From the NCBI RefSeq assembly GCF_016863035.1, contig NZ_BOOC01000026.1:1-64000 (forward strand): 64,000 nucleotides of DNA. Reading direction: 5' to 3'. Every line of letters starts with the position of its first letter. The first letter of the stretch is position 1. A program made the position numbers and the translations under genes. This document shows, piece by piece, positions 1 through 64,000 of the stretch. The notes beneath the pieces were generated by a model. It was not told the DNA's origin. It searched no databases and worked only from the letters and a program-made list of their open reading frames with translations. This DNA is from Microbispora corallina. Lineage in GTDB: Bacteria; Actinomycetota; Actinomycetes; Streptosporangiales; Streptosporangiaceae.

Positions 1-252
1 CGGGACCGGCGGGCCCGCGCCGTCGGACGGCGGCCCGCCGGCCGGCCCGGTCAGGGCCCGCAGCACCGTGTCGCCGATGACGTCGATCGCCGCCGCTACC
101 CCGGCGCTCTGCGGCATGAACGCCGGGCCCCGCGCGGAGGCCAGGACGACGCCGTCCTCGCGGACCAGGGCCACGTCGGTCTTGCTGTTGCCCCCGTCGA
201 CCGCCAGCACCGTGCGGAGCGGGCGGCCGTCGGCCGGTGCGGGAGCGGTCAC
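1..252 (-). CDS. BadF/BadG-type sugar kinase (N-acetylglucosamine kinase-like), partial
   Basis: Only the N-terminal 84 codons are in the window; the gene runs off the left edge. The protein starts at a GTG that overlaps the stop of the upstream GH4 gene (GTGA), so the two are translationally coupled. After about 13 residues comes the phosphate-1 motif of the ASKHA fold (LAVDGGNSKTDVALV), which is typical of the BadF/BadG/BcrA ATPase family that includes N-acetylglucosamine kinases. The likely role is ATP-dependent phosphorylation of a sugar brought in by the ABC importer of the same operon, providing the phosphorylated substrate needed by the GH4 enzyme. The exact sugar is not readable from the sequence. 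Confidence 0.85.
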   Translation of the reverse strand, partial: MTAPAPADGRPLRTVLAVDGGNSKTDVALVREDGVVLASARGPAFMPQSAGVAAAIDVIGDTVLRALTGPAGGPPSDGAGPPVP

Positions 253-1511
253 CGGGACACCGCCCACGGCAGGAACGAGCGGTTGGCGTCGACGAGCCGC
301 CGGGCCAGCTCGTCGGCGGGGCCGGCCTGGCCGATCAGGGGATGGGCCAGCAGGGCGTCCCTGACCCGCTCCTCGCCCCCCTGGATGGCCGCGTCGAGGG
401 CGAGGCTCTCGTACGCGGACACGTGTGCGATCAGTCCGCGGTAGAGCGGCTCGACCGGGTCCACGGGCAGGGGGGTGGCGCCGCGAGCGTCCACCCGGGC
501 CGGGACCTCGATGACCGCGTCGTCGTCCAGGAACGGCAGCGTGCCGCCGTTGCGGGCGTTGACCACCTGCACGTCGCCGCGGTCGCCGACGAGGGAGGCG
601 ACCAGCGCGACGGCGGCCTCGGAGTAGAACGCGCCGCCGCGCTTCTCCAGGAGCTCCGGCTTGGTGTCCACCGAGGGGTCACCGTACATCTCCAGCAGCG
701 CCGACTCCATGGCGGCCACCTCGGCGGCACGGGACGGCTTGGTCCGCTGCTCCTCCACGACGGCGTCGTGCAGGTAGAAGTACCGCAGGTAGTACGACGG
801 CACGGAGCCGAGGCGGCGCAGCAGCCAGCCCGGCATGCTGAGGTCGGCGGCGATCTCCTCCGCGTGGTCGGCGAGCACGCCCGGCAGGACGTCCTCGCCG
901 TCGAGGTAGACGGCCCGCTCCCAGGTCAGGTGGTTGAGGCCGACGTGCCCGAGCGAGACGCGCTCGGGGGCGACGCCGAGGGCGGCCGCGAAGCGGCGCT
1001 GGAAGCCGATGGCGACGTTGCACAGGCCGATGGCGCGGTGGCCCGCGTCGAGCAGCGCCTTCGTGACGATCCCGACGGGGTTGGTGAAGTCGACGATCCA
1101 GGCGTCCGGGGCGAGCCGGCGCACGGTCTCGGCGATGTCGAGCACGAGGGGGACCGTGCGCAGGGCCTTGGCCAGCCCGCCCGCCCCCGTCGTCTCCTGG
1201 CCGACGCACCCGCACTCCAGCGGCAGCGTCTCGTCGACGTCGCGCGCCGCCTGGCCGCCGACGCGGAGCTGGAGGAGCACGGCCCCGGCGCCCTCGACGC
1301 CCTCCTCGGCCCGGGTGGCGGTGGTCACCCGGGCCGGATGGCCGGCCCGGGCGAGCATCCGCGTGGCCATGCCCGCGAGGAGCCCCAGCCGGCGCTCGTC
1401 GGGGTCGACGAGGGCGATCTCGGACAGTGGGAGTTCGTCGCGCAGGCGCGCGAAGCCGTCGATCAGCTCCGGCGTGTACGTGGAACCGCCCCCGACAACG
1501 GCCAGTTTCAT
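249..1511 (-). CDS. 6-phospho-beta-glucosidase-like glycoside hydrolase, family GH4
   Basis: A 420-residue cytoplasmic enzyme. GH4 enzymes use NAD+ and a divalent metal to cleave phosphorylated disaccharides by an oxidation-elimination route. The sequence shows the N-terminal Rossmann motif (VVGGGSTYTPELIDG, residues 5-19), Asn-Pro at 144-145, the metal-site Cys164-Asn165 (CNVAIGF) and His194 (GLNHL). I chose the ATG at 1511 because KLAVVGGG follows it directly, as in family members; an upstream extension adds 16 unlikely residues. It lies downstream of two sugar permeases and overlaps the kinase gene by 4 bases. ABC importers deliver unphosphorylated sugar, so the kinase probably acts before this enzyme. 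Substrate (cellobiose- or chitobiose-type) is inferred only. Confidence 0.9.
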   Translation of the reverse strand: MKLAVVGGGSTYTPELIDGFARLRDELPLSEIALVDPDERRLGLLAGMATRMLARAGHPARVTTATRAEEGVEGAGAVLLQLRVGGQAARDVDETLPLECGCVGQETTGAGGLAKALRTVPLVLDIAETVRRLAPDAWIVDFTNPVGIVTKALLDAGHRAIGLCNVAIGFQRRFAAALGVAPERVSLGHVGLNHLTWERAVYLDGEDVLPGVLADHAEEIAADLSMPGWLLRRLGSVPSYYLRYFYLHDAVVEEQRTKPSRAAEVAAMESALLEMYGDPSVDTKPELLEKRGGAFYSEAAVALVASLVGDRGDVQVVNARNGGTLPFLDDDAVIEVPARVDARGATPLPVDPVEPLYRGLIAHVSAYESLALDAAIQGGEERVRDALLAHPLIGQAGPADELARRLVDANRSFLPWAVSR

Positions 1512-1605
1512 GTGGTGTATGGCGCCTCGTCCGCGGACGATCCCCGGGCGGGGCGCCATCCTCCCTTCGTCTTCTCGTGTGATGCCTGGTTCTGCGGCCG
1601 GCCGG

Positions 1606-2487
1606 TCACTTGACGCCGGTGAGCTTCACGCCCTCGATGAAGACCTTCTGGGCGAAGAAGAACACGACGATCACCGGCGCCATGGCGAGGATGGTCGCCG
1701 CCATGGTGAGGTTCCACTGGACGCGGTGCACCGACCGGAAGGCGGCCAGGCCCAGGGACAGCGTCCAGTTGTCCAGGTCGGTCCCCGCGTACAGCAGGGG
1801 TCCGTAGTAGTCGTTCCAGCAGTAGAAGAACTGGAACAGGGCGACGGCCGCGATGGCCGGCCGGGCCATCGGCAGGATGACCCGGATGAGCGTGCGGAAC
1901 TCGCCGCAGCCGTCCACCCGGGCCGCGTCCGAGTACTCGCGCGGGATCGTCACGAGGAACTGCCGCAGCAGGAAGATCGAGAACGCGTCGCCGAGGAGCA
2001 TCGGCAGGATCAGCGGCCACAGCGTGCCGGTCAGGTGGAACCGGGCCCAGATCAGGTAGATCGGCACGGCCACCACCTGCGGCGGCAGCATCATCGTGGT
2101 GATCACCAGCAGGAAGGCCAGCTTCCTCCCCGGGAAGCGGAACTTCGCCAGCGCGTACGCCACGGGGATGGACGACACCAGCATGAACACGGTGGCCAGC
2201 ACCGAGTACAGCAGCGTGTTGCGGATCCAGGTGAGCAGCGGCGCCTTCTCGAAGATGTCGGCGAAGTTGCCCCAGTTCCACGTGTGCGGCCACAGCTGCG
2301 AGGTGAGGGCCTGGTGGTCGTCCATCAGGGCGGTCAGCGCGATGAAGACCAGCGGGCCGAGGAACATGACGGACAGCGCGATCGCCACCGCGTGCTTGGC
2401 GATCCAGAAGAGCGTGGCCCTCCCCCTGGGGGCGCGCGCGGCCGGACGGGCGGCCACCTGCGGTGGGCGCGCGAGGGTCGTCGTCAT
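1606..2487 (-). CDS. Carbohydrate ABC transporter permease, MalG type
   Basis: A 293-residue inner membrane protein with about six hydrophobic segments; the first begins near residue 25. The cytoplasmic EAA loop that docks with the ATPase is visible (SDAARVDGCGEF...ILP), followed by the C-terminal membrane segment and a short tail ending TGVK. The ATG at 2487 overlaps the stop of the upstream MalF-type permease (ATGA). It forms the second half of the membrane channel with that permease. No ATPase gene is present; actinomycete CUT1 importers commonly share a single MsiK-type ATPase encoded elsewhere. Confidence 0.92.
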   Translation of the reverse strand: MTTTLARPPQVAARPAARAPRGRATLFWIAKHAVAIALSVMFLGPLVFIALTALMDDHQALTSQLWPHTWNWGNFADIFEKAPLLTWIRNTLLYSVLATVFMLVSSIPVAYALAKFRFPGRKLAFLLVITTMMLPPQVVAVPIYLIWARFHLTGTLWPLILPMLLGDAFSIFLLRQFLVTIPREYSDAARVDGCGEFRTLIRVILPMARPAIAAVALFQFFYCWNDYYGPLLYAGTDLDNWTLSLGLAAFRSVHRVQWNLTMAATILAMAPVIVVFFFAQKVFIEGVKLTGVK

Positions 2488-3452
2488 GCCTCCTCCTCGG
2501 CGAAGCCGCGGAACTGCCGCAGCAGGATGAGCGTGAACACCATCGACACCGCGAACAGCACCAGCGCCAGCACGCAGGCGTAGCCCATGGCGAAGTCGCG
2601 GAACCCCTGGTGGAACAGCCACTCGGGGAAGGTCAGGGTGGACTGGTCGGGGTAGCCGGGGACGAAGACCGACCCGGCCGAGTCGGTGGCGCCGGAGGCG
2701 ACGCGGGCCGCGACCATCGCCTGCGTGAAGTACTGCAGGGTCTGGATGACGCCCGTGACGGTCGCGAACATCAGCACCGGGCGGATGACCGGCAGCGTGA
2801 TGTGGACGAACTGGCGCCAGGCGTTGGCGCCGTCGAGGGCGGCGGCCTCGTACAGCTGCTTGGGGACGTCGAGCAGGGCGGCCATGAAGATCACCATGAG
2901 GTCGCCGACCGACCACAGGCCGAGCATCGTGAGCCCCCACTTCGACCAGGCGGGGTCGCCGAACCAGTCGGGGGAGTCGATGCCGACGGCGCCCAGGATG
3001 GCCTGCACCGGGCCGGTGCCCGGGTTCAGCAGGTAGACGAACCCCAGCGTCCCGGCGACGAGCGGCACCAGGGACGGCAGGTAGAAGATCGTGCGGAACA
3101 CCCCGGCGCCCGCCTTGATCTTGGTGATGAGCTGGGCGACCCCGAGGCCGAACAGCACCCGCAGCGGGACCATCACCACGACCAGCCACAGGGTGTTCCT
3201 GATGGCGGTCCAGGCGGCCTCGTCGCGCAGGAAGTACCGGTAGTTCAGCAGCCCGACGGGCTCGAGCGTGAACAGGTCGTACCGCTGGAAGGAGAAGTAC
3301 ACCGTGGACAGCAGCGGGTAGAGGAAGAAGACGGAGAACCCGACGAGCCACGGGGACAGGTAGAGAAGGGCGCGGAGGTTGGCGCGGCGCCGCCCGCCCC
3401 TGAGGGCGGACGGCACCTCGTGCCTGCGGCGCCCGAGCGCCGTCGATGCCAT
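2484..3452 (-). CDS. Carbohydrate ABC transporter permease, MalF type
   Basis: A 322-residue membrane protein. A basic N-terminus is followed by the first membrane segment (LLYLSPWLVGFSVFFLYPLL), which is characteristic of MalF/UgpA-type permeases. The EAA loop appears as EAAALDGANAWRQF followed by ITLP. The gene starts 3 bases after the stop of the solute-binding protein gene and overlaps the next permease by 4 bases, so it belongs to the same operon. Confidence 0.92.
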   Translation of the reverse strand: MASTALGRRRHEVPSALRGGRRRANLRALLYLSPWLVGFSVFFLYPLLSTVYFSFQRYDLFTLEPVGLLNYRYFLRDEAAWTAIRNTLWLVVVMVPLRVLFGLGVAQLITKIKAGAGVFRTIFYLPSLVPLVAGTLGFVYLLNPGTGPVQAILGAVGIDSPDWFGDPAWSKWGLTMLGLWSVGDLMVIFMAALLDVPKQLYEAAALDGANAWRQFVHITLPVIRPVLMFATVTGVIQTLQYFTQAMVAARVASGATDSAGSVFVPGYPDQSTLTFPEWLFHQGFRDFAMGYACVLALVLFAVSMVFTLILLRQFRGFAEEEA

Positions 3453-3455
3453 GGG

Positions 3456-4781
3456 TCAGCCGCCCGCCGTCAGCTTGAGCTTGTCGTTGATCTTCTTGTC
3501 GACGTCGGCCAGCAGCGCGTCCAGGTCCTTGGCGCGGCCGGACTCCCACTGGATCTGGGCCTCCTGCAGCGTCTGCTGGTTGAAGACGGCGTTGATGTGC
3601 GCCGGCTGCGTGGTGCTGTTGGGGTTGGCGAAGATGTCGAGGAACGTCTGGAAGTTCGCGTCCTTCTTCAGGTCGGGCGACTGGAGCGCGGGCAGCGTGC
3701 TCGGCACGTTGCGGATCGCGTTGGCCAGGCCGACGAGCGCGCCGGTGTCCGTGGTCAGGTACTTGACCAGTTCCCAGGCCGCCTCGGGGTGCTTGGCGCC
3801 GCGGGGGATGCCGATGATCGTGCCGGTGATGAACCCGGCGCCGTACCGCTGCGCCTGGTCGTCGGCGACGGGCATGGGCGCGGTGCCGTAGTCGACGTCG
3901 GGGGCGTCGGAGGCGAGCATGGCGTTGCGCCACTCGCCGTCGATCGCCATCGCGACCTTGCCCTTGTTGAACGGGTTATCGGCCGACCACTCGTCACCGA
4001 AGCTCTTGCGGAACTTCTCCAGCTTGTCGTAGCCGAACCAGTCGACCAGGTCCTTCTGCCACGTCATCAGCGTCTTCCACTGCGGGTCGGAGCCGATGGC
4101 GGAGGTGCCGTCCGGGTTGGTCCACTTCGCGCCGACCATCACGCCGGTGTGGATCGGGGCGTTCTCGTACATCTGGCTGGTGGGGACGAAGCCGGCCACC
4201 TTGATGTTCCCCTGGGCGTCCTTGACCGTCAGCTTCTTGGTGAGGTCGGCCAGCTCGCTCAGCGTCTTCGGCGGCTCGTTGCCCTTCATGAGCTTCTTGT
4301 TGTAGTAGAGGCCGTACGCGTCGGCGAGCATGGGCATCACGCACCGCTTGCCCTGGTACTGGGTGTACTCGGCGATCACCTTGGGGAACAGCGCCGCCGG
4401 GTCGATGTTGCTCGCCTTGAGGTACGGGTTGAGGTCCTGGAAGATCCCGGCCTTGCAGAACTGGGCGACGCTGTCGGTGGTGAACGACAGCGCGACGTCC
4501 GGCGGGTTGCCGCCGCGGACGGACTGCAGGATCTGGTCGTCCTGGACCGCCTTGGTGGCCTTGACCGTGATCCAGGGGAACTTCTGCTTGAACCCCGCGA
4601 GTGTGTCGTCGAACGCCTTGAGTTCGTTGTCGGCGCTGAAGCCGTGCCAGAACTCGATCGTCACCGGATCGTGGCTGGTCGCGCTGGGGGCGATGCTCGG
4701 GGCGCTGTTCTCCGTCCCTGCCGTGCAGGCGGTGAGAAGGGCCAGGCCGGCCGCGGCGGAGATGGCCAGCAGTCGTTTCAC
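3456..4781 (-). CDS. Sugar ABC transporter solute-binding lipoprotein
   Basis: A 441-residue family 1 extracellular solute-binding protein. The GTG start has a good ribosome-binding site (GGGAGG about 7 bases upstream). The N-terminus is a lipoprotein signal peptide: two basic residues, a hydrophobic core, then the lipobox LLTAC with Cys19 as the lipidated residue. The mature part begins with the binding-protein pattern VTIEFWHGFS and continues with the usual two-lobe repertoire (GGNPPDVALSF, PMLADAYGLYYNKKL). It captures the sugar outside the membrane and passes it to the two downstream permeases. Confidence 0.93.
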   Translation of the reverse strand: MKRLLAISAAAGLALLTACTAGTENSAPSIAPSATSHDPVTIEFWHGFSADNELKAFDDTLAGFKQKFPWITVKATKAVQDDQILQSVRGGNPPDVALSFTTDSVAQFCKAGIFQDLNPYLKASNIDPAALFPKVIAEYTQYQGKRCVMPMLADAYGLYYNKKLMKGNEPPKTLSELADLTKKLTVKDAQGNIKVAGFVPTSQMYENAPIHTGVMVGAKWTNPDGTSAIGSDPQWKTLMTWQKDLVDWFGYDKLEKFRKSFGDEWSADNPFNKGKVAMAIDGEWRNAMLASDAPDVDYGTAPMPVADDQAQRYGAGFITGTIIGIPRGAKHPEAAWELVKYLTTDTGALVGLANAIRNVPSTLPALQSPDLKKDANFQTFLDIFANPNSTTQPAHINAVFNQQTLQEAQIQWESGRAKDLDALLADVDKKINDKLKLTAGG

Positions 4782-4810
4782 GGGGGTGCCTCCCTGGTGC
4801 GTGAGGTGGT

Positions 4811-6088
4811 TCAGGAGGGGATGGACGAGGTGCGCCCGGCGTCGCGTTCGCCGCGGTCGTGCGCGCCGCGCCCCGGGGCGGCCTCGCGCCGGTTGACCGC
4901 GCCGAACAGCTCGTCGCGGGCCGTGTCGAGGGCCAGGTCCAGGGCTCCGGCGAGGACGGGGTTGCCCTCGACGGTGGACAGCCGCAGCCGTGGCCGCGGG
5001 ATGGTGAGTGCGTGCAACTCCTGCTCGACCAGTTCGCGCAGGATCTCCCCGCCGGCGAGCAGCACCCCGCCGGACAGGACGACGATCTCGGGGTCGACCA
5101 CCGCGGTGATCGACGCCAGGCCGAGGGCGAGACGCCGGGCCACGTCCCGCAGGGCCTCGCGGGCGATGTCGGCCCGCTGGCCGCCGCGCGCGATGGCCCG
5201 TACGGCGTTCTGCACGGCCCCGGCCGGGGTCGAGCCCCGCACGCCGTGGGAGCGCAGGGTGCTGAGCACGGCCGGGCCGCCCGAGAGGGCCTGGAAGCCG
5301 TGCTTGGCGCGCTTGCCGACCTCCCGGGCCGTCGGCGCGCCGATCACCGGCATGTAGCCGACCTCGCCCGCGCCTCCGGTGGCCCCTCGGTGCAGGCGGC
5401 CACCGAGCACGAGCGCGGAGCCGAGGCCCTCGTCGGCCCACAGCAGCACGTAGTCCTGGTGGCCCCGGGCGATCCCCCGTGACTGCTCGGCCTGGGCCAC
5501 CAGGTTCACGTCGTTCTCGACGTCCACAGGGACGCCGATGCCGTCGCGGAGCGTTCCGACGAGGTCGGGGATGTGCCAGCCGGGGATGTGGGCCGCGTAG
5601 CCGAGCCGGCCGGTCGACGGGTCGATCGCGCCGCCGATGCCGATCACCACACGGCTGAGCGCGCCCGGGTCCACCCCCGCCGGCTCGCAGACCCCCGCCA
5701 GCGCGCCCCGCACGCGCTCCACGACGTCGCCTCCGGCCCGTCCGGGCGTGGGGAGCCGGTGGCGGGAGACCACGGTCCCCGTGATGTCGGCGACCTCCGC
5801 CGCGATCCGCGTCGGGGTCACGTCCAGCGCCGCGACGTGCGCCGCGCGGGGGTTGATCCGGTACAGCTCCGCCGTACGGCCGGGCAGGCCCTCGCGGATG
5901 CCGTCCAGGACCACGAGCCCGGCGTCCTGGAGGCGGGCGAGCAACTGGGAGGCGGTCGGCTTGGACAGCCCGGTCAGCGCGCCCAGCTCGGGCCGGGTGA
6001 GCGGCCCGCGTTCGAGGAGGACCATCAGGGCCGCGCGGTCGTTGATCGCGCGCAGCAGGCTCGGCGTCCCCGGGGTCGGGCGGCTCAT
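4811..6088 (-). CDS. ROK-family transcriptional repressor
   Basis: A 425-residue regulator with an N-terminal winged helix-turn-helix (about residues 15-75, LTRPELGALTGLSKPTASQLL) and a C-terminal ROK sugar-kinase-like domain with the VENDVN signature and the phosphate-binding IGIGGAIDPSTG segment. The zinc-binding Cys cluster of classical ROK kinases and Mlc/NagC-type repressors (CxCGxxGC) is not visible; the equivalent stretch reads GGAGEVGYMPVIGAP. It is the first main gene of the sugar operon, with a 29-base gap to the binding protein. Its ATG overlaps the stop of a small upstream reading frame (ATGA). The likely role is sugar-relieved repression of this operon through the palindrome at 6195-6215. 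Confidence 0.92.
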   Translation of the reverse strand: MSRPTPGTPSLLRAINDRAALMVLLERGPLTRPELGALTGLSKPTASQLLARLQDAGLVVLDGIREGLPGRTAELYRINPRAAHVAALDVTPTRIAAEVADITGTVVSRHRLPTPGRAGGDVVERVRGALAGVCEPAGVDPGALSRVVIGIGGAIDPSTGRLGYAAHIPGWHIPDLVGTLRDGIGVPVDVENDVNLVAQAEQSRGIARGHQDYVLLWADEGLGSALVLGGRLHRGATGGAGEVGYMPVIGAPTAREVGKRAKHGFQALSGGPAVLSTLRSHGVRGSTPAGAVQNAVRAIARGGQRADIAREALRDVARRLALGLASITAVVDPEIVVLSGGVLLAGGEILRELVEQELHALTIPRPRLRLSTVEGNPVLAGALDLALDTARDELFGAVNRREAAPGRGAHDRGERDAGRTSSIPS

Positions 6089-6171
6089 CGCGGGCCTCCG
6101 GGCCGCGCCGTCCCGTCAGTGGCCGGGCGGCGGCGCCGCAGGGGCCCCGGTGATGTGTCGATCCGCGTCAT
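6085..6171 (-). CDS. Possible leader ORF of the sugar operon (28 codons)
   Basis: A small reading frame, MTRIDTSPG...PGGPR, in the 5' leader of the ROK operon. It has a strong ribosome-binding site (GGAGGA at 6181-6186 read on the minus strand, 9 bases before the ATG; a GTG 3 bases earlier is also possible). Its TGA overlaps the ATG of the ROK gene as ATGA, which is the signature of translational coupling. The ROK gene itself lacks a comparable ribosome-binding site. The peptide is rich in Arg and Pro and has no recognised domain, so its role may simply be to bring ribosomes to the repressor start codon. Confidence 0.45.
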   Translation of the reverse strand: MTRIDTSPGPLRRRRPATDGTARPGGPR

Positions 6172-6194
6172 CACGGCTCGTCCTCCAGAAGACG

Positions 6195-6215
6195 AGTTAG
6201 GAAAGTTTCCTAACT
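6195..6215. promoter_or_regulatory. ROK operator palindrome
   Basis: A perfect 21-base inverted repeat: two 10-base arms (AGTTAGGAAA and its complement TTTCCTAACT) around one central base. It lies a few bases downstream of the -10 box of the ROK promoter, so it covers the predicted start of transcription. Similar GTTAGGAAA palindromes are associated with ROK-controlled sugar operons in streptomycetes as far as I recall. Binding by the adjacent ROK protein is inferred. Confidence 0.75.
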
Positions 6216-6222
6216 TGAGAGG

Positions 6223-6251
6223 AAGGTAAGGACAGCCATCCGGCCCGTCAA
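6223..6251 (-). promoter_or_regulatory. Vegetative-type promoter of the sugar operon
   Basis: Read on the minus strand, TTGACG (6246-6251) and TACCTT (6223-6228) are separated by exactly 17 bases. The operator palindrome follows 7 bases after the -10 box, an ideal position for repression. Confidence 0.65.
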
Positions 6252-6365
6252 GTGCTCGAACACGCTCGAAACCGAGCTGTGACCGAGGTAGCCCCAACCT
6301 GTTGCCGACCGGCTTCGCGACCGGTCCGGCGGGACGGCGATGCGGGCCGCGCCGCCCGGCCGACG

Positions 6366-6371
6366 TAGAAT
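6366..6371 (+). promoter_or_regulatory. Possible -10 box for a near-leaderless HelD transcript
   Basis: TAGAAT ends 10 bases before the HelD ATG. There is no good ribosome-binding site and no clear -35 box, so the mRNA would begin only a few bases before the start codon. I looked for the rifamycin-associated palindrome seen upstream of some helR genes and did not find it here. Confidence 0.3.
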
Positions 6372-6381
6372 CTGGCGGCCT

Positions 6382-8652
6382 ATGCCGAAGTCTTCAGCGG
6401 GCGAGCTGGCCCGCGAGCAGGAGTACGTCGCGGCGCTGTACGCGCGCCTCGACGTGCTGCGTGTACGCACCCGCGGACAGCTCGACGAGGTGCTCGCCCA
6501 GGGGGCGTCGGGCACGCACCAGAACCGCTCCGAGCGCGACTCGTTCGCCGGGATGTACGCCCAGCGGCTGGCCCGGCTGTGGGCCGTCGAGAGCGGGCTG
6601 TGCTTCGGCCGGCTCGACCACGCCGACGAGAGCCGGCTGTACATCGGCAGGATCGGGCTGTCCGACGACGACCAGCACCGGCTGCTGATCGACTGGCGGG
6701 CCCCCGTGGCCCAGCCGTTCTACCGGGCGACGCCGGCGGCCCCGATGGGCGTCACCCGCCGCCGCCACCTCTACACGCGGGGCCGTGCCGTCACCGGCAT
6801 CGACGACGACCTGCTCGATCTCGACCGCCTCGCCGACGCCGACCGCGCCACGCTCAACGGCGAGGCCGCCCTGCTGGCCGCCCTCGGGGAGAGGCGCACC
6901 GGCCGCATGCGCGACATCGTGGCGACGATCCAGGGCGAACAGGACAGGATCATCCGCGGCGACCTGAACGGCGTGCTGGTCGTCCAGGGCGGTCCCGGGA
7001 CCGGCAAGACCGTCGTCGCCCTGCACCGCGCCGCCTACCTCCTCTACACCTACCGGGAGCGCCTGGAACGGCGGGGCGTGCTGATCCTCGGGCCGAACCC
7101 CACCTTCACGCGCTACATCGACCAGGTGCTTCCCTCCCTGGGCGAGACGGACGTGCTGCTGTCGACCGTCGGCGAGCTCTTCCCCGGGCTGTCCGCCCGC
7201 CGGCGCGAGACCCCCGAGGCCGCCGCGACCAAGGGCGCGATCCGCATGGCCGACGTCGTCGCGGCCGCGGTGCGCGACCGGCAGCGGATGCCGCGCAAAC
7301 CGGTCGAAATCCGGCTGGACAAGTTCACTCTCACGCTCGACCGGCAGACGCTGGACGCCGCCCGGTCGAAGGCCGTGCGCTCGCGGCGGCCGCACAACCA
7401 GGCGAGGGCGGTGTTCGTCCGCCACCTGCTGACCGCGCTCACCCGTCAGGCGGCGCGCCACCTCGGGCGCGGCGTGCTCGACGAGGACGACTTCGCCGAC
7501 CTGCGCGAGGACCTGCGCACCGAGGAGCCGGTGCGGGTGGCGCTCAACCGCCTCTGGCCCTACCTCACCCCACAGCAGCTGCTGATCGGCCTGCTCACCT
7601 CGCGGGAGCGGATGACCAAGGCCGGGCTGTCGGCCGCCGAGGCCGCGGCCCTGCTGCGCGAGCCTCCCCGGCCCGGCGAGGACTGGTGGAGCGAGGCCGA
7701 CGTCCCGCTGCTCGACGAGGCCGCCGAGCTGCTCGGCGACATCGACGAGGGCGTGCTGCGCGCGGCCCGCAGGGCCGAGGAGGAGCGCGAGGAGCGCATC
7801 GCGTACGCCCGGGAGGTGCTCGAGCTCACCGGCCTGGCCGACGTCATGGACGCCGAGCGCTTCGCCGAGCGGCAGCAGGCCGACGAGGTCTACCTGACCA
7901 CCGCCGAGCGCGCGGCCCGCGACCGCACCTGGGCGTTCGGCCACGTCATCGTCGACGAGGCCCAGGAGCTGTCGGAGATGGCCTGGCGGACCGTCATGCG
8001 GCGCTGCCCGAGCCGGTCGATGACCATCGTGGGCGACATCGCCCAGACCGGCTCCGCGGCGGGCGCCGCGAGCTGGGGCCGCGTCCTCGACCCGTACGTG
8101 CGGGGCCGCTGGCGGGAGGAGGGCCTCACCGTCAACTACCGGACCCCGGCCGAGCTCATGGAGGTCGCGGCCCGCGTCCTCGACCTCGTCGGCCCCGATC
8201 TCAAGGCCCCCGAGTCCGTACGGGAGACGGGGCGGCGGCCGTGGGCGCTGCGGGTGGACGACCTCGGGGAGATCGGCCCGGTGATCCGCGACGAGATCGT
8301 CGAGGGCGGCCGCCTCGTCGTGATCGTCCCCGCGCCGGAGCCGTCGTCCCCCTCCGGGGAGACGGTGACGGACGCCGTGGCGCGGGCGGTCACGGCGGCG
8401 GTGCCGGACGCCGCGGTGGGGCCGGGCCCGGCGACCCTCGACGCGCCGGTCGCCGTCCTGACCGTGGCGGACGCCAAGGGACTGGAGTTCGACTCGGTCG
8501 TCGTCGTGGAGCCCGGCCGCATCCTCCGGGAGTCGCCGCGCGGCCCGAGCGACCTGTATGTCGCGCTGACCCGGGCCACGTCCCGGCTCGGCGTGATCCA
8601 CACCGGTTCGCTGCCCGACGTCCTGTCGGGGCTGGCGGATCGAGGGCACTGA
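6382..8652 (+). CDS. helD: HelD-type superfamily 1 helicase / RNA polymerase recycling ATPase
   Basis: A 756-residue UvrD-like ATPase. The N-terminus is a coiled, charged arm (residues 1-70), as in HelD proteins that reach into RNA polymerase channels. The Walker A motif GGPGTGKT is at about 203-210 and the Walker B region is HVIVDEAQEL near 527. Later come motif III-like GDIAQTG and the C-terminal motifs around VNYRTP and DAKGLEFDSVVV. Family members dissociate stalled RNA polymerase from nucleic acid, and some actinobacterial ones (HelR) protect against rifamycins. The start was set at the ATG at 6382 because the 14 upstream codons are unlike coding sequence. It is transcribed divergently from the sugar operon. 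Confidence 0.88.
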   Translation: MPKSSAGELAREQEYVAALYARLDVLRVRTRGQLDEVLAQGASGTHQNRSERDSFAGMYAQRLARLWAVESGLCFGRLDHADESRLYIGRIGLSDDDQHRLLIDWRAPVAQPFYRATPAAPMGVTRRRHLYTRGRAVTGIDDDLLDLDRLADADRATLNGEAALLAALGERRTGRMRDIVATIQGEQDRIIRGDLNGVLVVQGGPGTGKTVVALHRAAYLLYTYRERLERRGVLILGPNPTFTRYIDQVLPSLGETDVLLSTVGELFPGLSARRRETPEAAATKGAIRMADVVAAAVRDRQRMPRKPVEIRLDKFTLTLDRQTLDAARSKAVRSRRPHNQARAVFVRHLLTALTRQAARHLGRGVLDEDDFADLREDLRTEEPVRVALNRLWPYLTPQQLLIGLLTSRERMTKAGLSAAEAAALLREPPRPGEDWWSEADVPLLDEAAELLGDIDEGVLRAARRAEEEREERIAYAREVLELTGLADVMDAERFAERQQADEVYLTTAERAARDRTWAFGHVIVDEAQELSEMAWRTVMRRCPSRSMTIVGDIAQTGSAAGAASWGRVLDPYVRGRWREEGLTVNYRTPAELMEVAARVLDLVGPDLKAPESVRETGRRPWALRVDDLGEIGPVIRDEIVEGGRLVVIVPAPEPSSPSGETVTDAVARAVTAAVPDAAVGPGPATLDAPVAVLTVADAKGLEFDSVVVVEPGRILRESPRGPSDLYVALTRATSRLGVIHTGSLPDVLSGLADRGH

Positions 8653-8679
8653 ATGAGGGCACTGAATCGAGGGCACTGA
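8642..8679 (+). repeat. Three copies of an 11-base repeat over the helD stop codon
   Basis: GAGGGCACTGA occurs at 8642-8652, 8655-8665 and 8669-8679, separated by 2 and 3 bases. The first copy contains the helD stop codon and all copies carry a TGA. It looks like slippage-type local duplication. Confidence 0.85.
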
Positions 8680-8800
8680 TCCGGACATCGCCGGGGCTCG
8701 GCGCAGGTGCCCGGACATGAACCGAACGGCCCCCATCGGTGCCGCTCGCGTAGCCTGTCCTACCTGCGAAAACTTGGTGTTTCCGCTGATCGGGAGCTGG

Positions 8801-8828
8801 TTGACATCTGCGCTGAGGTCGGTAGTTT
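8801..8828 (+). promoter_or_regulatory. Near-consensus housekeeping promoter in the lnt upstream gap
   Basis: TTGACA at 8801-8806 and TAGTTT at 8823-8828 are separated by 16 bases. Transcription would start near 8835, about 575 bases upstream of lnt and 59 bases before the hairpin at 8894-8912. The target transcript is unknown. Confidence 0.55.
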
Positions 8829-8893
8829 GCTGCGGAGTCCAGCACGGGACTGACCGGTTGGCCGTCTTTGGCGTCACCGGATTCTGCGTCCGT

Positions 8894-8912
8894 GACGGAG
8901 CGTGACTCCGTC
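8894..8912 (+). terminator. Short perfect hairpin, possible terminator or RNA element
   Basis: GACGGAG and CTCCGTC form a perfect 7-bp stem with a 5-base loop. There is no U-tract. It lies about 60-77 bases downstream of the predicted start site at 8835, so the promoter and hairpin could bracket a small RNA of about 80 bases. Confidence 0.35.
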
Positions 8913-9410
8913 TGCACAGCCAGGCGCAGGCCGGTGGTCCGCCGGGCCGGGGCACCCCAGCCGGCCGGGGGGTTGGACCCAGGAGGGGCCCGGACGCCCA
9001 GTAGACAACGGAGCTCCGCGCCCGCCGCCGACGGGACGGAACCGGTCCGAAGGGCTGTCCGGGCCTCCTTCCGCCCCCTGAGCCGGGGCCGCCCTCGCGC
9101 GGCGGCTCCTTGCGGGATGGCGCCCGTGTGAGGCGCGGACCCTCCCTTGTCGGCCGGGCGGGCTCTCGGAGGCCGTGAGCGGCTCGCGCGAGGGGCGCGA
9201 AGCTCCGTGGGCGCTGTGAGCGGCCCCGGCCTCGTCCCTCCACAGGTGCGCCTCCCCGCGCACGCCCCGGCGTCCACCGGCCGTAGAGTGACGGAAGTCC
9301 GGCCGGGCGCGCTTCACCCGGCCCGCGAGCAGGCCGGCGGCCGATCGCGGGCCGCGCCGCGTGCGCTCGCGCCGAGCGGGCAGAACCACACGCGAGGAGA
9401 AGACCGTTCC

Positions 9411-10967
9411 GTGGCACTGAAGATCGCCGGCGAGTCGCCGTCGTCCGCCCCCGCGGCGCGCGCGGCCCGGGTGCCGCACGCCCTCGTCCGGCTCGCCGGG
9501 TCCGTCGCGGGCGGGCTGGTCCTGTTCCTCGCCTTCCCTCCCATCGGCTGGTGGTTCTGCGCGCCGGTCGGGGTGGCGCTGCTCGCCCTCGCGCTGCACG
9601 GCGTCCGGGTGCGCCGGGCGGCCTGGCTGGGGTACGCCGGGGGGTTCGCCTTCCTGCTGCCCACGCTGGCCTGGGTCCGCCCGATCGGCGACGACGCCTG
9701 GCTGGCCCTGGTGGGCATCGAGAGCCTCTTTTGGGCGGGCCTGGCGTGCGCGGCCGTCCTGGTGATGCGGCTGCGCCTGTGGCCGCTCTGGGTGGCCTGC
9801 CTGTGGGTCCTGCAGGAGTGGGCGCGGGGGCGCTTCCCCGTGGGCGGGTTCCCGTGGGCCCGGCTGGCCTTCAGCCAGGGGCGGTCGCCCTACACCGGCT
9901 TCGCCGCCCTCGGCGGCGCGCCGCTTGTAAGTTTCACGGTCGCCCTGACCGGCGCCCTGCTCGCGTACCTGGTCATCCGCCTGGTCCCGCGCCCTCGGGC
10001 GGACCGGGTCGTTGCCGGAACGGTCCTCGGCGCGATAGCCGTACCAGTACTGGGGCTCGCGGTGCCCCTGCCGGGCGACGAGGGCAGGACTGTGCGGATC
10101 GGTGTCATCCAGGGCAACGTGCCCGGTCGGGGGATGGACTTCCTCGGCGACGAGCCCGCGGTCGTGCTGCGCAACCACGCCGACGAGACGCACCGCCTGG
10201 CGGAGGCGGTGCGGGCCGGGAAGCTGCCCCGGCCGGACATCGTGGTGTGGCCGGAGAACTCCACCGACATCGACCCCTACCAGAGCGAGTTCGCCCGCGA
10301 GGTCATCGACTCGGCCGCCAAGGACGTGGGGGTCCCGATCCTCGTCGGCGCCGTCGTGAACATCGGGGCCGACCACCGGGTGACCCGGGGCCTCGTCTGG
10401 GATCCGGTGACCGGACCGGGGGCCTATTACGACAAGCGGCAGCTCGTCCCCTTCGGGGAGTACACGCCGTTCAAGGACGTGATGCTCGCGCTGTCGAAGC
10501 GGGCCGCCCTGGTCGGCAGGCAGTCGCTGCCCGGCGACCGGCCCGGGGCGCTGCGGATGGGCCCGGTCACGGTCGGCACCGTGGAGTGCTACGAGGTGGC
10601 GTTCGACGGCGTGGTCCGCGACACGGTCGAGGCGGGCGGCACCCCGCTGGTCGTGCAGACGAACAACGCCACGTACGCCCTCACGAACCTCCCGCCGCAG
10701 CAGCTCGCGATGTCCCAGCTTCGGGCGGTCGAGCACAACCGGGCCGTGATCACGGCCGCGACCACCGGCATCTCGGCGTACGTCGACCCCGCGGGAAGGG
10801 TCGAGTGGCGGACCCCGGAGCTGGTTCCGGGGATGACCGTCGTCACCGTCCCGATCAGGACGAAGAACACGCTGGCCAGCGAGGTAGGTGCGCTACCCGA
10901 GTGGACTTTGATACTGATGGGAGCCGGAGCGGCGGCGGCGGCGATCTCTTGGCGGAGGAAAAGCTGA
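9411..10967 (+). CDS. lnt: Apolipoprotein N-acyltransferase
   Basis: A 518-residue membrane enzyme that adds the third acyl chain to lipoproteins. The GTG start is supported by GAGGAGA 10 bases upstream. Several membrane segments occupy residues 25-220. The periplasmic nitrilase-like domain follows with the catalytic triad Glu282 (VVWPENST), Lys342 ([13 protein letters not shown]) and Cys393 ([10 protein letters not shown]), and a last membrane segment lies at the C-terminus. The stop overlaps the ppm1 start by one base (TGATG). In mycobacteria this enzyme and the polyprenol-mannose synthase are fused or adjacent, and here they are two coupled genes. Confidence 0.94.
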
Positions 10968-11710
10968 TGGAGCGGACTCCCGGGCGCGTTCTCGTGATCG
11001 TCCCCACGTACAACGAGCGGGAGAACCTGCCCGTGATCGCGCGGCGGCTGCGGGCCGCCCTCCCTGACGTGCACCTCCTGATCGCCGACGACGACAGCCC
11101 GGACGGCACGGGCCGGATCGCCGACGAGCTGGCCGAGCAGGACGACCACGTCCACGTCCTGCACCGGCCGAGGAAGCAGGGCCTCGGCGCGGCCTACATC
11201 GCCGGGTTCCGCTGGGGCCTCGACGAGGGCTACGACGTGCTCGTGGAGATGGACGCCGACGGCTCCCACCAGCCGGAGGAGCTGCACAAGCTGCTCGACG
11301 CCGTGGCCGACGGCGCCGACCTCGCCATCGGCTCCCGCTGGGTGCCGGGGGGCAAGGTCGTCAACTGGCCGTTCCGGCGCGAGCTGCTGTCCCGCGGCGC
11401 GAACGTCTACGTGCGGACCATGCTCGGCATCCCCGTCCGCGACGCGACCGCCGGCTTCCGCGCCTACCGCGCCTCCACGCTGGAGAAGATCGGCCTCGAC
11501 GACGTCGAGTCCCAGGGCTACTGCTTCCAGGTCGACCTCACGCTGCGGACCGTGCGGCAGGGCCTGCGGGCCGCGGAGGTGCCGATCACGTTCGTCGAGC
11601 GCACCGTGGGTGCGAGCAAGATGAGCCGGGACATCATCCTGGAGGCCTACTGGCGGGTGACGGTCTGGGGGTTCGCCGGTCTGCGCGACCGGTTTCGCCA
11701 GAGGCGATAG
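10967..11710 (+). CDS. ppm1: Polyprenol-phosphate mannose synthase (GT2)
   Basis: A 247-residue soluble glycosyltransferase with the GT2 N-terminus [15 protein letters not shown], the donor-site D-x-D at Asp96-Asp98 ([11 protein letters not shown]) and the downstream GSRWVPGG motif shared by dolichol-phosphate mannose synthases. It transfers mannose from GDP-mannose to polyprenol phosphate, giving the donor for protein O-mannosylation and mannolipids. The ATG overlaps the lnt stop by one base. It corresponds to the catalytic D2 part of mycobacterial Ppm1, with no membrane anchor of its own, so it probably relies on Lnt for membrane association. Confidence 0.93.
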
Positions 11711-11792
11711 CTCTCGGGCCTCCCCGGAGGAACCAGGCCAGGCCCGGGGACGTTGACCACGTAGTACGGCTGCCGTGTGAATGAGGCATGTG

Positions 11793-12377
11793 ATGCTGCG
11801 GATCGGGCTTTTCCTCGCGTTCCTGGTCGTTCCCGTCCTGGAGATCTGGTTCCTGATCCAGGTCGGGTCGGTGATCGGCGGATGGCAGACGGTCGCCCTG
11901 CTGATCGCCGACAGCCTCTTCGGCGCCTGGCTCGTGCGCCGGGAGGGCAGGCGGGCTTGGGCGGCGCTGCGCAGCGCCATCCAGTCCGGCCGCATGCCGG
12001 ACCGCGAGCTCGCCGACGGCGCCATGATCGTGGCGGGTGGCGCCCTGCTGCTGACCCCCGGCTTCCTGACCGACGTCTTCGGGTTCTTCCTGATCCTGCC
12101 GTTCACCCGTCCGCTCGCCCGCCGCTGGCTGTCGTGGTTCCTCGGCCGCCGGGTGCGGGTGCTGGCCGACAGCTCGCCGTACGCGCCGCTCTTCGGCCGG
12201 GGCGGCTTCCCGCGCGGGTCCGGGCGGGGGTCTGACGGCGGGTCCGGTGGGGCTTTCGGCGGCTTCGGCGGGACGCGGGCCGGTGACGGCGCCTCGGGAG
12301 ACGGCCGGCGAGGCCGCGTCGTGACCGGCGAGGTCGTCGGCGACGAGGCGGACGACCCCCGCCCCCGCGACCTCTGA
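11793..12377 (+). CDS. fxsA: FxsA family membrane protein
   Basis: A 194-residue protein starting MLRIGLFLAFLVVPVLEIWFLI. The family pattern is clear: N-terminal membrane segment, the ADSLFGAWLVRREGRRAW turn, GAMIVAGGALLLTPGFLTD, and another hydrophobic stretch (GFFLILPFTRPLA). After residue 130 comes a Gly/Arg-rich, low-complexity tail that varies between species. E. coli FxsA suppresses F-plasmid exclusion of phage T7; the role in actinomycetes is unknown. The ATG at 11793 is preferred over one 12 bases upstream because TGAGG lies 6 bases before it. Confidence 0.85.
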   Translation: MLRIGLFLAFLVVPVLEIWFLIQVGSVIGGWQTVALLIADSLFGAWLVRREGRRAWAALRSAIQSGRMPDRELADGAMIVAGGALLLTPGFLTDVFGFFLILPFTRPLARRWLSWFLGRRVRVLADSSPYAPLFGRGGFPRGSGRGSDGGSGGAFGGFGGTRAGDGASGDGRRGRVVTGEVVGDEADDPRPRDL

Positions 12378-12398
12378 CCGCGCCCCGCGGCCTTCGAC

Positions 12399-12452
12399 CG
12401 TGCCGGGTGACCCCTGCGTGCCGAGTGACCTCGGCGTGCCAGGTGCCTTCTG
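12399..12452. repeat. Three imperfect 18-bp tandem repeats between convergent genes
   Basis: Units at 12399-12416, 12417-12434 and 12435-12452 follow the pattern CGTGCCGRGTGACCYCNG with a few changes. They fill part of the 151-bp gap between fxsA and the convergent CBS-BON gene. No function is apparent. Confidence 0.75.
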
Positions 12453-12528
12453 ACCCGTCTCGCGGGTGCGGCGACCGGACCGATGCCGCGCCTCACGGGT
12501 GCGCCGGATGAGCGGGGCTTGACGGGCC

Positions 12529-13227
12529 TCACCCGTGCGGACCCGGGGCGTCGTCGACGTCCCAGTGCAGGCGGTCGACCACGGCGAGCACGCCGTTGAT
12601 CCGCTCGGCCATCCGGACGAGGATCCGGGCGTCGCCGCGGCGGCGCATGTGCCCGGCCAACGTCACCACACCCTCGGAGGCCGAGACCGACACCTCTGAC
12701 GTGTCGGCCCACAGCGGACCCTCCAGCAGGTCCTCCCGCACCTCGCGGACGATGTCGTCGTCGCTCCTGGCGAACACCTTGAGCAGGTCGTGCCGGCTGA
12801 CGATCCCCTCCAGGCGCCCCTCGTCGTCGACCACGGGCAGCCGCTTGACGCCGTGCTCGGCCATCAGGCGGGCCGCGCTCACCACGCTCGTGTACGGCCG
12901 TACGGTGACCGGGGGCGCCGACATCAGCTCGGCCGCCGTCTCGCCGTGGGCCCGGTCCTCGCGCCTGCCGCCCCGCCGCGAGGCCTGTTCGCGCAGCCGC
13001 GCCCGCAACGGCGGCCGGTAGCCCTCCCGGTAGAACTGGTCGCGGAACTCCTCCTTGCACAGCAGGTCCGTCTCCGACACCACCCCGATGACGTGGCCCT
13101 CGCCGTCCACCACCGGCACCGCGCTGACGCCGTGGGCGATCAGCACCTCCGCCACGTCGCGGAACGGCGTGCTGCCGTTCACGGACGCCGCCTCCCGCGT
13201 CATGACGTCCCGCACCTTCATGTGCAT
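12529..13227 (-). CDS. CBS-pair and BON domain protein
   Basis: A 232-residue cytoplasmic protein. The first CBS motif starts at once (VRDVMTREAASVNGSTPFRDVAEVLIAHGVSAVPVVD), the second at about residue 100 (ELMSAPPVTVRPYTSVVSAARLMAEHGVKRLPVVDDEG), and a BON domain occupies the last 60 residues (EVSVSASEGVVTLAGHMRRRGDA). CBS pairs bind adenine nucleotides, and BON domains often contact membranes or partner proteins. It is divergent from a second gene of the same architecture at 13397. Such proteins are typical members of DosR-type hypoxia regulons, and a DosR-like box sits in the shared promoter region. The start has GAGGGGG 5 bases upstream. Confidence 0.9.
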   Translation of the reverse strand: MHMKVRDVMTREAASVNGSTPFRDVAEVLIAHGVSAVPVVDGEGHVIGVVSETDLLCKEEFRDQFYREGYRPPLRARLREQASRRGGRREDRAHGETAAELMSAPPVTVRPYTSVVSAARLMAEHGVKRLPVVDDEGRLEGIVSRHDLLKVFARSDDDIVREVREDLLEGPLWADTSEVSVSASEGVVTLAGHMRRRGDARILVRMAERINGVLAVVDRLHWDVDDAPGPHG

Positions 13228-13306
13228 GCCGGCCCCCTCGGCTCACCCCCGGTCACCCATGTCGTTCCCGCCCCACCGGCCTGTCCACCCGGCGACCTGC
13301 GGATTC

Positions 13307-13322
13307 ACGGCCGAAAGTCCCT
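13307..13322. promoter_or_regulatory. Candidate DosR-like box between the divergent CBS genes
   Basis: On the minus strand this reads AGGGACTTTCGGCCGT. It matches the GGGACTTT half of the DosR/DevR consensus and a weaker right half (GGCC). It sits mid-way between the start codons at 13227 and 13397 and could serve both genes. Confidence 0.5.
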
Positions 13323-13396
13323 CCGGGCCGGGACCTTCACCGCTGACCGGGAACGGCGGATCCGGGCAGGCTGGCACTGAGACAGGGAGGCGGGTC

Positions 13397-14056
13397 ATGG
13401 CGACGCAGGTGAAGGACGTCATGGGCAGGGTGGCGGTAGCGGTGCGGATGGACGCGTCGTTCGCCGACCTGGTCCAGACGATGCGGCGGTTCAAGGTCGG
13501 GGCGGTCACCGTGATCGACGCCGACAGGCGCCCGGTGGGCGTGGTCTCCGAGGACGACATCCTCCTCAAGGAGATCGACACCGGCCACGGCATGTTCGAC
13601 GGCCCGCGCCGGCGGGACGAGCACCGCAAGGCGGCGGGCGCCACGGCCGGCGAGATCATGACGCGCCCGGCCATCACGGTCACCGGCGGGACCGGGGTGC
13701 GCGACGCCGCCCGGCTCATGCACCGCAACCGGGTGAAGCAACTGCCGGTGATCGATCCGGTGACCGGCCGTATCCTGGGAACAGTCCACCAGAGCGACCT
13801 GCTGCGGGTGTTCGACCGGCCCGCCGGGGAGATCCGGGCCGACATCGAGGAGATCGCGCGTCGGCTGGACGTCGACCTGACCGGCCTGACCACGACGGTC
13901 GACGCCGGGGTCGTCGCGTTCAAGGGGTTCGTGCGCAACCGTTCGCAGATCCGGCCGTTCCTGCACGCCGTACGGCGGGTGGAGGGCGTCATCGAGGTGG
14001 ACGCGGACCTGGGCTTCGTGGTCGACGACCTGCTCGTGGCCCCGCCGCTCCTCTAG
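13397..14056 (+). CDS. CBS-pair and BON domain protein
   Basis: A 219-residue paralogue of the divergent gene at 12529-13227, with the same order: CBS (VKDVMGRVAVAVRMDASFADLVQTMRRFKVGAVTVID), CBS (EIMTRPAITVTGGTGVRDAARLMHRNRVKQLPVID) and a C-terminal BON domain (TTVDAGVVAFKGFVRNR). GGGAGG lies 7 bases before the ATG. It is followed after 100 bases by the nitroreductase gene in the same direction, so the two may be cotranscribed. Likely a nucleotide-sensing protein of the dormancy response. Confidence 0.9.
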   Translation: MATQVKDVMGRVAVAVRMDASFADLVQTMRRFKVGAVTVIDADRRPVGVVSEDDILLKEIDTGHGMFDGPRRRDEHRKAAGATAGEIMTRPAITVTGGTGVRDAARLMHRNRVKQLPVIDPVTGRILGTVHQSDLLRVFDRPAGEIRADIEEIARRLDVDLTGLTTTVDAGVVAFKGFVRNRSQIRPFLHAVRRVEGVIEVDADLGFVVDDLLVAPPLL

Positions 14057-14156
14057 GCAGGCGGTGTCCGGCGTGCGTCTCGCGAGCCGTCTTCTCGGGG
14101 CGCGACGCGACCGCCCGCCGAGGAGCGGGCCCGGCGCCGGCGCGGAGGGAGAGATC

Positions 14157-15152
14157 ATGAACACGCGGACAACCGGTGAGATCGCCGCCGCCGCCCGGGA
14201 GGCGGTCGAGACGGCCCTGTGGGCGCCGTCGCTCCACAACACGCAGCCCTGGTCGTTCACCGTGTCCGGCGACGAGATCGCCCTGCGGGCCGACCCCGAC
14301 AGGAAGCTGCGCGTGGCCGACCCAGATGGGCGCCAGATGCTGATCAGCTGCGGCGCGGCCCTGTTCACCGTGCGGATCACGCTGCGCGCGCTCGGGTTCA
14401 CACCGCACGTGCGGGTGCTGCCCGAGCCGCAGCGGCCGCTGCTGCTGGCGACCGTCCGGGTCCGCCCCGGGGAGCCGCCCGGCGAGCACACCCGGCTGCT
14501 GCACGCCGAGATCGAGCGCCGCCGCACCCACCGCGCGGGCTTCACCGCCCTCGACGTGCCGGAGCCGCTCGTGAAGGCGCTCGTGTCGGAGGCGGCCGCG
14601 CAGGGGGCGCATCTGCTCGCCGTCCAGTCGGAGCCGACCGCGCGCGTGCTGGCGGCACTCACCGCCGCGGCCCAGGAGGTGCAGTCGCAGGACCGCCTGT
14701 ACGGCCTGGAGGTGATGCGGTGGGCGCGGCCGCCGGGCAGCGGCTGCCGGGACGGCGTGCCCTCGACGGGCTACCCGACCGCGCCCCGTCGCGTGCAGCC
14801 GCAGCACTTCGCGCAGCGCGACTACGCCCGCGGCCAGCAGTGGGGAAGCGACGACGACCAGGGGCTGCACGCCTCCACCGGCCTGGTGGCCCTCCTCACG
14901 ACGCCCGGGGACGCGCCCGCCGACTGGCTGGCCGCGGGGGAGGCGCTGCAGCGGCTGCTGCTGCACGCCTCCGCGTACGGCCTGAGCGCGGCGTTCCACG
15001 CACAGGCGCTGGAGATGCCCGAGCTGCGGGAGTTCGTCCGGACACGGCTGTGCTCCGGCGAGCACCCGCAAATGATCATGCGGCTGGGCTTCACGGTCCA
15101 CGAGGCCGGCAGCGTCCGGCGTGCCCCGGACGAGGTCGTCGAGGGGGCGTGA
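14157..15152 (+). CDS. Acg-like nitroreductase family protein
   Basis: A 331-residue protein of the Acg type, the divergent nitroreductases that are hallmark members of the mycobacterial DosR regulon. Visible signatures include APSLHNTQPWSF near residues 22-33 and DPDGRQMLISCGAALFTVRITL at about 55-76, both typical of the group, and RLGF near the C-terminus. Acg-type proteins bind FMN but often lack ordinary reductase activity and have been suggested to store flavin. The ATG at 14157 has GGAGGGA 6 bases upstream, so an upstream extension of 31 codons was rejected. Confidence 0.9.
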   Translation: MNTRTTGEIAAAAREAVETALWAPSLHNTQPWSFTVSGDEIALRADPDRKLRVADPDGRQMLISCGAALFTVRITLRALGFTPHVRVLPEPQRPLLLATVRVRPGEPPGEHTRLLHAEIERRRTHRAGFTALDVPEPLVKALVSEAAAQGAHLLAVQSEPTARVLAALTAAAQEVQSQDRLYGLEVMRWARPPGSGCRDGVPSTGYPTAPRRVQPQHFAQRDYARGQQWGSDDDQGLHASTGLVALLTTPGDAPADWLAAGEALQRLLLHASAYGLSAAFHAQALEMPELREFVRTRLCSGEHPQMIMRLGFTVHEAGSVRRAPDEVVEGA

Positions 15153-15173
15153 GCGTCGCCTCCGGGCATCGGG

Positions 15174-15350
15174 TCATTCCGCCAGAGCGCTGACGGACAG
15201 CCGGTTGCGCGCGGGTTCCGCGATCGCGGCCCGGCGCTCGTCGCCGCTGAGGACGACGGACACGCCGTACCCCTTCTCCAGGGTGAACCGCGACACCTGG
15301 ACGCCCGTCTCCAGGTCCCAGACGGACGCCGGGCCACCGCCGCCCGGGGG
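15174..15350 (-). pseudogene. Remnant of a WD40-repeat protein (C-terminal end)
   Basis: An open stretch of about 58 codons ends at a TGA (15174-15176) and has no usable start; an in-frame TAG lies directly upstream (15351-15353). Its translation contains a WD40-like blade (VWDLETGVQVSRFTLEKGY, then a VSVVLSGDERRAAIAEP segment). It sits in the gap between the convergent nitroreductase and acyl-CoA-ligase genes. I read it as the decayed end of a once longer gene. Confidence 0.4.
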
Positions 15351-15365
15351 CTAGAGGACGAGGCC

Positions 15366-15397
15366 CGGGCGAATCCCCACGCCGGGGGAATCGCCCG
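15366..15397. terminator. Bidirectional hairpin between convergent genes
   Basis: CGGGCGAATCCCC (15366-15378) pairs with the stretch ending at 15397 (GGGGAATCGCCCG) with one internal mismatch and a short loop. It lies 6 bases beyond the stop of the minus-strand acyl-CoA-ligase gene and downstream of the nitroreductase. Confidence 0.6.
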
Positions 15398-15402
15398 GCG
15401 CG

Positions 15403-18006
15403 TCAGCGCAGGCGCCTGCGGTACGGCGAGGGAGGCGGGGCGGCCGGAGCGAGGCGTACCCGGGCTCCGGTCGCGACCGCGCCCGCCGGCGTGACGACGA
15501 CGGGGTCGAGGGCGAGCTCGGCGATCTCCGGGAGGTCGTCCATCAGGCGGCCCACCTGGACGATCTGATCCTCCAGCGCCTCGACGCACACTCGCGGCCG
15601 TCCGGACCGGCCGAACAGCAGGGCGGTGCACCGCAGCTCGCCGATCATCCGGACGGCCTCGGCCCGGTCGATGGGCGGCACCCGGAACGCGTGGTCGGTG
15701 ACGCCCCCCGAACCGGCCGGCCCGATCGTGATCAGCGGTCCGAAGGCGTCGTGGGCCACGCCGCCCACGATCATCTCGACGGCCTCGGCGGCGGCGTCCT
15801 GGACCCCGGCCGCGACCGAGGGGGTCACGTGGACGCCGTAGCAGGACAGCAGCGCCGCGGCGAGCGGCTCGTCCAGCCACCGGCCGTCCGGGTGGGCCGT
15901 CAGGTCGCGGTCGACGATCTCCCGGGCCGCCCGCGCGTCCACCTCGGGAGGGGCGGCGTCGCACATCGGCGGCCCGGCCCTCCGGGAGGCGTACTCGACG
16001 GCCCGGGACAGGGCGTGGACGGCCTGCTCGGGGAACGCGTACGCGGGCACGCGGTCGCCGATGAGCCCGTCGTGGCCCATCACGCAGGCCAGCACGGTCA
16101 GCGGGGAGCCGGAGGCGGCCGCGGCGACGGCGTCGCGCGTCGCGTCGAGGCCCGACCCGAACGGCGGCGTGTAGACCGCGAGCACCGCGTCGACGCACGG
16201 GTCGGCGAGGACGGCCTCCAGAGCGGCCCGGTACTCCCCGGCGTCGCCCCCGGCCGTGAGGTCGACGGGGTTGGCGACGGCCGCCGCCGGGCGCAGCCGC
16301 GCGCGCAGGGCCCGCTGGGTGGCGGGGGACAGCTCGGGGACGAGCAGGCCGCGCCGCGCGCACGCGCCGGCGATCGTCGCCTGCGCGTCGCCGGAGTTGC
16401 CCACGATCGCCACCCGGTGCCCGGCGGGCGGCGGTTGAAGCGCCAGCAGGCGGGCGGTGTCGAGCAGGTCCCGCGCGTCGTCCTCGCGGATGACCCCCGC
16501 CCCCCGCAACAGCGCGTCGAGGGCCACGTCCGGCGTCTCGGCGGCGGCCCCGACGCCCGGACGCGCGGCCGGCTCCGCCGGCGGGAGCGCGCCGACAGCC
16601 GCCGCGTCCGAGCACGCGACGGGGTCGGGTGCCGCGGCGCCCGCGTTGTGCGGGGGCGTGGCGGGGTCCAGGGCGTCCGGGCTCGCGACCACGATGACCG
16701 GCTTCTTCGCGGAGATCCTGCGGGCGATCCGGGCGAACCTGCGGGGGTTGCCGAACGACTCCAGGCAGAGGGCGACCACCCTGGTCTCCGGGTCGTCCTC
16801 CCACCATTCGAGCAGGTCGTTCCCGCTGACGTCGGCCTTGCCGCCGACCGACACGAACGAGGAGATGCCGAGCCCGAGCAGGCGGGCCCGTTCGACGAGG
16901 GCGATCCCGGACGCGCCCGGCTGCGACATCAGGCCCAGGTGGCCCGCGGGCGGCCGTCCGGGCAGGGCCGCCGCGTGGAGCGACGCCGCGGTGTTCACCA
17001 CGCCGAGGGAGCCGGGGCCGACCAGGCGCATCCCCGCCTCCCGGCAGGTCCGCAGCAGCTCCCGTGCGGAGTCCCCGTTCCCGGCCTCGGCGAGCGGGCC
17101 CGGGACCGGCGACCCGGAGCTCACGACGACGAGCGCCCGGACGCCGTGGCGGGCGCAGTCCTGGGCGACCTCCAGCACCGCGGCGGGCGGGACGGCGACC
17201 ACGGCGAGGTCCACCGGCCCGGGAACCGCGCCCAGCCCGGGGTAGGCCGGCAGCCCCGCCACCTCGGCCGCGTACGGGTTGACGGGGTGGATCGGCCCCG
17301 GGAAGCCGCCGTCGACGAGGGCGCGCAGGATCCGGTGGCCGGCACGGGCGGGGTCGCGGCTCGCGCCGACCACGGCCACCGAGGCGGGCGTCAGGACGTG
17401 GGCGAGGGAGTTGCGCTCGGCCTCGTGCGTGCGGCGCTCCACCTCCTCCAGGAGGCGGCCGTCGCGCAGCGGGGCGATCCGCACCTCGATCTCGCCCGGC
17501 TCGTGCCGCCGGGTCGCCGGCAGCCCGAGGTCGGCGAGGACCCGCAGCATCGGGCCGTTGCCGGGCAGCACGACCGCGACGAGCTCCTCCACGCCGCGCT
17601 CGGCCGCGTCCAGCGCGAGATGCTCCAGCAGCAGGGTGCCGAGGCCGTGCCCGTGCACCTCGTCGTCCAGCAGGATCCCGACCTCCGCCTCGGGGCGCTC
17701 GGGGTCGGGGAGGTACTCGGCCACCCCCACCAGCCGGTCCCGCATAAGCGCGACCAGCGCGCGGCCGGGGTGGCGGGGACCGGTGATCCGGTCCATGTAC
17801 CCATGGGCGGTGGCCCTGCCGCCGGTGAAGAACCGCAGGTAGGCCGAGCGCTCGGAGGACCTGTCGACCAGCGCGTGCAGCGCCTCCCGGTCGGACGGGA
17901 GCAAGGGGCGGATCCGGGCGATGCCGCCGTCGCGCAGCAGCACGTCGCATCCGCCGCCGTCCGGGTCCGGGCGTCCGGTCGCGGAACAGGTCACGGGACG
18001 GGTCAT
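15403..18006 (-). CDS. GNAT acetyltransferase fused to an NDP-forming acyl-CoA ligase-like protein
   Basis: An 867-residue fusion. A GNAT domain occupies about residues 25-175 (EVGILLDDEVHGHGLGTLLLEHL is the acetyl-CoA-binding motif). It is followed by a CoA-binding domain (SVAVVGASRDPARAGHRI, about 205-330), two succinyl-CoA-synthetase-like flavodoxin domains and an ATP-grasp-type domain from about 690 to the end. PatZ-type protein acetyltransferases have the same parts in the opposite order (ligase first, GNAT last). Related GNAT-ligase fusions occur in actinobacteria and control acetyl-CoA synthetase by lysine acetylation. The ATG at 18006 was chosen because it begins the conserved region; DosR-like boxes lie upstream. 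Whether the ligase half is catalytic cannot be judged here. Confidence 0.88.
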   Translation of the reverse strand: MTRPVTCSATGRPDPDGGGCDVLLRDGGIARIRPLLPSDREALHALVDRSSERSAYLRFFTGGRATAHGYMDRITGPRHPGRALVALMRDRLVGVAEYLPDPERPEAEVGILLDDEVHGHGLGTLLLEHLALDAAERGVEELVAVVLPGNGPMLRVLADLGLPATRRHEPGEIEVRIAPLRDGRLLEEVERRTHEAERNSLAHVLTPASVAVVGASRDPARAGHRILRALVDGGFPGPIHPVNPYAAEVAGLPAYPGLGAVPGPVDLAVVAVPPAAVLEVAQDCARHGVRALVVVSSGSPVPGPLAEAGNGDSARELLRTCREAGMRLVGPGSLGVVNTAASLHAAALPGRPPAGHLGLMSQPGASGIALVERARLLGLGISSFVSVGGKADVSGNDLLEWWEDDPETRVVALCLESFGNPRRFARIARRISAKKPVIVVASPDALDPATPPHNAGAAAPDPVACSDAAAVGALPPAEPAARPGVGAAAETPDVALDALLRGAGVIREDDARDLLDTARLLALQPPPAGHRVAIVGNSGDAQATIAGACARRGLLVPELSPATQRALRARLRPAAAVANPVDLTAGGDAGEYRAALEAVLADPCVDAVLAVYTPPFGSGLDATRDAVAAAASGSPLTVLACVMGHDGLIGDRVPAYAFPEQAVHALSRAVEYASRRAGPPMCDAAPPEVDARAAREIVDRDLTAHPDGRWLDEPLAAALLSCYGVHVTPSVAAGVQDAAAEAVEMIVGGVAHDAFGPLITIGPAGSGGVTDHAFRVPPIDRAEAVRMIGELRCTALLFGRSGRPRVCVEALEDQIVQVGRLMDDLPEIAELALDPVVVTPAGAVATGARVRLAPAAPPPSPYRRRLR

Positions 18007-18060
18007 GGTGGCAGCCTCGCCCGGCGCCGCCGCGTGTCCCAGGGGCGTCGTGCCCCCGGG

Positions 18061-18080
18061 TCCGGGACTGAGGTCCCGGA
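18061..18080. promoter_or_regulatory. Strong candidate DosR-like box
   Basis: A perfect inverted repeat, TCCGGGAC-TGAG-GTCCCGGA, with 8-base arms around 4 bases. It matches the mycobacterial DosR/DevR consensus at 15 of 20 positions, including all of GGGAC and GTCCC at the right spacing. It lies 55 bases upstream of the GNAT-ligase gene and in the shared region with the divergent membrane protein. Confidence 0.7.
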
Positions 18081-18198
18081 TCCGGCCGGCGCCGTCACGG
18101 GTCGCATACCCCGTGACCGGCGGCGGCACGCGGATCGGGCGCTCCGGTCCGGGTGTGGACGGCCGCGTCCGGGGAAGTGGACGCCCGGCCGGTCGCAC

Positions 18199-18212
18199 AG
18201 GACATACGTCCC
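18199..18212. promoter_or_regulatory. Second candidate DosR-like box
   Basis: AGGAC-ATAC-GTCCC has the same geometry as the box at 18061-18080 (5 bases, 4-base spacer, 5 bases). It lies 80 bases upstream of the Rv1733c-like gene. Confidence 0.55.
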
Positions 18213-18292
18213 GTTCCCGCGTGCCGTCCAGCCCTGCCGAACCCCTCTGGTCCGGCCGACGGTGGCCATGGGACCGTTCACGGAGGTGCGCC

Positions 18293-18886
18293 ATGAGATC
18301 GCTGGCCGGATGGACGATGACGCGGGTGCGGCGCTACCGCCCCGACCGCAACCCGCTGCGGCGGCGCTCCGACCGGATCGAGGCCGCGCTGGCCGCCGTG
18401 GCGCTCGCCGCCGTCCTGCTGGCCCTGTGGCCCGCGCTGGCGGTCGGCCGCGTCGTGTACGACGCCGGATCGGCGGCCGAGCGGGTCGGGCCGTCCGTCC
18501 GGCAGCGGGTGCCGGCGGTCGTGGCGGCGTGGCCGCCGCAGACGCTCGCCGAGAGCCGCGCGCTGCTCGGGGAGGCGACGGTGCGGTGGACGCTGCCCTC
18601 GGGGGAGGTCCGCACGGGACGGGTGCCCACCGCGCTGCTGGTCCGGACGGGCTCGCACGTCGCCGTGTGGGTGGATCCGGCGGGCCGGCCCACCACGCCT
18701 CCTCAGGACCGTACGGAGACCGTGGCGCGGGCGGGGGCGGCCGGGTTCGGCGTGCTGGCCGCCGGGGCGGCGCTCGCGCTGTGCGTGTTCGCCGTGGGCC
18801 GGGCCGTGCTGGACCGCGGCCGGTACCGGGACTGGGACGACGCCTGGGCGGCCGCGGACCGCAGGTGGCGGCGGCCGAGGATCTGA
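18293..18886 (+). CDS. Rv1733c-like membrane protein
   Basis: A 197-residue protein with two membrane segments, at about residues 31-55 (EAALAAVALAAVLLALWPALAV is its core) and 145-170, separated by an external domain of about 90 residues containing VRWTLPSGEVRTGRVPT and VAVWVDPAGRPTTPP. The N-terminal RRYRPDRNPLRRRSDRIE and C-terminal RYRDWDDAWAAADRRW elements are hallmarks of the family that includes the DosR-regulated mycobacterial protein Rv1733c. Molecular function is unknown. GGAGG lies 6 bases before the ATG, and two DosR-like boxes are upstream. Confidence 0.85.
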   Translation: MRSLAGWTMTRVRRYRPDRNPLRRRSDRIEAALAAVALAAVLLALWPALAVGRVVYDAGSAAERVGPSVRQRVPAVVAAWPPQTLAESRALLGEATVRWTLPSGEVRTGRVPTALLVRTGSHVAVWVDPAGRPTTPPQDRTETVARAGAAGFGVLAAGAALALCVFAVGRAVLDRGRYRDWDDAWAAADRRWRRPRI

Positions 18887-18900
18887 CCGCGGGACCAGAG

Positions 18901-18944
18901 GGCCGCCGGCGGGGCGTGCCGGAGGACGCGCCCCGCCGGCGGCC
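18901..18944 (+). terminator. Perfect 16-bp hairpin terminator
   Basis: A 16-base GC-rich arm at 18901-18916 pairs perfectly with 18929-18944 around a 12-base loop, 15 bases after the stop of the Rv1733c-like gene. There is no U-tract, as is common in actinomycete terminators. Confidence 0.75.
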
Positions 18945-18971
18945 TTCCGCATTCCCGGCGAGCCCGCGCGA

Positions 18972-18985
18972 AGGACGAAGGTCCC
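18972..18985. promoter_or_regulatory. Third candidate DosR-like box of this geometry
   Basis: AGGAC-GAAG-GTCCC again has the 5-4-5 layout. It lies 117 bases upstream of the DoxX-like gene and downstream of the terminator, in the right place to act on the DoxX-DosS unit. Confidence 0.5.
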
Positions 18986-19101
18986 GGCGGAGGGGGACCT
19001 CGGGGGCGTCCGGCCGAGCCCTATGGCACTGCTCCGCGAACGCCAGGAACGGTGTGATTGAGGTGCGACAGAAGAACGGACAGCAGTGAAAGGGGCCGGC
19101 A

Positions 19102-19677
19102 ATGGCCACCATCGAAGGACGCCACGAGAGGGACCACCTCGACGGCGTCACCCCCCGCACCACGGTCACCGAAGCCGCCGCTCCCGTCCGGACGACCCCG
19201 GCCGAGTACGTCTGGGCGGTCGCCAGGATCGCCATCGGCTGGATCTTCCTGTGGGCCTTCCTGGACAAGATGTTCGGCTGGGGGTTCGCCACCCCCGCGA
19301 ACAAGGCATGGATTCACGGCGGCAGCCCCACGACCGGCTTCCTCAAGGGCACCGCGGACAAGACGTTCGGCGGTGTGTTCGCCGACCTGGCGGGGCACGG
19401 CTGGGTCGACTGGCTGTTCATGCTCGGCCTGCTCGGCATCGGCGCCGCCCTCGTGCTCGGCGTCGGCCTCCGGATCGCCGCCGGGACCGGCACCCTGCTG
19501 CTGGCGCTCATGTGGGCCGCGGAGCTGCCCCTGACCACCAACCCCTTCCTGGACGAGCACATCGTCTACGCGATCGTGATCATCGGCCTGGCCGTCGCCG
19601 GCGCCGGCCGGACCCTCGGGCTCGGCCGCTGGTGGGGCGAGACCGCCCTGGTCCGCCGCCACCCCGTCCTCAAGTAG
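19102..19677 (+). CDS. DoxX/DoxD-like membrane protein
   Basis: A 191-residue protein with four membrane segments: VWAVARIAIGWIFLWAFLDKM (about 35-55), WLFMLGLLGIGAALVLGVG, IAAGTGTLLLALMWAAELP and IVYAIVIIGLAVAGAG. The pattern of an early RIAIGWIF...LDK segment fits the DoxX/DoxD group, some of which are quinone-linked thiosulfate oxidases or redox-stress proteins. It lies directly upstream of the DosS-like kinase behind a DosR-like box, so a redox or hypoxia role is inferred. AAAGGGG 10 bases before the ATG is the likely ribosome-binding site. Confidence 0.75.
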   Translation: MATIEGRHERDHLDGVTPRTTVTEAAAPVRTTPAEYVWAVARIAIGWIFLWAFLDKMFGWGFATPANKAWIHGGSPTTGFLKGTADKTFGGVFADLAGHGWVDWLFMLGLLGIGAALVLGVGLRIAAGTGTLLLALMWAAELPLTTNPFLDEHIVYAIVIIGLAVAGAGRTLGLGRWWGETALVRRHPVLK

Positions 19678-19711
19678 CCGTGACGCGGCCTCCAGGCCGA
19701 GGACGCCACAG

Positions 19712-19740
19712 GTGCCCGCCCCCACCCGGGGGGTGGGCGC
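19712..19740 (+). terminator. Hairpin after the DoxX-like gene
   Basis: GTGCCCGCCC (19712-19721) pairs with GGGTGGGCGC (19731-19740) through 10 bp with two G-T wobbles and a 9-base loop, followed by CTTCGTCGT. It may terminate the DoxX transcript or reduce read-through into the kinase gene. Confidence 0.55.
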
Positions 19741-19769
19741 CTTCGTCGTGCGGGTGGGACACTTCCGCT

Positions 19770-21554
19770 ATGACGGACCACGAACCCCGGGTTCTGGTGC
19801 CGCACATGCGGCTGGACGAACTGCTGTCGGAGCTGCAGACACGGCTGGAGGCCGTGCTGGCCACCCGTGACCGTGTGCACGCGCTGCTGGAGGCCGTCGT
19901 CTCGATCGGCAGCGACCTCGACCTGGAGACCGTGCTGCGCCGCATCGTGGAGACCGCGACGACCCTGGTGGACGCCAGTTACGGCGCCATGGGCGTGATC
20001 GGCGAGGAGAACACGCTTGTCCAGTTCGTCCCGGTCGGCCTGAGCGAGGAGGAGATCGCGAGGATCGAGCACTGGCCCCACGGTCTCGGCCTGCTCGGAC
20101 TGCTCATCAAGGAGCCGCGGACGCTGCGGCTGTCCCACATCTCGCAGCACCCCGAGTCGTACGGCTTCCCGCCCGGCCACCCGCCGATGGGCAGCTTCCT
20201 CGGCGTTCCCGTACGGGTCAGGGACGAGGTCTTCGGCAACCTGTACCTGACCGAGAAGCGCGGGGGCGGCGAGTTCGACGAGGAGGACGAGGCCATCGTC
20301 GTCGCCCTGGCCACCGCCGCGGGCGTGGCGGTCGAGAACGCCCGCCTGTACGAGGCGTCACGGCGCCGCGAGACCTGGCTCCAGGCCTCCTCGGAGATCA
20401 CCACCCGGCTGTTGTCCGGCGCCGACCCGCAGGAGGTCCTGCGGCTGATCGCGCACCGGGCCCGGGAGATGGCCGACGCCGACGCGGCGGCGATCCTGCT
20501 TCCCGGCCCGCACGACACCCTCCAGCCCGTCCTGGAGGACGGCGAGTCCCTCCGCGTCCCCGCCGAGGCCGGCACAACCGGCGGCGCGGAGGCCGGGACG
20601 GGGTTGGGGGCCGGCGCGACCGGCACGGGGTCGGGGGCCGAGCGGGCCGCCCGGACGGTGCCGGTGGAGGGCTCCCTCGCCGGCCGGGCCTTCCTGCGCG
20701 GCGAGCCGCTCATGGTCGACGACCCGGCCGGCAGCGACCTGCTGCTCGCGTTCGGCGAGGGGCTCTCCCTCGGCCCGGTCGCCGCGGTGCCCCTGGGCGC
20801 GCCCGGGGCCGTCCGCGGCGTCCTGTCGCTCGTCAAGCGGCCAGGACGGATGCCGTTCAGCACCTCAGAGCTGCGGATGCTGCACGCGTTCTCCGGGCAG
20901 GCGGCCGTCGCCCTGGAGCTGGCCGAGGCCCGCAAGGACGCCGAGCGGCTCGGCCTGCTGGAGGACCGCGACCGCATCGCCAAGGACCTGCACGACGTCG
21001 TGATCCAGCGGCTGTTCGCGGTGGCCATGACGCTGATGAGCGCGGTCCGCCTGGTGGAGCGGCCCGAGGCGTCCTCGCGGCTGCAGACGGCGATCGACGA
21101 GCTGGACACCACCATCCGGCAGATCCGCTCGACCATCTTCGCCCTGCAGACCCCGCGCGAAGAGGGCGCCCCGAGCCTGCGCAGCCAGATCGTGGACCTC
21201 GTCGAGAACGCCCGCGGCCACCTCGGCTTCATGCCGGGGCTGAGCCTGGAGGGCCGCCTCGACAGCGAGGTGCCCGAGCCCGTCGCCGAGCACCTGCTGG
21301 CCGTCCTGCGGGAGGCCCTGTCGAACCTGGTCCGGCACGCCAAGGCGTCCCGCGCCGACGTGACCGTCCGGGCCGGCGACGGCCGGCTCACCCTCGTCGT
21401 GCGGGACGACGGCGTGGGCGTCCCCGAGACCGGGCGGCGCAGCGGCCTGCGCAACCTGGCGGACCGCGCCGAGGGGCTCGGCGGCGCCTTCGAGGTCACC
21501 GCGCCCGAAGGCGGCGGCACCCGCCTCGAGTGGAGCGTCCCCCTCGACGTCTGA
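19770..21554 (+). CDS. dosS: DosS/DevS-like heme-GAF sensor histidine kinase
   Basis: A 594-residue soluble kinase with the layout of mycobacterial DosS and DosT: GAF-A (about 50-190), GAF-B (205-380), a HisKA_3 dimerisation domain and a HATPase_c domain (500-592). GAF-A contains FPPGHPPM with His137 aligned to the heme-binding His149 of DosS, and Tyr159 (GNLYLTEK) aligned to Tyr171, the residue that tunes oxygen binding. The phospho-acceptor His408 lies in KDLHDVVIQRLF, and the C-terminal G-box is SGLRNLADRAEGLGG. It probably senses oxygen, NO or CO. The cognate LuxR-type response regulator is not in the window. There is no clear ribosome-binding site before the ATG, so the start is chosen by homology. 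Confidence 0.93.
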   Translation: MTDHEPRVLVPHMRLDELLSELQTRLEAVLATRDRVHALLEAVVSIGSDLDLETVLRRIVETATTLVDASYGAMGVIGEENTLVQFVPVGLSEEEIARIEHWPHGLGLLGLLIKEPRTLRLSHISQHPESYGFPPGHPPMGSFLGVPVRVRDEVFGNLYLTEKRGGGEFDEEDEAIVVALATAAGVAVENARLYEASRRRETWLQASSEITTRLLSGADPQEVLRLIAHRAREMADADAAAILLPGPHDTLQPVLEDGESLRVPAEAGTTGGAEAGTGLGAGATGTGSGAERAARTVPVEGSLAGRAFLRGEPLMVDDPAGSDLLLAFGEGLSLGPVAAVPLGAPGAVRGVLSLVKRPGRMPFSTSELRMLHAFSGQAAVALELAEARKDAERLGLLEDRDRIAKDLHDVVIQRLFAVAMTLMSAVRLVERPEASSRLQTAIDELDTTIRQIRSTIFALQTPREEGAPSLRSQIVDLVENARGHLGFMPGLSLEGRLDSEVPEPVAEHLLAVLREALSNLVRHAKASRADVTVRAGDGRLTLVVRDDGVGVPETGRRSGLRNLADRAEGLGGAFEVTAPEGGGTRLEWSVPLDV

Positions 21555-21589
21555 GTGCCCGTCCGGCGAGGAGGTCAGGCCGGCCCGCC

Positions 21590-23134
21590 TCAGGCGGGCG
21601 GGCCGAACCAGCGGGCGGCCGCCGAGCGCAGCGCCTCGCGCTCCCCCTCGTCGGGGCGGACCGAGCCGCAGGCCCAGGCGACGTAGCAGTCCGGCCGCAG
21701 CAGCAGGGCGGCCGGCGCGGCGTCCCGGGCGCGGGCGGCCACCACGTCGACCCGCTCGCGCCACCCCGCCAGGTCGCCGACGAGCGACGCGCCCTCGGTG
21801 AGGTCCAGCAGCAGCGGCCGCGCCGTCCTGGTCAGCTCGGCCAGCCGTACGGCTCCGGCGTCGGTCTCCAGGAGCAGGTCGGGCGCCGCGCGGCCGGTCA
21901 GGGGGTGCGCTCCCGGGCCCCCGTCGTCGTACCGGATGTCGGCGCCGGACAGCAGGCCGGCGATGTGCCGCACGGTGGCGGGTTCGCCCAGCAGTTCGGC
22001 GAACAGCTCGCGCAGGGCGGTGACCTCGGGGCCGGGCGCGATCAGGGCCGACTGCGCCTGGGTGTGCATGACGACCCGCATGGCGGCCGGCCGCCGCTCG
22101 GCGTCGTAGGTGTCCAGCAGTCCGGGCGGGGCCCAGCCGTGGATCTCGGCGGCCAGCTTCCAGCCCAGGTTGACCGTGTCCTGCAGCCCCAGGTTGAGCC
22201 CGGGGCCGCCGAGCGCGCTGTGCACGTGGGCGGCGTCGCCCGCGAGGAGCACGCGCCGGTCGCGGTACCGCTCGGCCAGCCGGGTGTTGCCCCCGGTCAG
22301 CCGGCGCAGCAGGTGCGGGCCGTCGCCCTCGGGCGGCCCGAACGGCAGGTCGGCCCCGAGCACCCGGCGGATGCTGTCGCGCAGGTCGTCGAGCGTGGGC
22401 GGCGCGTCCCCCTCGGCCCGCCCCCATTCGAGCGTACTGATCATGGGCGACCGCCCCGGGAACGCGGCGAACACGAACAGCCCGCGCTCGGTGCGGTGGT
22501 GGAGGAACGCCGGCACGGGGCCGTAGCCCGGCACGTTCAGCGCGCCGGTGGCCGGATCGACCAGCTCGGCGGGGACCGAGACGTGCGCGGCGAGGGAGAT
22601 CCCGTCGTCCCGCGTGAGACCGGGGAATCCGATGCCGGACAGCTTGCGCGTCAGGCTCCGGCCGCCGTCGGCCCCGACGAGGTAGCGGGCCTCGATCCGG
22701 TAGGGCCCGTCCGGCCCGGCGACCTCGACGGTCACCGCGTCGTCGTCCTGGGAGAGCCCGGTCAGCTCGTGGCCCCGGCGGATGTCCGCCCCGAGCTCCC
22801 GCGCGCGCGCCTCCAGCACTCTCTCCAGCCGCCGCTGCGGCACCGGCAGCATGTAGAGCGGGTTGTCGTCCAGCACGGACAGGTCGAGCGGCAGCGCGCC
22901 GAACATGTAACGCGGCGCGGGGGCGGGCGCCTGCGCGTCGCCGGTGATCCGCTCGTACAGGCCGCGGCGGTCGAGCGCGCGCACCACCTGGCCGACCAGG
23001 CCGTTGGCCCGGTTCTCCTCCTCCTGGCCGATCAGGCGTTCCAGCACCACGGGCCGCACGCCGGCGAGGCTCAGCTCGCACGCCAGCATGAGGCCGTTCG
23101 GTCCGGCTCCGGCGATCACCACGTCCACGGGCAT
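21590..23134 (-). CDS. FAD-dependent aromatic monooxygenase (class A)
   Basis: A 514-residue flavoprotein hydroxylase. It shows the N-terminal FAD motif VIAGAGPNGLMLACELSLAG, the middle DG motif (YLVGADGGRS) and the GD motif with its conserved tail (LLAGDAAHVHSALGGPGLNLGLQD). The C-terminal thioredoxin-like extension of the PgaE/RdmE type is present from about residue 395. These enzymes hydroxylate phenolic or polyketide-like compounds with NAD(P)H and oxygen. The ATG at 23134 has AAGGAG 7 bases upstream. It follows a TetR gene in the same direction after 135 bases, suggesting TetR-controlled detoxification or tailoring of an aromatic compound. Confidence 0.9.
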   Translation of the reverse strand: MPVDVVIAGAGPNGLMLACELSLAGVRPVVLERLIGQEEENRANGLVGQVVRALDRRGLYERITGDAQAPAPAPRYMFGALPLDLSVLDDNPLYMLPVPQRRLERVLEARARELGADIRRGHELTGLSQDDDAVTVEVAGPDGPYRIEARYLVGADGGRSLTRKLSGIGFPGLTRDDGISLAAHVSVPAELVDPATGALNVPGYGPVPAFLHHRTERGLFVFAAFPGRSPMISTLEWGRAEGDAPPTLDDLRDSIRRVLGADLPFGPPEGDGPHLLRRLTGGNTRLAERYRDRRVLLAGDAAHVHSALGGPGLNLGLQDTVNLGWKLAAEIHGWAPPGLLDTYDAERRPAAMRVVMHTQAQSALIAPGPEVTALRELFAELLGEPATVRHIAGLLSGADIRYDDGGPGAHPLTGRAAPDLLLETDAGAVRLAELTRTARPLLLDLTEGASLVGDLAGWRERVDVVAARARDAAPAALLLRPDCYVAWACGSVRPDEGEREALRSAAARWFGPPA

Positions 23135-23269
23135 GGCGGTACTCCTTCTGGGGTCGATGAACACGTCCGGCTCTGCAGGAGCCGGTGAAAGAGGGCACGA
23201 CGGCATGGACCGGGGGCGCTTACCCGGCCGGATGTGCGTCGGAGAGGCGCGTTCGGGAACGCGCCGGGA

Positions 23270-23896
23270 TCAGGGGAGGGGCAGACCCCTCGCGAGCTGG
23301 TCGAGGGCGTACTCGACCAGCGGCATGAAGGGGACGGGTGGATCGGCGCGCAGCCAGTGCTGCATGGCGGTCCTGACGGCGACGCCGACGGCCCCCGCGA
23401 CCAGGGTGGGGTAGAGGTCGCGGGTGAGGTCGATGCCGGTGCGGTCGGCGACGGCGGCGGCCAGCTCCGCCTCCGCCGTCGCCTCGGCCTTGATGAACTC
23501 GCCCATCAGCGAGGGCTCCGACATCATCAGCCGGACGCCGTCCACCCACTGCTGGTCGGGCGCGCCCGTGGGCGGGGGCACCCCGAGCGCCATCCGCGCG
23601 GCCACCGCGTGCCGGAGGGCTTCCCACAGCGGTTCGGACGGCGGCCGGCGGCGCAGCTCGGCGGCGATCAGCCGGGCCCGGTCGAGGTGGCGGGCCGCGA
23701 TCGCCTCGGCCTTGCTGGAGAAGTAGTTGTTGAACGTCCGCGGAGCCACCCCGGCGGCCGCCGCGATGTCCTCCACCCGTACGTTCTCCAGCCCCCGCTC
23801 CACCACGAGCTGGACGGCCGCCCAGCTCAGCGCGATGCGGGTCTCCTGCTTCTTGCGCTCGCGCAGTCCCGCCCGGCCGCCGTCCTCCACGTTCAC
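23270..23896 (-). CDS. TetR family regulator
   Basis: A 208-residue repressor with the N-terminal helix-turn-helix NVRVEDIAAAAGVAPRTFNNYFSSKAEAI at about residues 35-63 and a ligand-binding C-terminal domain. The GTG at 23896 is preferred since the 17 upstream codons run into the promoter. It lies upstream of the FAD monooxygenase on the same strand. The region before it contains GCAAATTTGC and two GCGCGCA-like repeats that could form its operator. Confidence 0.88.
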   Translation of the reverse strand: MNVEDGGRAGLRERKKQETRIALSWAAVQLVVERGLENVRVEDIAAAAGVAPRTFNNYFSSKAEAIAARHLDRARLIAAELRRRPPSEPLWEALRHAVAARMALGVPPPTGAPDQQWVDGVRLMMSEPSLMGEFIKAEATAEAELAAAVADRTGIDLTRDLYPTLVAGAVGVAVRTAMQHWLRADPPVPFMPLVEYALDQLARGLPLP

Positions 23897-23943
23897 GAGA
23901 CCACCGTACCAATTCGTGCGTGTCCCGCAAAGATGCGTGACGC

Positions 23944-23953
23944 GCAAATTTGC
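23944..23953. promoter_or_regulatory. Possible TetR operator core
   Basis: GCAAATTTGC is a perfect 10-base palindrome in the AT-richer 100-bp gap upstream of the TetR gene, flanked by CGC repeats. A minus-strand promoter TTGCGG-N16-TACGGT lies between it and the GTG start. Confidence 0.4.
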
Positions 23954-23999
23954 TTGGCGCGCACTTTTCTTCGATAGGTCCCCCGCCTGCTCGCTCCAG

Positions 24000-24899
24000 T
24001 TAGTCGCGGGCTGGGTTCCGCTGGTCCACGACCCCGTAGGCGGTCGCCCGGAACAGGAAGGACGCCCAGGACCGGTACGGCCGCCACCCGTCGGCCAGCT
24101 TCCGGTACGCGGCCGGCGGGGCGTCCTCAGGCAGGCCGTACGCCTCGCGCAGGATCGCGAACAGGCGGGGCTCGTCGCCGGGGAACGCGTCGGGCGCGCC
24201 CGCGCCGCGGATCAGGATCAGGCCCGCGGAGAACGGCCCGACACCGGGCAGCGCGCGCAGCTCGGCCAGGGCCTCCTCCGGAGCGAGCGCACGCAGGTGC
24301 TCGGCGGTCAGCACGCCGTCGAGCGCGGCGCGGGCCAGCCCGCGCAGCCACTCCTCCTTCTGCGCGGGCAGGCCCAGGCCGCCGGCCTCCACGAGAGTCA
24401 CGGGAGGAGGGAAGGCCCAGTACGTCCGCCCGTCGAGGGTGACCCTCGCGCCGTACCGCTCCGCGATGCGCTGCTTGAGCCGGGCGGCGACGACCATCGA
24501 CGAGCGCTGGACGATCACCGCCCAGCAGGCCGCCTCCCACGGACTCCAGAAGCACACCGGCCGCAGGCCGGGGCTGCGCAGCCGGAGGTCGCCGAGCACG
24601 GGGTCGGCCTCGGCGATCTCGGCGAAGCCGGTGCCGTCCACGTCGAGGGAGAGGATCCGCGCCACCTCGTCCCTGACCCGGGGCCCGGCCGCCCGGGTCG
24701 TGGCCACGGCGACTCCACCGGGAGCGGCCGTCACGGTCACGCCGATCGGCAGCCAGTCGGACTCCGCGCAGTAGGCGAAGCGCAGCGCCCGCCCGTCGGA
24801 GGGCAGCCCACCGGTGGCCGGCCAGTCCTCGACGAAGCGCAACGCGGCGCCGAAGTCGAACGGGCCCTCGGCGGTGAGCGTGAATCCGTGCGTGGTCAT
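24000..24899 (-). CDS. AlkA-like DNA-3-methyladenine glycosylase
   Basis: A 299-residue HhH-GPD superfamily protein. The helix-hairpin-helix reads LRALPGVGPFSAGLILIRG (about 220-240) and is followed by the catalytic Asp region PDAFPGDEP. An N-terminal AlkA-type beta domain precedes it. Family members remove alkylated bases such as 3-methyladenine in base excision repair. It is divergent from the quinone reductase at 24982. No LexA-type SOS box was seen in the 82-bp gap. Confidence 0.85.
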   Translation of the reverse strand: MTTHGFTLTAEGPFDFGAALRFVEDWPATGGLPSDGRALRFAYCAESDWLPIGVTVTAAPGGVAVATTRAAGPRVRDEVARILSLDVDGTGFAEIAEADPVLGDLRLRSPGLRPVCFWSPWEAACWAVIVQRSSMVVAARLKQRIAERYGARVTLDGRTYWAFPPPVTLVEAGGLGLPAQKEEWLRGLARAALDGVLTAEHLRALAPEEALAELRALPGVGPFSAGLILIRGAGAPDAFPGDEPRLFAILREAYGLPEDAPPAAYRKLADGWRPYRSWASFLFRATAYGVVDQRNPARD

Positions 24900-24981
24900 G
24901 CGCGTATGGTAGGAGGCCGGGCGACGGGCGGAACCCGCCCCGTACGACCGCGAGCGGACGGCCCGCGCCAGAATCCTGACT

Positions 24982-25962
24982 ATGCGCGCAGCCTTCGTCG
25001 ACCGGCTCGGTCCGCCGGACGTCATCCGGTACGGAGAACTTCCCCCTCCGGTCCCCGGCCCCACCGACGTCCTGGTCGACGTGCTGGCCACCGTCGTGAA
25101 CCCGGTCGACACGTTCGTCCGCTCCGGCGTCTTCCGCACCCCGATGGAGTTCCCCTTCGTGATCGGCCGCGACCTGGTCGGGACGGTGGCCGCCGCCGGG
25201 CCGGGCGCCCCCGGGTTCGCCGTCGGAGACCCGGTCTGGAGCAACAGCCTGGGCCACGGGGGACGCCAGGGGGCCGCGGCCGAACAGGCCGTGGTGGCCG
25301 CCGACCGGCTCTACCACCTCCCCGCGGGCGTGCCGCCCGTCGACGCCGTCGCCGTGGTGCACCCCGGCGCCACCGCGTACCTGGCCCTGTTCACGCACGG
25401 CGGCCTGCGGCCCGGCGAGACGGTGCTGGTCGGGGGCGGGGCGGGAAACGTCGGGAGCGCGCTGATCGTCATGGCGGCCGAGGCCGGCGCCCGGGTGCTG
25501 GCGACGGCCGCCGCCCGCGACACCGGCCACTGCCGGGCCCTGGGCGCCGCCGAGGTCGTCGACTACCGCGACCCGGGGCAGGCCGAGCGCCTCCGGCAGG
25601 CCGCGCCGGGCGGCGTGGACCTGTGGCTGGACACCTCCGGCGCCAACGACCTGACCACCGCGGTGGACCTGCTGGCCCCGCGCGGCCGGATCGTCCTGCT
25701 GGCCGGGGCGGCGTCCCGCCCGGTGCTCCCGGCCGGGCCGCTCTACATGAAGGACGGCTCGATTCGCGGGTTCGTCATCTCGCACGCCACCTCGGCAGAG
25801 CTGGCCGAGGCGGCCGCCGCCCTCAACCGCCTGCTGGCCGCCGGCCGGCTGCGCCCGCGTTCCACCGAGACCCTCCCCCTGAGCGAGGCCGCCACCGCCC
25901 ACCGCCGCATGGAGAACGGCGAGCTCCACGGAAAGCGCCTCATTTTGCTGCCCCGAGCGTGA
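24982..25962 (+). CDS. Zinc-independent quinone oxidoreductase (MDR superfamily)
   Basis: A 326-residue NADPH:quinone reductase-like protein. It has the GroES-like N-terminus (VNPVDTFVRSGVF), the GRDLVGTV motif and the NADPH-binding GGGAGNVGSALIVMAAEAGARVL at about 152-174. The catalytic zinc ligands of alcohol dehydrogenases are absent, as expected for this group. It probably reduces quinones or reactive carbonyls. Confidence 0.85.
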   Translation: MRAAFVDRLGPPDVIRYGELPPPVPGPTDVLVDVLATVVNPVDTFVRSGVFRTPMEFPFVIGRDLVGTVAAAGPGAPGFAVGDPVWSNSLGHGGRQGAAAEQAVVAADRLYHLPAGVPPVDAVAVVHPGATAYLALFTHGGLRPGETVLVGGGAGNVGSALIVMAAEAGARVLATAAARDTGHCRALGAAEVVDYRDPGQAERLRQAAPGGVDLWLDTSGANDLTTAVDLLAPRGRIVLLAGAASRPVLPAGPLYMKDGSIRGFVISHATSAELAEAAAALNRLLAAGRLRPRSTETLPLSEAATAHRRMENGELHGKRLILLPRA

Positions 25963-26012
25963 CGCACCCGCGCCCTGAGCCGGTCCCGCACGGTTCGGTA
26001 CGGTGATGAGCC

Positions 26013-26768
26013 ATGTCTGGAAAGCCGCGTGTCCTGGCCGTGCAGAGCGGACACGAGAGCGGGCCCGCCAGGTTCGGCGCGTGGCTGGCCGAGGCCGGGC
26101 TGGTCGTCGAGACGGTCGCGGGCTTCGACGAGCCGCCGGCGTCGCCGCTCGGCCACGACGCATTGGTCGGCCGTGACGCGCTGCCCGGCTATGACGCGCT
26201 GCTCGTGCTGGGCGGCGGCTACCTGCCCGACGACGATCATCGGGCGCCGTGGCTGCCCGCCACCCGCGCCCTCGTCGCACGGGCGCTGGAGGCGGAGGTG
26301 CCGCTGTTCGGAATCTGCCTGGGCGGCCAGATGCTCGCCGCGGTGGCCGGGGGGAGGGTGCGGGGCGACGCCGGGGCTCCGGAACAGGGCAGCACCCCCG
26401 TGACCATCAGAGCCGAGGCGGCGGGCGACCCCCTCTTCCACGACCTGCCGGGCGTCGTCCCGGCGATCGAGCACCACGTCGACGCGATCACCGAGCTGCC
26501 CCCGGGCGCGGTGTGGCTGGCGGAGACGGAGCGGTGCCCCTATCAGGCGTTCCGGGTGGGCCGCCGGGCCTGGGGCGTGCAGTTCCACCCCGAGGTCGGG
26601 CCGGAGCGGATCCGCGGGTGGGACGCGAGCACGCTCAGGCGGCAGGGCTTCGATCCGGACGTGCTGTACGGGGCGGCGGTGGCCGACGACCGGGTCTCCG
26701 CGCCCGTCTGGCGCACGGTGGCCACCCGCTTCGCGGAGGTCGTCCGCGGCGCCCGCGCCACCGCCTGA
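26013..26768 (+). CDS. Class I glutamine amidotransferase-like protein
   Basis: A 251-residue GMP-synthase-like amidotransferase domain without a synthetase partner. The catalytic nucleophile is Cys102 in LFGICLGGQ, and His192 and Glu194 are in VQFHPEVG. Stand-alone proteins of this type hydrolyse glutamine or gamma-glutamyl compounds. It starts 50 bases after the quinone reductase on the same strand and might be cotranscribed, but no functional link is apparent. Confidence 0.85.
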   Translation: MSGKPRVLAVQSGHESGPARFGAWLAEAGLVVETVAGFDEPPASPLGHDALVGRDALPGYDALLVLGGGYLPDDDHRAPWLPATRALVARALEAEVPLFGICLGGQMLAAVAGGRVRGDAGAPEQGSTPVTIRAEAAGDPLFHDLPGVVPAIEHHVDAITELPPGAVWLAETERCPYQAFRVGRRAWGVQFHPEVGPERIRGWDASTLRRQGFDPDVLYGAAVADDRVSAPVWRTVATRFAEVVRGARATA

Positions 26769-26876
26769 CGCGTCCCCGCCTGGAGCGGCACGCTGGTCGC
26801 GTCCCCGACTGTCATGTCTCGTAGACGCGGCGACGCCGGCCGCGGACGCACGCCTCTTCCGGGGTGAGGCCGTGGA

Positions 26877-27863
26877 TCAGGAGGTCCCTAGCTGGGAGCC
26901 GATCCAGCGGCCGATGCCGGCCAGCGCCCTGTCCAGTCTGCCGGGCGGGCAGGCGCTGAACCGCAGGGAGTTCTCCGCGATCGCGGCCAGGTCCGAGGGG
27001 GACAGGCCCAGCCGGCGCCAGGCCAGGTCGTACTCGCCGACCAGGCTGGTCTCGCAGAACAGCGGGCAGTCGCTGTTGAGGGTGACCGGCACGCCCGCCG
27101 CGAGGAGCCGTGGGAGGGGGTGCGCGTCCAGCGACGGGCTGACCCGCAGAGCGAGGTTGGAGGTGGGGCACACGTCCAGGCAGACACCCCGTTCGGCCAG
27201 CAGCGCGAGCAGGGACGGATCCTCGGCGGCCGCGACTCCGTGCTCCACCCGGCGCGCGCCGAGCACCTCGACGCACGCGCGCACGCTGGAGGCGCCCGCG
27301 CCCTCGCCGCCGTGGGGGACTGCGGCGAGCCCGGCATCGCGGGCGCGCGCGAAGACGTCCGAGAACGCCTCGGCGGGGAAGCGCGCCTCGTCGCCGGCCA
27401 GCCCGAGGGCGACCACCCCCTGGTCGCGGTAAGCGAGGGCCAGGCCGAGCGAGCGCTCGGCGTCGGCCATGGGCAGCCCCCGGTTCACTCCCACGATGAC
27501 TCCCGCGCCGCTCGCGGGCGACGAGCCCGCCCGCAGGCCGTCGAGCACGGCCTCCAGCACGCCCTCCGCGGGACCGAGCCTGCCCGCGTACGTCGGCGGG
27601 ATCACGTGCACCTCGGTCCAGACCACGCCCTGGGCGGCCGCGTCCTCGACCAGCTCACGGGCGATCCGGCGCAGGTCGTCGAGCGTGCCGACGAGGTCGC
27701 GGGCACGTTCGTAGGCGCCGACAAAGGCGCCCAGCCCGTCGTACGGCCCGCGCGGCGGGAGCGGCAGGCCGTACGCGTCGGCGAACTCGGCCGCGGTGTC
27801 CCGCCGGATCGCGCCTTCGAGGTGGAGGTGCAGCTCCGCCTTGGGCAGCGCGACCAGGTTCAC
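26877..27863 (-). CDS. Adenosine deaminase-like amidohydrolase, atypical active site
   Basis: A 328-residue metal-dependent amidohydrolase and the last gene of the nine-gene catabolic operon; its GTG start overlaps the aldehyde dehydrogenase stop (GTGA). Metal and catalytic residues align with adenosine deaminase: His12 and His14 (HLHLEG), His184 and Glu187 (HGGE), His208 (VEHG) and Asp265. The next residue, normally a second Asp that contacts the purine N7 (NxDDP), is Cys266 here (NSDCPLF). This suggests the substrate is not adenosine, but another amino-bearing ring or nucleoside-like compound handled by this operon. Confidence 0.85.
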   Translation of the reverse strand: MNLVALPKAELHLHLEGAIRRDTAAEFADAYGLPLPPRGPYDGLGAFVGAYERARDLVGTLDDLRRIARELVEDAAAQGVVWTEVHVIPPTYAGRLGPAEGVLEAVLDGLRAGSSPASGAGVIVGVNRGLPMADAERSLGLALAYRDQGVVALGLAGDEARFPAEAFSDVFARARDAGLAAVPHGGEGAGASSVRACVEVLGARRVEHGVAAAEDPSLLALLAERGVCLDVCPTSNLALRVSPSLDAHPLPRLLAAGVPVTLNSDCPLFCETSLVGEYDLAWRRLGLSPSDLAAIAENSLRFSACPPGRLDRALAGIGRWIGSQLGTS

Positions 27864-29257
27864 TCGTGCCCCATGTAGACGGTCTTGCTCCAGGTGTAGA
27901 AGTCGAGTGCGGCGGTCCCCTGCTCCCTGAAGGTGTTGGACGAGGAGTCCTTCACCCCGCCGAACGGCACGTTGAGGTCCAGGCCGGTGGTGGGCCGGTT
28001 GACCTTCACCACGCCGACCTGGGCGTGCGCGGCGAAGTGGTGGGCGGCGGCCAGGTTCTGCGTGCAGATGCCCGCGGTCAGCCCGTAGCGCGAGTCGTTC
28101 ACGCGGTCGAGACCCTCCTCGTACGACTCGACGCCGAGCACGGCCACCACGGGACCGAAGATCTCCTCGCGCACCACGGAGGAGTCGTGGCCCAGGCCCG
28201 TGAGGACCGTGGGGGGCAGGAACTGGCCCACCGGGGGCCGGCCGCCCGCGACGAACTCGGCGCCCTCGGCCCTGGCCGTGTCGATCGCCGCCACGTCCGC
28301 GGCCAGCTGCTGCTCGCTCACCACCGGGCCCATGGTGACCGACTCGGCCTCCTTGGCCAGCGCGCCGAGGAACGCCTCCCGAACACCCGGCGTGCAGTAC
28401 ACCCGGGAGGTCGCGGTGCAGGCCTGCCCGGTGAGGCCGAAGGCGCTCGCGGCGACGACCCTGGCGGCGGCGTGCGCGTCGGCGTCGTCCAGGATCAGGT
28501 AGGCGTTCTTGCCGCCCATCTCCAGCTGCACCCGCGCCCGGCGTTCGCTGAGGATCCGGTGCAGGCCCAGGCCGACCCGGGTGGAGCCGGTGAAGGAGAG
28601 CGCGGCCACCCGGTGGTCCCTGGCCAGCGCGTCGCCGACGACCGAGCCCGGGCCGTGCACCACGTTCAGCACGCCCGCGGGCAGCCCGGCCTCCACGAGG
28701 GCGTCGCCGAGGTGCGCGACCGACAGCGGGGTGAGCTCGGCGGGCTTGACGACCACGGCGTTGCCGCTGATCAGCGCGGGGGCGAGCTTCCACGCGGGGA
28801 TGGCGATGGGGAAGTTCCACGGCGTGATCAGCGCGGCGACGCCGAGCGGCTCGTGCCTGGTGAAGATCGTGGTGCCGGGGAGCGCGCTCGGCAGCACCTC
28901 GCCGGAGGTGCGCCAGCCGAGCGAGCCGAAGAAGCGCAGCACGTCGACGGCGCGGCGGACCTCGCCCGTCGCCTCGGCGAGGGTCTTGCCCTCCTCGCGG
29001 CTGAGGTCGGCGGCCACCTGGGCCTGCCGGGAGCGGAGCAGGTCGGCGGCGTCGAGCAGGATCGCGCCGCGCGCGGGTGCGGGCATGGCCGCCCAGGCGG
29101 CCTGGGCCTCGACGGCCGCCGTGAGCGCCGCGTCCACGGCCGAGGCGTCGGAGGAGGGGGTCACGGCCACGACCTCGCCGGGGTCGGCCGGGTTGCGGCG
29201 GGCGATCTCGGGCTCGCCCACGCGCGCGCCGCCGATCAAGTTGAGGACGTCGGTCAC
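27860..29257 (-). CDS. Aldehyde dehydrogenase (semialdehyde dehydrogenase type)
   Basis: A 465-residue NAD(P)+-dependent enzyme. It shows ITPWNFP, the Glu motif LEMGGKN (about 250) and the catalytic Cys in GLTGQACTATSR (about 285). The C-terminal pattern VKVNRPTTGLDLNVPFGGVKDSS...REQGTAALDFYTW resembles 2-oxoglutarate-semialdehyde and related semialdehyde dehydrogenases. Together with the DHDPS-type enzyme two genes upstream it probably oxidises the aldehyde released by that lyase or dehydratase. It starts 14 bases after the SDR stop and overlaps the deaminase-like gene by 4 bases. Confidence 0.88.
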   Translation of the reverse strand: MTDVLNLIGGARVGEPEIARRNPADPGEVVAVTPSSDASAVDAALTAAVEAQAAWAAMPAPARGAILLDAADLLRSRQAQVAADLSREEGKTLAEATGEVRRAVDVLRFFGSLGWRTSGEVLPSALPGTTIFTRHEPLGVAALITPWNFPIAIPAWKLAPALISGNAVVVKPAELTPLSVAHLGDALVEAGLPAGVLNVVHGPGSVVGDALARDHRVAALSFTGSTRVGLGLHRILSERRARVQLEMGGKNAYLILDDADAHAAARVVAASAFGLTGQACTATSRVYCTPGVREAFLGALAKEAESVTMGPVVSEQQLAADVAAIDTARAEGAEFVAGGRPPVGQFLPPTVLTGLGHDSSVVREEIFGPVVAVLGVESYEEGLDRVNDSRYGLTAGICTQNLAAAHHFAAHAQVGVVKVNRPTTGLDLNVPFGGVKDSSSNTFREQGTAALDFYTWSKTVYMGHE

Positions 29258-29271
29258 AGGATTGACTCCAA

Positions 29272-30033
29272 TCAGAGGGTCCGGACGAGCCCGCCGTCGC
29301 AGCGCAGCGCGGTGCCGGTGATGTAGGAGGCGGGCTCGCCGCAGAGGAAGGCGGCGACGCGGCCGAACTCGTCCGGCCTGCCGTACCGGCCCGCGGGGAT
29401 CGTCGCGCGCGAGGCCGCCTCGACCTCGGCCGCGGACCGCCCCTCGCGTTCGGCGGCGGCCGCGTCGAGCCGCGCGACACGGTCGGTGGCGATGCGGCCG
29501 GGCAGCAGCAGGTTGACGGTGACGCCGTCGGCGGCCACCTCGGCGGCCAGCGTCTTGAGATATCCGGCGAGCGCGGCCCTGCCCAGGTTGGACAGGGCGA
29601 GGTTCGGCAGCGGGGCGGCGACCCCGCTGGACCCGATGGCGAGGATGCGGCCCCAGCCGCGTGCGCGCATGCCGGGCAGGAGCCGGGAGACGAGCCGGAC
29701 GTGCGGCGTGACCAGCGCGTCCACGGCTGCGGCCACATCGCCGCCGCTCATCTCCGCGGCTGATCCCGGCCGGGGGCCCGGGCCGTTGAGCACGAGGACG
29801 TCGGCCTCGCCGGCGGCCGACAGCAGGCGCTCGACGCCGTCCGGGGCCAGCAGGTCGGCTTCGACGGCGGTCGCGCCGGGCAGTTCCGCGGCGATCGCCC
29901 GGGCCTGGTCCCCTCTGCGGCCCGTCACGACGACGCGGGCCCCCTCGGCCGCCAGGGCCCGGGCCGTCGCCTCGCCGAGGCCGCCCGTGGAGGCGCAGAC
30001 GAGCGCCGTCCTGCCGGTCAGTCCGAGGTCCAT
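29272..30033 (-). CDS. Atypical short-chain dehydrogenase/reductase
   Basis: A 253-residue SDR-fold protein. The nucleotide-binding motif is ASTGGLGEATA near the N-terminus, and DGGLVRTL ends the protein like a FabG-type tail. The canonical YxxxK catalytic pair is missing: the equivalent segment reads LALSNLGRAALAGYLKTLA, a form (SN..R) seen in a minor actinobacterial SDR group. The Ser before it (IGSSG) is kept. It overlaps the DHDPS-like gene by one base. It may use a different catalytic set, or act as a binding protein. Confidence 0.85.
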   Translation of the reverse strand: MDLGLTGRTALVCASTGGLGEATARALAAEGARVVVTGRRGDQARAIAAELPGATAVEADLLAPDGVERLLSAAGEADVLVLNGPGPRPGSAAEMSGGDVAAAVDALVTPHVRLVSRLLPGMRARGWGRILAIGSSGVAAPLPNLALSNLGRAALAGYLKTLAAEVAADGVTVNLLLPGRIATDRVARLDAAAAEREGRSAAEVEAASRATIPAGRYGRPDEFGRVAAFLCGEPASYITGTALRCDGGLVRTL

Positions 30034-30905
30034 CACCGCACCGCCGTCAGGTGCCGCTTGAGCTGTTCGTGCAGCGACTCCGGCAGCGAGGCCGCCGGCG
30101 GTCGCACGCCCGACTCCAGGAAGAGGCCGCGCTGCCGCAGGCACTCCTTGCGGATGGCGAGCGCCACCCTGGCCTGCTGCTCGAAGTTGACCAGCGGCAG
30201 GTACGGCAGCCACGCCTCCCGCGCCGCGTCGTACCCGCCCTCCCGCCAGGCGCCGACGCAGGCGATGAGCCCTTCGGGGAACGAGAAGCCGGTCATCGCG
30301 CCCGCGGCGCCGCAGGCCAGTTCGTCCAGCAGGCCGAGCCCGCCCAGCCCGCCGAAGACCGGCACGTCCAACGCGGCCGTCAGCGTCGCCACGGCGACCG
30401 GGGTCGGCGGCGCCTCCGCCTTGACCGCGACCACGAACTCCAGGCCGCGCAACGCGGCCGCCAGCGCGTCGGCGCCGATGGCGACGCCGCTGACGAGCGG
30501 GTAGTCCTGCACGACGAGGCCGGCGCCGGTGGCCTCGTGCACCGCGCGCAGATGCCCGGCCAGCACGTGCGGGTTGGCCGAGTTGACCTGCACCATCGCG
30601 CCCGCGAGCCGGTCGCCCGCGACCTCCTGGGCCAGCCGCACCTCCTCCACCACGGGTGCGGTGCCCAGCGACGTGGCGCCCACCACCAGCGGCAGCCGGG
30701 TCGCGTCGGCCACCGTCTCCAGGACCGTGCGCCTCTCCTCGGAGGACAGCTGCGCCGCCTCCCCGAAGACGCCGAGCACGGTGAGCCCGGTCACCCCCGC
30801 CCGTTCGTAGTGCTCGACGAGCCTGGCCAGGCTCTGCTCGTCGACGTCGAAGGTGGATCCGGTGAACGGCGTCGCTACGACGCCCCAGACACCCGGCTGC
30901 AGCAT
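30033..30905 (-). CDS. DHDPS/N-acetylneuraminate lyase-family aldolase or dehydratase
   Basis: A 290-residue (beta/alpha)8 class I enzyme. The Schiff-base Lys162 (VVAVKAEAP) and Tyr135 (QDYPLVSG) are present. The TT pair of true dihydrodipicolinate synthase (G-T-T-G-E) is replaced by Val46-Phe47 (GVFGE) and its substrate-binding Arg is absent, so lysine synthesis is unlikely. Relatives include hydratase-aldolases and 5-keto-4-deoxyglucarate dehydratase, which work with semialdehyde dehydrogenases like the one encoded two genes downstream. It shares one base with both neighbours. Confidence 0.88.
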   Translation of the reverse strand: MLQPGVWGVVATPFTGSTFDVDEQSLARLVEHYERAGVTGLTVLGVFGEAAQLSSEERRTVLETVADATRLPLVVGATSLGTAPVVEEVRLAQEVAGDRLAGAMVQVNSANPHVLAGHLRAVHEATGAGLVVQDYPLVSGVAIGADALAAALRGLEFVVAVKAEAPPTPVAVATLTAALDVPVFGGLGGLGLLDELACGAAGAMTGFSFPEGLIACVGAWREGGYDAAREAWLPYLPLVNFEQQARVALAIRKECLRQRGLFLESGVRPPAASLPESLHEQLKRHLTAVR

Positions 30906-31684
30906 CACTTTCCCTTCCACACGGGCTTGCGCTTCTCCTGGAAGGCCAGCACGCCCTCCGTGGCGTCCTCGCTGTCCAGCGCCTCCATCAGGGCCGGGAG
31001 GCGTACGGCGCGGGCCTCGCGGGCGCTCAGGTGCGCGGTGCGCTGCACCATCTGCTTGACCGCCCGAAGCGACGTGGGCGAGCAGGCCAGGACGTCGGCC
31101 ACCCACCGATCCACGGCGGCGTCCAGCTCCGTGGCCGGGACCACCTCGTTCACCAGGCCCATCCGCTCCATCTCGGCCGCGCGGGCGCGCCTCCCGGTGA
31201 GCAGCAGCCCCATCGCCTGGTTGTACGGCACCCGCCGGACGAGCTGCGTCACCCCTCCGTCGAGGGCGATGCGGCCCACCCGTGGCTCGGTCAGCCCGAA
31301 CTGGGCGTGTTCCGCCGCCACGACGATGTCGCAGCCGAGGACCATCTCCATGCCGCCGCCGAGCGCGTAGCCGTTGACTCTCGCGATCACCGGGACGTCC
31401 AGGGTGGTGCGCAGGGACAGGCCGCCGAAGCCGTCGGGGTCGAGCGCGGCCCAGTACTCCAGGCCGGTCTTGCCGATCCCGCCGGCCGACATGTCGGCGC
31501 CGACGCAGAAGGCCCTGTCTCCCGCTCCGGTCACCACGACCACCCGTACGTCGCGGTCGGCCTCGATCCGCTCCCAAATCTCGACGAGCGCGCGGTGGGT
31601 TTTCTCGTCCACGGCGTTGAGCACCTCGGGGCGGTCGATGGTGACCCGCGCGACGTGCTCCACGACCTCGACGTGCACCGTCAT
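30905..31684 (-). CDS. Enoyl-CoA hydratase/isomerase (crotonase)
   Basis: A 259-residue crotonase. The oxyanion-hole segments are GAGDRAFCVGADM and GYALGGGMEMVLGCDIV, and both acidic residues used for hydration are present (GGGMEM and FGLTEPRVG). It overlaps the CoA-transferase gene (ATGA). It probably hydrates or isomerises the unsaturated acyl-CoA made after CoA transfer. Confidence 0.9.
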   Translation of the reverse strand: MTVHVEVVEHVARVTIDRPEVLNAVDEKTHRALVEIWERIEADRDVRVVVVTGAGDRAFCVGADMSAGGIGKTGLEYWAALDPDGFGGLSLRTTLDVPVIARVNGYALGGGMEMVLGCDIVVAAEHAQFGLTEPRVGRIALDGGVTQLVRRVPYNQAMGLLLTGRRARAAEMERMGLVNEVVPATELDAAVDRWVADVLACSPTSLRAVKQMVQRTAHLSAREARAVRLPALMEALDSEDATEGVLAFQEKRKPVWKGK

Positions 31685-32859
31685 CGCAGGACCCCCGCCC
31701 GCACGAGCGCCTCGATCTGCTCCACGGTGAAGCCGTGCTCGGCCAGCACCTCGGCGTTGTGCTCGCCGAGGCGCGGCGGGGCGTGCCGCACCTCCATCGG
31801 TGAGGCGGACAGCCGGATCGGCGCGGACAGCGCTCTGACCCGCCCGGCCACCGGGTGGTCCATCTCCAGGATCATGCGGTTGACGGCCGTCTGCTCGTCG
31901 GCCAGGGCCTGCTCCAGGGTGCGGACGGGGGCGCACAGGATGTCCTGCCCCTCCAGCCGCTTGAGCCAGTACTCGGTGGTGTCGGCGGCGAAGCGCTCTC
32001 GGAAGATGGCCTGCAGTTCGGGCCGGCGGGCGAACTGCGCCTCCTGGGTGGCGAACTCGGGCCGCAGCGACAGGTCCTCGTCGAGTTCGAGCGCCACGCA
32101 GACGTCGCGCAGCGGGTTCTCCTTGAAGGCCCCGACCATGCACACGGCGCCGTCGGCGGTCGCGAAGACGCCGCTGAGCGGCATGGCGGCCCAGTTGATC
32201 TCGTAGCCGCGGTTGAGCTGCATACAGGCTTCCTGCATCTGCATGTGGAGCATCGAGTCGTACATCGTGACCTCGACCTTCTGGCCCTCGCCGGTCAGGT
32301 CGCGGGTGCGCAGGGCGAGCAGGATGCCTTGCATGAGGTGCATGCCGGTGGTGTAGTCGGCGAGCGTCGTCGGGTAGACCGACAGCGGCAGGCCGGGCGA
32401 CTCGCGGCGCCACATCACCCCCGAGAACGCCTGGGCGATCACGTCCTGGCCGCCCTTGTGGCTGTACGGGCCCTCGGTGCCGAACCCGGTGCCCGACGCC
32501 CAGATGACGCGGGGGTTGATCTCGCGCAGCCGCTCGTAACCGAAGCCCAGCCGCTCCATCACCCCGGAGCGGAAGTTGCTCACGACCACGTCGGCGTCGC
32601 GGGCCAGGCGGTAGACGACCTCCTTGCCCTCCTCGGAGCGGGTGTCGACGCTGACGCTCCGCTTGTTGCGGTTGATGGACAGGAAGATCGGGTTGTCCGG
32701 GCCGTCCCGGTCGGGGATGGAGCTTCTGGACAGGTCTCCCGAGCCGGGCCGCTCGATCTTGATCACGTCGGCGCCGTAGTCGCCGAGCAGCTGCGTGCAG
32801 CTCGGCCCCATGTACACCTGGGTGAAATCGAGGACGGTGATTCCTTCGAGCGGCTTCAT
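31681..32859 (-). CDS. CaiB/BaiF-family CoA-transferase (class III)
   Basis: A 392-residue class III CoA-transferase. The N-terminus VLDFTQVYMGPSCTQLLGDYGADVIKIERP is typical, and the catalytic Asp168 lies in TTLADYTTGMH. The family moves CoA between carboxylic acids, so the operon's substrate probably carries a carboxylate at this stage. Start and stop both overlap neighbouring genes by 4 bases. Confidence 0.92.
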   Translation of the reverse strand: MKPLEGITVLDFTQVYMGPSCTQLLGDYGADVIKIERPGSGDLSRSSIPDRDGPDNPIFLSINRNKRSVSVDTRSEEGKEVVYRLARDADVVVSNFRSGVMERLGFGYERLREINPRVIWASGTGFGTEGPYSHKGGQDVIAQAFSGVMWRRESPGLPLSVYPTTLADYTTGMHLMQGILLALRTRDLTGEGQKVEVTMYDSMLHMQMQEACMQLNRGYEINWAAMPLSGVFATADGAVCMVGAFKENPLRDVCVALELDEDLSLRPEFATQEAQFARRPELQAIFRERFAADTTEYWLKRLEGQDILCAPVRTLEQALADEQTAVNRMILEMDHPVAGRVRALSAPIRLSASPMEVRHAPPRLGEHNAEVLAEHGFTVEQIEALVRAGVLR

Positions 32860-34202
32860 GCCACGACCTCCGCGTTGGGGGCTGGGACGTCTCCGGGGTC
32901 GGCTCCCTGCGCGCGCATCCCCCGCTGGACCGCCGCGGGGTCGACCTGCCGCACGGTCACGCCGCCGTCCGCGGCGAGGGCCGCGGCCACGCCGGCCGCC
33001 TGGCCCATCGCCATGCACGGCGGGATCTCGCGGGAGATGCGCTGGGCGTCCGGCGTGGCCGAGTAGTGGCGGCCGGCCACCAGGAGCTGGTCGACCTGGC
33101 GGGGCAGGAGCGCGCGGTAGGGCGTGTAGTAGTCGCGGCCGCGGGCGACGGAGTCGGCGAAGTGCCGGCGGTTGACGATGTCGTCCTTGGTCACGACGTA
33201 CTCGCCGCGCAGGAGGCGCGTCTGCCGTACGCCCATCTGCTCGGCCACGTCCAGCAGGTAGCAGTTCTCGAAGCCCGGCAGGCTCTGCCTGACCTCGTCC
33301 ACGGCGGCGGCGATCCGCTCTCGCGCGTCGAACTCCGCATGGGTGAGCGACTCCGGATCCGCCCCGTCATAGCCCGACATATGCGGACAATTGCACCACA
33401 CGACGCCGGGAACCGGGGTCTTGAGCCACCACAGCTCCCAGGCGCCGCCGAGCAGCCGTTTGATCTTGCGGTTGACGGCCCTGGCCTCGCGCGGGTTCTC
33501 CTGCTCGAACCGCTCGGCGGCGGCGGTGTCGACGCCGCCGAGCCGGAACACCAGTGTGGTGAGGTAGCTGTCGTGCGCGTAGTCCGCCCCGGCCCGGGCG
33601 GCGACGTCGATGTCGCCTGTCGTGTCCACGACCACGTCGGCCAGGATCGCCTGCGGGCCGGCCTTGGTCTCGGCCACCACCCCACGCAGCCGGCCGTCGT
33701 CCACGATCGGCTGGGAGAACCATGAGTGGAGGCGCAGATGCACCCCGGCCTCGCGGACGAGGTCGTTGGAGACCCGTTTCCACCCGTCGGGGTCGAAGGC
33801 GACGGCGTAGCAGATCGGCTTGGGACTGGTGTGGGAGTGGAAGTCGAAGGTGCCCCAGCGGCCCCACTTGTTCCACATCTCCACCGAGGCGATCCGCTCC
33901 TGCTCGGGCGGGTAGACGGCCAGGCCCAGCTTGGCCAGCCGCTCCACGTACTCCGAGACCAGGCCGGTCACGCTGATCTCCCGGCCGTTCACCATGTCGT
34001 CGAGCACCAGCACCATGCCGCCGGACGCGAGGCCGCCCAGCGCGGCGTACCTCTCCAGCAGGGTGACGCTCGCCCCGGCGCGGGCCGCGGCGACGGCGGC
34101 GCTGACGCCCGCCGGGCCGCCGCCCACGACGACGACGTCGCTGGTGCGGACCACGGGGGCCCTCAGCTCGTCGGACGAGACCTTGAGATCTGACAGTTGC
34201 AT
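32856..34202 (-). CDS. FAD-dependent oxidoreductase
   Basis: A 448-residue flavoprotein of the FAD_oxidored type. The dinucleotide-binding motif is VVVGGGPAGVSAAVAAARAG at about 29-48, followed by GGLASGGMVLVLDDM. The second half contains VVDTTGDIDVAARAGADYA and the C-terminal FAD segment EIPPCMAMGQAAGVAAALA. No iron-sulfur or quinone domain is visible. The ATG at 34202 is chosen because GAGGA lies 8 bases upstream; a GTG 15 bases earlier is possible. In this operon it may perform the first oxidation of the imported compound. Confidence 0.87.
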   Translation of the reverse strand: MQLSDLKVSSDELRAPVVRTSDVVVVGGGPAGVSAAVAAARAGASVTLLERYAALGGLASGGMVLVLDDMVNGREISVTGLVSEYVERLAKLGLAVYPPEQERIASVEMWNKWGRWGTFDFHSHTSPKPICYAVAFDPDGWKRVSNDLVREAGVHLRLHSWFSQPIVDDGRLRGVVAETKAGPQAILADVVVDTTGDIDVAARAGADYAHDSYLTTLVFRLGGVDTAAAERFEQENPREARAVNRKIKRLLGGAWELWWLKTPVPGVVWCNCPHMSGYDGADPESLTHAEFDARERIAAAVDEVRQSLPGFENCYLLDVAEQMGVRQTRLLRGEYVVTKDDIVNRRHFADSVARGRDYYTPYRALLPRQVDQLLVAGRHYSATPDAQRISREIPPCMAMGQAAGVAAALAADGGVTVRQVDPAAVQRGMRAQGADPGDVPAPNAEVVA

Positions 34203-34221
34203 CACGCGATTCCTCACTCGC

Positions 34222-35502
34222 TCACTCGCCCGCGAAGGCTCCGCTCGTCCTGCGGGCGGCCAGGTAGAGCACGACGCTGATCAGGGACAGAGCGGCCACA
34301 TACACCGGGAAGATCCAGACCAGCGCGTTGCTCTGGAGCCAGATCAGGAGGTACGACGCCGTGCCGCCGAAGACCGCGACCGCGACGCCGTACCCGAGCG
34401 CCACGCCGGTGGCGCGGCAGTACTTGGGCATCAGCGAGGTGGCCACGAGGTTGTAGAGGGTCATGTTGAGCACCAGCACGATCGACCCGCCGAGGACGAC
34501 GCCGAACAGGCCGCCCAGGCCGGGCCGGCTGTAGAGCAGCATCAGGAACACGGCCGGCACGGCCAGCAGCCTGGTCACGGTGAACGTCCGCGACAGCTTG
34601 AACCTGTCGGCCAGCCATCCCACGAGCGGCGACCCGGCGAGCAGGACCAGGCCGAGCGCGGTGGAGGCGGCGAAGACCGGGGTCGGGTCCTCCTTGAAGG
34701 TGCTGCGCGCGAGGTTGGGCAGCCCGACGGTCCAGGCGTAGTTGTAGGCCTGCGCGGCGCCCACCACGAAGATCATCGCGACGAGGCCGAGCCAGTGCCT
34801 GCCCACACCCCGCCAGACCGACGTCTCGCCGCGCTCGCTCTCGTGCAGCGTCTCGGGCAGGGCGCGCCGCAGGTAGAGCACGAGCAGGCCGATCACGGCG
34901 CCTATGACGAACGGGACGCGCCAGCCCCAGTCCTGCATGGCGGCCGCGCCGAGGACGAGGCTGGTGAAGAAGCTGACCAGCGAGGCCAGCACGATGCCGA
35001 GGTTGACGAACAGGCTGATGTAGCCGGCCGCCCGCGCCTCGCGTCCCGGCGGCGACACCTCCACGGCGTACGCCGTCGACAGGGGCGCCTCGATGCCGGT
35101 CGACACGCCCTGGACCAGGCGGCAGACCAGCAGGATCACCCCGGACCACACGCCTATCTGCTGGTAGGTGGGCGCAACAGCGATCACCAGCGTGGTGAGC
35201 GCCATCAGCGCGACGGAGAGGATCATGATCTGCCGGCGGCCGACTCGGTCGGCGACGGCGCCGAGCAGCACCCCGCCGAGCGGCCGTACGGCGAAGCCCA
35301 TCGCGAACACGGCCAGCGCGCTGAGCGTGGAGGCCACGGGATCGTGGGAGGGGAAGAAATGGGGGCCGATGTAGGCCGAGACGAGACCGAAGAGCATCCA
35401 GTCGTACCACTCGAGCGTGTTGCCGAGGCCGAGGCCGAGCATCGCGGTACGGGTGGTGGCCGGATTTTGGGCAGGGGAGGTCGAGGTAACGGTCGCGGAC
35501 AT
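34222..35502 (-). CDS. MFS transporter of the metabolite:H+ symporter type
   Basis: A 426-residue, 12-segment permease. LGNTLEWYDWMLFGL at about 25-40 and the loop GAVADRVGRRQIM are typical of MHS-family symporters that import carboxylates, betaines or aromatic acids. EAPLSTAYAVEVSPPGREARA follows in the first half. It is the second gene of the catabolic operon, 40 bases after the regulator, and should import its substrate. Confidence 0.9.
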   Translation of the reverse strand: MSATVTSTSPAQNPATTRTAMLGLGLGNTLEWYDWMLFGLVSAYIGPHFFPSHDPVASTLSALAVFAMGFAVRPLGGVLLGAVADRVGRRQIMILSVALMALTTLVIAVAPTYQQIGVWSGVILLVCRLVQGVSTGIEAPLSTAYAVEVSPPGREARAAGYISLFVNLGIVLASLVSFFTSLVLGAAAMQDWGWRVPFVIGAVIGLLVLYLRRALPETLHESERGETSVWRGVGRHWLGLVAMIFVVGAAQAYNYAWTVGLPNLARSTFKEDPTPVFAASTALGLVLLAGSPLVGWLADRFKLSRTFTVTRLLAVPAVFLMLLYSRPGLGGLFGVVLGGSIVLVLNMTLYNLVATSLMPKYCRATGVALGYGVAVAVFGGTASYLLIWLQSNALVWIFPVYVAALSLISVVLYLAARRTSGAFAGE

Positions 35503-35542
35503 GGCGATCCGCCTTTCATGGGGGTGTTTCCCGCCCGAGAGG

Positions 35543-36133
35543 TCACCAGGTGGGTGGTGTGATCACCCAGATCGCTGTGCAGACCTCGTCACCGGTGTTG
35601 GCGTACCAGTGCGGGATGGTGGATGAGTAGCGAATGGAGTCGCCTGGGCCGAGCTCGTACTTCACCCCGTCCAGGTACACATCCTTGTGTCCGGACAGGA
35701 CGATGCCGACCTCCTCCCCGTTGTGCGTGAACGGGGCGGCGCTGGTGTCGTGGCCGGGCTGGGTCTCCAGCCAGGTGACCTCCAGCGCGCCGTTGAGGTC
35801 AGGAGTGAGCAGCTCGTAGACCGCCGTCTTGTCCATGCCGTGGCCGTCGAGCCGCCGCCGTTCCGATCTGCGGACCAGCGGTGAGCGATGCTCCTCATGC
35901 ACCTGGAACAGCATTCCCACCGGAATGCCGAGCCCGTGCGCCAGTTGGACCAATGTGGAGAACGACGGGTTGGCCAGCCCTCGCTCCACCTGACTGATGA
36001 TGCCCGTGCTCAGCCCCGACAGCTCCGCGAGCCGGTCGAGGGTGAGCCCCCGCTCCTTGCGCAGGGAGCGGACGCGGGTTCCGACAGCACCGAGCATCGT
36101 CGCCAGGGACTCCGGTGTGCTGTCGCTCGTCAT
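35543..36133 (-). CDS. XRE-cupin transcriptional regulator
   Basis: A 196-residue regulator: an XRE helix-turn-helix at about 18-75 (GLTLDRLAELSGLSTGIISQVERG) and a small C-terminal cupin (about 120-192, FTHNGEEVGIVLSGHKDVYLDG, then YELGPGDSIRYSS). The cupin usually binds a pathway metabolite. It is the first gene of the nine-gene operon. The start codon is 6 bases after a -10 box, so the message should be leaderless. Confidence 0.92.
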   Translation of the reverse strand: MTSDSTPESLATMLGAVGTRVRSLRKERGLTLDRLAELSGLSTGIISQVERGLANPSFSTLVQLAHGLGIPVGMLFQVHEEHRSPLVRRSERRRLDGHGMDKTAVYELLTPDLNGALEVTWLETQPGHDTSAAPFTHNGEEVGIVLSGHKDVYLDGVKYELGPGDSIRYSSTIPHWYANTGDEVCTAIWVITPPTW

Positions 36134-36136
36134 GCG

Positions 36137-36150
36137 TTCATCCTAATGAA
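36137..36150. promoter_or_regulatory. Candidate operator over the -10 box of the catabolic operon
   Basis: TTCAT-CCTA-ATGAA is a perfect inverted repeat with 5-base arms that overlaps the -10 hexamer. Binding by the XRE-cupin protein would block its own promoter and the whole operon. Confidence 0.5.
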
Positions 36151-36167
36151 ACCGTCTTCACCGTCAA
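36140..36167 (-). promoter_or_regulatory. Promoter of the catabolic operon, leaderless type
   Basis: On the minus strand TTGACG (36162-36167) and TAGGAT (36140-36145) are 16 bases apart. Six bases separate the -10 box from the ATG at 36133, so transcription should start at the start codon. Confidence 0.7.
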
Positions 36168-36171
36168 TAGC

Positions 36172-36199
36172 ATGATGAAGATTTTCAATATGATGAAGA
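36172..36199. repeat. Direct repeats upstream of the catabolic operon promoter
   Basis: ATGATGAAGA occurs at 36172-36181 and again at 36190-36199, an 18-base period, in a locally AT-rich stretch just upstream of the -35 box. The repeats could be additional regulator sites. Confidence 0.55.
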
Positions 36200-36379
36200 C
36201 GCTCTCGGCGAGGCCCGGGCCGCACCTGTGCGGGGGGCAAAGTCCCGGCACCGGCAACCCCATGCGACCGCCGTACGTATAAGGAAGAGGGAACACGACA
36301 GGCAACGGGGGCATTCGCGGCGGGCTGCCGGCCACAAGCACGGACGGCCTGATGCGGATGAGGCGTGGGGGACGTGGCC

Positions 36380-37432
36380 ATGAGCCGTGACGATCGTGCG
36401 CGGGAGCGTGTGCGCCGGAGAGGGGTGGGGCGGCGCCGGGCGTTCCCGGGCCGCCACATGACGGGCGGCGCCGTCGCCGGAAGAGCGGGTGAGGGCGCGG
36501 AGACCGGAGCGGAGACGTCGACGAGGAGAGGGAGAGGCACGGGGCGGGCGTTCGCCGTGCGGCTCGTCCTGGCGGCCTGCGTCCCCGCGATGCAGGCGCT
36601 GGTCGGGTACGCGATCGGCGGCACGGTCCGCGAACGGCGGACCCGGCAGGAGATGGCCGCGATCAGCAGGCACCTGGCGGCGACCGCCGAGGGGCAGCTT
36701 CCCACGCCGGTGCCGCCGGGGCCGCTCGGCCCCGACACCGCCCGGCTGGTGGAGAGCATCAACGCCACCATCGAGCTGTGCCGGCGGCTGGGATGGTTCG
36801 CCTCCGACCTGTCCCACGAGATCCGCACCCCGCTCACCGCCCTGCGGGCCGAGCTGGAGGAGGCGGCCCTGAACCACGAGGACACCGACGTCCGGCAGCT
36901 GGTCAAGCGCACGCTGCCCAGCATCGACCGGGCCGACGCCGTGGTCGCGAGCATGCTCATGCTGGCCCGCCTCCAGGCGTGCACCGACAGGGAACGCGTC
37001 CGCGTCGACCTCGGCGACCTGGTCAAGAGCGAGGTCGACGGGCGGGAGCGTCTCCATCCGGTCACCATCCGGGTCGCCGGCCAGGTGGTGGTGCGGGCGG
37101 TTCCCGAGCAGGTGCGCCAGGCGATGACCAACCTGCTCGACAACGCCGAGCGGCACGCGCGCGCCCACGTGGAGGTCGAGGTGGCCCGGCGGGGCCGCAC
37201 GGCGCTGCTCGTCGTCGACGACGACGGCGAGGGCGTGCCCGAGGCCGACCGGCAGCGGATCTTCGACCGCTTCATCCGGCTGGAGGACAGCCGCCGCCGC
37301 GACGGGATGGGGGCCGGGCTCGGGCTCGGCATCACCCGGGCCATCGCCGAGGCCCATCACGGCGACGTCCGCGCGGAGGACCGGCCCGGGGGAGGTGCCC
37401 GCTTCGTGCTGCGCCTGCCCGCGGCCTCCTGA
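36380..37432 (+). CDS. Orphan histidine kinase with a minimal sensor
   Basis: A 350-residue kinase. The first 55 residues are basic and Gly-rich, followed by one membrane segment (VRLVLAACVPAMQALVGYAIGG, about 60-81). There is no recognisable extracellular sensor. The HisKA domain has His146 in SDLSHEIRTPLTAL, and the HATPase domain has the N-box (NLLDNAERHARA) and the G-box GAGLGLGITRAIAEAHHG. No response regulator is adjacent on either side. It could respond to a membrane partner. The start is uncertain: ATG at 36380 has a GGGGGA 8 bases upstream. Confidence 0.85.
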   Translation: MSRDDRARERVRRRGVGRRRAFPGRHMTGGAVAGRAGEGAETGAETSTRRGRGTGRAFAVRLVLAACVPAMQALVGYAIGGTVRERRTRQEMAAISRHLAATAEGQLPTPVPPGPLGPDTARLVESINATIELCRRLGWFASDLSHEIRTPLTALRAELEEAALNHEDTDVRQLVKRTLPSIDRADAVVASMLMLARLQACTDRERVRVDLGDLVKSEVDGRERLHPVTIRVAGQVVVRAVPEQVRQAMTNLLDNAERHARAHVEVEVARRGRTALLVVDDDGEGVPEADRQRIFDRFIRLEDSRRRDGMGAGLGLGITRAIAEAHHGDVRAEDRPGGGARFVLRLPAAS

Positions 37433-37537
37433 CCGCCGCTTTCCGCGCGCCGCGGGGGCGCGGCGGGCGGCGGCCGTGGGCCGGGCGTCGGGGTGGGCCG
37501 CGGGTGTGTGGCGGTGGGCCGGGGGCCGCGCCCGGGG

Positions 37538-38029
37538 TCAGGCGCGGCGCGCCTCGAACATGAAGCAGCCGAACTCGACGGCCCGCATGTGCACCACCGC
37601 CACGCCCGGGTCGTCGAACAGTTCGCCGAGCAGCGCGGACGCGGCGGACGCGTCGGCCGAGCGGCCGTCGTCGAGCAGGTGCCCGTCCAGGATCGAGCCG
37701 TCCGGGCGGTAGGCGCGCATCACGCGGCGGGGGCCGCCCATCGCCTCCGGGTATCCGGGCTCGGGCCCGTCGCACGGCTCGGCGTGCACGAACACCGGTC
37801 CCAGCTCCTCGTACGGGCCGGGATCGGCGCCGGTCTCGGCCGCCCAGCGCCGCAGCGGCGCGTACGACACCAGCATGATCGTCTCTCCGGGAGCCGAGCG
37901 GCGCAGGCAGCACCGCAACGGTGCGCCGCCCTCCTCGTCCACGATCACCCGGGGCTCGCGCCCGGCGTCGTCCGTCTTCCTCAGCTGGTCCAGTACGGCG
38001 GGCTCGACGGCCCTGATCTCGAACTCCAT
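37538..38029 (-). CDS. DUF1203-like protein
   Basis: A 163-residue protein beginning MEFEIRAVEPAVLDQLRKTDDAG. The CCLRRSAPGETIMLVSYAP and GPVFVHAEPC segments and the C-terminal FGCFMFEARRA are typical of the small DUF1203 family, whose function is unknown. The start at 38029 is preferred over one 9 bases upstream because AGGA is spaced 8 bases before it. Several Cys residues could bind a metal. Confidence 0.75.
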   Translation of the reverse strand: MEFEIRAVEPAVLDQLRKTDDAGREPRVIVDEEGGAPLRCCLRRSAPGETIMLVSYAPLRRWAAETGADPGPYEELGPVFVHAEPCDGPEPGYPEAMGGPRRVMRAYRPDGSILDGHLLDDGRSADASAASALLGELFDDPGVAVVHMRAVEFGCFMFEARRA

Positions 38030-38178
38030 GCCCGTCATCCTGCTCGCCCCGCGCCCGGCGGGCTGGCGGGAATCGGCCGGGGCGTTCCGCTCAGCCGCCG
38101 GGGAGGGCGAGCAGGACAGAGGCGGTCAGCCGTACGGCGGACGGGGGATGGGAGGGGCAGGGGGCGAAGGGGGACGCC

Positions 38179-39042
38179 ATGATCGTGGTCGGGGTCGACG
38201 GCTCGCGCGCCGGAGTGGAGGCCGCCGCGTGGGCCGCACGGGAGGCGGCGCTGCGGCACGCGCCGCTCCGGATCGTGCACGCCATACCGGACTGGGCGTG
38301 CCGGACGGCGGGGAAGGGCCCGTACGCCGAGGTGGCGGAGTGGATGCGGTCGGGGGCAGAGCAGGTGCTCGCGGGCGCGGCCGAGCGGGCGGAGGCCGAG
38401 GCGCCGCACGTGGAGACGGCCACGGCGATCCTGCCCGGCGACCCCCGCTCCGCGCTGATCGCCGAGGCCGCCGGGGCCGCGCTGCTGGTGGTCGGCAACC
38501 ACGGGCTCGGCGGCTTCCGCGGCCTGCTGGTCGGCTCCGTCGCGCACGGCGTGGCGGGCCACGCGCCCTGCGACGTCGTGGTCGTCAGGACGGCGCCCGG
38601 CGAGCCGGGCGGGGAGGTCGTGGCCGGGGTCGACGGATCACCCGCCGGCGGGAGGTCGCTGGAGTTCGCCTTCGCGGAGGCGGCCCTTCGGCACGCGCCC
38701 CTGCGGGCCGTCCACGCGTGGAACCCGTTCGAGGGGCCGCTGCCGGGCGGGCCCCGCGACGAGGAGGGGGAGGCGCGGCTGTTGCGGGAGGCGCTGGAGG
38801 GGCCGCGGGCCCGGCATCCGGACGTGGCGGTGACCGAGGAGGTCGTCCGCGGGCACCCCGTGGACGCGCTGCTGCGGGCGTCCGAGGGCGCCGACCTGCT
38901 CGTCGTCGGCTCGCGGGGGCACGGGGCCTTCGCCGGGCTGGTCCTCGGCGCGGTCACCCAGCCGCTCCTGCACCACGCGACCTGCCCCCTGGCCGTCGTG
39001 CGCCCGGCTGCCCCGGACACTCCCGAGGCCGAGGACCGCTAG
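38179..39042 (+). CDS. Tandem universal stress protein
   Basis: A 287-residue protein with two UspA domains (about 1-137 and 146-278). Each begins with a GVDGS motif. The first domain has a complete nucleotide-binding pattern (GNHGLGGFRGLLVGS); the second is GSRGHGAFAGLVLGA, lacking the final Ser. Tandem USPs are frequent members of DosR-type regulons. No DosR-like box was seen in the 140 bases upstream, so regulation here is open. Confidence 0.9.
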   Translation: MIVVGVDGSRAGVEAAAWAAREAALRHAPLRIVHAIPDWACRTAGKGPYAEVAEWMRSGAEQVLAGAAERAEAEAPHVETATAILPGDPRSALIAEAAGAALLVVGNHGLGGFRGLLVGSVAHGVAGHAPCDVVVVRTAPGEPGGEVVAGVDGSPAGGRSLEFAFAEAALRHAPLRAVHAWNPFEGPLPGGPRDEEGEARLLREALEGPRARHPDVAVTEEVVRGHPVDALLRASEGADLLVVGSRGHGAFAGLVLGAVTQPLLHHATCPLAVVRPAAPDTPEAEDR

Positions 39043-39070
39043 CGTCGCCGTACCCTCGGGCGGCGGCCGC

Positions 39071-39934
39071 TCAGGGGTGGACGAGCTCCAGGACCGCGAT
39101 GCCGGCGACGACGGTGACGCCCGCCGCGACCCGCCGGCCGCCGAACGGCTCGCGGAGCACCAGCGCGCCGATCACGGCCGCGATGACGATGCTCGTCTCA
39201 CGCAGGGCCGCGACCGTGGCCAGGTCGCCGTGCGCCTGGGCCCACACCACCAGCCCGTACGCCAGCAGGGACAGCACGCCTCCGGTCAGGCCGCGTCCGG
39301 CCGCGGGGCGCAGCCGGCGGACGAGGGAGCGGCCGTGCCGCGCCCACGCGACGAGCGGGAGGACCGGCCCCTGGAGGGCGAAGAGCCAGGCGACGTACCC
39401 GACGACGGTTCCCGACTGCCGCACGCCGGTGCCGTCGACGATCGTGTAGGCCGCGATGAGCACCCCGGTTCCGGCGGCGGCCGCGAGCGCCGGCAGCTGG
39501 GCCCGTCCGGGCAGGCCGTCCGCCAGGGCCAGGCCGGCCAGGCCGCACGAGATCACCACGATGCCCGCGACGTCCTCGGGAGGCAGCGACCGGCCGAGCA
39601 CGGTCGTCGACGCCAGGGCCACCAGCAGCGGCGACGTGCCGCGCGCGATCGGGTACATCTGCCCGAAGTCGCCCAGCTGGTAGGCCCGCAGCAGCAGGAA
39701 CTGGTAGGCCGTCTCAAGCGCGGCCGAGACCGCGATGAACGGCCACGCCGCCGGAGCCGGCAGCGGGGTGAGGCACACCAGGACGGCGGCGCAGCCGGCC
39801 TGGGCGAGGCTGATCAGCGCGAAGCCGGCCAGCTTGTCGGGCACCTCGTGGGCCAGCCCGTTCCAGGCGGCGTGCAGCACGGCCGCGGCCAGCACCACGA
39901 TGGGAACGGCGGCCGACGACGCGACCCCGGCCAT
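39071..39934 (-). CDS. EamA/DMT superfamily transporter
   Basis: A 287-residue membrane protein with about ten hydrophobic segments arranged as two EamA repeats; the second ends EPFGGRRVAAGVTVVAGIAVL. The substrate is unknown; relatives export amino acids or metabolites. It lies convergent to the universal stress protein with a 28-base gap. Confidence 0.85.
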   Translation of the reverse strand: MAGVASSAAVPIVVLAAAVLHAAWNGLAHEVPDKLAGFALISLAQAGCAAVLVCLTPLPAPAAWPFIAVSAALETAYQFLLLRAYQLGDFGQMYPIARGTSPLLVALASTTVLGRSLPPEDVAGIVVISCGLAGLALADGLPGRAQLPALAAAAGTGVLIAAYTIVDGTGVRQSGTVVGYVAWLFALQGPVLPLVAWARHGRSLVRRLRPAAGRGLTGGVLSLLAYGLVVWAQAHGDLATVAALRETSIVIAAVIGALVLREPFGGRRVAAGVTVVAGIAVLELVHP

Positions 39935-40051
39935 GGCGCTCCCGCTGCTGTCTGGAGACGGGTGTCACCCGCTCGTCCCCTTCGTCCCGCCAGTCTCCCA
40001 CATCCCCTTGGTCCCACCGGTCAGTGAGGGGCGGGCGGCCGGAGACAGGAC

Positions 40052-40084
40052 GGCGCCCCCGGCGGGCATGCCGCCGGGGGCGCC
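40052..40084 (-). terminator. Perfect hairpin terminator downstream of rbpA
   Basis: A 14-base arm at 40052-40065 pairs perfectly with 40071-40084 around a 5-base loop, 23 bases beyond the rbpA stop. It is a strong, U-tract-free terminator. Confidence 0.75.
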
Positions 40085-40106
40085 GATCCGGCTGTCGCCG
40101 GGCGTC

Positions 40107-40451
40107 CTACGCGCTCTTGCGCCGCTGCTCCCGCAGGATGGCGAGGCGCTCGTTGAGGACCTCCTCGAGATCCTCGATGGAGCGCCGCTCCAGGAGCATG
40201 TCCCAGTGCGTCCGCGGGGGCTTCGCCTTCTTCTGCTGCGGCTGCTCCGCGTCCACCCGCAGGGCCGGGCTGCCGCAGCTGCGGCATTCCCACGTCGTGG
40301 GGATCTCGGCCTCGACGGCGAGGGGCACGGTGGTGAGATGGCCCTTCGGGCACGTGTAGGACACCTCCTGGCGCGGCGCCAGGTCGGTGTTGCGGTCGTT
40401 CTCGTAGCTGGTCGCGCCGAGCCGGGTACCGCGAAGTGCACGCTCGCCCAT
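40107..40451 (-). CDS. rbpA: RNA polymerase-binding protein RbpA
   Basis: A 114-residue actinobacterial transcription factor that binds RNA polymerase and the principal sigma factor and stabilises the open complex. The Zn-binding core is YTCPKGH...WECRSCG, with Cys34, His38, Cys56 and Cys59; the sigma-interaction domain is in the last 35 residues (THWDMLLERRSIEDLEEVLNERLAILRE). AGGAGG lies 8 bases before the ATG. A SigR-type promoter is upstream. The neighbourhood (GDPD, UMF1-type transporter, rbpA) is the one found in streptomycetes. Confidence 0.97.
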   Translation of the reverse strand: MGERALRGTRLGATSYENDRNTDLAPRQEVSYTCPKGHLTTVPLAVEAEIPTTWECRSCGSPALRVDAEQPQQKKAKPPRTHWDMLLERRSIEDLEEVLNERLAILREQRRKSA

Positions 40452-40505
40452 GTTTCAAGCCTCCTGAGGTCCCCGCCTTAGAGGGGTTCGTTCGCCACCG
40501 CGTAC

Positions 40506-40531
40506 AACGCCTGATACCGTGTGTGGATTCC
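40506..40531 (-). promoter_or_regulatory. SigR-type (thiol stress) promoter of rbpA
   Basis: On the minus strand GGAAT (40527-40531) and GTT (40506-40508) are separated by exactly 18 bases, the SigR/SigH consensus. rbpA of Streptomyces is a known SigR target, so disulfide-stress induction is expected. Confidence 0.8.
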
Positions 40532-40575
40532 CAGCCGAGACCTGATCCAATCGCGCTTTTTCCGTCCCTGTGGTC

Positions 40576-41925
40576 TCAGATGTGCTGCGGCACCTCGTTC
40601 CCCGCCTCGCGAACGGCCCGCGGAAGATTCACGGTCATGAGCAGCGCGAAGCCGACCACGAAGAACACGATCAGCGAGACGATCGCGCTGCGGTAGCTGT
40701 CGGTGATCTGGAGCGCCAGGGTGAGCGTGAGGGAGCCCAGGAACGCCGAGCCCTTGTCGCTGATCTGGTAGAGGCTGAAGTACTCCGCCTCCCGGCCCGG
40801 CGGGATGACCAGCGAGTACAGCGCCCGCGACAGCGCCTGGGTGCCGCCCAGCACGATCGCGATGAGGAACGCGATGGCGTAGAACTGGACGGCCGCGCCC
40901 TCCTGCAGGAAGTACGCGACGGCGACCACGGCCGTCCACACGACGAGGCTGGCGAGCACCGTCCGCTTCATCCCGATGACCACGGCGAGGCGTCCGAGGG
41001 CGAGCGCGCCGCCGAACGCCACGAACTGCACCATGAGGATCGAGCTGATCTGGGTGGTCTTGCCCAGCCCCAGTTCCTGGTCGGCGTACGTCGCGGAGAA
41101 GCCGATCACCGTCTGGACGCCGTCGTTGTAGATCAGGTACGCGGCGAGGAACAGCAGCGTGCGGGGGTAGCGGCGCAGGTCGGCGATGGTCCGCCCGAGC
41201 TGGCGGAAGCTGCCGGTGACGGCCCGGCCCGCGGTCGCGTCGTGGGTGGCCACCGGCCGGTTGCGCAGCCGCAGCATCGGGATGACCGTGAAGGCGGCCC
41301 ACCACATGCCGGCCGAGGCCAGGCTGACCCGCACGGCCAGGCCCGTCTCGACGGCCCCGGACAGGTACAGCACGAGGTTCAGCGCGAGCAGGAGACCGCC
41401 GCCGAGGTAGCCGAAGCCCCAGCCCCTGCTGGAGATCGCGTCGCGCTCCTCCACCCCGGAGATCTGGGGGAGGAACGAGTCGTACACCACGCGGGCCGAG
41501 CCGTACACGACGTTGGCGAGCAGGAACAGCGCGCCGCCGAGCGCGTAGCCGCCCCCGGAGACGAAGTAGAACCCGAGCGTCGCCGCCGCGCCCAGGTAGG
41601 CGAGGAACGCCAGGATCTGCTTCTTGCGGCCCGTGTGGTCGGCCAGCGCGCCGACGACCGGCATGATCACGATCTGCAGCAGCACCGAGATCGTCACGAG
41701 GGCCGTGAAGTACGCCTTCGGCCGCAGGTCGAGCCCGAGGAACGACACGAAGCCGTCCTCGCCGCCGGCGGCCGTGGTCGCGACCGAGGTCAGGTACGGC
41801 CCCAGGAAGACGGTCAGGACCGTCGTCTGGAAGGCCGAGTCGGCCCAGTCGTACCAGTACCAGCCGCGCTGCTCGCGCCGCCGGGCGGCGGGCGCGGCCT
41901 CGTCGACGACCTGGGGGACGGTCAT
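40576..41925 (-). CDS. UMF1-family MFS transporter
   Basis: A 449-residue permease with about 12 membrane segments. The N-terminus contains GWYWYDWADSAFQTTVLTVFLGPYL, and later segments DHTGRKKQILAF, YNDGVQTVI and GGTQALSRALYSLVIP define the Atg22/UMF1 group. Substrate is unknown. It sits between rbpA and the GDPD gene, all on the minus strand, and starts 13 bases after the GDPD stop. Confidence 0.9.
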   Translation of the reverse strand: MTVPQVVDEAAPAARRREQRGWYWYDWADSAFQTTVLTVFLGPYLTSVATTAAGGEDGFVSFLGLDLRPKAYFTALVTISVLLQIVIMPVVGALADHTGRKKQILAFLAYLGAAATLGFYFVSGGGYALGGALFLLANVVYGSARVVYDSFLPQISGVEERDAISSRGWGFGYLGGGLLLALNLVLYLSGAVETGLAVRVSLASAGMWWAAFTVIPMLRLRNRPVATHDATAGRAVTGSFRQLGRTIADLRRYPRTLLFLAAYLIYNDGVQTVIGFSATYADQELGLGKTTQISSILMVQFVAFGGALALGRLAVVIGMKRTVLASLVVWTAVVAVAYFLQEGAAVQFYAIAFLIAIVLGGTQALSRALYSLVIPPGREAEYFSLYQISDKGSAFLGSLTLTLALQITDSYRSAIVSLIVFFVVGFALLMTVNLPRAVREAGNEVPQHI

Positions 41926-41938
41926 GCTCTCTCCTCGC

Positions 41939-42736
41939 CTACGGGGCGGTCGTGCGGGGGTGCCACTGGCCGCGCGACTCCAGCACGTCGCGCAGGCCGC
42001 TGATGTTGTCGGTCATGATCCCGTCGACGCCGAGGTCGAGCAGGTACGCCATGGTGACGGGGTCGTCCACGGTCCACACGTGCACCTGCATGCCGATCGC
42101 GTGGGCCGTGCGGACGAGCGAGCGGGTGGTCACCCGCATCCCGCGGAAGCCGATCGGCACCTGGGCGCACGGCACGCCGGCCCGGGCCAGGCCGGCGAGG
42201 AGGCGGCCGTACCCGCCGCTCGCGGCGGCGGTCCGCAGGGCGGCGATGCCGCGCGGGCCGAGCGAGGAGCACACCTCGCGGCCCACGGCCCGGCGCGCCT
42301 GCGCGAGGCGCAGGTCGGAGAACGACGTGAGGCACACCCGGTCGTGGGCGCCGGTGCGGCGGATGGCCCGGGCCAGCGGCAGGATCGCCGCGGCCTCCTT
42401 GACGTCGATGTTGAACCGGACGTCCGGCCAGGTGCCGAGGAGATCCTCGATCAGCGGGATCTCGTCGCGACCGCCGATCCGCGCCTTGGCGACCTCCCGG
42501 TAGGGCAGGTCCGCGATGCGGCCGGAGCGGTCGGTCACCCGGTCGAGCGTGTGGTCGTGGAAGGCCAGCAGGACGCCGTCGGCGGTCGCGTGCGCGTCGG
42601 TCTCCAGGTAGGAGTAGCCGAGCTCGACGGCCCTGGAGAAGGCGGCCATGGTGTTCTCGCGGCCCTCGGCCGCTCCGCCGCGGTGCGCGAAGGCGAGCGG
42701 CCCGGGATGGTCGAGGAACGCGAAACGGCGGTGCAC
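41939..42736 (-). CDS. Glycerophosphodiester phosphodiesterase
   Basis: A 265-residue GDPD-family enzyme: FAHRGGAAEGRENTMAAF near residue 15-32, LETDAHATADGVLLAFHDHTLDRVT at about 44-68, and the C-terminal VDGIMTDNIS. It hydrolyses glycerophosphodiesters to glycerol 3-phosphate and an alcohol. There is no signal peptide, so it is likely cytoplasmic. Confidence 0.9.
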   Translation of the reverse strand: MHRRFAFLDHPGPLAFAHRGGAAEGRENTMAAFSRAVELGYSYLETDAHATADGVLLAFHDHTLDRVTDRSGRIADLPYREVAKARIGGRDEIPLIEDLLGTWPDVRFNIDVKEAAAILPLARAIRRTGAHDRVCLTSFSDLRLAQARRAVGREVCSSLGPRGIAALRTAAASGGYGRLLAGLARAGVPCAQVPIGFRGMRVTTRSLVRTAHAIGMQVHVWTVDDPVTMAYLLDLGVDGIMTDNISGLRDVLESRGQWHPRTTAP

Positions 42737-42824
42737 GAGCAGGAGTATGCCGGGTGCCGGACCGGGCCGTCAGCGCGGGGAGGTGAACATTTCAGTCACG
42801 GACCTCCCATTTGCGCCCCCGGTC

Positions 42825-45278
42825 TCATCTCTGCCCCTGCAGCAACTGGGTGTCCCCGCCGAGGGCGGACTGCGTGGCGGTGTCGACCTGGGACGTGATG
42901 TCGATGCCGTTCCTGAGCTGGGTCCACAGCCCGAGGACGGCGGCAGCCTGGGCGACGATGAGCGCCACGCCGCTGCCCGCCGTCCCGAGGCGGTAGACCA
43001 CGGCCACGGGCGTGAGCCGGGAGGCGAGGCCGCCCGGGCGCGTCTGGAGCGTGCGCGCGTCCATGAGCACGGCGACGACGGTGAGGACCAGGAAGAGCAG
43101 CAGGACGCGGACGAGGGAGCCGCGGACCGGGGCCTGGCCCAGCAGGTTGTTCAGCACGGCGTGGGCCCCCGTCGCCGCGGCGTACGCGAGGACGGGGACG
43201 ACGCCCTTGAGGTACCCCCGCCTCCCCGGCAGGCGCCGCCACAGCGCGCCGAGGACGAACCCCGCGACCGGCCAGATCAGCAGGCCGCCCACGAGGTCTC
43301 CGGCGAGGCCGGCGAACCCGCCGGGGTCGCGGAGCCGGTCCAGCCACCCGTCGTGCCCCCGGCTGTCGGTGCTCCAGGTGGCCCAGATGATGAAGGCGGC
43401 GGCCGGCGCCCCGACGTAGGCGGCGTACCGGGCGGCGAGGCGGGCGTTGACCCACCAGGAGGCGCCCGGGCCGCGCGCCAGCGCGACGTCCAGCGGGCTC
43501 AGGCCGTCCTCGCGGTCGGGGTCGAGGCCGATCTCGCCGCGCAGGCGGCGGATCCGCTTCACGACGGGGTCGTTCTCGCGCCCGTAGGCGTCGTCGTCGA
43601 GGTCCCCGGAGGCCCACCGCTGCCGGAGCCGCCTCTCCCGCGACTCCAGGTCCCGGTACTCCTCCACGACCACGGCCAGCCGGCGCCGCGAGACGGCCGG
43701 CACCGCGACCTCGCGACGCACGGTCAGGCGCGACAGCAGCGGCAGCGCGGCGAGACCGGCGAGCGCCGCGAGCGGCAGCGGGAGGCCGGCGTACGTGTTG
43801 GGCCACCTGATCGTGCCGACCACGAAGAGGAACACGATGAGCCACCACACCGGCGGCTCCAGGCTGTCGGAGCGGCGCCCGTGCAGGCGCAGCAGCAGCA
43901 ACAGCAGGAGCACGATCAGGGGCCAGAGCAGGTACGCCAGGGTGTTCAGCGTGAAGAACGGCGACACGGCCTCCTGGGGGAGCACCCCCGTGGCGGACCG
44001 GGTGGCGACGGCGGTGTGGACGACGAGGCCGGCCGACATCAGCGCGAGGCCGGGGACGGCCCAGCGCAGGAGGGCACGGACGGCGTCCGGTGTCCTCCCG
44101 CCGCCGACCCCGCCGCCGACCCCGCCGCCGACCCCGCCGCCGACCCCGCCGCCGACTCTGGCGGCGCGGACCGCGATCGCCCAGGCCGCCCCGGTCGCCA
44201 GCAGCGCCGCGGAGAGGGCGGGCGCCAGCCGTACGGCGTCCGGCGCGGCGTCGCCCCGCGTCGGCCACGCCAGCGCCAGGCCGGCGACGGCGGCCAGCAC
44301 GAGGCCGGCGCGGCGCGGGCGGGTCCGCGACAGCGGCCAGGCGGCCAGGCACAGCGCCGCCGCGACGGTGAGCTGGGCCGCCAGGTCGAGCACGCCGAGG
44401 ACGCCGGCCAGGAAGAACGTGCCGGTGAGCACGCCCGCCAGCAGGATGGTGGCCGTCGCGAGGATCAGGCCGAGCGCCCCCAGGGTGATCCTGATCAGCC
44501 GGCGCTCGCGGGTGTCCCGCGACCGCCGGTAGAGCCTCGCGAGGAGCCCCGCCGGCAGCAGGTACGGCAGTGCGAAGGCCAGGTACGTCGCGATCGCGCC
44601 CGCCGACGGGCCCTGGAGCCGCACCCAGCGCTGGAACGCCGACCTGTCCGACATCCGCAGGGCGATCTCGACCCGCGGAGGCGTGGCGGCGTCCCGCCAG
44701 ACGTAGGTCTGACCGGGCAGCGCCGCCGACGGCAGGGGCGCGACCCGCCGTACGGGGAACTCGGGCGCCCGGAAGGTCACCGCCCGCCAGGTCGCGTGGG
44801 CCAGCGCGGGCGGCGGGTCCCCCGCCGAGGGCAGCAGCGCGACGAACCGGGTCCAGCCCGACACCCGGCTGCCCCACAGGCCCGCCGCCTCGGCGCCCCA
44901 GAGGGAGTCGGACACGTCCAGGGCCGTCTCCTCGGTGCTCTGCACGACGACCTCCGCGCCGTCGCCCGAGATGGTGACCGCGGCCGACGCCGGGCGGCCG
45001 CCGGTGAACAGGCAGCCGAAGGCGTCGTCGCCTGACGCGTCGGCGAGCAGACCGGCCGCGCCCGGCCAGTCGCGCGGGACGCCGATCCGGGTGGTGCTCC
45101 TCAGCCGCGTGCTGTCGTACCCGCGCTCGGACACGGCCGCCGACGTCTCCACCCAGGCGTAGCGGGGAGGCGGCTGGGCGCACCCGGAGCCGTCCGCGGC
45201 CGCCGGAGGGAGCCGGAACGCCAGGACGACGAGCACGATTCCCGCAACAGTCCCCGCAACAGCCGCAAGCCGCCGCAC
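42825..45278 (-). CDS. Large multi-pass membrane protein, function unknown
   Basis: An 817-residue protein with a signal-like N-terminus, an external domain to about residue 225 and around twelve membrane segments after it. A charged cytoplasmic coil near residues 520-590 (VVEEYRDLESRERRLRQRW) interrupts the membrane part. Similar long proteins occur in streptomycetes as an uncharacterised family (I recall DUF6185). Residues near 375-395 are five Gly-Gly-Gly-Val repeats from a 12-bp tandem repeat. The GTG start has GGGGAGG 7 bases upstream. Confidence 0.75.
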   Translation of the reverse strand: MRRLAAVAGTVAGIVLVVLAFRLPPAAADGSGCAQPPPRYAWVETSAAVSERGYDSTRLRSTTRIGVPRDWPGAAGLLADASGDDAFGCLFTGGRPASAAVTISGDGAEVVVQSTEETALDVSDSLWGAEAAGLWGSRVSGWTRFVALLPSAGDPPPALAHATWRAVTFRAPEFPVRRVAPLPSAALPGQTYVWRDAATPPRVEIALRMSDRSAFQRWVRLQGPSAGAIATYLAFALPYLLPAGLLARLYRRSRDTRERRLIRITLGALGLILATATILLAGVLTGTFFLAGVLGVLDLAAQLTVAAALCLAAWPLSRTRPRRAGLVLAAVAGLALAWPTRGDAAPDAVRLAPALSAALLATGAAWAIAVRAARVGGGVGGGVGGGVGGGVGGGRTPDAVRALLRWAVPGLALMSAGLVVHTAVATRSATGVLPQEAVSPFFTLNTLAYLLWPLIVLLLLLLLRLHGRRSDSLEPPVWWLIVFLFVVGTIRWPNTYAGLPLPLAALAGLAALPLLSRLTVRREVAVPAVSRRRLAVVVEEYRDLESRERRLRQRWASGDLDDDAYGRENDPVVKRIRRLRGEIGLDPDREDGLSPLDVALARGPGASWWVNARLAARYAAYVGAPAAAFIIWATWSTDSRGHDGWLDRLRDPGGFAGLAGDLVGGLLIWPVAGFVLGALWRRLPGRRGYLKGVVPVLAYAAATGAHAVLNNLLGQAPVRGSLVRVLLLFLVLTVVAVLMDARTLQTRPGGLASRLTPVAVVYRLGTAGSGVALIVAQAAAVLGLWTQLRNGIDITSQVDTATQSALGGDTQLLQGQR
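44100..44157. repeat. In-frame 12-bp minisatellite (Gly-Gly-Gly-Val)
   Basis: Nearly five copies of a 12-base unit (GCCGCCGACCCC on the plus strand) encode Gly-Gly-Gly-Val repeats in a loop between membrane segments of the large membrane protein. The copies are identical, so the tract is likely young or length-variable. Confidence 0.85.
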
Positions 45279-45376
45279 AACCGACCTCCCCGGAGTCGAA
45301 CGGTCCCCAAGGATGAGTCGGGCGAAAGTGGCTTTTGGTTACAACGAGTCAGGAGAGCCGTCCGGTGGCGCGGGCG

Positions 45377-45940
45377 TCACCCCTCCCGCGGCTCCGGCAG
45401 GGACGTCCACTCCCGGCGCCGCGCCTCGGCCATCGCGATCGCGGCGGCGACCGCCACGTTCACCGACCCGACCCGGCCGACCTGCGGGATGTACGCGACC
45501 GCGTCGGCCGCCTCCAGCGAGGCGGGGGAGCAGCCGTGGTCCTCGCTCCCCAGCAGCAGGCACACGTCGCCGTCCAGCTTCGCCTCGTGCAGCGGCGCGG
45601 CGTCGCCGGTGAGCTCGACCGCCACCACCCGGAAGCCGTCCTCCCGCGCTGCCCGCACCGCCTCGGCGACCGGGACCGGCTCGTGCCACTCGACCAGCCG
45701 GTCGGTGCCGAGCGCGATCTTCTGCGCCTTGGGGTTGGTCGGCGGGGTGGCGTTGCCGGCCAGCCAGATCGTGTCGGCGCCGAACGCGGCCGCCGTGCGG
45801 AAGATCGACCCGATGTTGAACGGGCCCGTCACCGACTCCAGGATCAGCCCGAGGCGGCCCTCGGTGGCGCGGCGCCAGGTGCGGTTGAGCCGCTTGACGT
45901 CGGTCGGCCGCAGCTGCCTGCGGGGGTTCGGGGTGGTCAT
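45377..45940 (-). CDS. TrmH/SpoU-family RNA 2'-O-methyltransferase
   Basis: A 187-residue SPOUT methyltransferase. Motif 1 is LILESVTGPFNIGSIFRTAAAFGAD, motif 2 LLLGSEDHGCSP, and motif 3 PQVGRVGSVNVAVAAAIAM. It resembles tRNA Gm18 or related methyltransferases but lacks a long N-terminal substrate domain. It is followed downstream by nothing and starts 7 bases after the stop of the RsmC-like gene. Confidence 0.9.
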   Translation of the reverse strand: MTTPNPRRQLRPTDVKRLNRTWRRATEGRLGLILESVTGPFNIGSIFRTAAAFGADTIWLAGNATPPTNPKAQKIALGTDRLVEWHEPVPVAEAVRAAREDGFRVVAVELTGDAAPLHEAKLDGDVCLLLGSEDHGCSPASLEAADAVAYIPQVGRVGSVNVAVAAAIAMAEARRREWTSLPEPREG

Positions 45941-45947
45941 CGCTCGC

Positions 45948-46589
45948 TCACCGTTCTCCGTCGCGCTCGGGAATGCCGTCGTGGATGCCGTCCCCGGGCG
46001 GGGCGTCGACGCGCAGGACCCGGTAGGCGGCGCGTGAGGCGACCCGGGAGGTGGGGTGGCCCTGGTCGCCGAGCCAGCGCTGGAGCGAGTCGGAGCCGAG
46101 GTGCTTCTGCACCACCAGGTAGGCGGAGCCGCCGGGGGCGAGCCTGCCCAGCCAGAGGCTCAGCATCTCGTGCAGGGCCGTCTTGCCGATCCGGATGGCC
46201 GGGTTCGACCAGATGGCGCGGAACCGCACCCCGTCGGGCACCTCGTCCACGTGAACCGGCCTTACTTTGTCAAGGCCGGCGCTCGCGGCGTTCCGCCCGC
46301 ACAGCTCCAGCGAACGGCGGTTGACGTCGACGGCCCAGACGGTCGCGCCGGGCGCCCTCGTCGCCATGGTCAGCGCGATCGGCCCGTAGCCGCAGCCCAG
46401 GTCGAGCAGGTCGCCCTCCGCCGGGGGCGCCGGGACCGTCTCCAGCAGCACCCGCGTGCCCGGGTCGACCCGCTCGGGGGAGAACACGCCCCGGTCGGTC
46501 TCCAGCCGCAGGTGCAGATCCGGGAGGACCAGGCTGACCACACCCGGCCGGCTGGCCGCCTGGGGACGCTCCTCGAAGTAATGGGCCAC
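45948..46589 (-). CDS. RsmC-like class I methyltransferase
   Basis: A 213-residue SAM-dependent enzyme. Motif I is LLDLGCGYGPIALTMA (about 60-75). Motif IV, normally NPP in N-methyltransferases of this group, reads IWSNPAIRIGK here, with Ala replacing the second Pro. Relatives modify guanine N2 of 16S rRNA. The GTG start at 46589 begins the conserved HYFEERPQ segment. It is followed by the TrmH-like gene, so this may be an rRNA/tRNA modification pair. Confidence 0.87.
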   Translation of the reverse strand: MAHYFEERPQAASRPGVVSLVLPDLHLRLETDRGVFSPERVDPGTRVLLETVPAPPAEGDLLDLGCGYGPIALTMATRAPGATVWAVDVNRRSLELCGRNAASAGLDKVRPVHVDEVPDGVRFRAIWSNPAIRIGKTALHEMLSLWLGRLAPGGSAYLVVQKHLGSDSLQRWLGDQGHPTSRVASRAAYRVLRVDAPPGDGIHDGIPERDGER

Positions 46590-46639
46590 GTGCCCAAACG
46601 TACCAACGACGTGGCCCTGTGATCGCCGGGCGGCGGGCG

Positions 46640-47587
46640 TCAGGGGATACGAGAGCCGAGCAGCATGGCGGCCCCCGCCAGCAGCAGGCCCGCCACGACC
46701 GCCGCGATGATGAACCGCTGGGTGATCTCCTCGTGCACGACCTTGTAGCCGAGCGAGGTGCCGATCTGCGCGTAGACGTCGCGCAGCTCGCTGCCCGACT
46801 CCGCCGTGTACGCCCGGCCGCCGGTCCCGTCGGACAGCGACTTCAGCGTCGCCTTGTTGACCGGCACCTGGACCGAGCGGTTGTCGATGGTCACGGTGCC
46901 GTCCGGGGTGCCGTACGCGATGGTGGAGACGGGCACCTTGGCGCCGACGGACGCCTCGATGGCCTCGTTCACCGAGCGGCCCGAGGTGTTGTCGCCGTCG
47001 GACAGCAGCACGATCGCGGAGGGCGGCGGGTCGGTGACGGCCCGCTGGTCGAACGACCTGATCGAGTCGAGCGAGTTGAACACCGCCTCCCCGATGGCCG
47101 TGCCGGGCCGGGTGGTCAGGTTGGAGATCGAGGTGACGACGGCCGCGTGGTCGGTCGTGGGGGAGATGACCACGGCCGCCGACCGGGCGAAGGCCACCAC
47201 GCCGACGTTGAACCGCTCGGGCAGGTCGTTGACGAACTGCTGGGCCGCCTGCTTGGCCGCGATCAGCCGGGTCGGCGTGACGTCGCCCGACTCCATCGAC
47301 AGCGAGACGTCCACGGCGATCATGATGGTGGCGCGATCCCGGGGCACCCGGACCGCGTCCGCAGGCCGGGCCGCGCCGAGGACCAGCAGGGACATCATCA
47401 GCAGGAACAGCACGGCCGGGACGTGCCGCCGCCACGCCGGCCGCTCGGGCGCGACCAGCGACAGCAGCGCCAGGTTGGTGAAGCGGACGGTGTAGCGGCG
47501 CCGGGTGAACTGCATCGCCACGTACGCCGCGGTCAGGGCGGCGACGAGGACGAACAGCCACAGCCAGCCGGGAGACAGAAAGGTCAC
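46640..47587 (-). CDS. VWA-domain membrane protein (BatA-like)
   Basis: A 315-residue protein with two N-terminal membrane segments, a von Willebrand A domain with an intact MIDAS motif (DVSLSMESGD, about 90-99) and a C-terminal membrane segment (FIIAAVVAGLLLAGAAMLL). It is the third gene of a moxR-DUF58-VWA operon, and its GTG overlaps the DUF58 stop. Such operons are thought to act as envelope chaperones for metal insertion or complex assembly. Confidence 0.9.
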   Translation of the reverse strand: MTFLSPGWLWLFVLVAALTAAYVAMQFTRRRYTVRFTNLALLSLVAPERPAWRRHVPAVLFLLMMSLLVLGAARPADAVRVPRDRATIMIAVDVSLSMESGDVTPTRLIAAKQAAQQFVNDLPERFNVGVVAFARSAAVVISPTTDHAAVVTSISNLTTRPGTAIGEAVFNSLDSIRSFDQRAVTDPPPSAIVLLSDGDNTSGRSVNEAIEASVGAKVPVSTIAYGTPDGTVTIDNRSVQVPVNKATLKSLSDGTGGRAYTAESGSELRDVYAQIGTSLGYKVVHEEITQRFIIAAVVAGLLLAGAAMLLGSRIP

Positions 47588-48510
47588 GATCCCGCCCCTC
47601 TGGTGGCGGCCATGCGGCGCATGAGGTGGGAGGCGCGCCGCTGCCGGAGGACGAACTGGGCGATGTCGACGACCCAGTCCCGGTCGGTGCGCAGGACCAG
47701 GTGGGCCGCGCCGGCGCGGCGCAGGGCGAGCTGGTTGGCCTCCCGCTGGGCGGCGGCGGCCTCGGCGTACCGGGTGCGGAGCCGGGGGGACAGGTAGACG
47801 TCGCGGGAGCGGCCGCTCTCGGGGTCGGCGAGCGTGACGAGGCCGACGTCGGGGAGTTCGAGCTCGCGGGGGTCGATCACCTCGATCGCGAGCACCTGGT
47901 GCCGGGAGGCCATGCGGCGCAGGGGGCGCTCCCAGGTGCCGGGGTCGTCGAGGAAGTCGGACACGACGACCCGCAGCCCGCGCTTGCGGTGGGCGGAGCT
48001 CATCATCTCCAGGGCCGGGCCGAGCTCGGCCGAGCCCTGCGGAGCCGGAGGGGCGCCGAGCAGCGACTGGAGCAGCGCGAACAGCGCGGGCCGGCCCGGC
48101 CGCGCGGGGTAGCGGTGCACGTCGTCGCCGTGCAGGATGTACGCCCCGAACCGGTCGCCGACGCGGCTGGTCAGGAAGCCGATCGCGCCGACCGCCGAGA
48201 TCACCAGGTCGCGCTTGGCCATGTCGGCGGTGCCGAAGTCCATGCTGGCCGTCAGGTCGGCCAGCGCCCACGTCTCCAGCTCCCTGTCGGCGATGAGGTC
48301 CCGCACGTGGGGGACGGTCGTACGGGCCGTCACCGCCCAGTCCATCCGCCGGACGTCGTCCTCCCCGGGGACGTACAGGCGGGTGTCGCCCAGCTCGCTG
48401 CCCGGGCCGGGGATCAGGCCCTGGTGGCGGCCCTGGAGCAGCCCGTCGAGCCGCCGGACCACGGTCAGCTCCAGGCGCCGCAGCGCCTGCTCGGGGGTCG
48501 CGCCGCTCAC
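47584..48510 (-). CDS. DUF58 domain protein
   Basis: A 308-residue protein with the typical DUF58 core YVPGEDDVRRMDWAVTARTTVPHVRDLIADRELETWALADLTASM at about residues 46-90. It has a VWA-like fold without membrane segments. It lies between moxR (54 bases upstream) and the VWA protein (4-base overlap), the usual arrangement of this system. Confidence 0.9.
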   Translation of the reverse strand: MSGATPEQALRRLELTVVRRLDGLLQGRHQGLIPGPGSELGDTRLYVPGEDDVRRMDWAVTARTTVPHVRDLIADRELETWALADLTASMDFGTADMAKRDLVISAVGAIGFLTSRVGDRFGAYILHGDDVHRYPARPGRPALFALLQSLLGAPPAPQGSAELGPALEMMSSAHRKRGLRVVVSDFLDDPGTWERPLRRMASRHQVLAIEVIDPRELELPDVGLVTLADPESGRSRDVYLSPRLRTRYAEAAAAQREANQLALRRAGAAHLVLRTDRDWVVDIAQFVLRQRRASHLMRRMAATRGAGS

Positions 48511-48564
48511 CGGTCCCTCACCTCGTCTCCCCGTCCCGGTCCGCCGTCCCGGACCGTCGCGCCG

Positions 48565-49617
48565 TCACCGCTGGCCCTGGTTCCACACGACCAGCGGCGG
48601 CGGCACGGCCTGGAGGATCTGGCGCACGACCTCGCCGGCGTCCACGTCGTCGGCGAGCGCGTCGAAGGTCAGCATCAGGCGGTGCGACATCACGTCCGTC
48701 GCGACGTCGCGGACGTCCTCGGGCAGCAGGTAGTCGCGCCCCCGCAGCAGGGCGAGGGCCCGCCCGGCCGAGATCAGGCCAAGGGTGGCGCGCGGGCTCA
48801 CGCCGATCTCGATGGTCTCCTCCAGGTCCCGCAGGCCGTACTCGCGGGGGTTGCGGGTGGCCATGACCAGCCGTACGACGTAGTCGGCGACGAGCTGGTG
48901 GACCGACACCTCCTCGGCCATGTCCTGCAGTCGCAGCAGCCGCGCCGGGTCGAGCACGGGCTTGGGCACCGGCGGCCGGACGCTCATGCGGTGGAGGATC
49001 TCCAGCTCCTCGTGGGCCGTGGGGTGCTCCACCCGCACCTTGAACAGGAAGCGGTCGCGCTGCACCTCGGGCAGCGGGTAGACCCCCTCGGACTCGATCG
49101 GGTTCTGTGTGGCCAGCACGATGAACGGCCGCGGCAGCGGGTGGGTGCGGCCCGCGAGCGTGACCTGCCGCTCGGCCATCACCTCGAGCAGCGCCGACTG
49201 CACCTTGGCCGGGGCCCGGTTGATCTCGTCGGCGAGCAGGAAGTTGACGAACACCGGCCCCAGCTCGATGTCGAACTGTTCGCTGCTCGGGTGGTAGACC
49301 CGGGTGCCGACGATGTCGCTGGGCACCAGGTCGGGGGTGAACTGGACGCGGGCGAACGTGCCGCCCACGACCGTGGCGAGGGTCGAGGCGGCGAGCGTCT
49401 TGGCCACGCCGGGAACCCCTTCGAGGAGGCAGTGCCCGCGCGCCAGCAGCGCCACCAGCAGCCGCTCCACCATGTGGTCCTGGCCGACGATCACACGCCG
49501 GACCTCGCCCAGCGCCTCCTGGAGCGTCTCGAGCTCCAGGCCGTCCTCGCCGGTCTTCTCGTTCGTCGCCACGCCCTTGCCGGGCTCCGGGTCACTGCGT
49601 TCATCGGCAACGGTCAT
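48565..49617 (-). CDS. moxR: MoxR-family AAA+ ATPase
   Basis: A 350-residue ATPase. Walker A is LEGVPGVAKTLAAS, in the MoxR form; Walker B is LLADEINRAPAKVQSALLEVM, and sensor 1 is VLATQNPIE. The C-terminal lid domain is present. MoxR proteins work with DUF58 and VWA partners, which follow directly in the same operon. Confidence 0.93.
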   Translation of the reverse strand: MTVADERSDPEPGKGVATNEKTGEDGLELETLQEALGEVRRVIVGQDHMVERLLVALLARGHCLLEGVPGVAKTLAASTLATVVGGTFARVQFTPDLVPSDIVGTRVYHPSSEQFDIELGPVFVNFLLADEINRAPAKVQSALLEVMAERQVTLAGRTHPLPRPFIVLATQNPIESEGVYPLPEVQRDRFLFKVRVEHPTAHEELEILHRMSVRPPVPKPVLDPARLLRLQDMAEEVSVHQLVADYVVRLVMATRNPREYGLRDLEETIEIGVSPRATLGLISAGRALALLRGRDYLLPEDVRDVATDVMSHRLMLTFDALADDVDAGEVVRQILQAVPPPLVVWNQGQR

Positions 49618-49723
49618 GAGCGTTATTCAATCGTGACTCGGCTGGAGAATCCATTTCTCAACCATTTGCCCGCCCGGCCGCGTGCCACACCCCGCGCGCC
49701 GTCGTGTGTTTTCATGTGGGGTG

Positions 49724-50479
49724 ATGGCCACTCCGCTGCAGTACGGCGACCCGCCCCACCTGGGGCCGTTCGTGCTGCAGGCGCGCCTGCTCACGGCCCC
49801 GGCCGGGCTCGTCTACCTGGGGCAGGGTCCCGACGGCCGGGTGGTGTCGGTGGCGGTCCTGACCAGCGGGGCCGCGCTCGACGCGGCTGCCCGCGACCGC
49901 TTCGTCACCGCGATCAGGGAGGCCCAGCAGAGCCGCTCGGGCGTGTGGGCCTGGGGGGCGTCGATCGTCGACCGGGTCCGCGGCCGCGCGCCGGTGGAGC
50001 GCCCGCCGGTCCTCGCCATGCAGGACGGGGAAGCCCCCTGGGTGGCGGTGCCGTACGTGCCGGGCGGGCCGGGGGCCGAGCGGTTCCTCGACCCGGTGAT
50101 GGTCTCGGGCACGCTGATCGGGCAGCGCCACGGCCCCGACTTCGTGCCCCACTGGCTGGGCGACCGCAACCCGGCGCTGCCGGCGCCGCCCGCCCCCGCC
50201 CCGCCGCCGGTCGCGACCCGGCGCTCGGTCGTGCTCGCCTCGACCCTGCTGGCCACGCTGGTGGCGGTGCTGCTGGTGATGCTGTGGCTGATGCTGTTCC
50301 GGGGGGACGAGGACCAGTCGCCGCCGCGGCCGCTGCCCGCGACGAACTTCGTGCCCACGCCGCCGCCCGTGCCCACGACGCCCGAGCCCCAGCAGCCGTC
50401 CCCGACGCCGTCTCAGGGCGGCACCGGCAGCCAGACCCCCGCCCCCGAGGACCAGGAGGACTCGGGCGAGCCCATCTGA
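49724..50479 (+). CDS. Membrane protein with a kinase-like N-terminal remnant
   Basis: A 251-residue protein. Residues 8-55 resemble the first strands of actinobacterial Ser/Thr kinases (LGPFVLQARLLTAPAGLVYLGQGPDGRVVSVAVL), but the Gly-rich loop and Lys are lost and no catalytic loop follows. One membrane segment is at about 165-190, followed by a Pro/Thr-rich external tail of 60 residues. It is transcribed divergently from moxR with a 106-bp gap. I read it as a pseudokinase-derived protein; its function is unknown. Confidence 0.8.
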   Translation: MATPLQYGDPPHLGPFVLQARLLTAPAGLVYLGQGPDGRVVSVAVLTSGAALDAAARDRFVTAIREAQQSRSGVWAWGASIVDRVRGRAPVERPPVLAMQDGEAPWVAVPYVPGGPGAERFLDPVMVSGTLIGQRHGPDFVPHWLGDRNPALPAPPAPAPPPVATRRSVVLASTLLATLVAVLLVMLWLMLFRGDEDQSPPRPLPATNFVPTPPPVPTTPEPQQPSPTPSQGGTGSQTPAPEDQEDSGEPI

Positions 50480-50487
50480 CCCTCCGG

Positions 50488-51789
50488 TCAGCGTTTGCGG
50501 ACGAGCACGGTCCAGGAGTGCGGCGGGACCAGGGCCGGGTCGGCCGAGGCCGGTCCTTCGGCGACCGTCAGGTGGGAGACGCCGACGGGGAACCGGTAGG
50601 GCGTGTCGTGGACGTTGAGCAGCGTGAGGACCTCGGCCGCGCCGTCGCCGGCCGACCGGAGGGCGAGGGCCCGGCCGGCGACGTGGACGGCCTCCGTACA
50701 GGCCCGGACCAGCCACGGGTTCCGGCGCCGCAGCCCGATGAGGCGCTGGTGGAGGCGGTAGGCCGGCCACCCGTGCGGCGCGAGGTCCCCGGGGGCGGCG
50801 GGGAACGCCGGCCGGATCGCGTCGTCGCCGCCCGCCCGTTCCTCCTTCACCCCCCGGAACGCCTGCTCGTCGCCGTAGTACACGCTCGGGACGCCGCCCA
50901 CCGTCATCAGTACGGCGAGGGCGTGGCCCAGGTGGCGGGGGTCGCCGAGCCGGCTCGCCAGGCGGGTCACGTCGTGGTTGCCCGTGAAGGTCATCGGGGC
51001 GAACGTCTCCAGGAATCCGTTGTGCCGGTCGAGCGCCCAGGCCAGCTCGAAGAAGTTGCCGTCGTTGAGGGAGCTCCAGATCGCCTTCCACAGCTCGTAC
51101 TGGGTGACGGAGTCGAGCCCGCCCTCCGTGACGTAGGCCGTGTAGTCGCCGTGGATCACCTCGCCGGTGAACCAGGCGTCCGGGTGCGCCCGCCGCACGC
51201 GGGTCAGCGCCTCGCGCCAGAAGGGGAGCGGCACCGCGTACGCCGCGTCGAGCCGCCAGCCGGACGCGCCCCTGCCCAGCCAGTGGTCCATCACGGAGAC
51301 GACGTGATCGAGGACGGCCGGTTCGCCGTGATCGAGCGCGACCAGGTGGTCGTGCCCCTCGAACGTGGCGAAGCCCCCGGTCCCCGTCCCGGGCCGGAAC
51401 CAGCGGGCCGCGGGCGAGCCGGGCCCGTCGGCGGCGGCCCGGGCGAAGGCCGGGAAGCCGCGGCCCACGTGGTTGAACACCCCGTCGAGCAGCAGCCGCA
51501 GGCCCCGGCGCCGGGCCTGCGCCACGAGGTGGTCGAAGTCGCCGTCGTCGCCGAGCCGGGGGTCGATCCGGAAGTGGTCGACCGTGTCGTACCCGTGGGT
51601 CTCCGAGGCGAAGATCGGGCCGAGGAGCAGGCCCGAGCAGCCGAGGCCGACCGCGTAGTCCAGCCAGGCGTCCAGGTGGCGCAGCCGGTGCCGGACCGGC
51701 TCGCCCGGGGGAGGCGCGACGGCCGGCGCTCCGGTGAAGCCCAGCGGGTACACCTGCCACCAGATCGCGTGGTCATGCCACGTCCCCAT
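50488..51789 (-). CDS. GH13 alpha-amylase-family enzyme
   Basis: A 433-residue cytoplasmic (beta/alpha)8 enzyme. The catalytic nucleophile is Asp181 (GWRLDAAYAV), the acid/base Glu210 (WFTGEVIHGDY) and the third acid Asp273 (TGNHDVTRL). DGVFNHVGRG is conserved region I. It has no signal peptide. The exact alpha-glucan or oligosaccharide specificity is not clear. Its ATG lies inside the end of the FUSC-type exporter gene (17-base overlap). Confidence 0.9.
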   Translation of the reverse strand: MGTWHDHAIWWQVYPLGFTGAPAVAPPPGEPVRHRLRHLDAWLDYAVGLGCSGLLLGPIFASETHGYDTVDHFRIDPRLGDDGDFDHLVAQARRRGLRLLLDGVFNHVGRGFPAFARAAADGPGSPAARWFRPGTGTGGFATFEGHDHLVALDHGEPAVLDHVVSVMDHWLGRGASGWRLDAAYAVPLPFWREALTRVRRAHPDAWFTGEVIHGDYTAYVTEGGLDSVTQYELWKAIWSSLNDGNFFELAWALDRHNGFLETFAPMTFTGNHDVTRLASRLGDPRHLGHALAVLMTVGGVPSVYYGDEQAFRGVKEERAGGDDAIRPAFPAAPGDLAPHGWPAYRLHQRLIGLRRRNPWLVRACTEAVHVAGRALALRSAGDGAAEVLTLLNVHDTPYRFPVGVSHLTVAEGPASADPALVPPHSWTVLVRKR

Positions 51790-53050
51790 CGCGCGCTCCC
51801 CTCGTCGACCGTTGTCCCGGCGCCGTGCCCTGCGTGGACGGCGTGGTCCCCGGCGCTCGCGGGGCTGTCCGCCGTGCCGGAGACGCCGTGTCCTCTGCCC
51901 GCCGGGGTGGCCACGGCAGCGCCCCCGCGCCGACCGCGATCACGCCACCCGCCACCGTCGCGCCCAGCCGTACGGCGAGGGTGGACGGCGGCGCCGCGCG
52001 CCCGGCCTCGAGCATGAGCACGACCAGCGGGGTCATCACGGCCGCGTACAGCGCGGGCCGCCGGTCCCGCAGCAGCGGCCGCGCCGCGGCCAGCGCCGAC
52101 ACCGCGGCGATGAACGACCAGGGCGGCAGGGCCCGCAGCAGCAGGAACGCGGTGGCCAGCGCCCCCGCCGCCGTCCCGGCCGCCCGTTCGGCCGCCCGGC
52201 GCACGGCGCCGCTCCGCGGCCGCACGACGATGACGACCGTGACCGCCACCCAGGACGCCCTGGGCCGGTCCCACAGGACGGCGACGGCCTCGGCCGCGGC
52301 CAGGGCCGCGGTGATCCGCACCGGGTACCGCCACGACTCCGGGCGGCGCAGCGACCTCCACCAGCGCCGGACCCGGGCGCCGAAGGGCCGCCGGGTTGGC
52401 CGGGCGTGGGGTGTACGCGGCCTCCGGGCGTGCCAGATCCGGCCCGCGGCGGCCGTGACCGTCAGTGCCCAGGCGGCTCCCGCGGCGAGGAGCACCGCCA
52501 CGCCGAGCGGGTGGGCGACCGCCTCCATGCCGGTGGAGATCACCATGTACGTGACGAACCGGATGGCCGTCTTCGTGGCGGCCCTGCTGAACCGTCCGAG
52601 GACGGACGCCACGAGGGCCGCGACGACGACGGCTCCGGCGGTGACCCATCCCCGCCCGGCGACGGCGGTCCCGAGGAGCCCCGCGACCGCCACGGTCCCC
52701 GCCCGCAGGGCCGCGCGCCCGGCCCCCGCGTCCTCCCTCGAAGCGGCGACGTCGGTCGCCTCCCCAGCCGGTCTCGCGTCCCGTTCGGCCGCCCCGGCTC
52801 GGGACGCGTTCGCGATCGGGGACGCGTTCGCGATCGGGGGCGCGGAGACGGCCATCGCGCCGACGGCGGCCAGCGTCCCCGCCTCCAGGTGGCCGGTCAG
52901 GATCCCGCACAGCACGGGACCGCCCATGCCCGCCCCGGCGGCGATCATCCGGATCACAGAGGGACGGGATCGCGTGAGCGCGCGCCTGACGGCCACCCGG
53001 ACGGCCCGCCCGCGTGCCGCCGTCGTTCCGCGGGTGTTCCGCCTCCGCAT
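51773..53050 (-). CDS. FUSC-type aromatic acid exporter family protein
   Basis: A 425-residue membrane protein with two sets of hydrophobic segments separated by a basic loop, as in fusaric-acid-resistance-type proteins. The second half starts near ESWRYPVRITAALAAAEAVAVLW and includes WVAVTVVIVVRPRSG. The tail is Pro/Thr/Arg-rich. The ATG at 53050 has GGGAGG upstream, so an 18-codon extension was rejected. It is divergent from a MarR gene and shares repeats with it, suggesting a MarR-controlled efflux system. Confidence 0.8.
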   Translation of the reverse strand: MRRRNTRGTTAARGRAVRVAVRRALTRSRPSVIRMIAAGAGMGGPVLCGILTGHLEAGTLAAVGAMAVSAPPIANASPIANASRAGAAERDARPAGEATDVAASREDAGAGRAALRAGTVAVAGLLGTAVAGRGWVTAGAVVVAALVASVLGRFSRAATKTAIRFVTYMVISTGMEAVAHPLGVAVLLAAGAAWALTVTAAAGRIWHARRPRTPHARPTRRPFGARVRRWWRSLRRPESWRYPVRITAALAAAEAVAVLWDRPRASWVAVTVVIVVRPRSGAVRRAAERAAGTAAGALATAFLLLRALPPWSFIAAVSALAAARPLLRDRRPALYAAVMTPLVVLMLEAGRAAPPSTLAVRLGATVAGGVIAVGAGALPWPPRRAEDTASPARRTAPRAPGTTPSTQGTAPGQRSTRGARDGDVA

Positions 53051-53079
53051 CCCGTCCACCTCCCTCCACCGCTCAACGC

Positions 53080-53092
53080 TAAGCATTGCGTA
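53080..53092. promoter_or_regulatory. Candidate MarR operator, copy 1
   Basis: TAAGC-ATT-GCGTA is an imperfect inverted repeat in the divergent promoter region of the FUSC exporter and marR genes. A closely similar site lies at 53145-53158. Confidence 0.5.
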
Positions 53093-53144
53093 CGATATCA
53101 ACACGAGGAAGGTCGGGAAGCACGCGCTCGCCCTCGAATAACGG

Positions 53145-53158
53145 TAAGCGATAGCGTA
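53145..53158. promoter_or_regulatory. Candidate MarR operator, copy 2, over the -10 box
   Basis: TAAGC-GATA-GCGTA repeats the site at 53080-53092 with one extra spacer base. It overlaps TAGCGT (53152-53157), which lies 6 bases before the marR ATG and should be the -10 box of a leaderless message. Confidence 0.5.
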
Positions 53159-53163
53159 GGAAC

Positions 53164-53685
53164 ATGACGGACGACGAGCTGAACGCGACGGCGGCGGGAC
53201 TGCGCAGGGCGTCCACCCGCCTGGCCAGGCGGCTGCGGGCGGAGCGGCCCGTTCACGCCGTGAGCGGCCTCGGGATCTCGCTGCTCGGGCACCTGTACCG
53301 CCGAGGGCCGATGACGGCGGGGGACCTCGCCGAGGCGGAGCGGCTGCAGCCGCAGTCGCTGACCCGGGCGCTGGCGGCGCTGGAGAGCGGGGGGCTCATC
53401 GTCCGGTCGCGCCCTCGGGACGACCGGCGGCGCCACCACATCGGCATCACCGAGACCGGCGCCCGGGCCCTCGGCGATCACGTCCGTGAGGTGGACGACT
53501 GGCTGGCCCGGGAGATGGCCCGCACGCTCACCCCGGCCGAGTGCCGCATGCTGCGCATCGCCGCCGACCTGCTCGACCGCGTCCTCGACGAGGCCCGTCC
53601 CGCCGGGGAGGCTTCCGGCCGTCCGCGCGACGACCACGACGACGAGCGAGCGAGCGCCCGGGCCGTACCGGGGAAAACCGGTTGA
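53164..53685 (+). CDS. MarR family regulator
   Basis: A 173-residue protein with a MarR winged helix (about 45-110, MTAGDLAEAERLQPQSLTRALAALESGGLI, then the wing RSRPRDDRRRHHIGITETG). The C-terminus is a charged extension of about 30 residues. It is divergent from the FUSC-type exporter and probably represses it and itself in response to an aromatic or other toxic compound. Confidence 0.9.
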   Translation: MTDDELNATAAGLRRASTRLARRLRAERPVHAVSGLGISLLGHLYRRGPMTAGDLAEAERLQPQSLTRALAALESGGLIVRSRPRDDRRRHHIGITETGARALGDHVREVDDWLAREMARTLTPAECRMLRIAADLLDRVLDEARPAGEASGRPRDDHDDERASARAVPGKTG

Positions 53686-53719
53686 GCCTCACCCTGCGTG
53701 AGCTTTTAGGGTCGCCGCC

Positions 53720-54595
53720 ATGGACATCATCGTGCACGACACCGCCGCGGCCCTCGATCGCCTGCTCGCGGAGCCGCTCGAACGGCGGCCCGGCGCGCTG
53801 AAGGAGCTTCTCGGCCCGATGTGGGGGCCGGGGCGGTGGACGGAGGGGGCCGACCTCGTCGACCTGCACCACCGGGGCGGCGGGATGCGCGTCGACCGGG
53901 ACGACGACCGCTACGCCGCGGCGCTGCGCCGGATGCGGGAGGCGGGCCTGTGGGAGCAGGTCGCCGGACGCCTCGCCGAGGCCTGGGCGTACCAGCGGGA
54001 GGCGGTCCCCGGCATCAGGGCGGCCGGCACGTTGAACGTGTACATCATGCTCGGCGACCCCGACAACGACCACCTGGTGCGGCGGAACCGGGGCTACTTC
54101 GGCATGGGCGGCGTCCCCGGCGTCCTCTACCTGCTCATCTGGCCCACGGAGGAGAACCTGGGCCGCCTGGGCCACTGCGCCGTCCACGAGCTCAACCACA
54201 ACATCCGCTACCACAACGTCGTCTGGGACCCGGCCACGGTCACGCTCGGCGAGCACGTCGTCTCCGAGGGGCTCGCCGACGCCTTCGTCCGGGAGATGTA
54301 CGGCCCGGAGGCGCTGGGCCACTGGGTGACGGCCGTCCAGGGCGAGGCGCTGGAGGCGGCCTACGCCACGATCGTGAAGGCGCTCGGCGTGACCGGGATG
54401 CACAACTTCACGGCGTACGTGCTCGGGGACGGCACGGCCGAGCTGATGGGGCAGACGCCGGTCGGCCTGCCCGACAACGCGGGGTACCCGGTCGGGCTGC
54501 GGATCGTCGACGCGCACCTCGCCGCCTCCGGCCTGACCGCGGCCCGGAGCATCGCGCTGTCGCGGGAGGAGATCCTGGCCAACGCCGGGCTGTGA
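53720..54595 (+). CDS. DUF2268 putative zinc metalloprotease
   Basis: A 291-residue protein. The zinc motif is H156-E157-L-N-H160 (VHELNHNIRYH), with a likely third ligand Glu183 in VSEGLADAFV. The family is described as predicted Zn-dependent proteases. It has no signal peptide. The gene begins 34 bases after marR. Whether it relates to the exporter system is unclear. Confidence 0.87.
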   Translation: MDIIVHDTAAALDRLLAEPLERRPGALKELLGPMWGPGRWTEGADLVDLHHRGGGMRVDRDDDRYAAALRRMREAGLWEQVAGRLAEAWAYQREAVPGIRAAGTLNVYIMLGDPDNDHLVRRNRGYFGMGGVPGVLYLLIWPTEENLGRLGHCAVHELNHNIRYHNVVWDPATVTLGEHVVSEGLADAFVREMYGPEALGHWVTAVQGEALEAAYATIVKALGVTGMHNFTAYVLGDGTAELMGQTPVGLPDNAGYPVGLRIVDAHLAASGLTAARSIALSREEILANAGL

Positions 54596-54688
54596 GCCGT
54601 GGTGGCCGCCAGGTCGGGAGCCATGAGGCCCCGGTAGGCTCGGTGCGCGTTTTCAGCACAATTGTCAGCAATCGGGGGGTCGTGCCGC

Positions 54689-55456
54689 ATGCAGGCCGGT
54701 CAGATCACGCTCCTGCTTCTCGCGGCCCTGGCCGCCGGCTGGGTGGACGCGGTCGTCGGCGGCGGAGGTCTGCTCCAGTTGCCTGCGCTGATCCTGGCCG
54801 GGCTGAGCCCGGTCCAGGCCCTGGCGACCAACAAGTCCGCGGCCATCTTCGGGACGGCCTCCGCCGCGGTGACGTACGCCAGGAGGACGAAGTTCGACCG
54901 GGCGGTGGCGGTGCCGGCGGGCGCGCTGGCCGTGGTCTTCGCCGGCGTGGGAGCGGCGTCGGCGGCCCTGCTGGACGCGGCGGTGCTGAAGCCGCTGGTC
55001 ATGGTCGTGCTGCTGGGGGTGGCGGCGTTCGTGACGCTGCGGCCGGCCTTCGGCCGGATCCCCCGGCCCCACCTGCGGACCGGGGCGCGGGTGCTGTCGG
55101 CGGTCGGGGTCGCGGGTGTCGGCATCGCCTTCTACGACGGGATCCTCGGCCCCGGGACCGGGACGTTCCTGCTGATCGCGTTCACCTCGATCCTCGGGAT
55201 GGACTTCGTCCACGCGTCGGCGACCGCCAAGGTCATCAACACCGGCACCAACCTCGGCGCGCTGATCGTCTTCGCCCTCCAGGGCCATGTGATGTGGGCG
55301 CTCGGGCTGGGCATGGCGGTGTGCAACATCGCCGGAGCCCAGATCGGGGCCCGGATGGCGATCCGGCGAGGCGCGGGCTTCGTCCGGGTCGTCCTGCTGT
55401 GCGTGGTGGTCGCCCTGGTCGTCAAGCTCGCCTACGACCAGTTCTTCGCGGGGTGA
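54689..55456 (+). CDS. TauE/SafE (TSUP) family permease
   Basis: A 255-residue membrane protein with about eight segments. The two signature turns are AGWVDAVVGGGGLLQLPALILAG and GFYDGILGPGTGTFLLIAF-like (FYDGILGPGTGTFL). The family exports or imports sulfonates, sulfite or organic anions. GGGGGG lies 10 bases before the ATG. It is convergent with the MFS gene with only 4 bases between. Confidence 0.9.
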   Translation: MQAGQITLLLLAALAAGWVDAVVGGGGLLQLPALILAGLSPVQALATNKSAAIFGTASAAVTYARRTKFDRAVAVPAGALAVVFAGVGAASAALLDAAVLKPLVMVVLLGVAAFVTLRPAFGRIPRPHLRTGARVLSAVGVAGVGIAFYDGILGPGTGTFLLIAFTSILGMDFVHASATAKVINTGTNLGALIVFALQGHVMWALGLGMAVCNIAGAQIGARMAIRRGAGFVRVVLLCVVVALVVKLAYDQFFAG

Positions 55457-55460
55457 CGCT

Positions 55461-56678
55461 CTACGCCGCGCCTTCGGAGACCGGCGCCTCCTGGGCGGCG
55501 GGGTCGGGGGAGGGCGAGCGGAGCGCCGGCGCGGCCAGGGCCACGAACAGCGCGAGCACGGCGGGCACGAACAACGCGCGGGGGAGCGTCACCAGCTCGG
55601 CGAGGCCGCCGATGATGACGGGCCCGGCGAGGAGCCCGGTGTACCCGAGGCTCGCCACGGCGGCCAGCGCCCGCCCCGACTGGGCCTGGTCGCGGTGCCC
55701 GGCGGCGGAGAAGACCTGCGGGATGATGCATGACAGCCCGGCCCCGAACAGGCCGAACCCCACCACACCCGCCACCGGGTGGCCGGCCAGCAGCGACACC
55801 GCGAGCCCGGCGCCGGCCAGCCCGCCGCACCAGCGGACCAGCGCCACCCGGCCCAGCCGGGCCGCGAGCCGGTCGCCGGCGAAGCGTCCCGCGGTCATCA
55901 TGATGGAGAACGCGGCGTAGGCGGCCGCGGCGAAGGCGGGGGAGGAGCCCAGGTCCTCCCGCAGGTAGACGGAGCTCCAGTCGGCCGAGGCGCCCTCGCC
56001 CACCAGGCAGCAGAACGCGAGGACCCCGAGGAACAGCACGCCGCCGCCGAGCCTGCGCCGTCCCGGCCGCTCGCCGTCCGCGTGCGCGGCCGCCGTTACC
56101 GCATGGTCGCGTACGGCCCAGCGCGCGCTGAGCAGGGAGATCACCAGGATCAGCGCGCCCACCGAGGCGAAGGTGACGGCCGGGCCCAGCCCCGCGTGCG
56201 CGAACAGCCCGCCGGCCGACGCCCCGGCGAAGCCGCCCACGCTGTACAGGGCGTGGAACGACGACATGATCGGCCTGCCGTAGGCGCGCTCGACGACGAC
56301 CGCGTTGGCGTTCATCGCCACGTCCAGCGTCCCGTGGACCGACCCGAACACGAACAGGGCCAGCGCGAGCGTCGCCAGGTTCGGCATGAACGCCGGGAGG
56401 ACGAGCACCAGCCCCTGCGCGATCGCCATCGGGACCATCGTGCGGTAGCTGCCGTACCGGTCGACGAGGCGGCCGACGACCTGCATGCCGGTGATGGCCC
56501 CGGCGGCGATGCCCAGCAGGCCGAGGCTCAGCTGACCGTCGGTGAGGCGGAGATCGCCCTTGATCGCCGGGATGCGGGCCGTCCAGGTGCCGATGGCCAT
56601 CCCGGCCAGCAGGAACAGGCCGTAGACGGCCACGCGGGCGCGGGCCAGGGAGGGGTGGGAAGGGGCGGGCAGAGCCAT
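55461..56678 (-). CDS. MFS transporter (YbjJ/fucose permease-like)
   Basis: A 405-residue, 12-segment permease. The N-terminal region FLLAGMAIGTWTARIPAIKGDLRLTDGQLSLGLLG is typical of YbjJ-type transporters. It lies 108 bases downstream of a DeoR-family regulator on the same strand, which suggests control by a sugar phosphate. The tail is Pro/Ala-rich. Confidence 0.87.
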   Translation of the reverse strand: MALPAPSHPSLARARVAVYGLFLLAGMAIGTWTARIPAIKGDLRLTDGQLSLGLLGIAAGAITGMQVVGRLVDRYGSYRTMVPMAIAQGLVLVLPAFMPNLATLALALFVFGSVHGTLDVAMNANAVVVERAYGRPIMSSFHALYSVGGFAGASAGGLFAHAGLGPAVTFASVGALILVISLLSARWAVRDHAVTAAAHADGERPGRRRLGGGVLFLGVLAFCCLVGEGASADWSSVYLREDLGSSPAFAAAAYAAFSIMMTAGRFAGDRLAARLGRVALVRWCGGLAGAGLAVSLLAGHPVAGVVGFGLFGAGLSCIIPQVFSAAGHRDQAQSGRALAAVASLGYTGLLAGPVIIGGLAELVTLPRALFVPAVLALFVALAAPALRSPSPDPAAQEAPVSEGAA

Positions 56679-56786
56679 GACGCGTGCTCCAAGGGGTAGG
56701 GCCGGCGAGCCGGGGGCCCGCGGCCTCGGGCGGACGCTCTCCGGCGGACGGATTCCGTGCCGGGTGAGGCGGCCGGTGGGATGCGG

Positions 56787-57551
56787 TCAGGCGGGGACGG
56801 TGCGGACGGCGACGCCGGCGGCGGCGAGGGCGTCGCTCTGGTCCTGGGGGACGCCCTCGTCGGTGACCACGAGGTCGAGCCGGTCGAGGGAGCAGACCGC
56901 GCCGAACGCCGTACGGCTGAACTTCCCGGAGTCGCAGGCGACGATGACGCGGCGGGCCGAAGCGATGGCGGCCTGCTTGATGGCCACCTCGGGCAGGTCG
57001 TGCGCGGTGAGGCCGTGCTCGGCGGTGAGGCCGCAGCACCCGATGACCGCCGTGTCGAAGCGCAGGGACCGGATGGAGGTCTCGGTCAGCGGCCCGACGA
57101 AGTTCATCTCGCCGTGCCGGACCTCGCCGCCCGGCAGGACCAGGCGGACCCGTGGCGCGGCGGCCAGCTCCTGCGCCGCCTGGAGCGCGAGCGGCAGCAC
57201 GGTCACCCGCCGGTCCCGTACGGCGCGGGCGACCTCGAGCACGGTGGTGCCGCCGTCGAGGAGCACGGCCTCGCCGTCCGCGAGCAGGGCCGCGACCTCC
57301 GCGCCGATCCGCCGTTTCGCCTCGACCGCCTCGCGCTCGCGGACGCCGAACGGAGGCTCCTCGCCGCGCAGCAGCAGGCTCAGCGCGCCGCCGCGGACGC
57401 GTCGCACGACGCCCTGCTGGGCGAGCTCGTCCAGGTCGCGGCGGATGGTCATCTCGGACACGCCGTACGTCGCGGCGAGCTCGGCGACCGAGACGCTGTC
57501 GGCGGTGCGCAGCGCGTTCATGATGGCCCGAATACGATCGGCACTCTCCAT
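56787..57551 (-). CDS. DeoR/GlpR-family regulator
   Basis: A 254-residue repressor with an N-terminal helix-turn-helix (VAELAATYGVSEMTIRRDLDELAQQG, about 22-47) and a C-terminal sugar-phosphate isomerase-like sensor (LLDGGTTVLEVARAV, and CDSGKFSRTAFG). It lies upstream of the MFS gene and divergent from a WYL regulator. The ATG at 57551 is chosen; no ribosome-binding site is present and the -10 box is 7 bases upstream, so the message is probably leaderless. Confidence 0.92.
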   Translation of the reverse strand: MESADRIRAIMNALRTADSVSVAELAATYGVSEMTIRRDLDELAQQGVVRRVRGGALSLLLRGEEPPFGVREREAVEAKRRIGAEVAALLADGEAVLLDGGTTVLEVARAVRDRRVTVLPLALQAAQELAAAPRVRLVLPGGEVRHGEMNFVGPLTETSIRSLRFDTAVIGCCGLTAEHGLTAHDLPEVAIKQAAIASARRVIVACDSGKFSRTAFGAVCSLDRLDLVVTDEGVPQDQSDALAAAGVAVRTVPA

Positions 57552-57552
57552 G

Positions 57553-57566
57553 TGTGCAATTGAACA
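57553..57566. promoter_or_regulatory. Candidate DeoR operator
   Basis: TGTGCAATTGAACA is an inverted repeat of the form TGTnCAATTGnACA directly in front of the deoR ATG. It overlaps the -10 box. Confidence 0.5.
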
Positions 57567-57587
57567 TGTCGCGTGTGCGAAAGGCAA
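57559..57587 (-). promoter_or_regulatory. Promoter of the DeoR-MFS unit
   Basis: On the minus strand TTGCCT (57582-57587) and TTCAAT (57559-57564) have a 17-base spacer. Confidence 0.55.
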
Positions 57588-57591
57588 GTAA

Positions 57592-57607
57592 ATCTACATT
57601 GTAAAGG
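57592..57607. promoter_or_regulatory. Candidate WYL-regulator operator, copy 1
   Basis: ATCTACATTGTAAAGG contains the inverted repeat TACA-T-TGTA, 17 bases before the WYL gene start. An identical 16-mer occurs at 61341-61356. Confidence 0.55.
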
Positions 57608-57623
57608 TGGCAGACTGGAGCGC

Positions 57624-58622
57624 ATGCGCGCGAGCCGGTTGCTGTCCCTGTTGCTCCTGCTCCAGACCCGCGGCAGGATGACGGCCTCCGAGATCGCGGG
57701 CGAGCTGGAGGTGTCGATCCGCACGGTGTACCGGGACGTGGAGGCGTTGTCGGCCGCGGGCGTGCCCGTGTACGCCGACCGCGGGCCGCTCGGGGGCTAC
57801 CAGTTGCTCGACGGGTACCGGACCCGGCTGAACGGGCTGAGCGCGGAGGAGGCGTCGTCGCTGTTCCTGGCCGGTCTGCCGGGCCCGGCGGCGGAGCTGG
57901 GGCTGGCGGACCTCGCCGCCACCGCGGAGCTGAAGCTGCTGGCCGCGCTGCCTCCGGAGCCCCGCTCGCACGCCGCCCGGATGCGGGAGCGGTTCCACCT
58001 CGACGTGCCCGGCTGGTACCGGGGCAACGACGAGGTGCCGCACCTGATGGAGGTGGCCGAGGCGGTCTGGGAGGACCGGGTGGTCCGGCTGCGGTACCGG
58101 CGGTGGGGCCCGGCCGAGGTGGAGCGGCTGATCCACCCGTACGGGCTGATCCTCAAGGGCGGCTCGTGGTACCTGGCCGCCGCGTGCGACGGCAGCGTGC
58201 GGACCTACCGGGTCAGCCGGATCGTCGAGGCCCGGGTGCTCGACGAACGCTTCGAACGGCCCGCCGGCTTCGACCTCGTGGCGTTCTGGCAGCGGTTCGC
58301 GGCCGACTTCGCCTCGCGGCTGTACACGGCGGAGGCCGTCGTCCTGCTCACGCCCGGCATCATGGACCTGGCCCGGTACACGCTCGGGGCGGACGTCATG
58401 GACAAGGCCCTGGCCGACGGCGTGACCGAGCCCGACGGACGGATCCGGATCACCCTGCCGATCGAGTCGGTCAACCACGGCCGCTGGCAGCTCCTGCGCC
58501 TCGGCGCCGCCGTCGAGGTGCTGGAGCCGCCCGAGCTGCGGGCGCTGATGACCGAGGCGATCGCCGAGCTGTCGCGCCTGTACGGCGTGGGCCCCCCGCC
58601 GGCCGGGGACGCGACGCAGTGA
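57624..58622 (+). CDS. YafY-type HTH-WYL transcriptional regulator
   Basis: A 332-residue protein: helix-turn-helix at the N-terminus (MTASEIAGELEVSIRTVYRDVEALSAAGVPV, about 19-49), a middle DGYRTRLNGLS segment, a WYL ligand domain (VVRLRYRRWGPAEVERLIHPYGLILKGGSWYLAA, about 155-190) and a C-terminal extension. The ATG at 57624 is chosen though GGAG is only 3 bases upstream. It is divergent from the DeoR gene. WYL regulators often bind small effectors or nucleic acid and control detoxifying genes. Confidence 0.9.
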   Translation: MRASRLLSLLLLLQTRGRMTASEIAGELEVSIRTVYRDVEALSAAGVPVYADRGPLGGYQLLDGYRTRLNGLSAEEASSLFLAGLPGPAAELGLADLAATAELKLLAALPPEPRSHAARMRERFHLDVPGWYRGNDEVPHLMEVAEAVWEDRVVRLRYRRWGPAEVERLIHPYGLILKGGSWYLAAACDGSVRTYRVSRIVEARVLDERFERPAGFDLVAFWQRFAADFASRLYTAEAVVLLTPGIMDLARYTLGADVMDKALADGVTEPDGRIRITLPIESVNHGRWQLLRLGAAVEVLEPPELRALMTEAIAELSRLYGVGPPPAGDATQ

Positions 58623-58702
58623 TCGCCGGCCGTGCCCGGCGCCTCAGCCGTGGCCAAGACCTGTCCGGCCGCCTGACGTGTCAGGGGCCTCGTGCGACGC
58701 GG

Positions 58703-59719
58703 TCAGCGGCCGTCGAGGCGGGCGGAGGCCTCGCCGAAGACCCAGCCCTCCGTCTGGGCGATGAAGTCGGCCGGGAAGCCGAGGGCGAAACCGGTGGCGT
58801 CCTCCAGGCGGCGGACCGCGTCCTCCGGCAGCCGGCAGTCCAGGGCGCCGAGATTGTCCTTGAGCTGCTCGACGGTCCGGGCCCCGATGATCGGGGCGAC
58901 GGCCCGGGAGCGCGCCCTGGTCCAGGCGATGGCGACCTGCGAGCACGTCACGCCCAGCTCGTCGGCGACCTCCTGCACGGCGCGGGCCACCGCATGGTCG
59001 CGCTCGCTCAGCGACGCGGCGTCGACCCGGGTGCCGGATCCGGCGCCGCCGGGACGGGTGTACTTGCCCGACAGCACCCCGCTCGCCAGCGGCCCCCACG
59101 CGGCGACCGTCATGCCGAACGCCTCGGCCATGGGCAGGAGCTCGCGCTCGATGTCGCGGTTGAGCAGGTTGTAGGGCACCTGCAGACCGGCGAACGGCGT
59201 CCAGCCCCGCCACTCGGCGAGCGTGTTGGCCCGGGAGACGATCCAGGCGGGGGCGTCGGAGATGCCGACGTACAGGACCTTGCCCGAGCGCACCGCGTCG
59301 TCCAGGGCCCGCATGGTCTCCTCGACCGGGGTGTGCCGGTCCCACAGGTGCACCCAGTAGAGGTCGATGTAGTCGGTCCGCAGCCGCCGGAGGCTGGTCT
59401 CCAGCGACAGCGTGAGGTTCTTGCGGTGGTTGCCGGCGGCGTTGGGGTCGGCGGCGTCGCGGGAGACGGTGTACTTCGTGGCCAGCACGAACCGGTCGCG
59501 GCGGCCCTCAAGGAGCTCCCCGACGATCTCCTCGCTCGCCCCTCCGCGGTAGTTGATCGCGGTGTCGACCACGTTGCCGCCGGCCTCGGCGTACGCGTCT
59601 AGCATGCGGCGGCACTCGTCCGGGGGCGCGCCCACGCCTCCCTGCTCGCCGAACGTCATCGCGCCCAGGAAGAACTCCGAGACGCGCAGCCCCGTGGGCC
59701 CCAGCAGCCGATATCGCAT
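58703..59719 (-). CDS. Aldo/keto reductase
   Basis: A 338-residue NADPH-dependent (beta/alpha)8 reductase. The catalytic tetrad is visible: Asp and Tyr in NVVDTAINYRGG, Lys in VLATKYT and His in YWVHLWD. GGAGGA lies 7 bases upstream of the ATG at 59719. Substrate is unknown. It is convergent with the WYL gene and divergent from the LysE gene. Confidence 0.9.
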   Translation of the reverse strand: MRYRLLGPTGLRVSEFFLGAMTFGEQGGVGAPPDECRRMLDAYAEAGGNVVDTAINYRGGASEEIVGELLEGRRDRFVLATKYTVSRDAADPNAAGNHRKNLTLSLETSLRRLRTDYIDLYWVHLWDRHTPVEETMRALDDAVRSGKVLYVGISDAPAWIVSRANTLAEWRGWTPFAGLQVPYNLLNRDIERELLPMAEAFGMTVAAWGPLASGVLSGKYTRPGGAGSGTRVDAASLSERDHAVARAVQEVADELGVTCSQVAIAWTRARSRAVAPIIGARTVEQLKDNLGALDCRLPEDAVRRLEDATGFALGFPADFIAQTEGWVFGEASARLDGR

Positions 59720-59905
59720 GACGGTCCTCCCGGCGGTTCCGAGGTCGGATCCTGACCGACTCCCGATGAAGATCGTGCGCCGCCCATCCTTGCCGCTGCC
59801 GCGACCCCGGGCAACCGCGGGACCCCGCCCTGTGGACGACGGCGGACCGCCGCCGGAACGGCCACCGGACAAACCTGTTGCGCCCGCGCGGGCGGGGTGG
59901 GAACG

Positions 59906-60598
59906 ATGACCGTCGTGTTTCTCATCGCCTTCGCCGGAGCGTGCCTGCTCCTCGCCATGATCCCCGGCGTCAGCACGGCGGTCGTCCTCCGGCAGACCGT
60001 CCGCGCCGGCCGCCGGTCGGGGCTGGCGGCCCTGCTCGGCAACGAGACCGGCATCTTCCTGTGGGCCATGGCAGCGGTCCTGGGGCTGTCGGCGCTGGTG
60101 CTGGCCTCCGAGGTCGCGTACGGCGTCATGCGGGCGGTGGGCGCCGCCCTCCTGCTCGCCATGGGCGCGCAGTCGCTGTGGCGGGCCCGCCGGGCCTCCG
60201 CCGAGGATCCCGCCGAGGATCCCGCCGAGGATCCGGCCGAGGAACCCGGGGGAGCCGACGTGGAGACCGCGCGGGAGGGCCCTGCAGCGCCGGCCGCCGG
60301 GTGGCGCCGTTCCTACGGCTTGGGCCTGGTCACCTGCGGCGCGAACCCGAAGGCCGCCGTGTTCGCCATGTCGTTCCTGCCGCAGTTCGTGCCCGCCGGG
60401 GTGAACGTCCCGGCCACGCTGACGCTGCTCGCCGTGGTCTGGGTGGTCGTGGACGTGATCTGGTACGTGGCGGTGATCTGGCTGGTGGGGCGGGCCGGGG
60501 CGGTGCTCGGCCGTCCGTCCGTCCGGCGGTGGCTGGAGCGGGTCAGCGGCACGATCCTGATCGGGCTCGGTGTGCGGATGGCGGTGGAGGCGCGATGA
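59906..60598 (+). CDS. LysE-family transporter
   Basis: A 230-residue exporter of amino acids or related metabolites. About five to six membrane segments are present, starting MTVVFLIAFAGACLLLAMIPGVSTAVVLRQTV, and the later GLVTCGANPKAAVFAMSFLPQF is typical. A cytoplasmic loop near residue 100-115 contains Glu-Asp-Pro-Ala repeats. It overlaps the alpha/beta hydrolase gene (ATGA). Confidence 0.87.
   Translation: MTVVFLIAFAGACLLLAMIPGVSTAVVLRQTVRAGRRSGLAALLGNETGIFLWAMAAVLGLSALVLASEVAYGVMRAVGAALLLAMGAQSLWRARRASAEDPAEDPAEDPAEEPGGADVETAREGPAAPAAGWRRSYGLGLVTCGANPKAAVFAMSFLPQFVPAGVNVPATLTLLAVVWVVVDVIWYVAVIWLVGRAGAVLGRPSVRRWLERVSGTILIGLGVRMAVEAR
60203..60250. repeat. In-frame 12-bp tandem repeat (Glu-Asp-Pro-Ala)
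   Basis: GAGGATCCCGCC is repeated at 60203, 60215 and 60227 (last with one change), with a degenerate fourth copy at 60239. It lies in the loop region of the LysE-type gene. Confidence 0.8.
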
Positions 60599-61341
60599 CG
60601 ATCCGGTACGAGACGGCGGGGAACGGCGACGCGGTGGTGCTGCTGCACTCAGCCGTCGCGGACGCGCGGATGTGGGACCCGCAGTGGGGCGCTCTCGCGG
60701 AGCGGTTCCTCGTGGTGCGGCCGGACTTCCGGGGCTACGGGCGGACGCCGTTCGCGGCGGACGGGCCCTACTCCGACGCGGAGGACGTGGCGGACCTGCT
60801 GGCGGCCCTCGGCCTGCGCCGGGTCGCGCTCGTGGGCGCCTCGTACGGCGGGCGGGTGGCGCTGGAGCTGGCGACCGGGCATCCCGGCCTGGTGTCCCGG
60901 CTGGTGCTGCTGAACGCGGGATGCGGGCTGCCGGCGACGCCGGACCTGGCGGCGTTCGGCGCGGAGGAGGACCGGCTCCTGGAGGCCGGCGACATCGGGG
61001 GAGCGGTGGAGCTGAACGTCCGGACGTGGCTGGGCCCGGAGGCGGACGACACGACGAGAGAGAAGGTGGGGGCCATGCAGCGCCACGCCTTCGAGGTGCA
61101 GCTGGCCGCCGACCCGCGGCCCGAGGCGATCCGTCCGGACATCGATCTGGCGTCGGTCACGGCGCCGGCGCTCGTGGTGGCGGGCGGCCGAGACCTGCCG
61201 TACTTCCAGGAGACGGCCCGGCACATCGCCGCGGAGATGCCGGACGCGACGCTCGTCGAGCTGGAGTGGGCGGGGCACCTGCCGAGCGTGGAGCGGCCGG
61301 ACGAGATCACCGCGCTGCTCCTGGACGCCCTCACCACTTGA
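60595..61341 (+). CDS. Alpha/beta hydrolase
   Basis: A 248-residue hydrolase. VVLLHSAVADARMWDPQW gives the oxyanion region, the nucleophile Ser is in LVGASYGGRVALE (about residue 83), the acid near GGRDLPYF and His in WAGHLPSVERP. It overlaps the LysE gene and is probably cotranscribed. Substrate is unknown. Confidence 0.88.
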   Translation: MTIRYETAGNGDAVVLLHSAVADARMWDPQWGALAERFLVVRPDFRGYGRTPFAADGPYSDAEDVADLLAALGLRRVALVGASYGGRVALELATGHPGLVSRLVLLNAGCGLPATPDLAAFGAEEDRLLEAGDIGGAVELNVRTWLGPEADDTTREKVGAMQRHAFEVQLAADPRPEAIRPDIDLASVTAPALVVAGGRDLPYFQETARHIAAEMPDATLVELEWAGHLPSVERPDEITALLLDALTT

Positions 61342-61356
61342 TCTACATTGTAAAGG
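61341..61356. promoter_or_regulatory. Candidate WYL-regulator operator, copy 2 (orphan)
   Basis: An exact copy of the 16-mer at 57592-57607, starting on the last base of the alpha/beta hydrolase stop codon. No gene starts directly downstream on the plus strand, so it may be a relic promoter site. Confidence 0.5.
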
Positions 61357-61394
61357 CGCCGGGTTGGTGAACCCGTCCTCGACCCACAAGAAGA

Positions 61395-61427
61395 GCACCG
61401 CCCCGACCGCGAAGGCCGGGGCGGTGC
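61395..61427. terminator. Bidirectional hairpin terminator
   Basis: GCACCGCCCCG (61395-61405) pairs perfectly with CGGGGCGGTGC (61417-61427) around an 11-base loop, between the convergent hydrolase and aldo/keto reductase genes. Confidence 0.75.
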
Positions 61428-61442
61428 GCGCATCCGACGAGA

Positions 61443-62420
61443 TCAGCGGTTGAGGGACCGCATGCCCTCCGCGTTGTACCGTTCGCCCGCGACCTGGGCG
61501 GCGAGCCCGTCGAGGACCGTGATCTGCTCGGCGGTGAGCCGGATCTCGGTGGCGGCGGCGTTCTCCTCCAGGCGGGCGACCCGCTTGGTGCCGGGGATGG
61601 GGACGACGTCCTCTCCCTGGGCGATGACCCACGCGAGCGCCACCTGGGCCGGGGTGGCGCCGATCGAGCGGGCGACGTCGCCGACCTGGGCGGCCAGCGC
61701 CTGGTTCACGGCGAAGTTGTCGCCCTGCCAGCGCGGGTTGTGGCGGCGGAAGTCGTCGCCGCTGAGGTTCTCGCTGCCGGTGTAGGCGCCGGTGAGGATG
61801 CCGCGGCCGAGCGGGCTGTAGGCGACCAGCCCGATGCCGAGCTCCCGGAACGCGGGCAGCACCTCGTCCTCGATCCCGCGGGTGAACAAGGAGTACTCGT
61901 ACTGTCCGGCGGTGATCGGGTGGACGGCGTGGGCGCGGCGGACCGTGGCGGCCGAGGCCTCGGAGATCCCGAGATGGCGGACCTTGCCGGCCTCGACGAG
62001 CTCCTTGAGCGCGCCCCAGGTCTCCTCGACGGGGACGGCGGGGTCGACGCGGTGCTGGTAGTAGAGGTCGATGTGGTCGACGCCGAGCCGCTCCAGCGAG
62101 GCGTCGCAGGCGCGGCGCACGTAGTCGGGGCGGCCGTTGACCCCGACGCGGGTGCCGTCGGGCAGGCGCTCGATGCCGAACTTGGTCGCCAGGACGACCT
62201 CGTCGCGGCGGCCGGCGACGGCCTTGCCGACGAGCCGCTCGTTGGTGAACGGGCCGTACATGTCGGCCGTGTCGAGGAAGGTGACGCCGAGGTCGAGCGC
62301 GCGGTGGATCGTCGCGATCGACTCGGTCTCGTCGCCGGGGCCGTAGAAATCGCTCATGCCCATGCAGCCGAGGCCCAGGGCCGCGGTGCGCAGTCCCTGG
62401 CCGAGCGTGTGGTGCCTCAT
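61443..62420 (-). CDS. Aldo/keto reductase
   Basis: A 325-residue AKR of the YajO/pyridoxal-reductase-like type. The tetrad is visible in [25 protein letters not shown] and LYYQHRVDP. Its ATG overlaps the stop of the MerR regulator (ATGA), so the pair forms one operon. It probably detoxifies reactive carbonyls sensed by that regulator. Confidence 0.92.
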
Positions 62421-62791
62421 GAGTCCCCCATCAGCTTGTCGTAGACGTTGATCTTGTATTCGACGAGGGCGAGATCGTCCTTGAGCTGCTCGATTTTGCC
62501 GAGCACCTCGGCGCGGTGGGCCTCCAGCAGCTCCTTGCGGGCGGCGTAGGTGTCCTCGCCGCGCCGGGCGAGCTCGGCGTAGCGGCGCATGCCGGCGATG
62601 GACATGCCGGTGGCGCGCAGGCGGGTGAGCAGCCGGATCCAGTCGGCGTCGCGCTCGGTGTAGCGGCGGTGGCCGTTGCCGCCGCGGTCGGGCGGCTCCC
62701 GCAGGAGACCGGCGCGTTCGTAGTAGCGGAGCGTGTGGGCGGTGAGCCCGGTGCGCTCCGCGACCTGAGCGATCGTCATCCCCTCGTCCAT
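62417..62791 (-). CDS. MerR-family regulator
   Basis: A 124-residue regulator. The helix-turn-helix and wing are [26 protein letters not shown] and [28 protein letters not shown] coiled-coil dimerisation helix follows ([27 protein letters not shown]). No Cys residues for metal sensing are present. The ATG at 62791 lies one base after the predicted transcription start, so the message is essentially leaderless. It controls the aldo/keto reductase. Confidence 0.92.
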
Positions 62792-62798
62792 GGAGACC

Positions 62799-62829
62799 AG
62801 TCTGTGAGTTGGAGCGCGCTCCAAGTCAA
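62799..62829 (-). promoter_or_regulatory. MerR-type promoter with 19-bp spacer
   Basis: On the minus strand TTGACT (62824-62829) and CAGACT (62799-62804) are separated by 19 bases. MerR regulators act by untwisting such over-long promoters. Confidence 0.75.
62809..62824. promoter_or_regulatory. MerR operator palindrome
   Basis: TTGGAGCGCGCTCCAA is a perfect 16-base palindrome located in the 19-bp spacer of the promoter, the usual MerR site. Confidence 0.8.
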
Positions 62830-62906
62830 GCGACCCTCTCGGCCCGCGCCGGCCTCCGTGGACACCTCTTCTGGGAATTGTCGGTGGGGGGCGGCACGAT
62901 GGCGCC

Positions 62907-63386
62907 ATGGCTTCCTGGCAGGAGTTCGAGAAGGAGATCCCCGATCTGGCGGCCCGCGTGGTGGCCTCGATGGGGAAGGGCAGGCACAAGACGATGGCGA
63001 CCCTCCGCGCCGACGGCTCGCCCCGCATCAGCGGCACGGAGGTGGAGTTCAAGGACGGCGAGGTGTGGGTCGGCTCGATGCCGGGCGCGGTCAAGGCGCT
63101 CGACCTGCGCCGGGACGGCCGGGTCGCGATCCACAGCCCGTCGGACGATCCCGACGACGCGAACCCGGGGGCGTGGAGCGGCGACGCCAAGCTGTCCGGC
63201 CGGGCCGTCGAGGTCGACGATCCGGCGGTGCTGCAGGCCTACGGCGGCCCGCCCGGGCAGGAGTTCCACCTGTTCCGGATCGACGTGTCGGAGGTGGTGT
63301 TCACCCGGGTGGACGAGGCGGGCGAGCACCTGGTCGTCGACATGTGGCACGAGGGCAGGGGCCGCCGGGTCGTCCGGCGCACGTGA
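62907..63386 (+). CDS. Pyridoxamine 5'-phosphate oxidase-family protein
   Basis: A 159-residue split beta-barrel protein: KTMATLRADGSPRISGTEVEFKDGEVWVGSMPGAVKALDLRRDGRVAIHS is the family core. It may bind FMN, F420 or heme. A dispersed set of acidic residues (SDDPDDANPG) follows. The start at 62907 fits the core; the gene is divergent from the merR operon. Confidence 0.87.
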   Translation: MASWQEFEKEIPDLAARVVASMGKGRHKTMATLRADGSPRISGTEVEFKDGEVWVGSMPGAVKALDLRRDGRVAIHSPSDDPDDANPGAWSGDAKLSGRAVEVDDPAVLQAYGGPPGQEFHLFRIDVSEVVFTRVDEAGEHLVVDMWHEGRGRRVVRRT

Positions 63387-63391
63387 CGCCC

Positions 63392-64000
63392 TCAGACGGG
63401 GGAGCGCGACCGGCCGGCGGCCGGTCGTCGGGGGAGGGCGCCGGGGTGCGGGGCCGTCGTGGGGAGTTCCACGGTGACGCGGATCCCGCCGGCGGGGCGC
63501 GGGGTGAGGGTGAGCGTTCCGTCGTGTGCCTGGGTGATGGTTTTGACGATCGCCAGGCCGAGGCCGACGCCTGCCTGATCGGTGTGGATGCGCTCGGTGC
63601 CGCGCTGGAATGGCGCGGTGAGCGTCGAGACCAGCTGTGGGGTGAGCTTCTCGCCGGTGTTCTCGACGGTGAGCACGGCGGTCGTGGGGCGGACGCTGGT
63701 GTTCACCCACACGGCGCCCTGTTCGGGCAGGTTGTGGACGATCGCGTTCTGCACGAGGTTCATGGTCAGCTGCAGCAGGAGCGCCTGCGAGCCGACGGCG
63801 GGGGTGATGTCACCGGAGGTCTCGATGGTCACGCCGCGCTTTTCCGCCAGGGGGAGGAGCGTCTCGGCGGCCTCTTCCGCCAGGAGCGACAGGTCGACGT
63901 GTTCCCGGGTGAAGGACCGCTGGTCGGCGCGGCTGAGCACGAGCAGTGCCTCGGTGAGGTCGATCGCCCGGGTGTTGACGGCGTGGAGGCGTTCGATGAC
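63392..64000 (-). CDS. Sensor histidine kinase, C-terminal part
   Basis: The last 202 residues of a kinase whose N-terminus is beyond the right edge. The visible portion begins in the C-terminal helix of HisKA (TRAIDLTEALLVLSRADQRSF) and contains the HATPase N-box (LTMNLVQNAIVHNLPEQ), the G1 region (LTVENTGEKL) and the G2 box (GVGLGLAIVKTITQAHDG). Its response regulator would be expected upstream, outside the window. The stop is only 6 bases from the convergent PNPOx gene. Confidence 0.9.
   Translation of the reverse strand, partial: VIERLHAVNTRAIDLTEALLVLSRADQRSFTREHVDLSLLAEEAAETLLPLAEKRGVTIETSGDITPAVGSQALLLQLTMNLVQNAIVHNLPEQGAVWVNTSVRPTTAVLTVENTGEKLTPQLVSTLTAPFQRGTERIHTDQAGVGLGLAIVKTITQAHDGTLTLTPRPAGGIRVTVELPTTAPHPGALPRRPAAGRSRSPV

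Follow-up and report, generated by a model that had tools for sequence, protein, structure and literature searches.

Several described systems share parts with a nine-gene operon of Microbispora corallina. The carnitine system of E. coli (caiTABCDE/fixABCX) resembles it in possessing a class III CoA-transferase, a crotonase, a FixC-like flavoprotein fold, a ferredoxin partner and a dedicated importer, whereas the operon lacks the CaiA acyl-CoA dehydrogenase, the CaiC ligase and FixAB, and adds DHDPS-fold, SDR, aldehyde dehydrogenase (ALDH) and deaminase genes. Benzoyl-CoA-type degradation is characterized by CoA activation, ferredoxin-linked ring reduction, and crotonase-type hydration or ring opening. 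The same logic is proposed here for the operon, which, however, encodes no benzoyl-CoA reductase subunits, has a flavoprotein alone, and replaces the ligase with a CoA-transferase. Rut/Pyd and hydantoin catabolism is echoed by ring deaminases near the core genes, by a rut pyrimidine operon adjoining the core in one locus (L095), and by dihydropyrimidinase, racemase and amidohydrolase genes beside off-core DHDPS/SDR genes; unlike these systems, the operon has no Rut or Pyd enzyme among its nine genes.

Two further systems share the last enzymes. In hydroxyproline catabolism, as described in passages of PMC4113996, a DHDPS-superfamily enzyme precedes an alpha-ketoglutarate-semialdehyde dehydrogenase and a flavoprotein acts upstream; the same passages mention neither a CoA-transferase nor a crotonase, both of which the operon has, and the proline-racemase-superfamily epimerase of that route is not among the nine genes. 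The non-phosphorylative L-arabinose pathway, as presented in part of PMC6336799, includes L-2-keto-3-deoxyarabonate dehydratase (3fkk, 7c0c), the nearest functionally named relative of the operon's lyase, at a match of only ~90 bits; the operon contains no sugar dehydrogenase or acid-sugar dehydratase.

Organization of the operon

The window (the whole stretch of 64,000 nucleotides analyzed, from contig NZ_BOOC01000026.1) carries nine minus-strand genes between 36133 and 26877 which, judging from open reading frames and start codons, follow the order XRE-cupin, MFS, FAD, CaiB, crotonase, DHDPS-fold, SDR, ALDH and adenosine-deaminase-like (Table 1). The eight junctions measure +40, +16, -4, -4, -1, -1, +14 and -4 bases, respectively. 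The initial annotation had described one-strand genes with short gaps or overlaps, which is borne out, and the Pfam profiles agree with the enzyme families that it named. A single sigma-70-like site was found in the region 26500-36600, where 0.2 would be expected from shuffled sequence. Its -10 hexamer is six bases from the XRE start codon, from which we surmise that the mRNA would be leaderless or nearly so. A tRNA-Asp predicted within a coding gene was discarded as a false positive. Tentatively, we consider the nine genes to be one inducible operon for the uptake and catabolism of a small carboxylic acid, as part of the N-heterocycle reading given below.

Table 1. Features of the Microbispora corallina operon, in order of transcription
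Feature	Coordinates	Strand	Remarks
Promoter-like site TTGACG-16-TAGGAT	36140..36167	-	Consensus match only
XRE-cupin regulator	35543..36133	-	HTH_3 + Cupin_2; first gene; 75/80 loci
MFS importer, metabolite:H+ symporter type	34222..35502	-	TIGR00883 281 bits; 70/80 loci
FAD_oxidored flavoprotein, core gene	32856..34205	-	FixC / geranylgeranyl-reductase-like fold
Class III (CaiB) CoA-transferase, core gene	31681..32859	-	PF02515 380 bits; adjoins FAD gene in 80/80 loci
Crotonase-fold enoyl-CoA hydratase, core gene	30905..31684	-	ECH_1 205 bits
DHDPS-fold Schiff-base enzyme	30033..30905	-	PF00701; L-KDA dehydratase residue pattern
SDR-fold protein without usual Tyr/Lys	29272..30033 (start possibly 30036)	-	PF13561 120 bits
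Aldehyde dehydrogenase	27860..29257	-	Nearest to 2,5-dioxovalerate / alpha-ketoglutarate-semialdehyde models
Adenosine-deaminase-like hydrolase, accessory	26877..27863	-	PF00962 252 bits; ADA type in 11/80 loci

The XRE-cupin regulator is probably the ligand sensor of the operon. The score of the MFS importer is below the TIGR00883 cut-off of 443 bits, and in some other loci an NMT1-type ABC importer takes its place. The scores of the latter (SsuA family, 56 bits) name no substrate.

Conservation and distribution

Eighty loci, selected by their FAD gene and extending at most 10 kb to each side, were compared; some open reading frame calls on their flanks were antisense artefacts (clusters c9 and c10) and were ignored. 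The FAD and CaiB genes are adjacent throughout, and the crotonase gene follows in 79 of the 80. Contiguity from FAD to SDR is retained in 67 loci, from FAD to ALDH in 59, and from XRE to ALDH in 39, while all nine genes occur together in two. As a control, the 12 window genes flanking the operon were sought at E<=1e-10, at least 45% identity and at least 50% length, and none was found in the 80 loci or in three further stretches, one of which (L107) probably belongs to the same genome as L008. The gene order, for which a search in other genomes had been advised, is thus conserved (FAD-CaiB-crotonase in 79/80 loci, against 0/12 flanking genes).

The operon is patchy within its family, being present in three of 297 genomes, its own included, and it is also found on plasmids of several proteobacterial genera; the flavoproteins of Actinomycetota and Proteobacteria are still ~60-66% identical. 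The nine-gene set, whose core is found with unchanged order in dozens of further bacteria, has the look of a mobile pathway, one that probably degrades a small nitrogen-containing acid and supplies central metabolism. Because of the conserved order and the patchy, partly plasmid-borne distribution, the earlier proposal of a coherent catabolic operon for an unnamed substrate is well supported. The substrate is probably common in soil and sea and missed by current pathway maps, since so similar a unit is conserved across both phyla in this patchy and often plasmid-borne manner.

The description of the set as a complete route fares less well. The operon has no ferredoxin gene, which accompanies the core in many loci, and the MFS, DHDPS/SDR, ALDH and deaminase genes are each swapped or missing in some loci. 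In a rather unlikely but not negligible alternative, two modules share one promoter: FAD, CaiB, crotonase and ferredoxin would serve one acid, and DHDPS, SDR and ALDH, together with the deaminase, would be passengers serving related but separate substrates. Five loci (L009, L083, L084, L085 and L087) indeed lack DHDPS, SDR and ALDH genes of the types sought near the core, and DHDPS and SDR genes of the window type also occur away from it. The contiguity of FAD with SDR and ALDH in most loci argues against two modules, as does the occurrence of the same core with DHDPS genes of different subfamilies and deaminase genes of different families.

The CoA-transferase, crotonase and flavoprotein core

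The CaiB protein belongs to the class III CoA-transferases (CaiB/FRC) by its Pfam match and by Asp168, which we take to be the catalytic residue and which is retained in 80/80 sequences (one locus dropped). The crotonase is assigned to the enoyl-CoA hydratases, both Glu residues, presumably catalytic, being present in 81/81 sequences.

The FixC and geranylgeranyl-reductase (GGR) families use partners of ferredoxin type. The flavoprotein scores 293 with PF12831 and 27.0 with DAO, just below the cut-off of 27.9. Its structure was modeled from 39 sequences, replacing a 17-sequence model that was too poor (pLDDT 65). Foldseek placed the model nearest FixC and a GGR-like protein, and the overall fold is predicted to be of FixC/GGR type; among the 50 matches listed, TM-scores were below 0.5 by query length and up to 0.53 by target length, which means that the match covers part of the flavoprotein. 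A ferredoxin gene is found by the core in all 14 proteobacterial loci and in 43 of the 80 loci compared above, directly after ALDH in 37 of these 80. M. corallina encodes ferredoxin elsewhere in its genome, from where, judging by gene content, the operon's partner would have to be supplied. By analogy, flavoprotein and ferredoxin may exchange electrons, the observation itself being one of gene association.

A carnitine- or betaine-type route, in which a trimethylammonium acid is cycled by CaiB together with a hydratase resembling CaiD while the flavoprotein and ferredoxin replace FixC/FixX and CaiA, would match this part list in outline, and the crotonase does score 178 bits against the crotonobetainyl-CoA hydratase model. 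That model, however, requires 500 bits, and the L-carnitine CoA-transferase model gave 124 of the 413 needed. An acyl-CoA dehydrogenase, ETF and a demethylating enzyme are also missing from the nine genes, and betaines would leave ring deaminases and a DHDPS-fold enzyme without a role. We regard this route as quite improbable.

DHDPS-fold lyase, SDR and aldehyde dehydrogenase

Canonical DHDPS-type aldolases presumably require Thr-Thr, Tyr133 and Lys161. The lyase retains the Lys, but has Gln for the Tyr and Val-Phe for Thr-Thr in 73/73 sequences (the window and 72 loci), and so falls outside that class. Its nearest PDB entries are 3dz1, 3fkk and 7c0c; alignment reveals that the Gln and a Lys-x-Glu motif, invariant in the 73 sequences, are common to 3fkk and 7c0c. 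The lyase thus displays the residue pattern of L-2-keto-3-deoxyarabonate dehydratase, in which we assume these residues to be functional. The pattern suggests that the lyase may dehydrate a 2-keto acid to 2-oxoglutarate semialdehyde. The retro-aldol step previously suggested fits poorly with a pattern seen in a dehydratase and was set aside.

The SDR-fold protein is likewise not a classical dehydrogenase of the Tyr-x-x-x-Lys type: Asn149 and Arg152, with the Lys replaced by Ala or Ser, were read in 71 of 72 sequences, the other being gapped. Five off-core regions with the window-type DHDPS were opened. In four, DHDPS and SDR have amidohydrolase, racemase, dihydropyrimidinase, nitrilase-like or glutamate-cyclase neighbors; the fifth, in Roseomonas, has neither an SDR gene nor amide-type neighbors.

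The best NCBIfam matches of the ALDH are NF052305, with 515 of the 750 bits required, and NF042993, with 444 of 770, so that the alpha-ketoglutarate-semialdehyde/2,5-dioxovalerate dehydrogenase models match best without their equivalog cut-offs being exceeded. The catalytic Cys is present in 65/65 sequences. Two loci (L068 and L080) have a different ALDH, which we take to resemble a known semialdehyde dehydrogenase type; it had no NCBIfam match at E<=1e-25 and was not counted. A relative of this ALDH is encoded in L095 on the far side of the rut genes, at a distance of ~9 kb from the gene for the flavoprotein. Based on the residue pattern of the lyase and the best matches of the ALDH, 2-oxoglutarate is the likely end of the pathway.

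These last steps would also suit a modified form of hydroxyproline or sugar-acid breakdown leading to 2-oxoglutarate, with a DHDPS-fold dehydratase or deaminase, a semialdehyde dehydrogenase, and the flavoprotein as amino-acid dehydrogenase. The last two enzyme superfamilies are as in the passages on hydroxyproline (PMC4113996), and the portion consulted of PMC6336799 reports, for L-arabinose, an L-KDP dehydratase of the DHDPS superfamily. Against this very improbable variant stand the absence from the nine genes of a proline-racemase-type epimerase, an acid-sugar dehydratase and a sugar dehydrogenase; the presence of a CoA-transferase and a crotonase, which are not known from such routes and do not occur in these passages; and the flavoprotein's score just under the DAO cut-off beside a strong PF12831 match.

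Proposed pathway

The reading we favor, with some hesitation, is a pathway that cycles CoA, is linked to ferredoxin and acts on a carboxylated N-heterocycle, often one with an amino substituent. Its chemical steps, their order and the substrate class are inferred from the gene set and order, residue patterns, the modeled flavoprotein fold, the ferredoxin association and the several deaminase families near the core; the neighbors of off-core DHDPS/SDR genes and the rut operon beside the core in L095 also speak for it. The acid would enter through the importer, which is of MFS type here and an NMT1-type ABC system in other loci, and, where needed, a hydrolytic deaminase would exchange a ring amino group for oxygen. 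CaiB would then transfer CoA to the acid. As in carnitine metabolism, the CoA would probably be recovered from a product formed further along the pathway. Flavoprotein and FdxA-type ferredoxin could add or remove hydrogen at the C-C bond beside the CoA ester, and the crotonase would hydrate the double bond so formed or open the ring. Together with the SDR-fold protein, the DHDPS-fold enzyme would convert the 2-keto acid thus obtained to 2-oxoglutarate semialdehyde with loss of water or ammonia, which the ALDH would oxidize to 2-oxoglutarate, the XRE-cupin protein sensing the substrate or an intermediate.

A more specific version, which we think unlikely, would apply a benzoyl-CoA-like strategy to nitrogen heteroaromatics, one that is aerobic yet independent of oxygen. 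After CoA transfer, a single FixC/GGR-like flavoprotein with ferredoxin would dearomatize or saturate the ring, crotonase hydration would follow, and the Tyr-less Schiff-base enzyme would lead to 2-oxoglutarate semialdehyde, several unrelated deaminase families having been recruited separately by individual lineages for amino-substituted versions. Pyrrole-2-carboxylate, furoate, dipicolinate, the thiamine pyrimidine and carboxylated cytosines were considered as stoichiometric guesses; none is backed by the results and none is claimed.

In a keyword search of open-access papers, mostly the beginnings of abstracts, no published pathway with this gene combination was recognized, in keeping with the initial annotation. 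A passage of PMC5789663 describes a CaiB gene that shares its operon with a gene for hydroxymethylglutaryl-CoA lyase, which is unrelated here. Three handles on the pathway are its likely end product 2-oxoglutarate semialdehyde, the flavoprotein-ferredoxin pair and the apparently dedicated deaminase families.

Deaminases near the core

The deaminase is an accessory gene of the operon. Among 92 loci (the 80 plus 12 on plasmids), 38 have a deaminase near the core: ADA-like in 11, PCGxC cytidine-deaminase-like in 19, dCMP-type in two, and amidohydrolases of two kinds in four and two, no locus appearing in two lists; the families other than ADA belong to other lineages. With 92 proteins at E<=1e-15, the cytidine-deaminase-like family is a small one, and in 91/91 members in which the pattern was found the zinc Cys has an Arg four positions ahead of it.

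The window deaminase exceeds the NCBIfam adenosine deaminase cut-off (TIGR01430, 263.8 vs 216.55 bits), but has Cys at the equivalent of Asp296, the second Asp of the DD motif, which we take to contact purine N7. At this position the 120 closest of 4282 relatives have Cys (98), Gly (19), Val (2) or Ala (1), and never Asp; among 12 aligned operon copies it is kept only in the more distant L036. The hydrolase therefore probably acts on something other than adenosine, and a purine-salvage reading was rejected. That three enzymes lack family-defining residues, as first claimed, holds for the SDR; it holds for the lyase with the qualification that its Gln pattern is common to a known DHDPS-fold class, and for the deaminase among the 120 closest relatives listed, but not in L036.

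Could it be an ordinary adenosine deaminase at the operon's end by chance? Its family score would allow this, and the loss of Asp296 is not unique, Ile being found in the nearest of four other ADA paralogs in the genome (L119). Two of these paralogs, however, retain Asp-Asp (one was not read), the gene overlaps ALDH by four bases, and 19 of 42 ADA clusters (contigs of at least 5 kb) match a flavoprotein cluster in the size of the longest contig. Together with the residues of the closest relatives, this makes a chance position scarcely credible. For the N-heterocycle pathway preferred here, the substrate of the deaminase would name the compound.

Operon organization

ORF and start calling in the window places nine ORFs, all in the same orientation, within the operon; third-position GC is strong in most of them, and the intergenic spacings from gene 1 to gene 9 are +40, +16, -4, -4, -1, -1, +14 and -4 bases. 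A consensus site scan of the operon region yielded a sole sigma-70-like site, 6 bases ahead of the first start codon, and no terminator-like site. The tRNA-Asp called by ARAGORN is probably a false positive.

Coordinates of the operon and associated features (L-prefixed locations are in loci from other genomes)
Feature	Location	Strand	Remarks
Nine-gene operon	36133-26877	-	Pfam in gene order: XRE+cupin, MFS, FAD_oxidored, CoA_transf_3, ECH_1, DHDPS, adh_short_C2, Aldedh, A_deaminase
Histidine kinase gene	36365-37432	+	Upstream of operon, divergent, directly adjoining
Glutamine-amidotransferase-like gene	26013-26768	+	Downstream of operon, convergent
tRNA-Asp, anticodon ATC (ARAGORN)	26505-26603	+	Within glutamine-amidotransferase-like gene
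rut pyrimidine-utilisation operon	L095:5672-8706		Immediately upstream of core operon, Rhizobium plasmid
Cytidine-deaminase-like protein (PF00383)	L021:6599-7108

Conservation and distribution

The gene order of the operon described in the initial annotation is conserved in other genomes. A total of 486 flavoprotein relatives were confirmed in named genomes, and in the best 80 loci of these the FAD and CaiB genes are always adjacent (80/80), with the crotonase gene following in 79. The run from FAD is contiguous to DHDPS in 70 of these 80 loci, to SDR in 67 and to ALDH in 59; XRE to ALDH is intact in 39, and all nine genes are found in two. None of the 12 window genes flanking the operon was found (E≤1e-10, 45% identity, half length) in the 80 loci, which span at most 10 kb on each side, or in three further stretches, including L107, which is probably from the same genome as L008 (Nonomuraea pusilla).

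The flavoprotein occurs in 3/297 genomes of the window's family, which is also that of N. pusilla, and in 2/296 drawn from the phylum, its own genome counted in both; CaiB (E≤1e-150) is found in 3/345 genomes of the order. Plasmid-borne copies account for 62 records, from Rhizobium, Ensifer, Roseibium, Paracoccus, Chelatococcus, Caballeronia, Rhodococcus, Arthrobacter and others. Retention of gene order, flanks that were not found, rarity in family and phylum, and presence on plasmids together match the pattern shown by catabolic units that spread horizontally.

Core and proposed pathway

In the usual proteobacterial arrangement an ABC importer (with NMT1/THI5-like binding protein, ATPase and permease) precedes FAD, CaiB and crotonase, in that order; a ferredoxin lies nearby, and DHDPS, ALDH and deaminase follow variably. 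The ferredoxin is FdxA-like, both members scanned exceeding the NF045480 cut-off, and its gene lies by the core in 14/14 proteobacterial loci examined and 43/80 named-genome loci. The window operon has no ferredoxin gene; one copy (73% identity) is on another contig of the same genome. A second CaiB accompanies the operon in four loci (L056, L071, L075, L081); depending on the locus, it separates XRE from MFS, diverges from XRE or adjoins the ABC importer.

We tentatively read the operon, with confidence a little short of even, as a CoA-cycling pathway converting a carboxylated, often amino-bearing N-heterocycle to 2-oxoglutarate, the flavoprotein being ferredoxin-linked. Gene association points to N-heterocycles as the candidate substrate class, and the end of the pathway is better supported than its beginning. 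The initial annotation had named carnitine degradation as a known route that the cluster might match. The carnitine cai-fix system is alike in outline, but carnitine-specific models fail on the operon's proteins, and we therefore do not place the operon there. A further statement of the initial annotation, that no described pathway is known to have this combination, agrees with keyword searches of open-access papers, in which no such operon was found. Since the enzymes belong to known superfamilies, we keep the gene set among catabolic operons, with a real chance of new pathway logic.

Lyase, SDR and ALDH

In the window-type lyase the canonical Tyr is replaced by Gln and Thr-Thr by Val-Phe, and Lys-x-Glu is present (73/73 sequences). 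Alignments reveal that it shares Gln-Asp-x-Pro and Lys-x-Glu with L-2-keto-3-deoxyarabonate dehydratase (3fkk/7c0c) and with 3dz1, its closest solved relative. Five proteobacterial operons carry a canonical-type DHDPS instead (four by alignment, L096 by similarity). Tyr and Lys are absent from the SDR in 71/72 sequences, and likewise from one Rhizobium relative. The best models for the ALDH are 2,5-dioxovalerate and alpha-KGSA dehydrogenases, with scores under the cut-offs, as for the two proteobacterial ALDHs scanned. A different kind of ALDH, matching no NCBIfam model at E≤1e-25, adjoins the core in L068 and L080.

The strongest rival to a single pathway, that two modules are combined in one operon, we consider rather unlikely. 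A DHDPS assigned by similarity to the window's kind and a putative SDR also lie away from the core in L101, L102, L103 and L104. Amidohydrolase, Asp/Glu racemase, dihydropyrimidinase, and nitrilase-like or glutamate-cyclase genes neighbor such pairs (4/5 regions opened); these clusters probably encode another pathway, likewise undescribed, that acts on cyclic amides or amino acids.

Deaminases

The last gene of the window operon exceeds the adenosine deaminase (ADA) model cut-off. The Asp that contacts the purine is Cys in its product and is found in 0/120 of the closest relatives listed. The L036 operon copy retains this Asp. The genome also encodes four ADA paralogs outside the operon; of the three whose residues were read, two have Asp-Asp and the third, which is the nearest of the four, carries Ile, so the loss allows no easy reading. 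For 19/42 ADA clusters (contig ≥5 kb) the longest contig equals in size that of a flavoprotein cluster, from which we conclude that ADA proteins of this branch accompany the operon; against this linkage, the L107 and L108 operons lack an ADA gene.

Other deaminases near the core include cytidine-deaminase-like (19 loci) and dCMP-deaminase-like (2 loci) proteins, and amidohydrolases of the 8-oxoguanine / 5'-deoxyadenosine deaminase group (4 and 2 loci). A deaminase of some kind is near the core in at least 38/92 loci (80 named, 12 plasmid; no locus in two lists), a lower bound in that the search for amidohydrolases covered proteins similar to one family and visual inspection of six loci, and a count in which deaminase type and lineage are confounded. 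The cytidine-deaminase-like family is small, with 92 proteins at E≤1e-15 (the L021 member and relatives P0241-P0332), mostly Arthrobacter by the names given, and is apparently dedicated to the operon. An Arg lies four residues ahead of the zinc Cys in 91/91 members in which the pattern was found, which would fit an acidic substrate.
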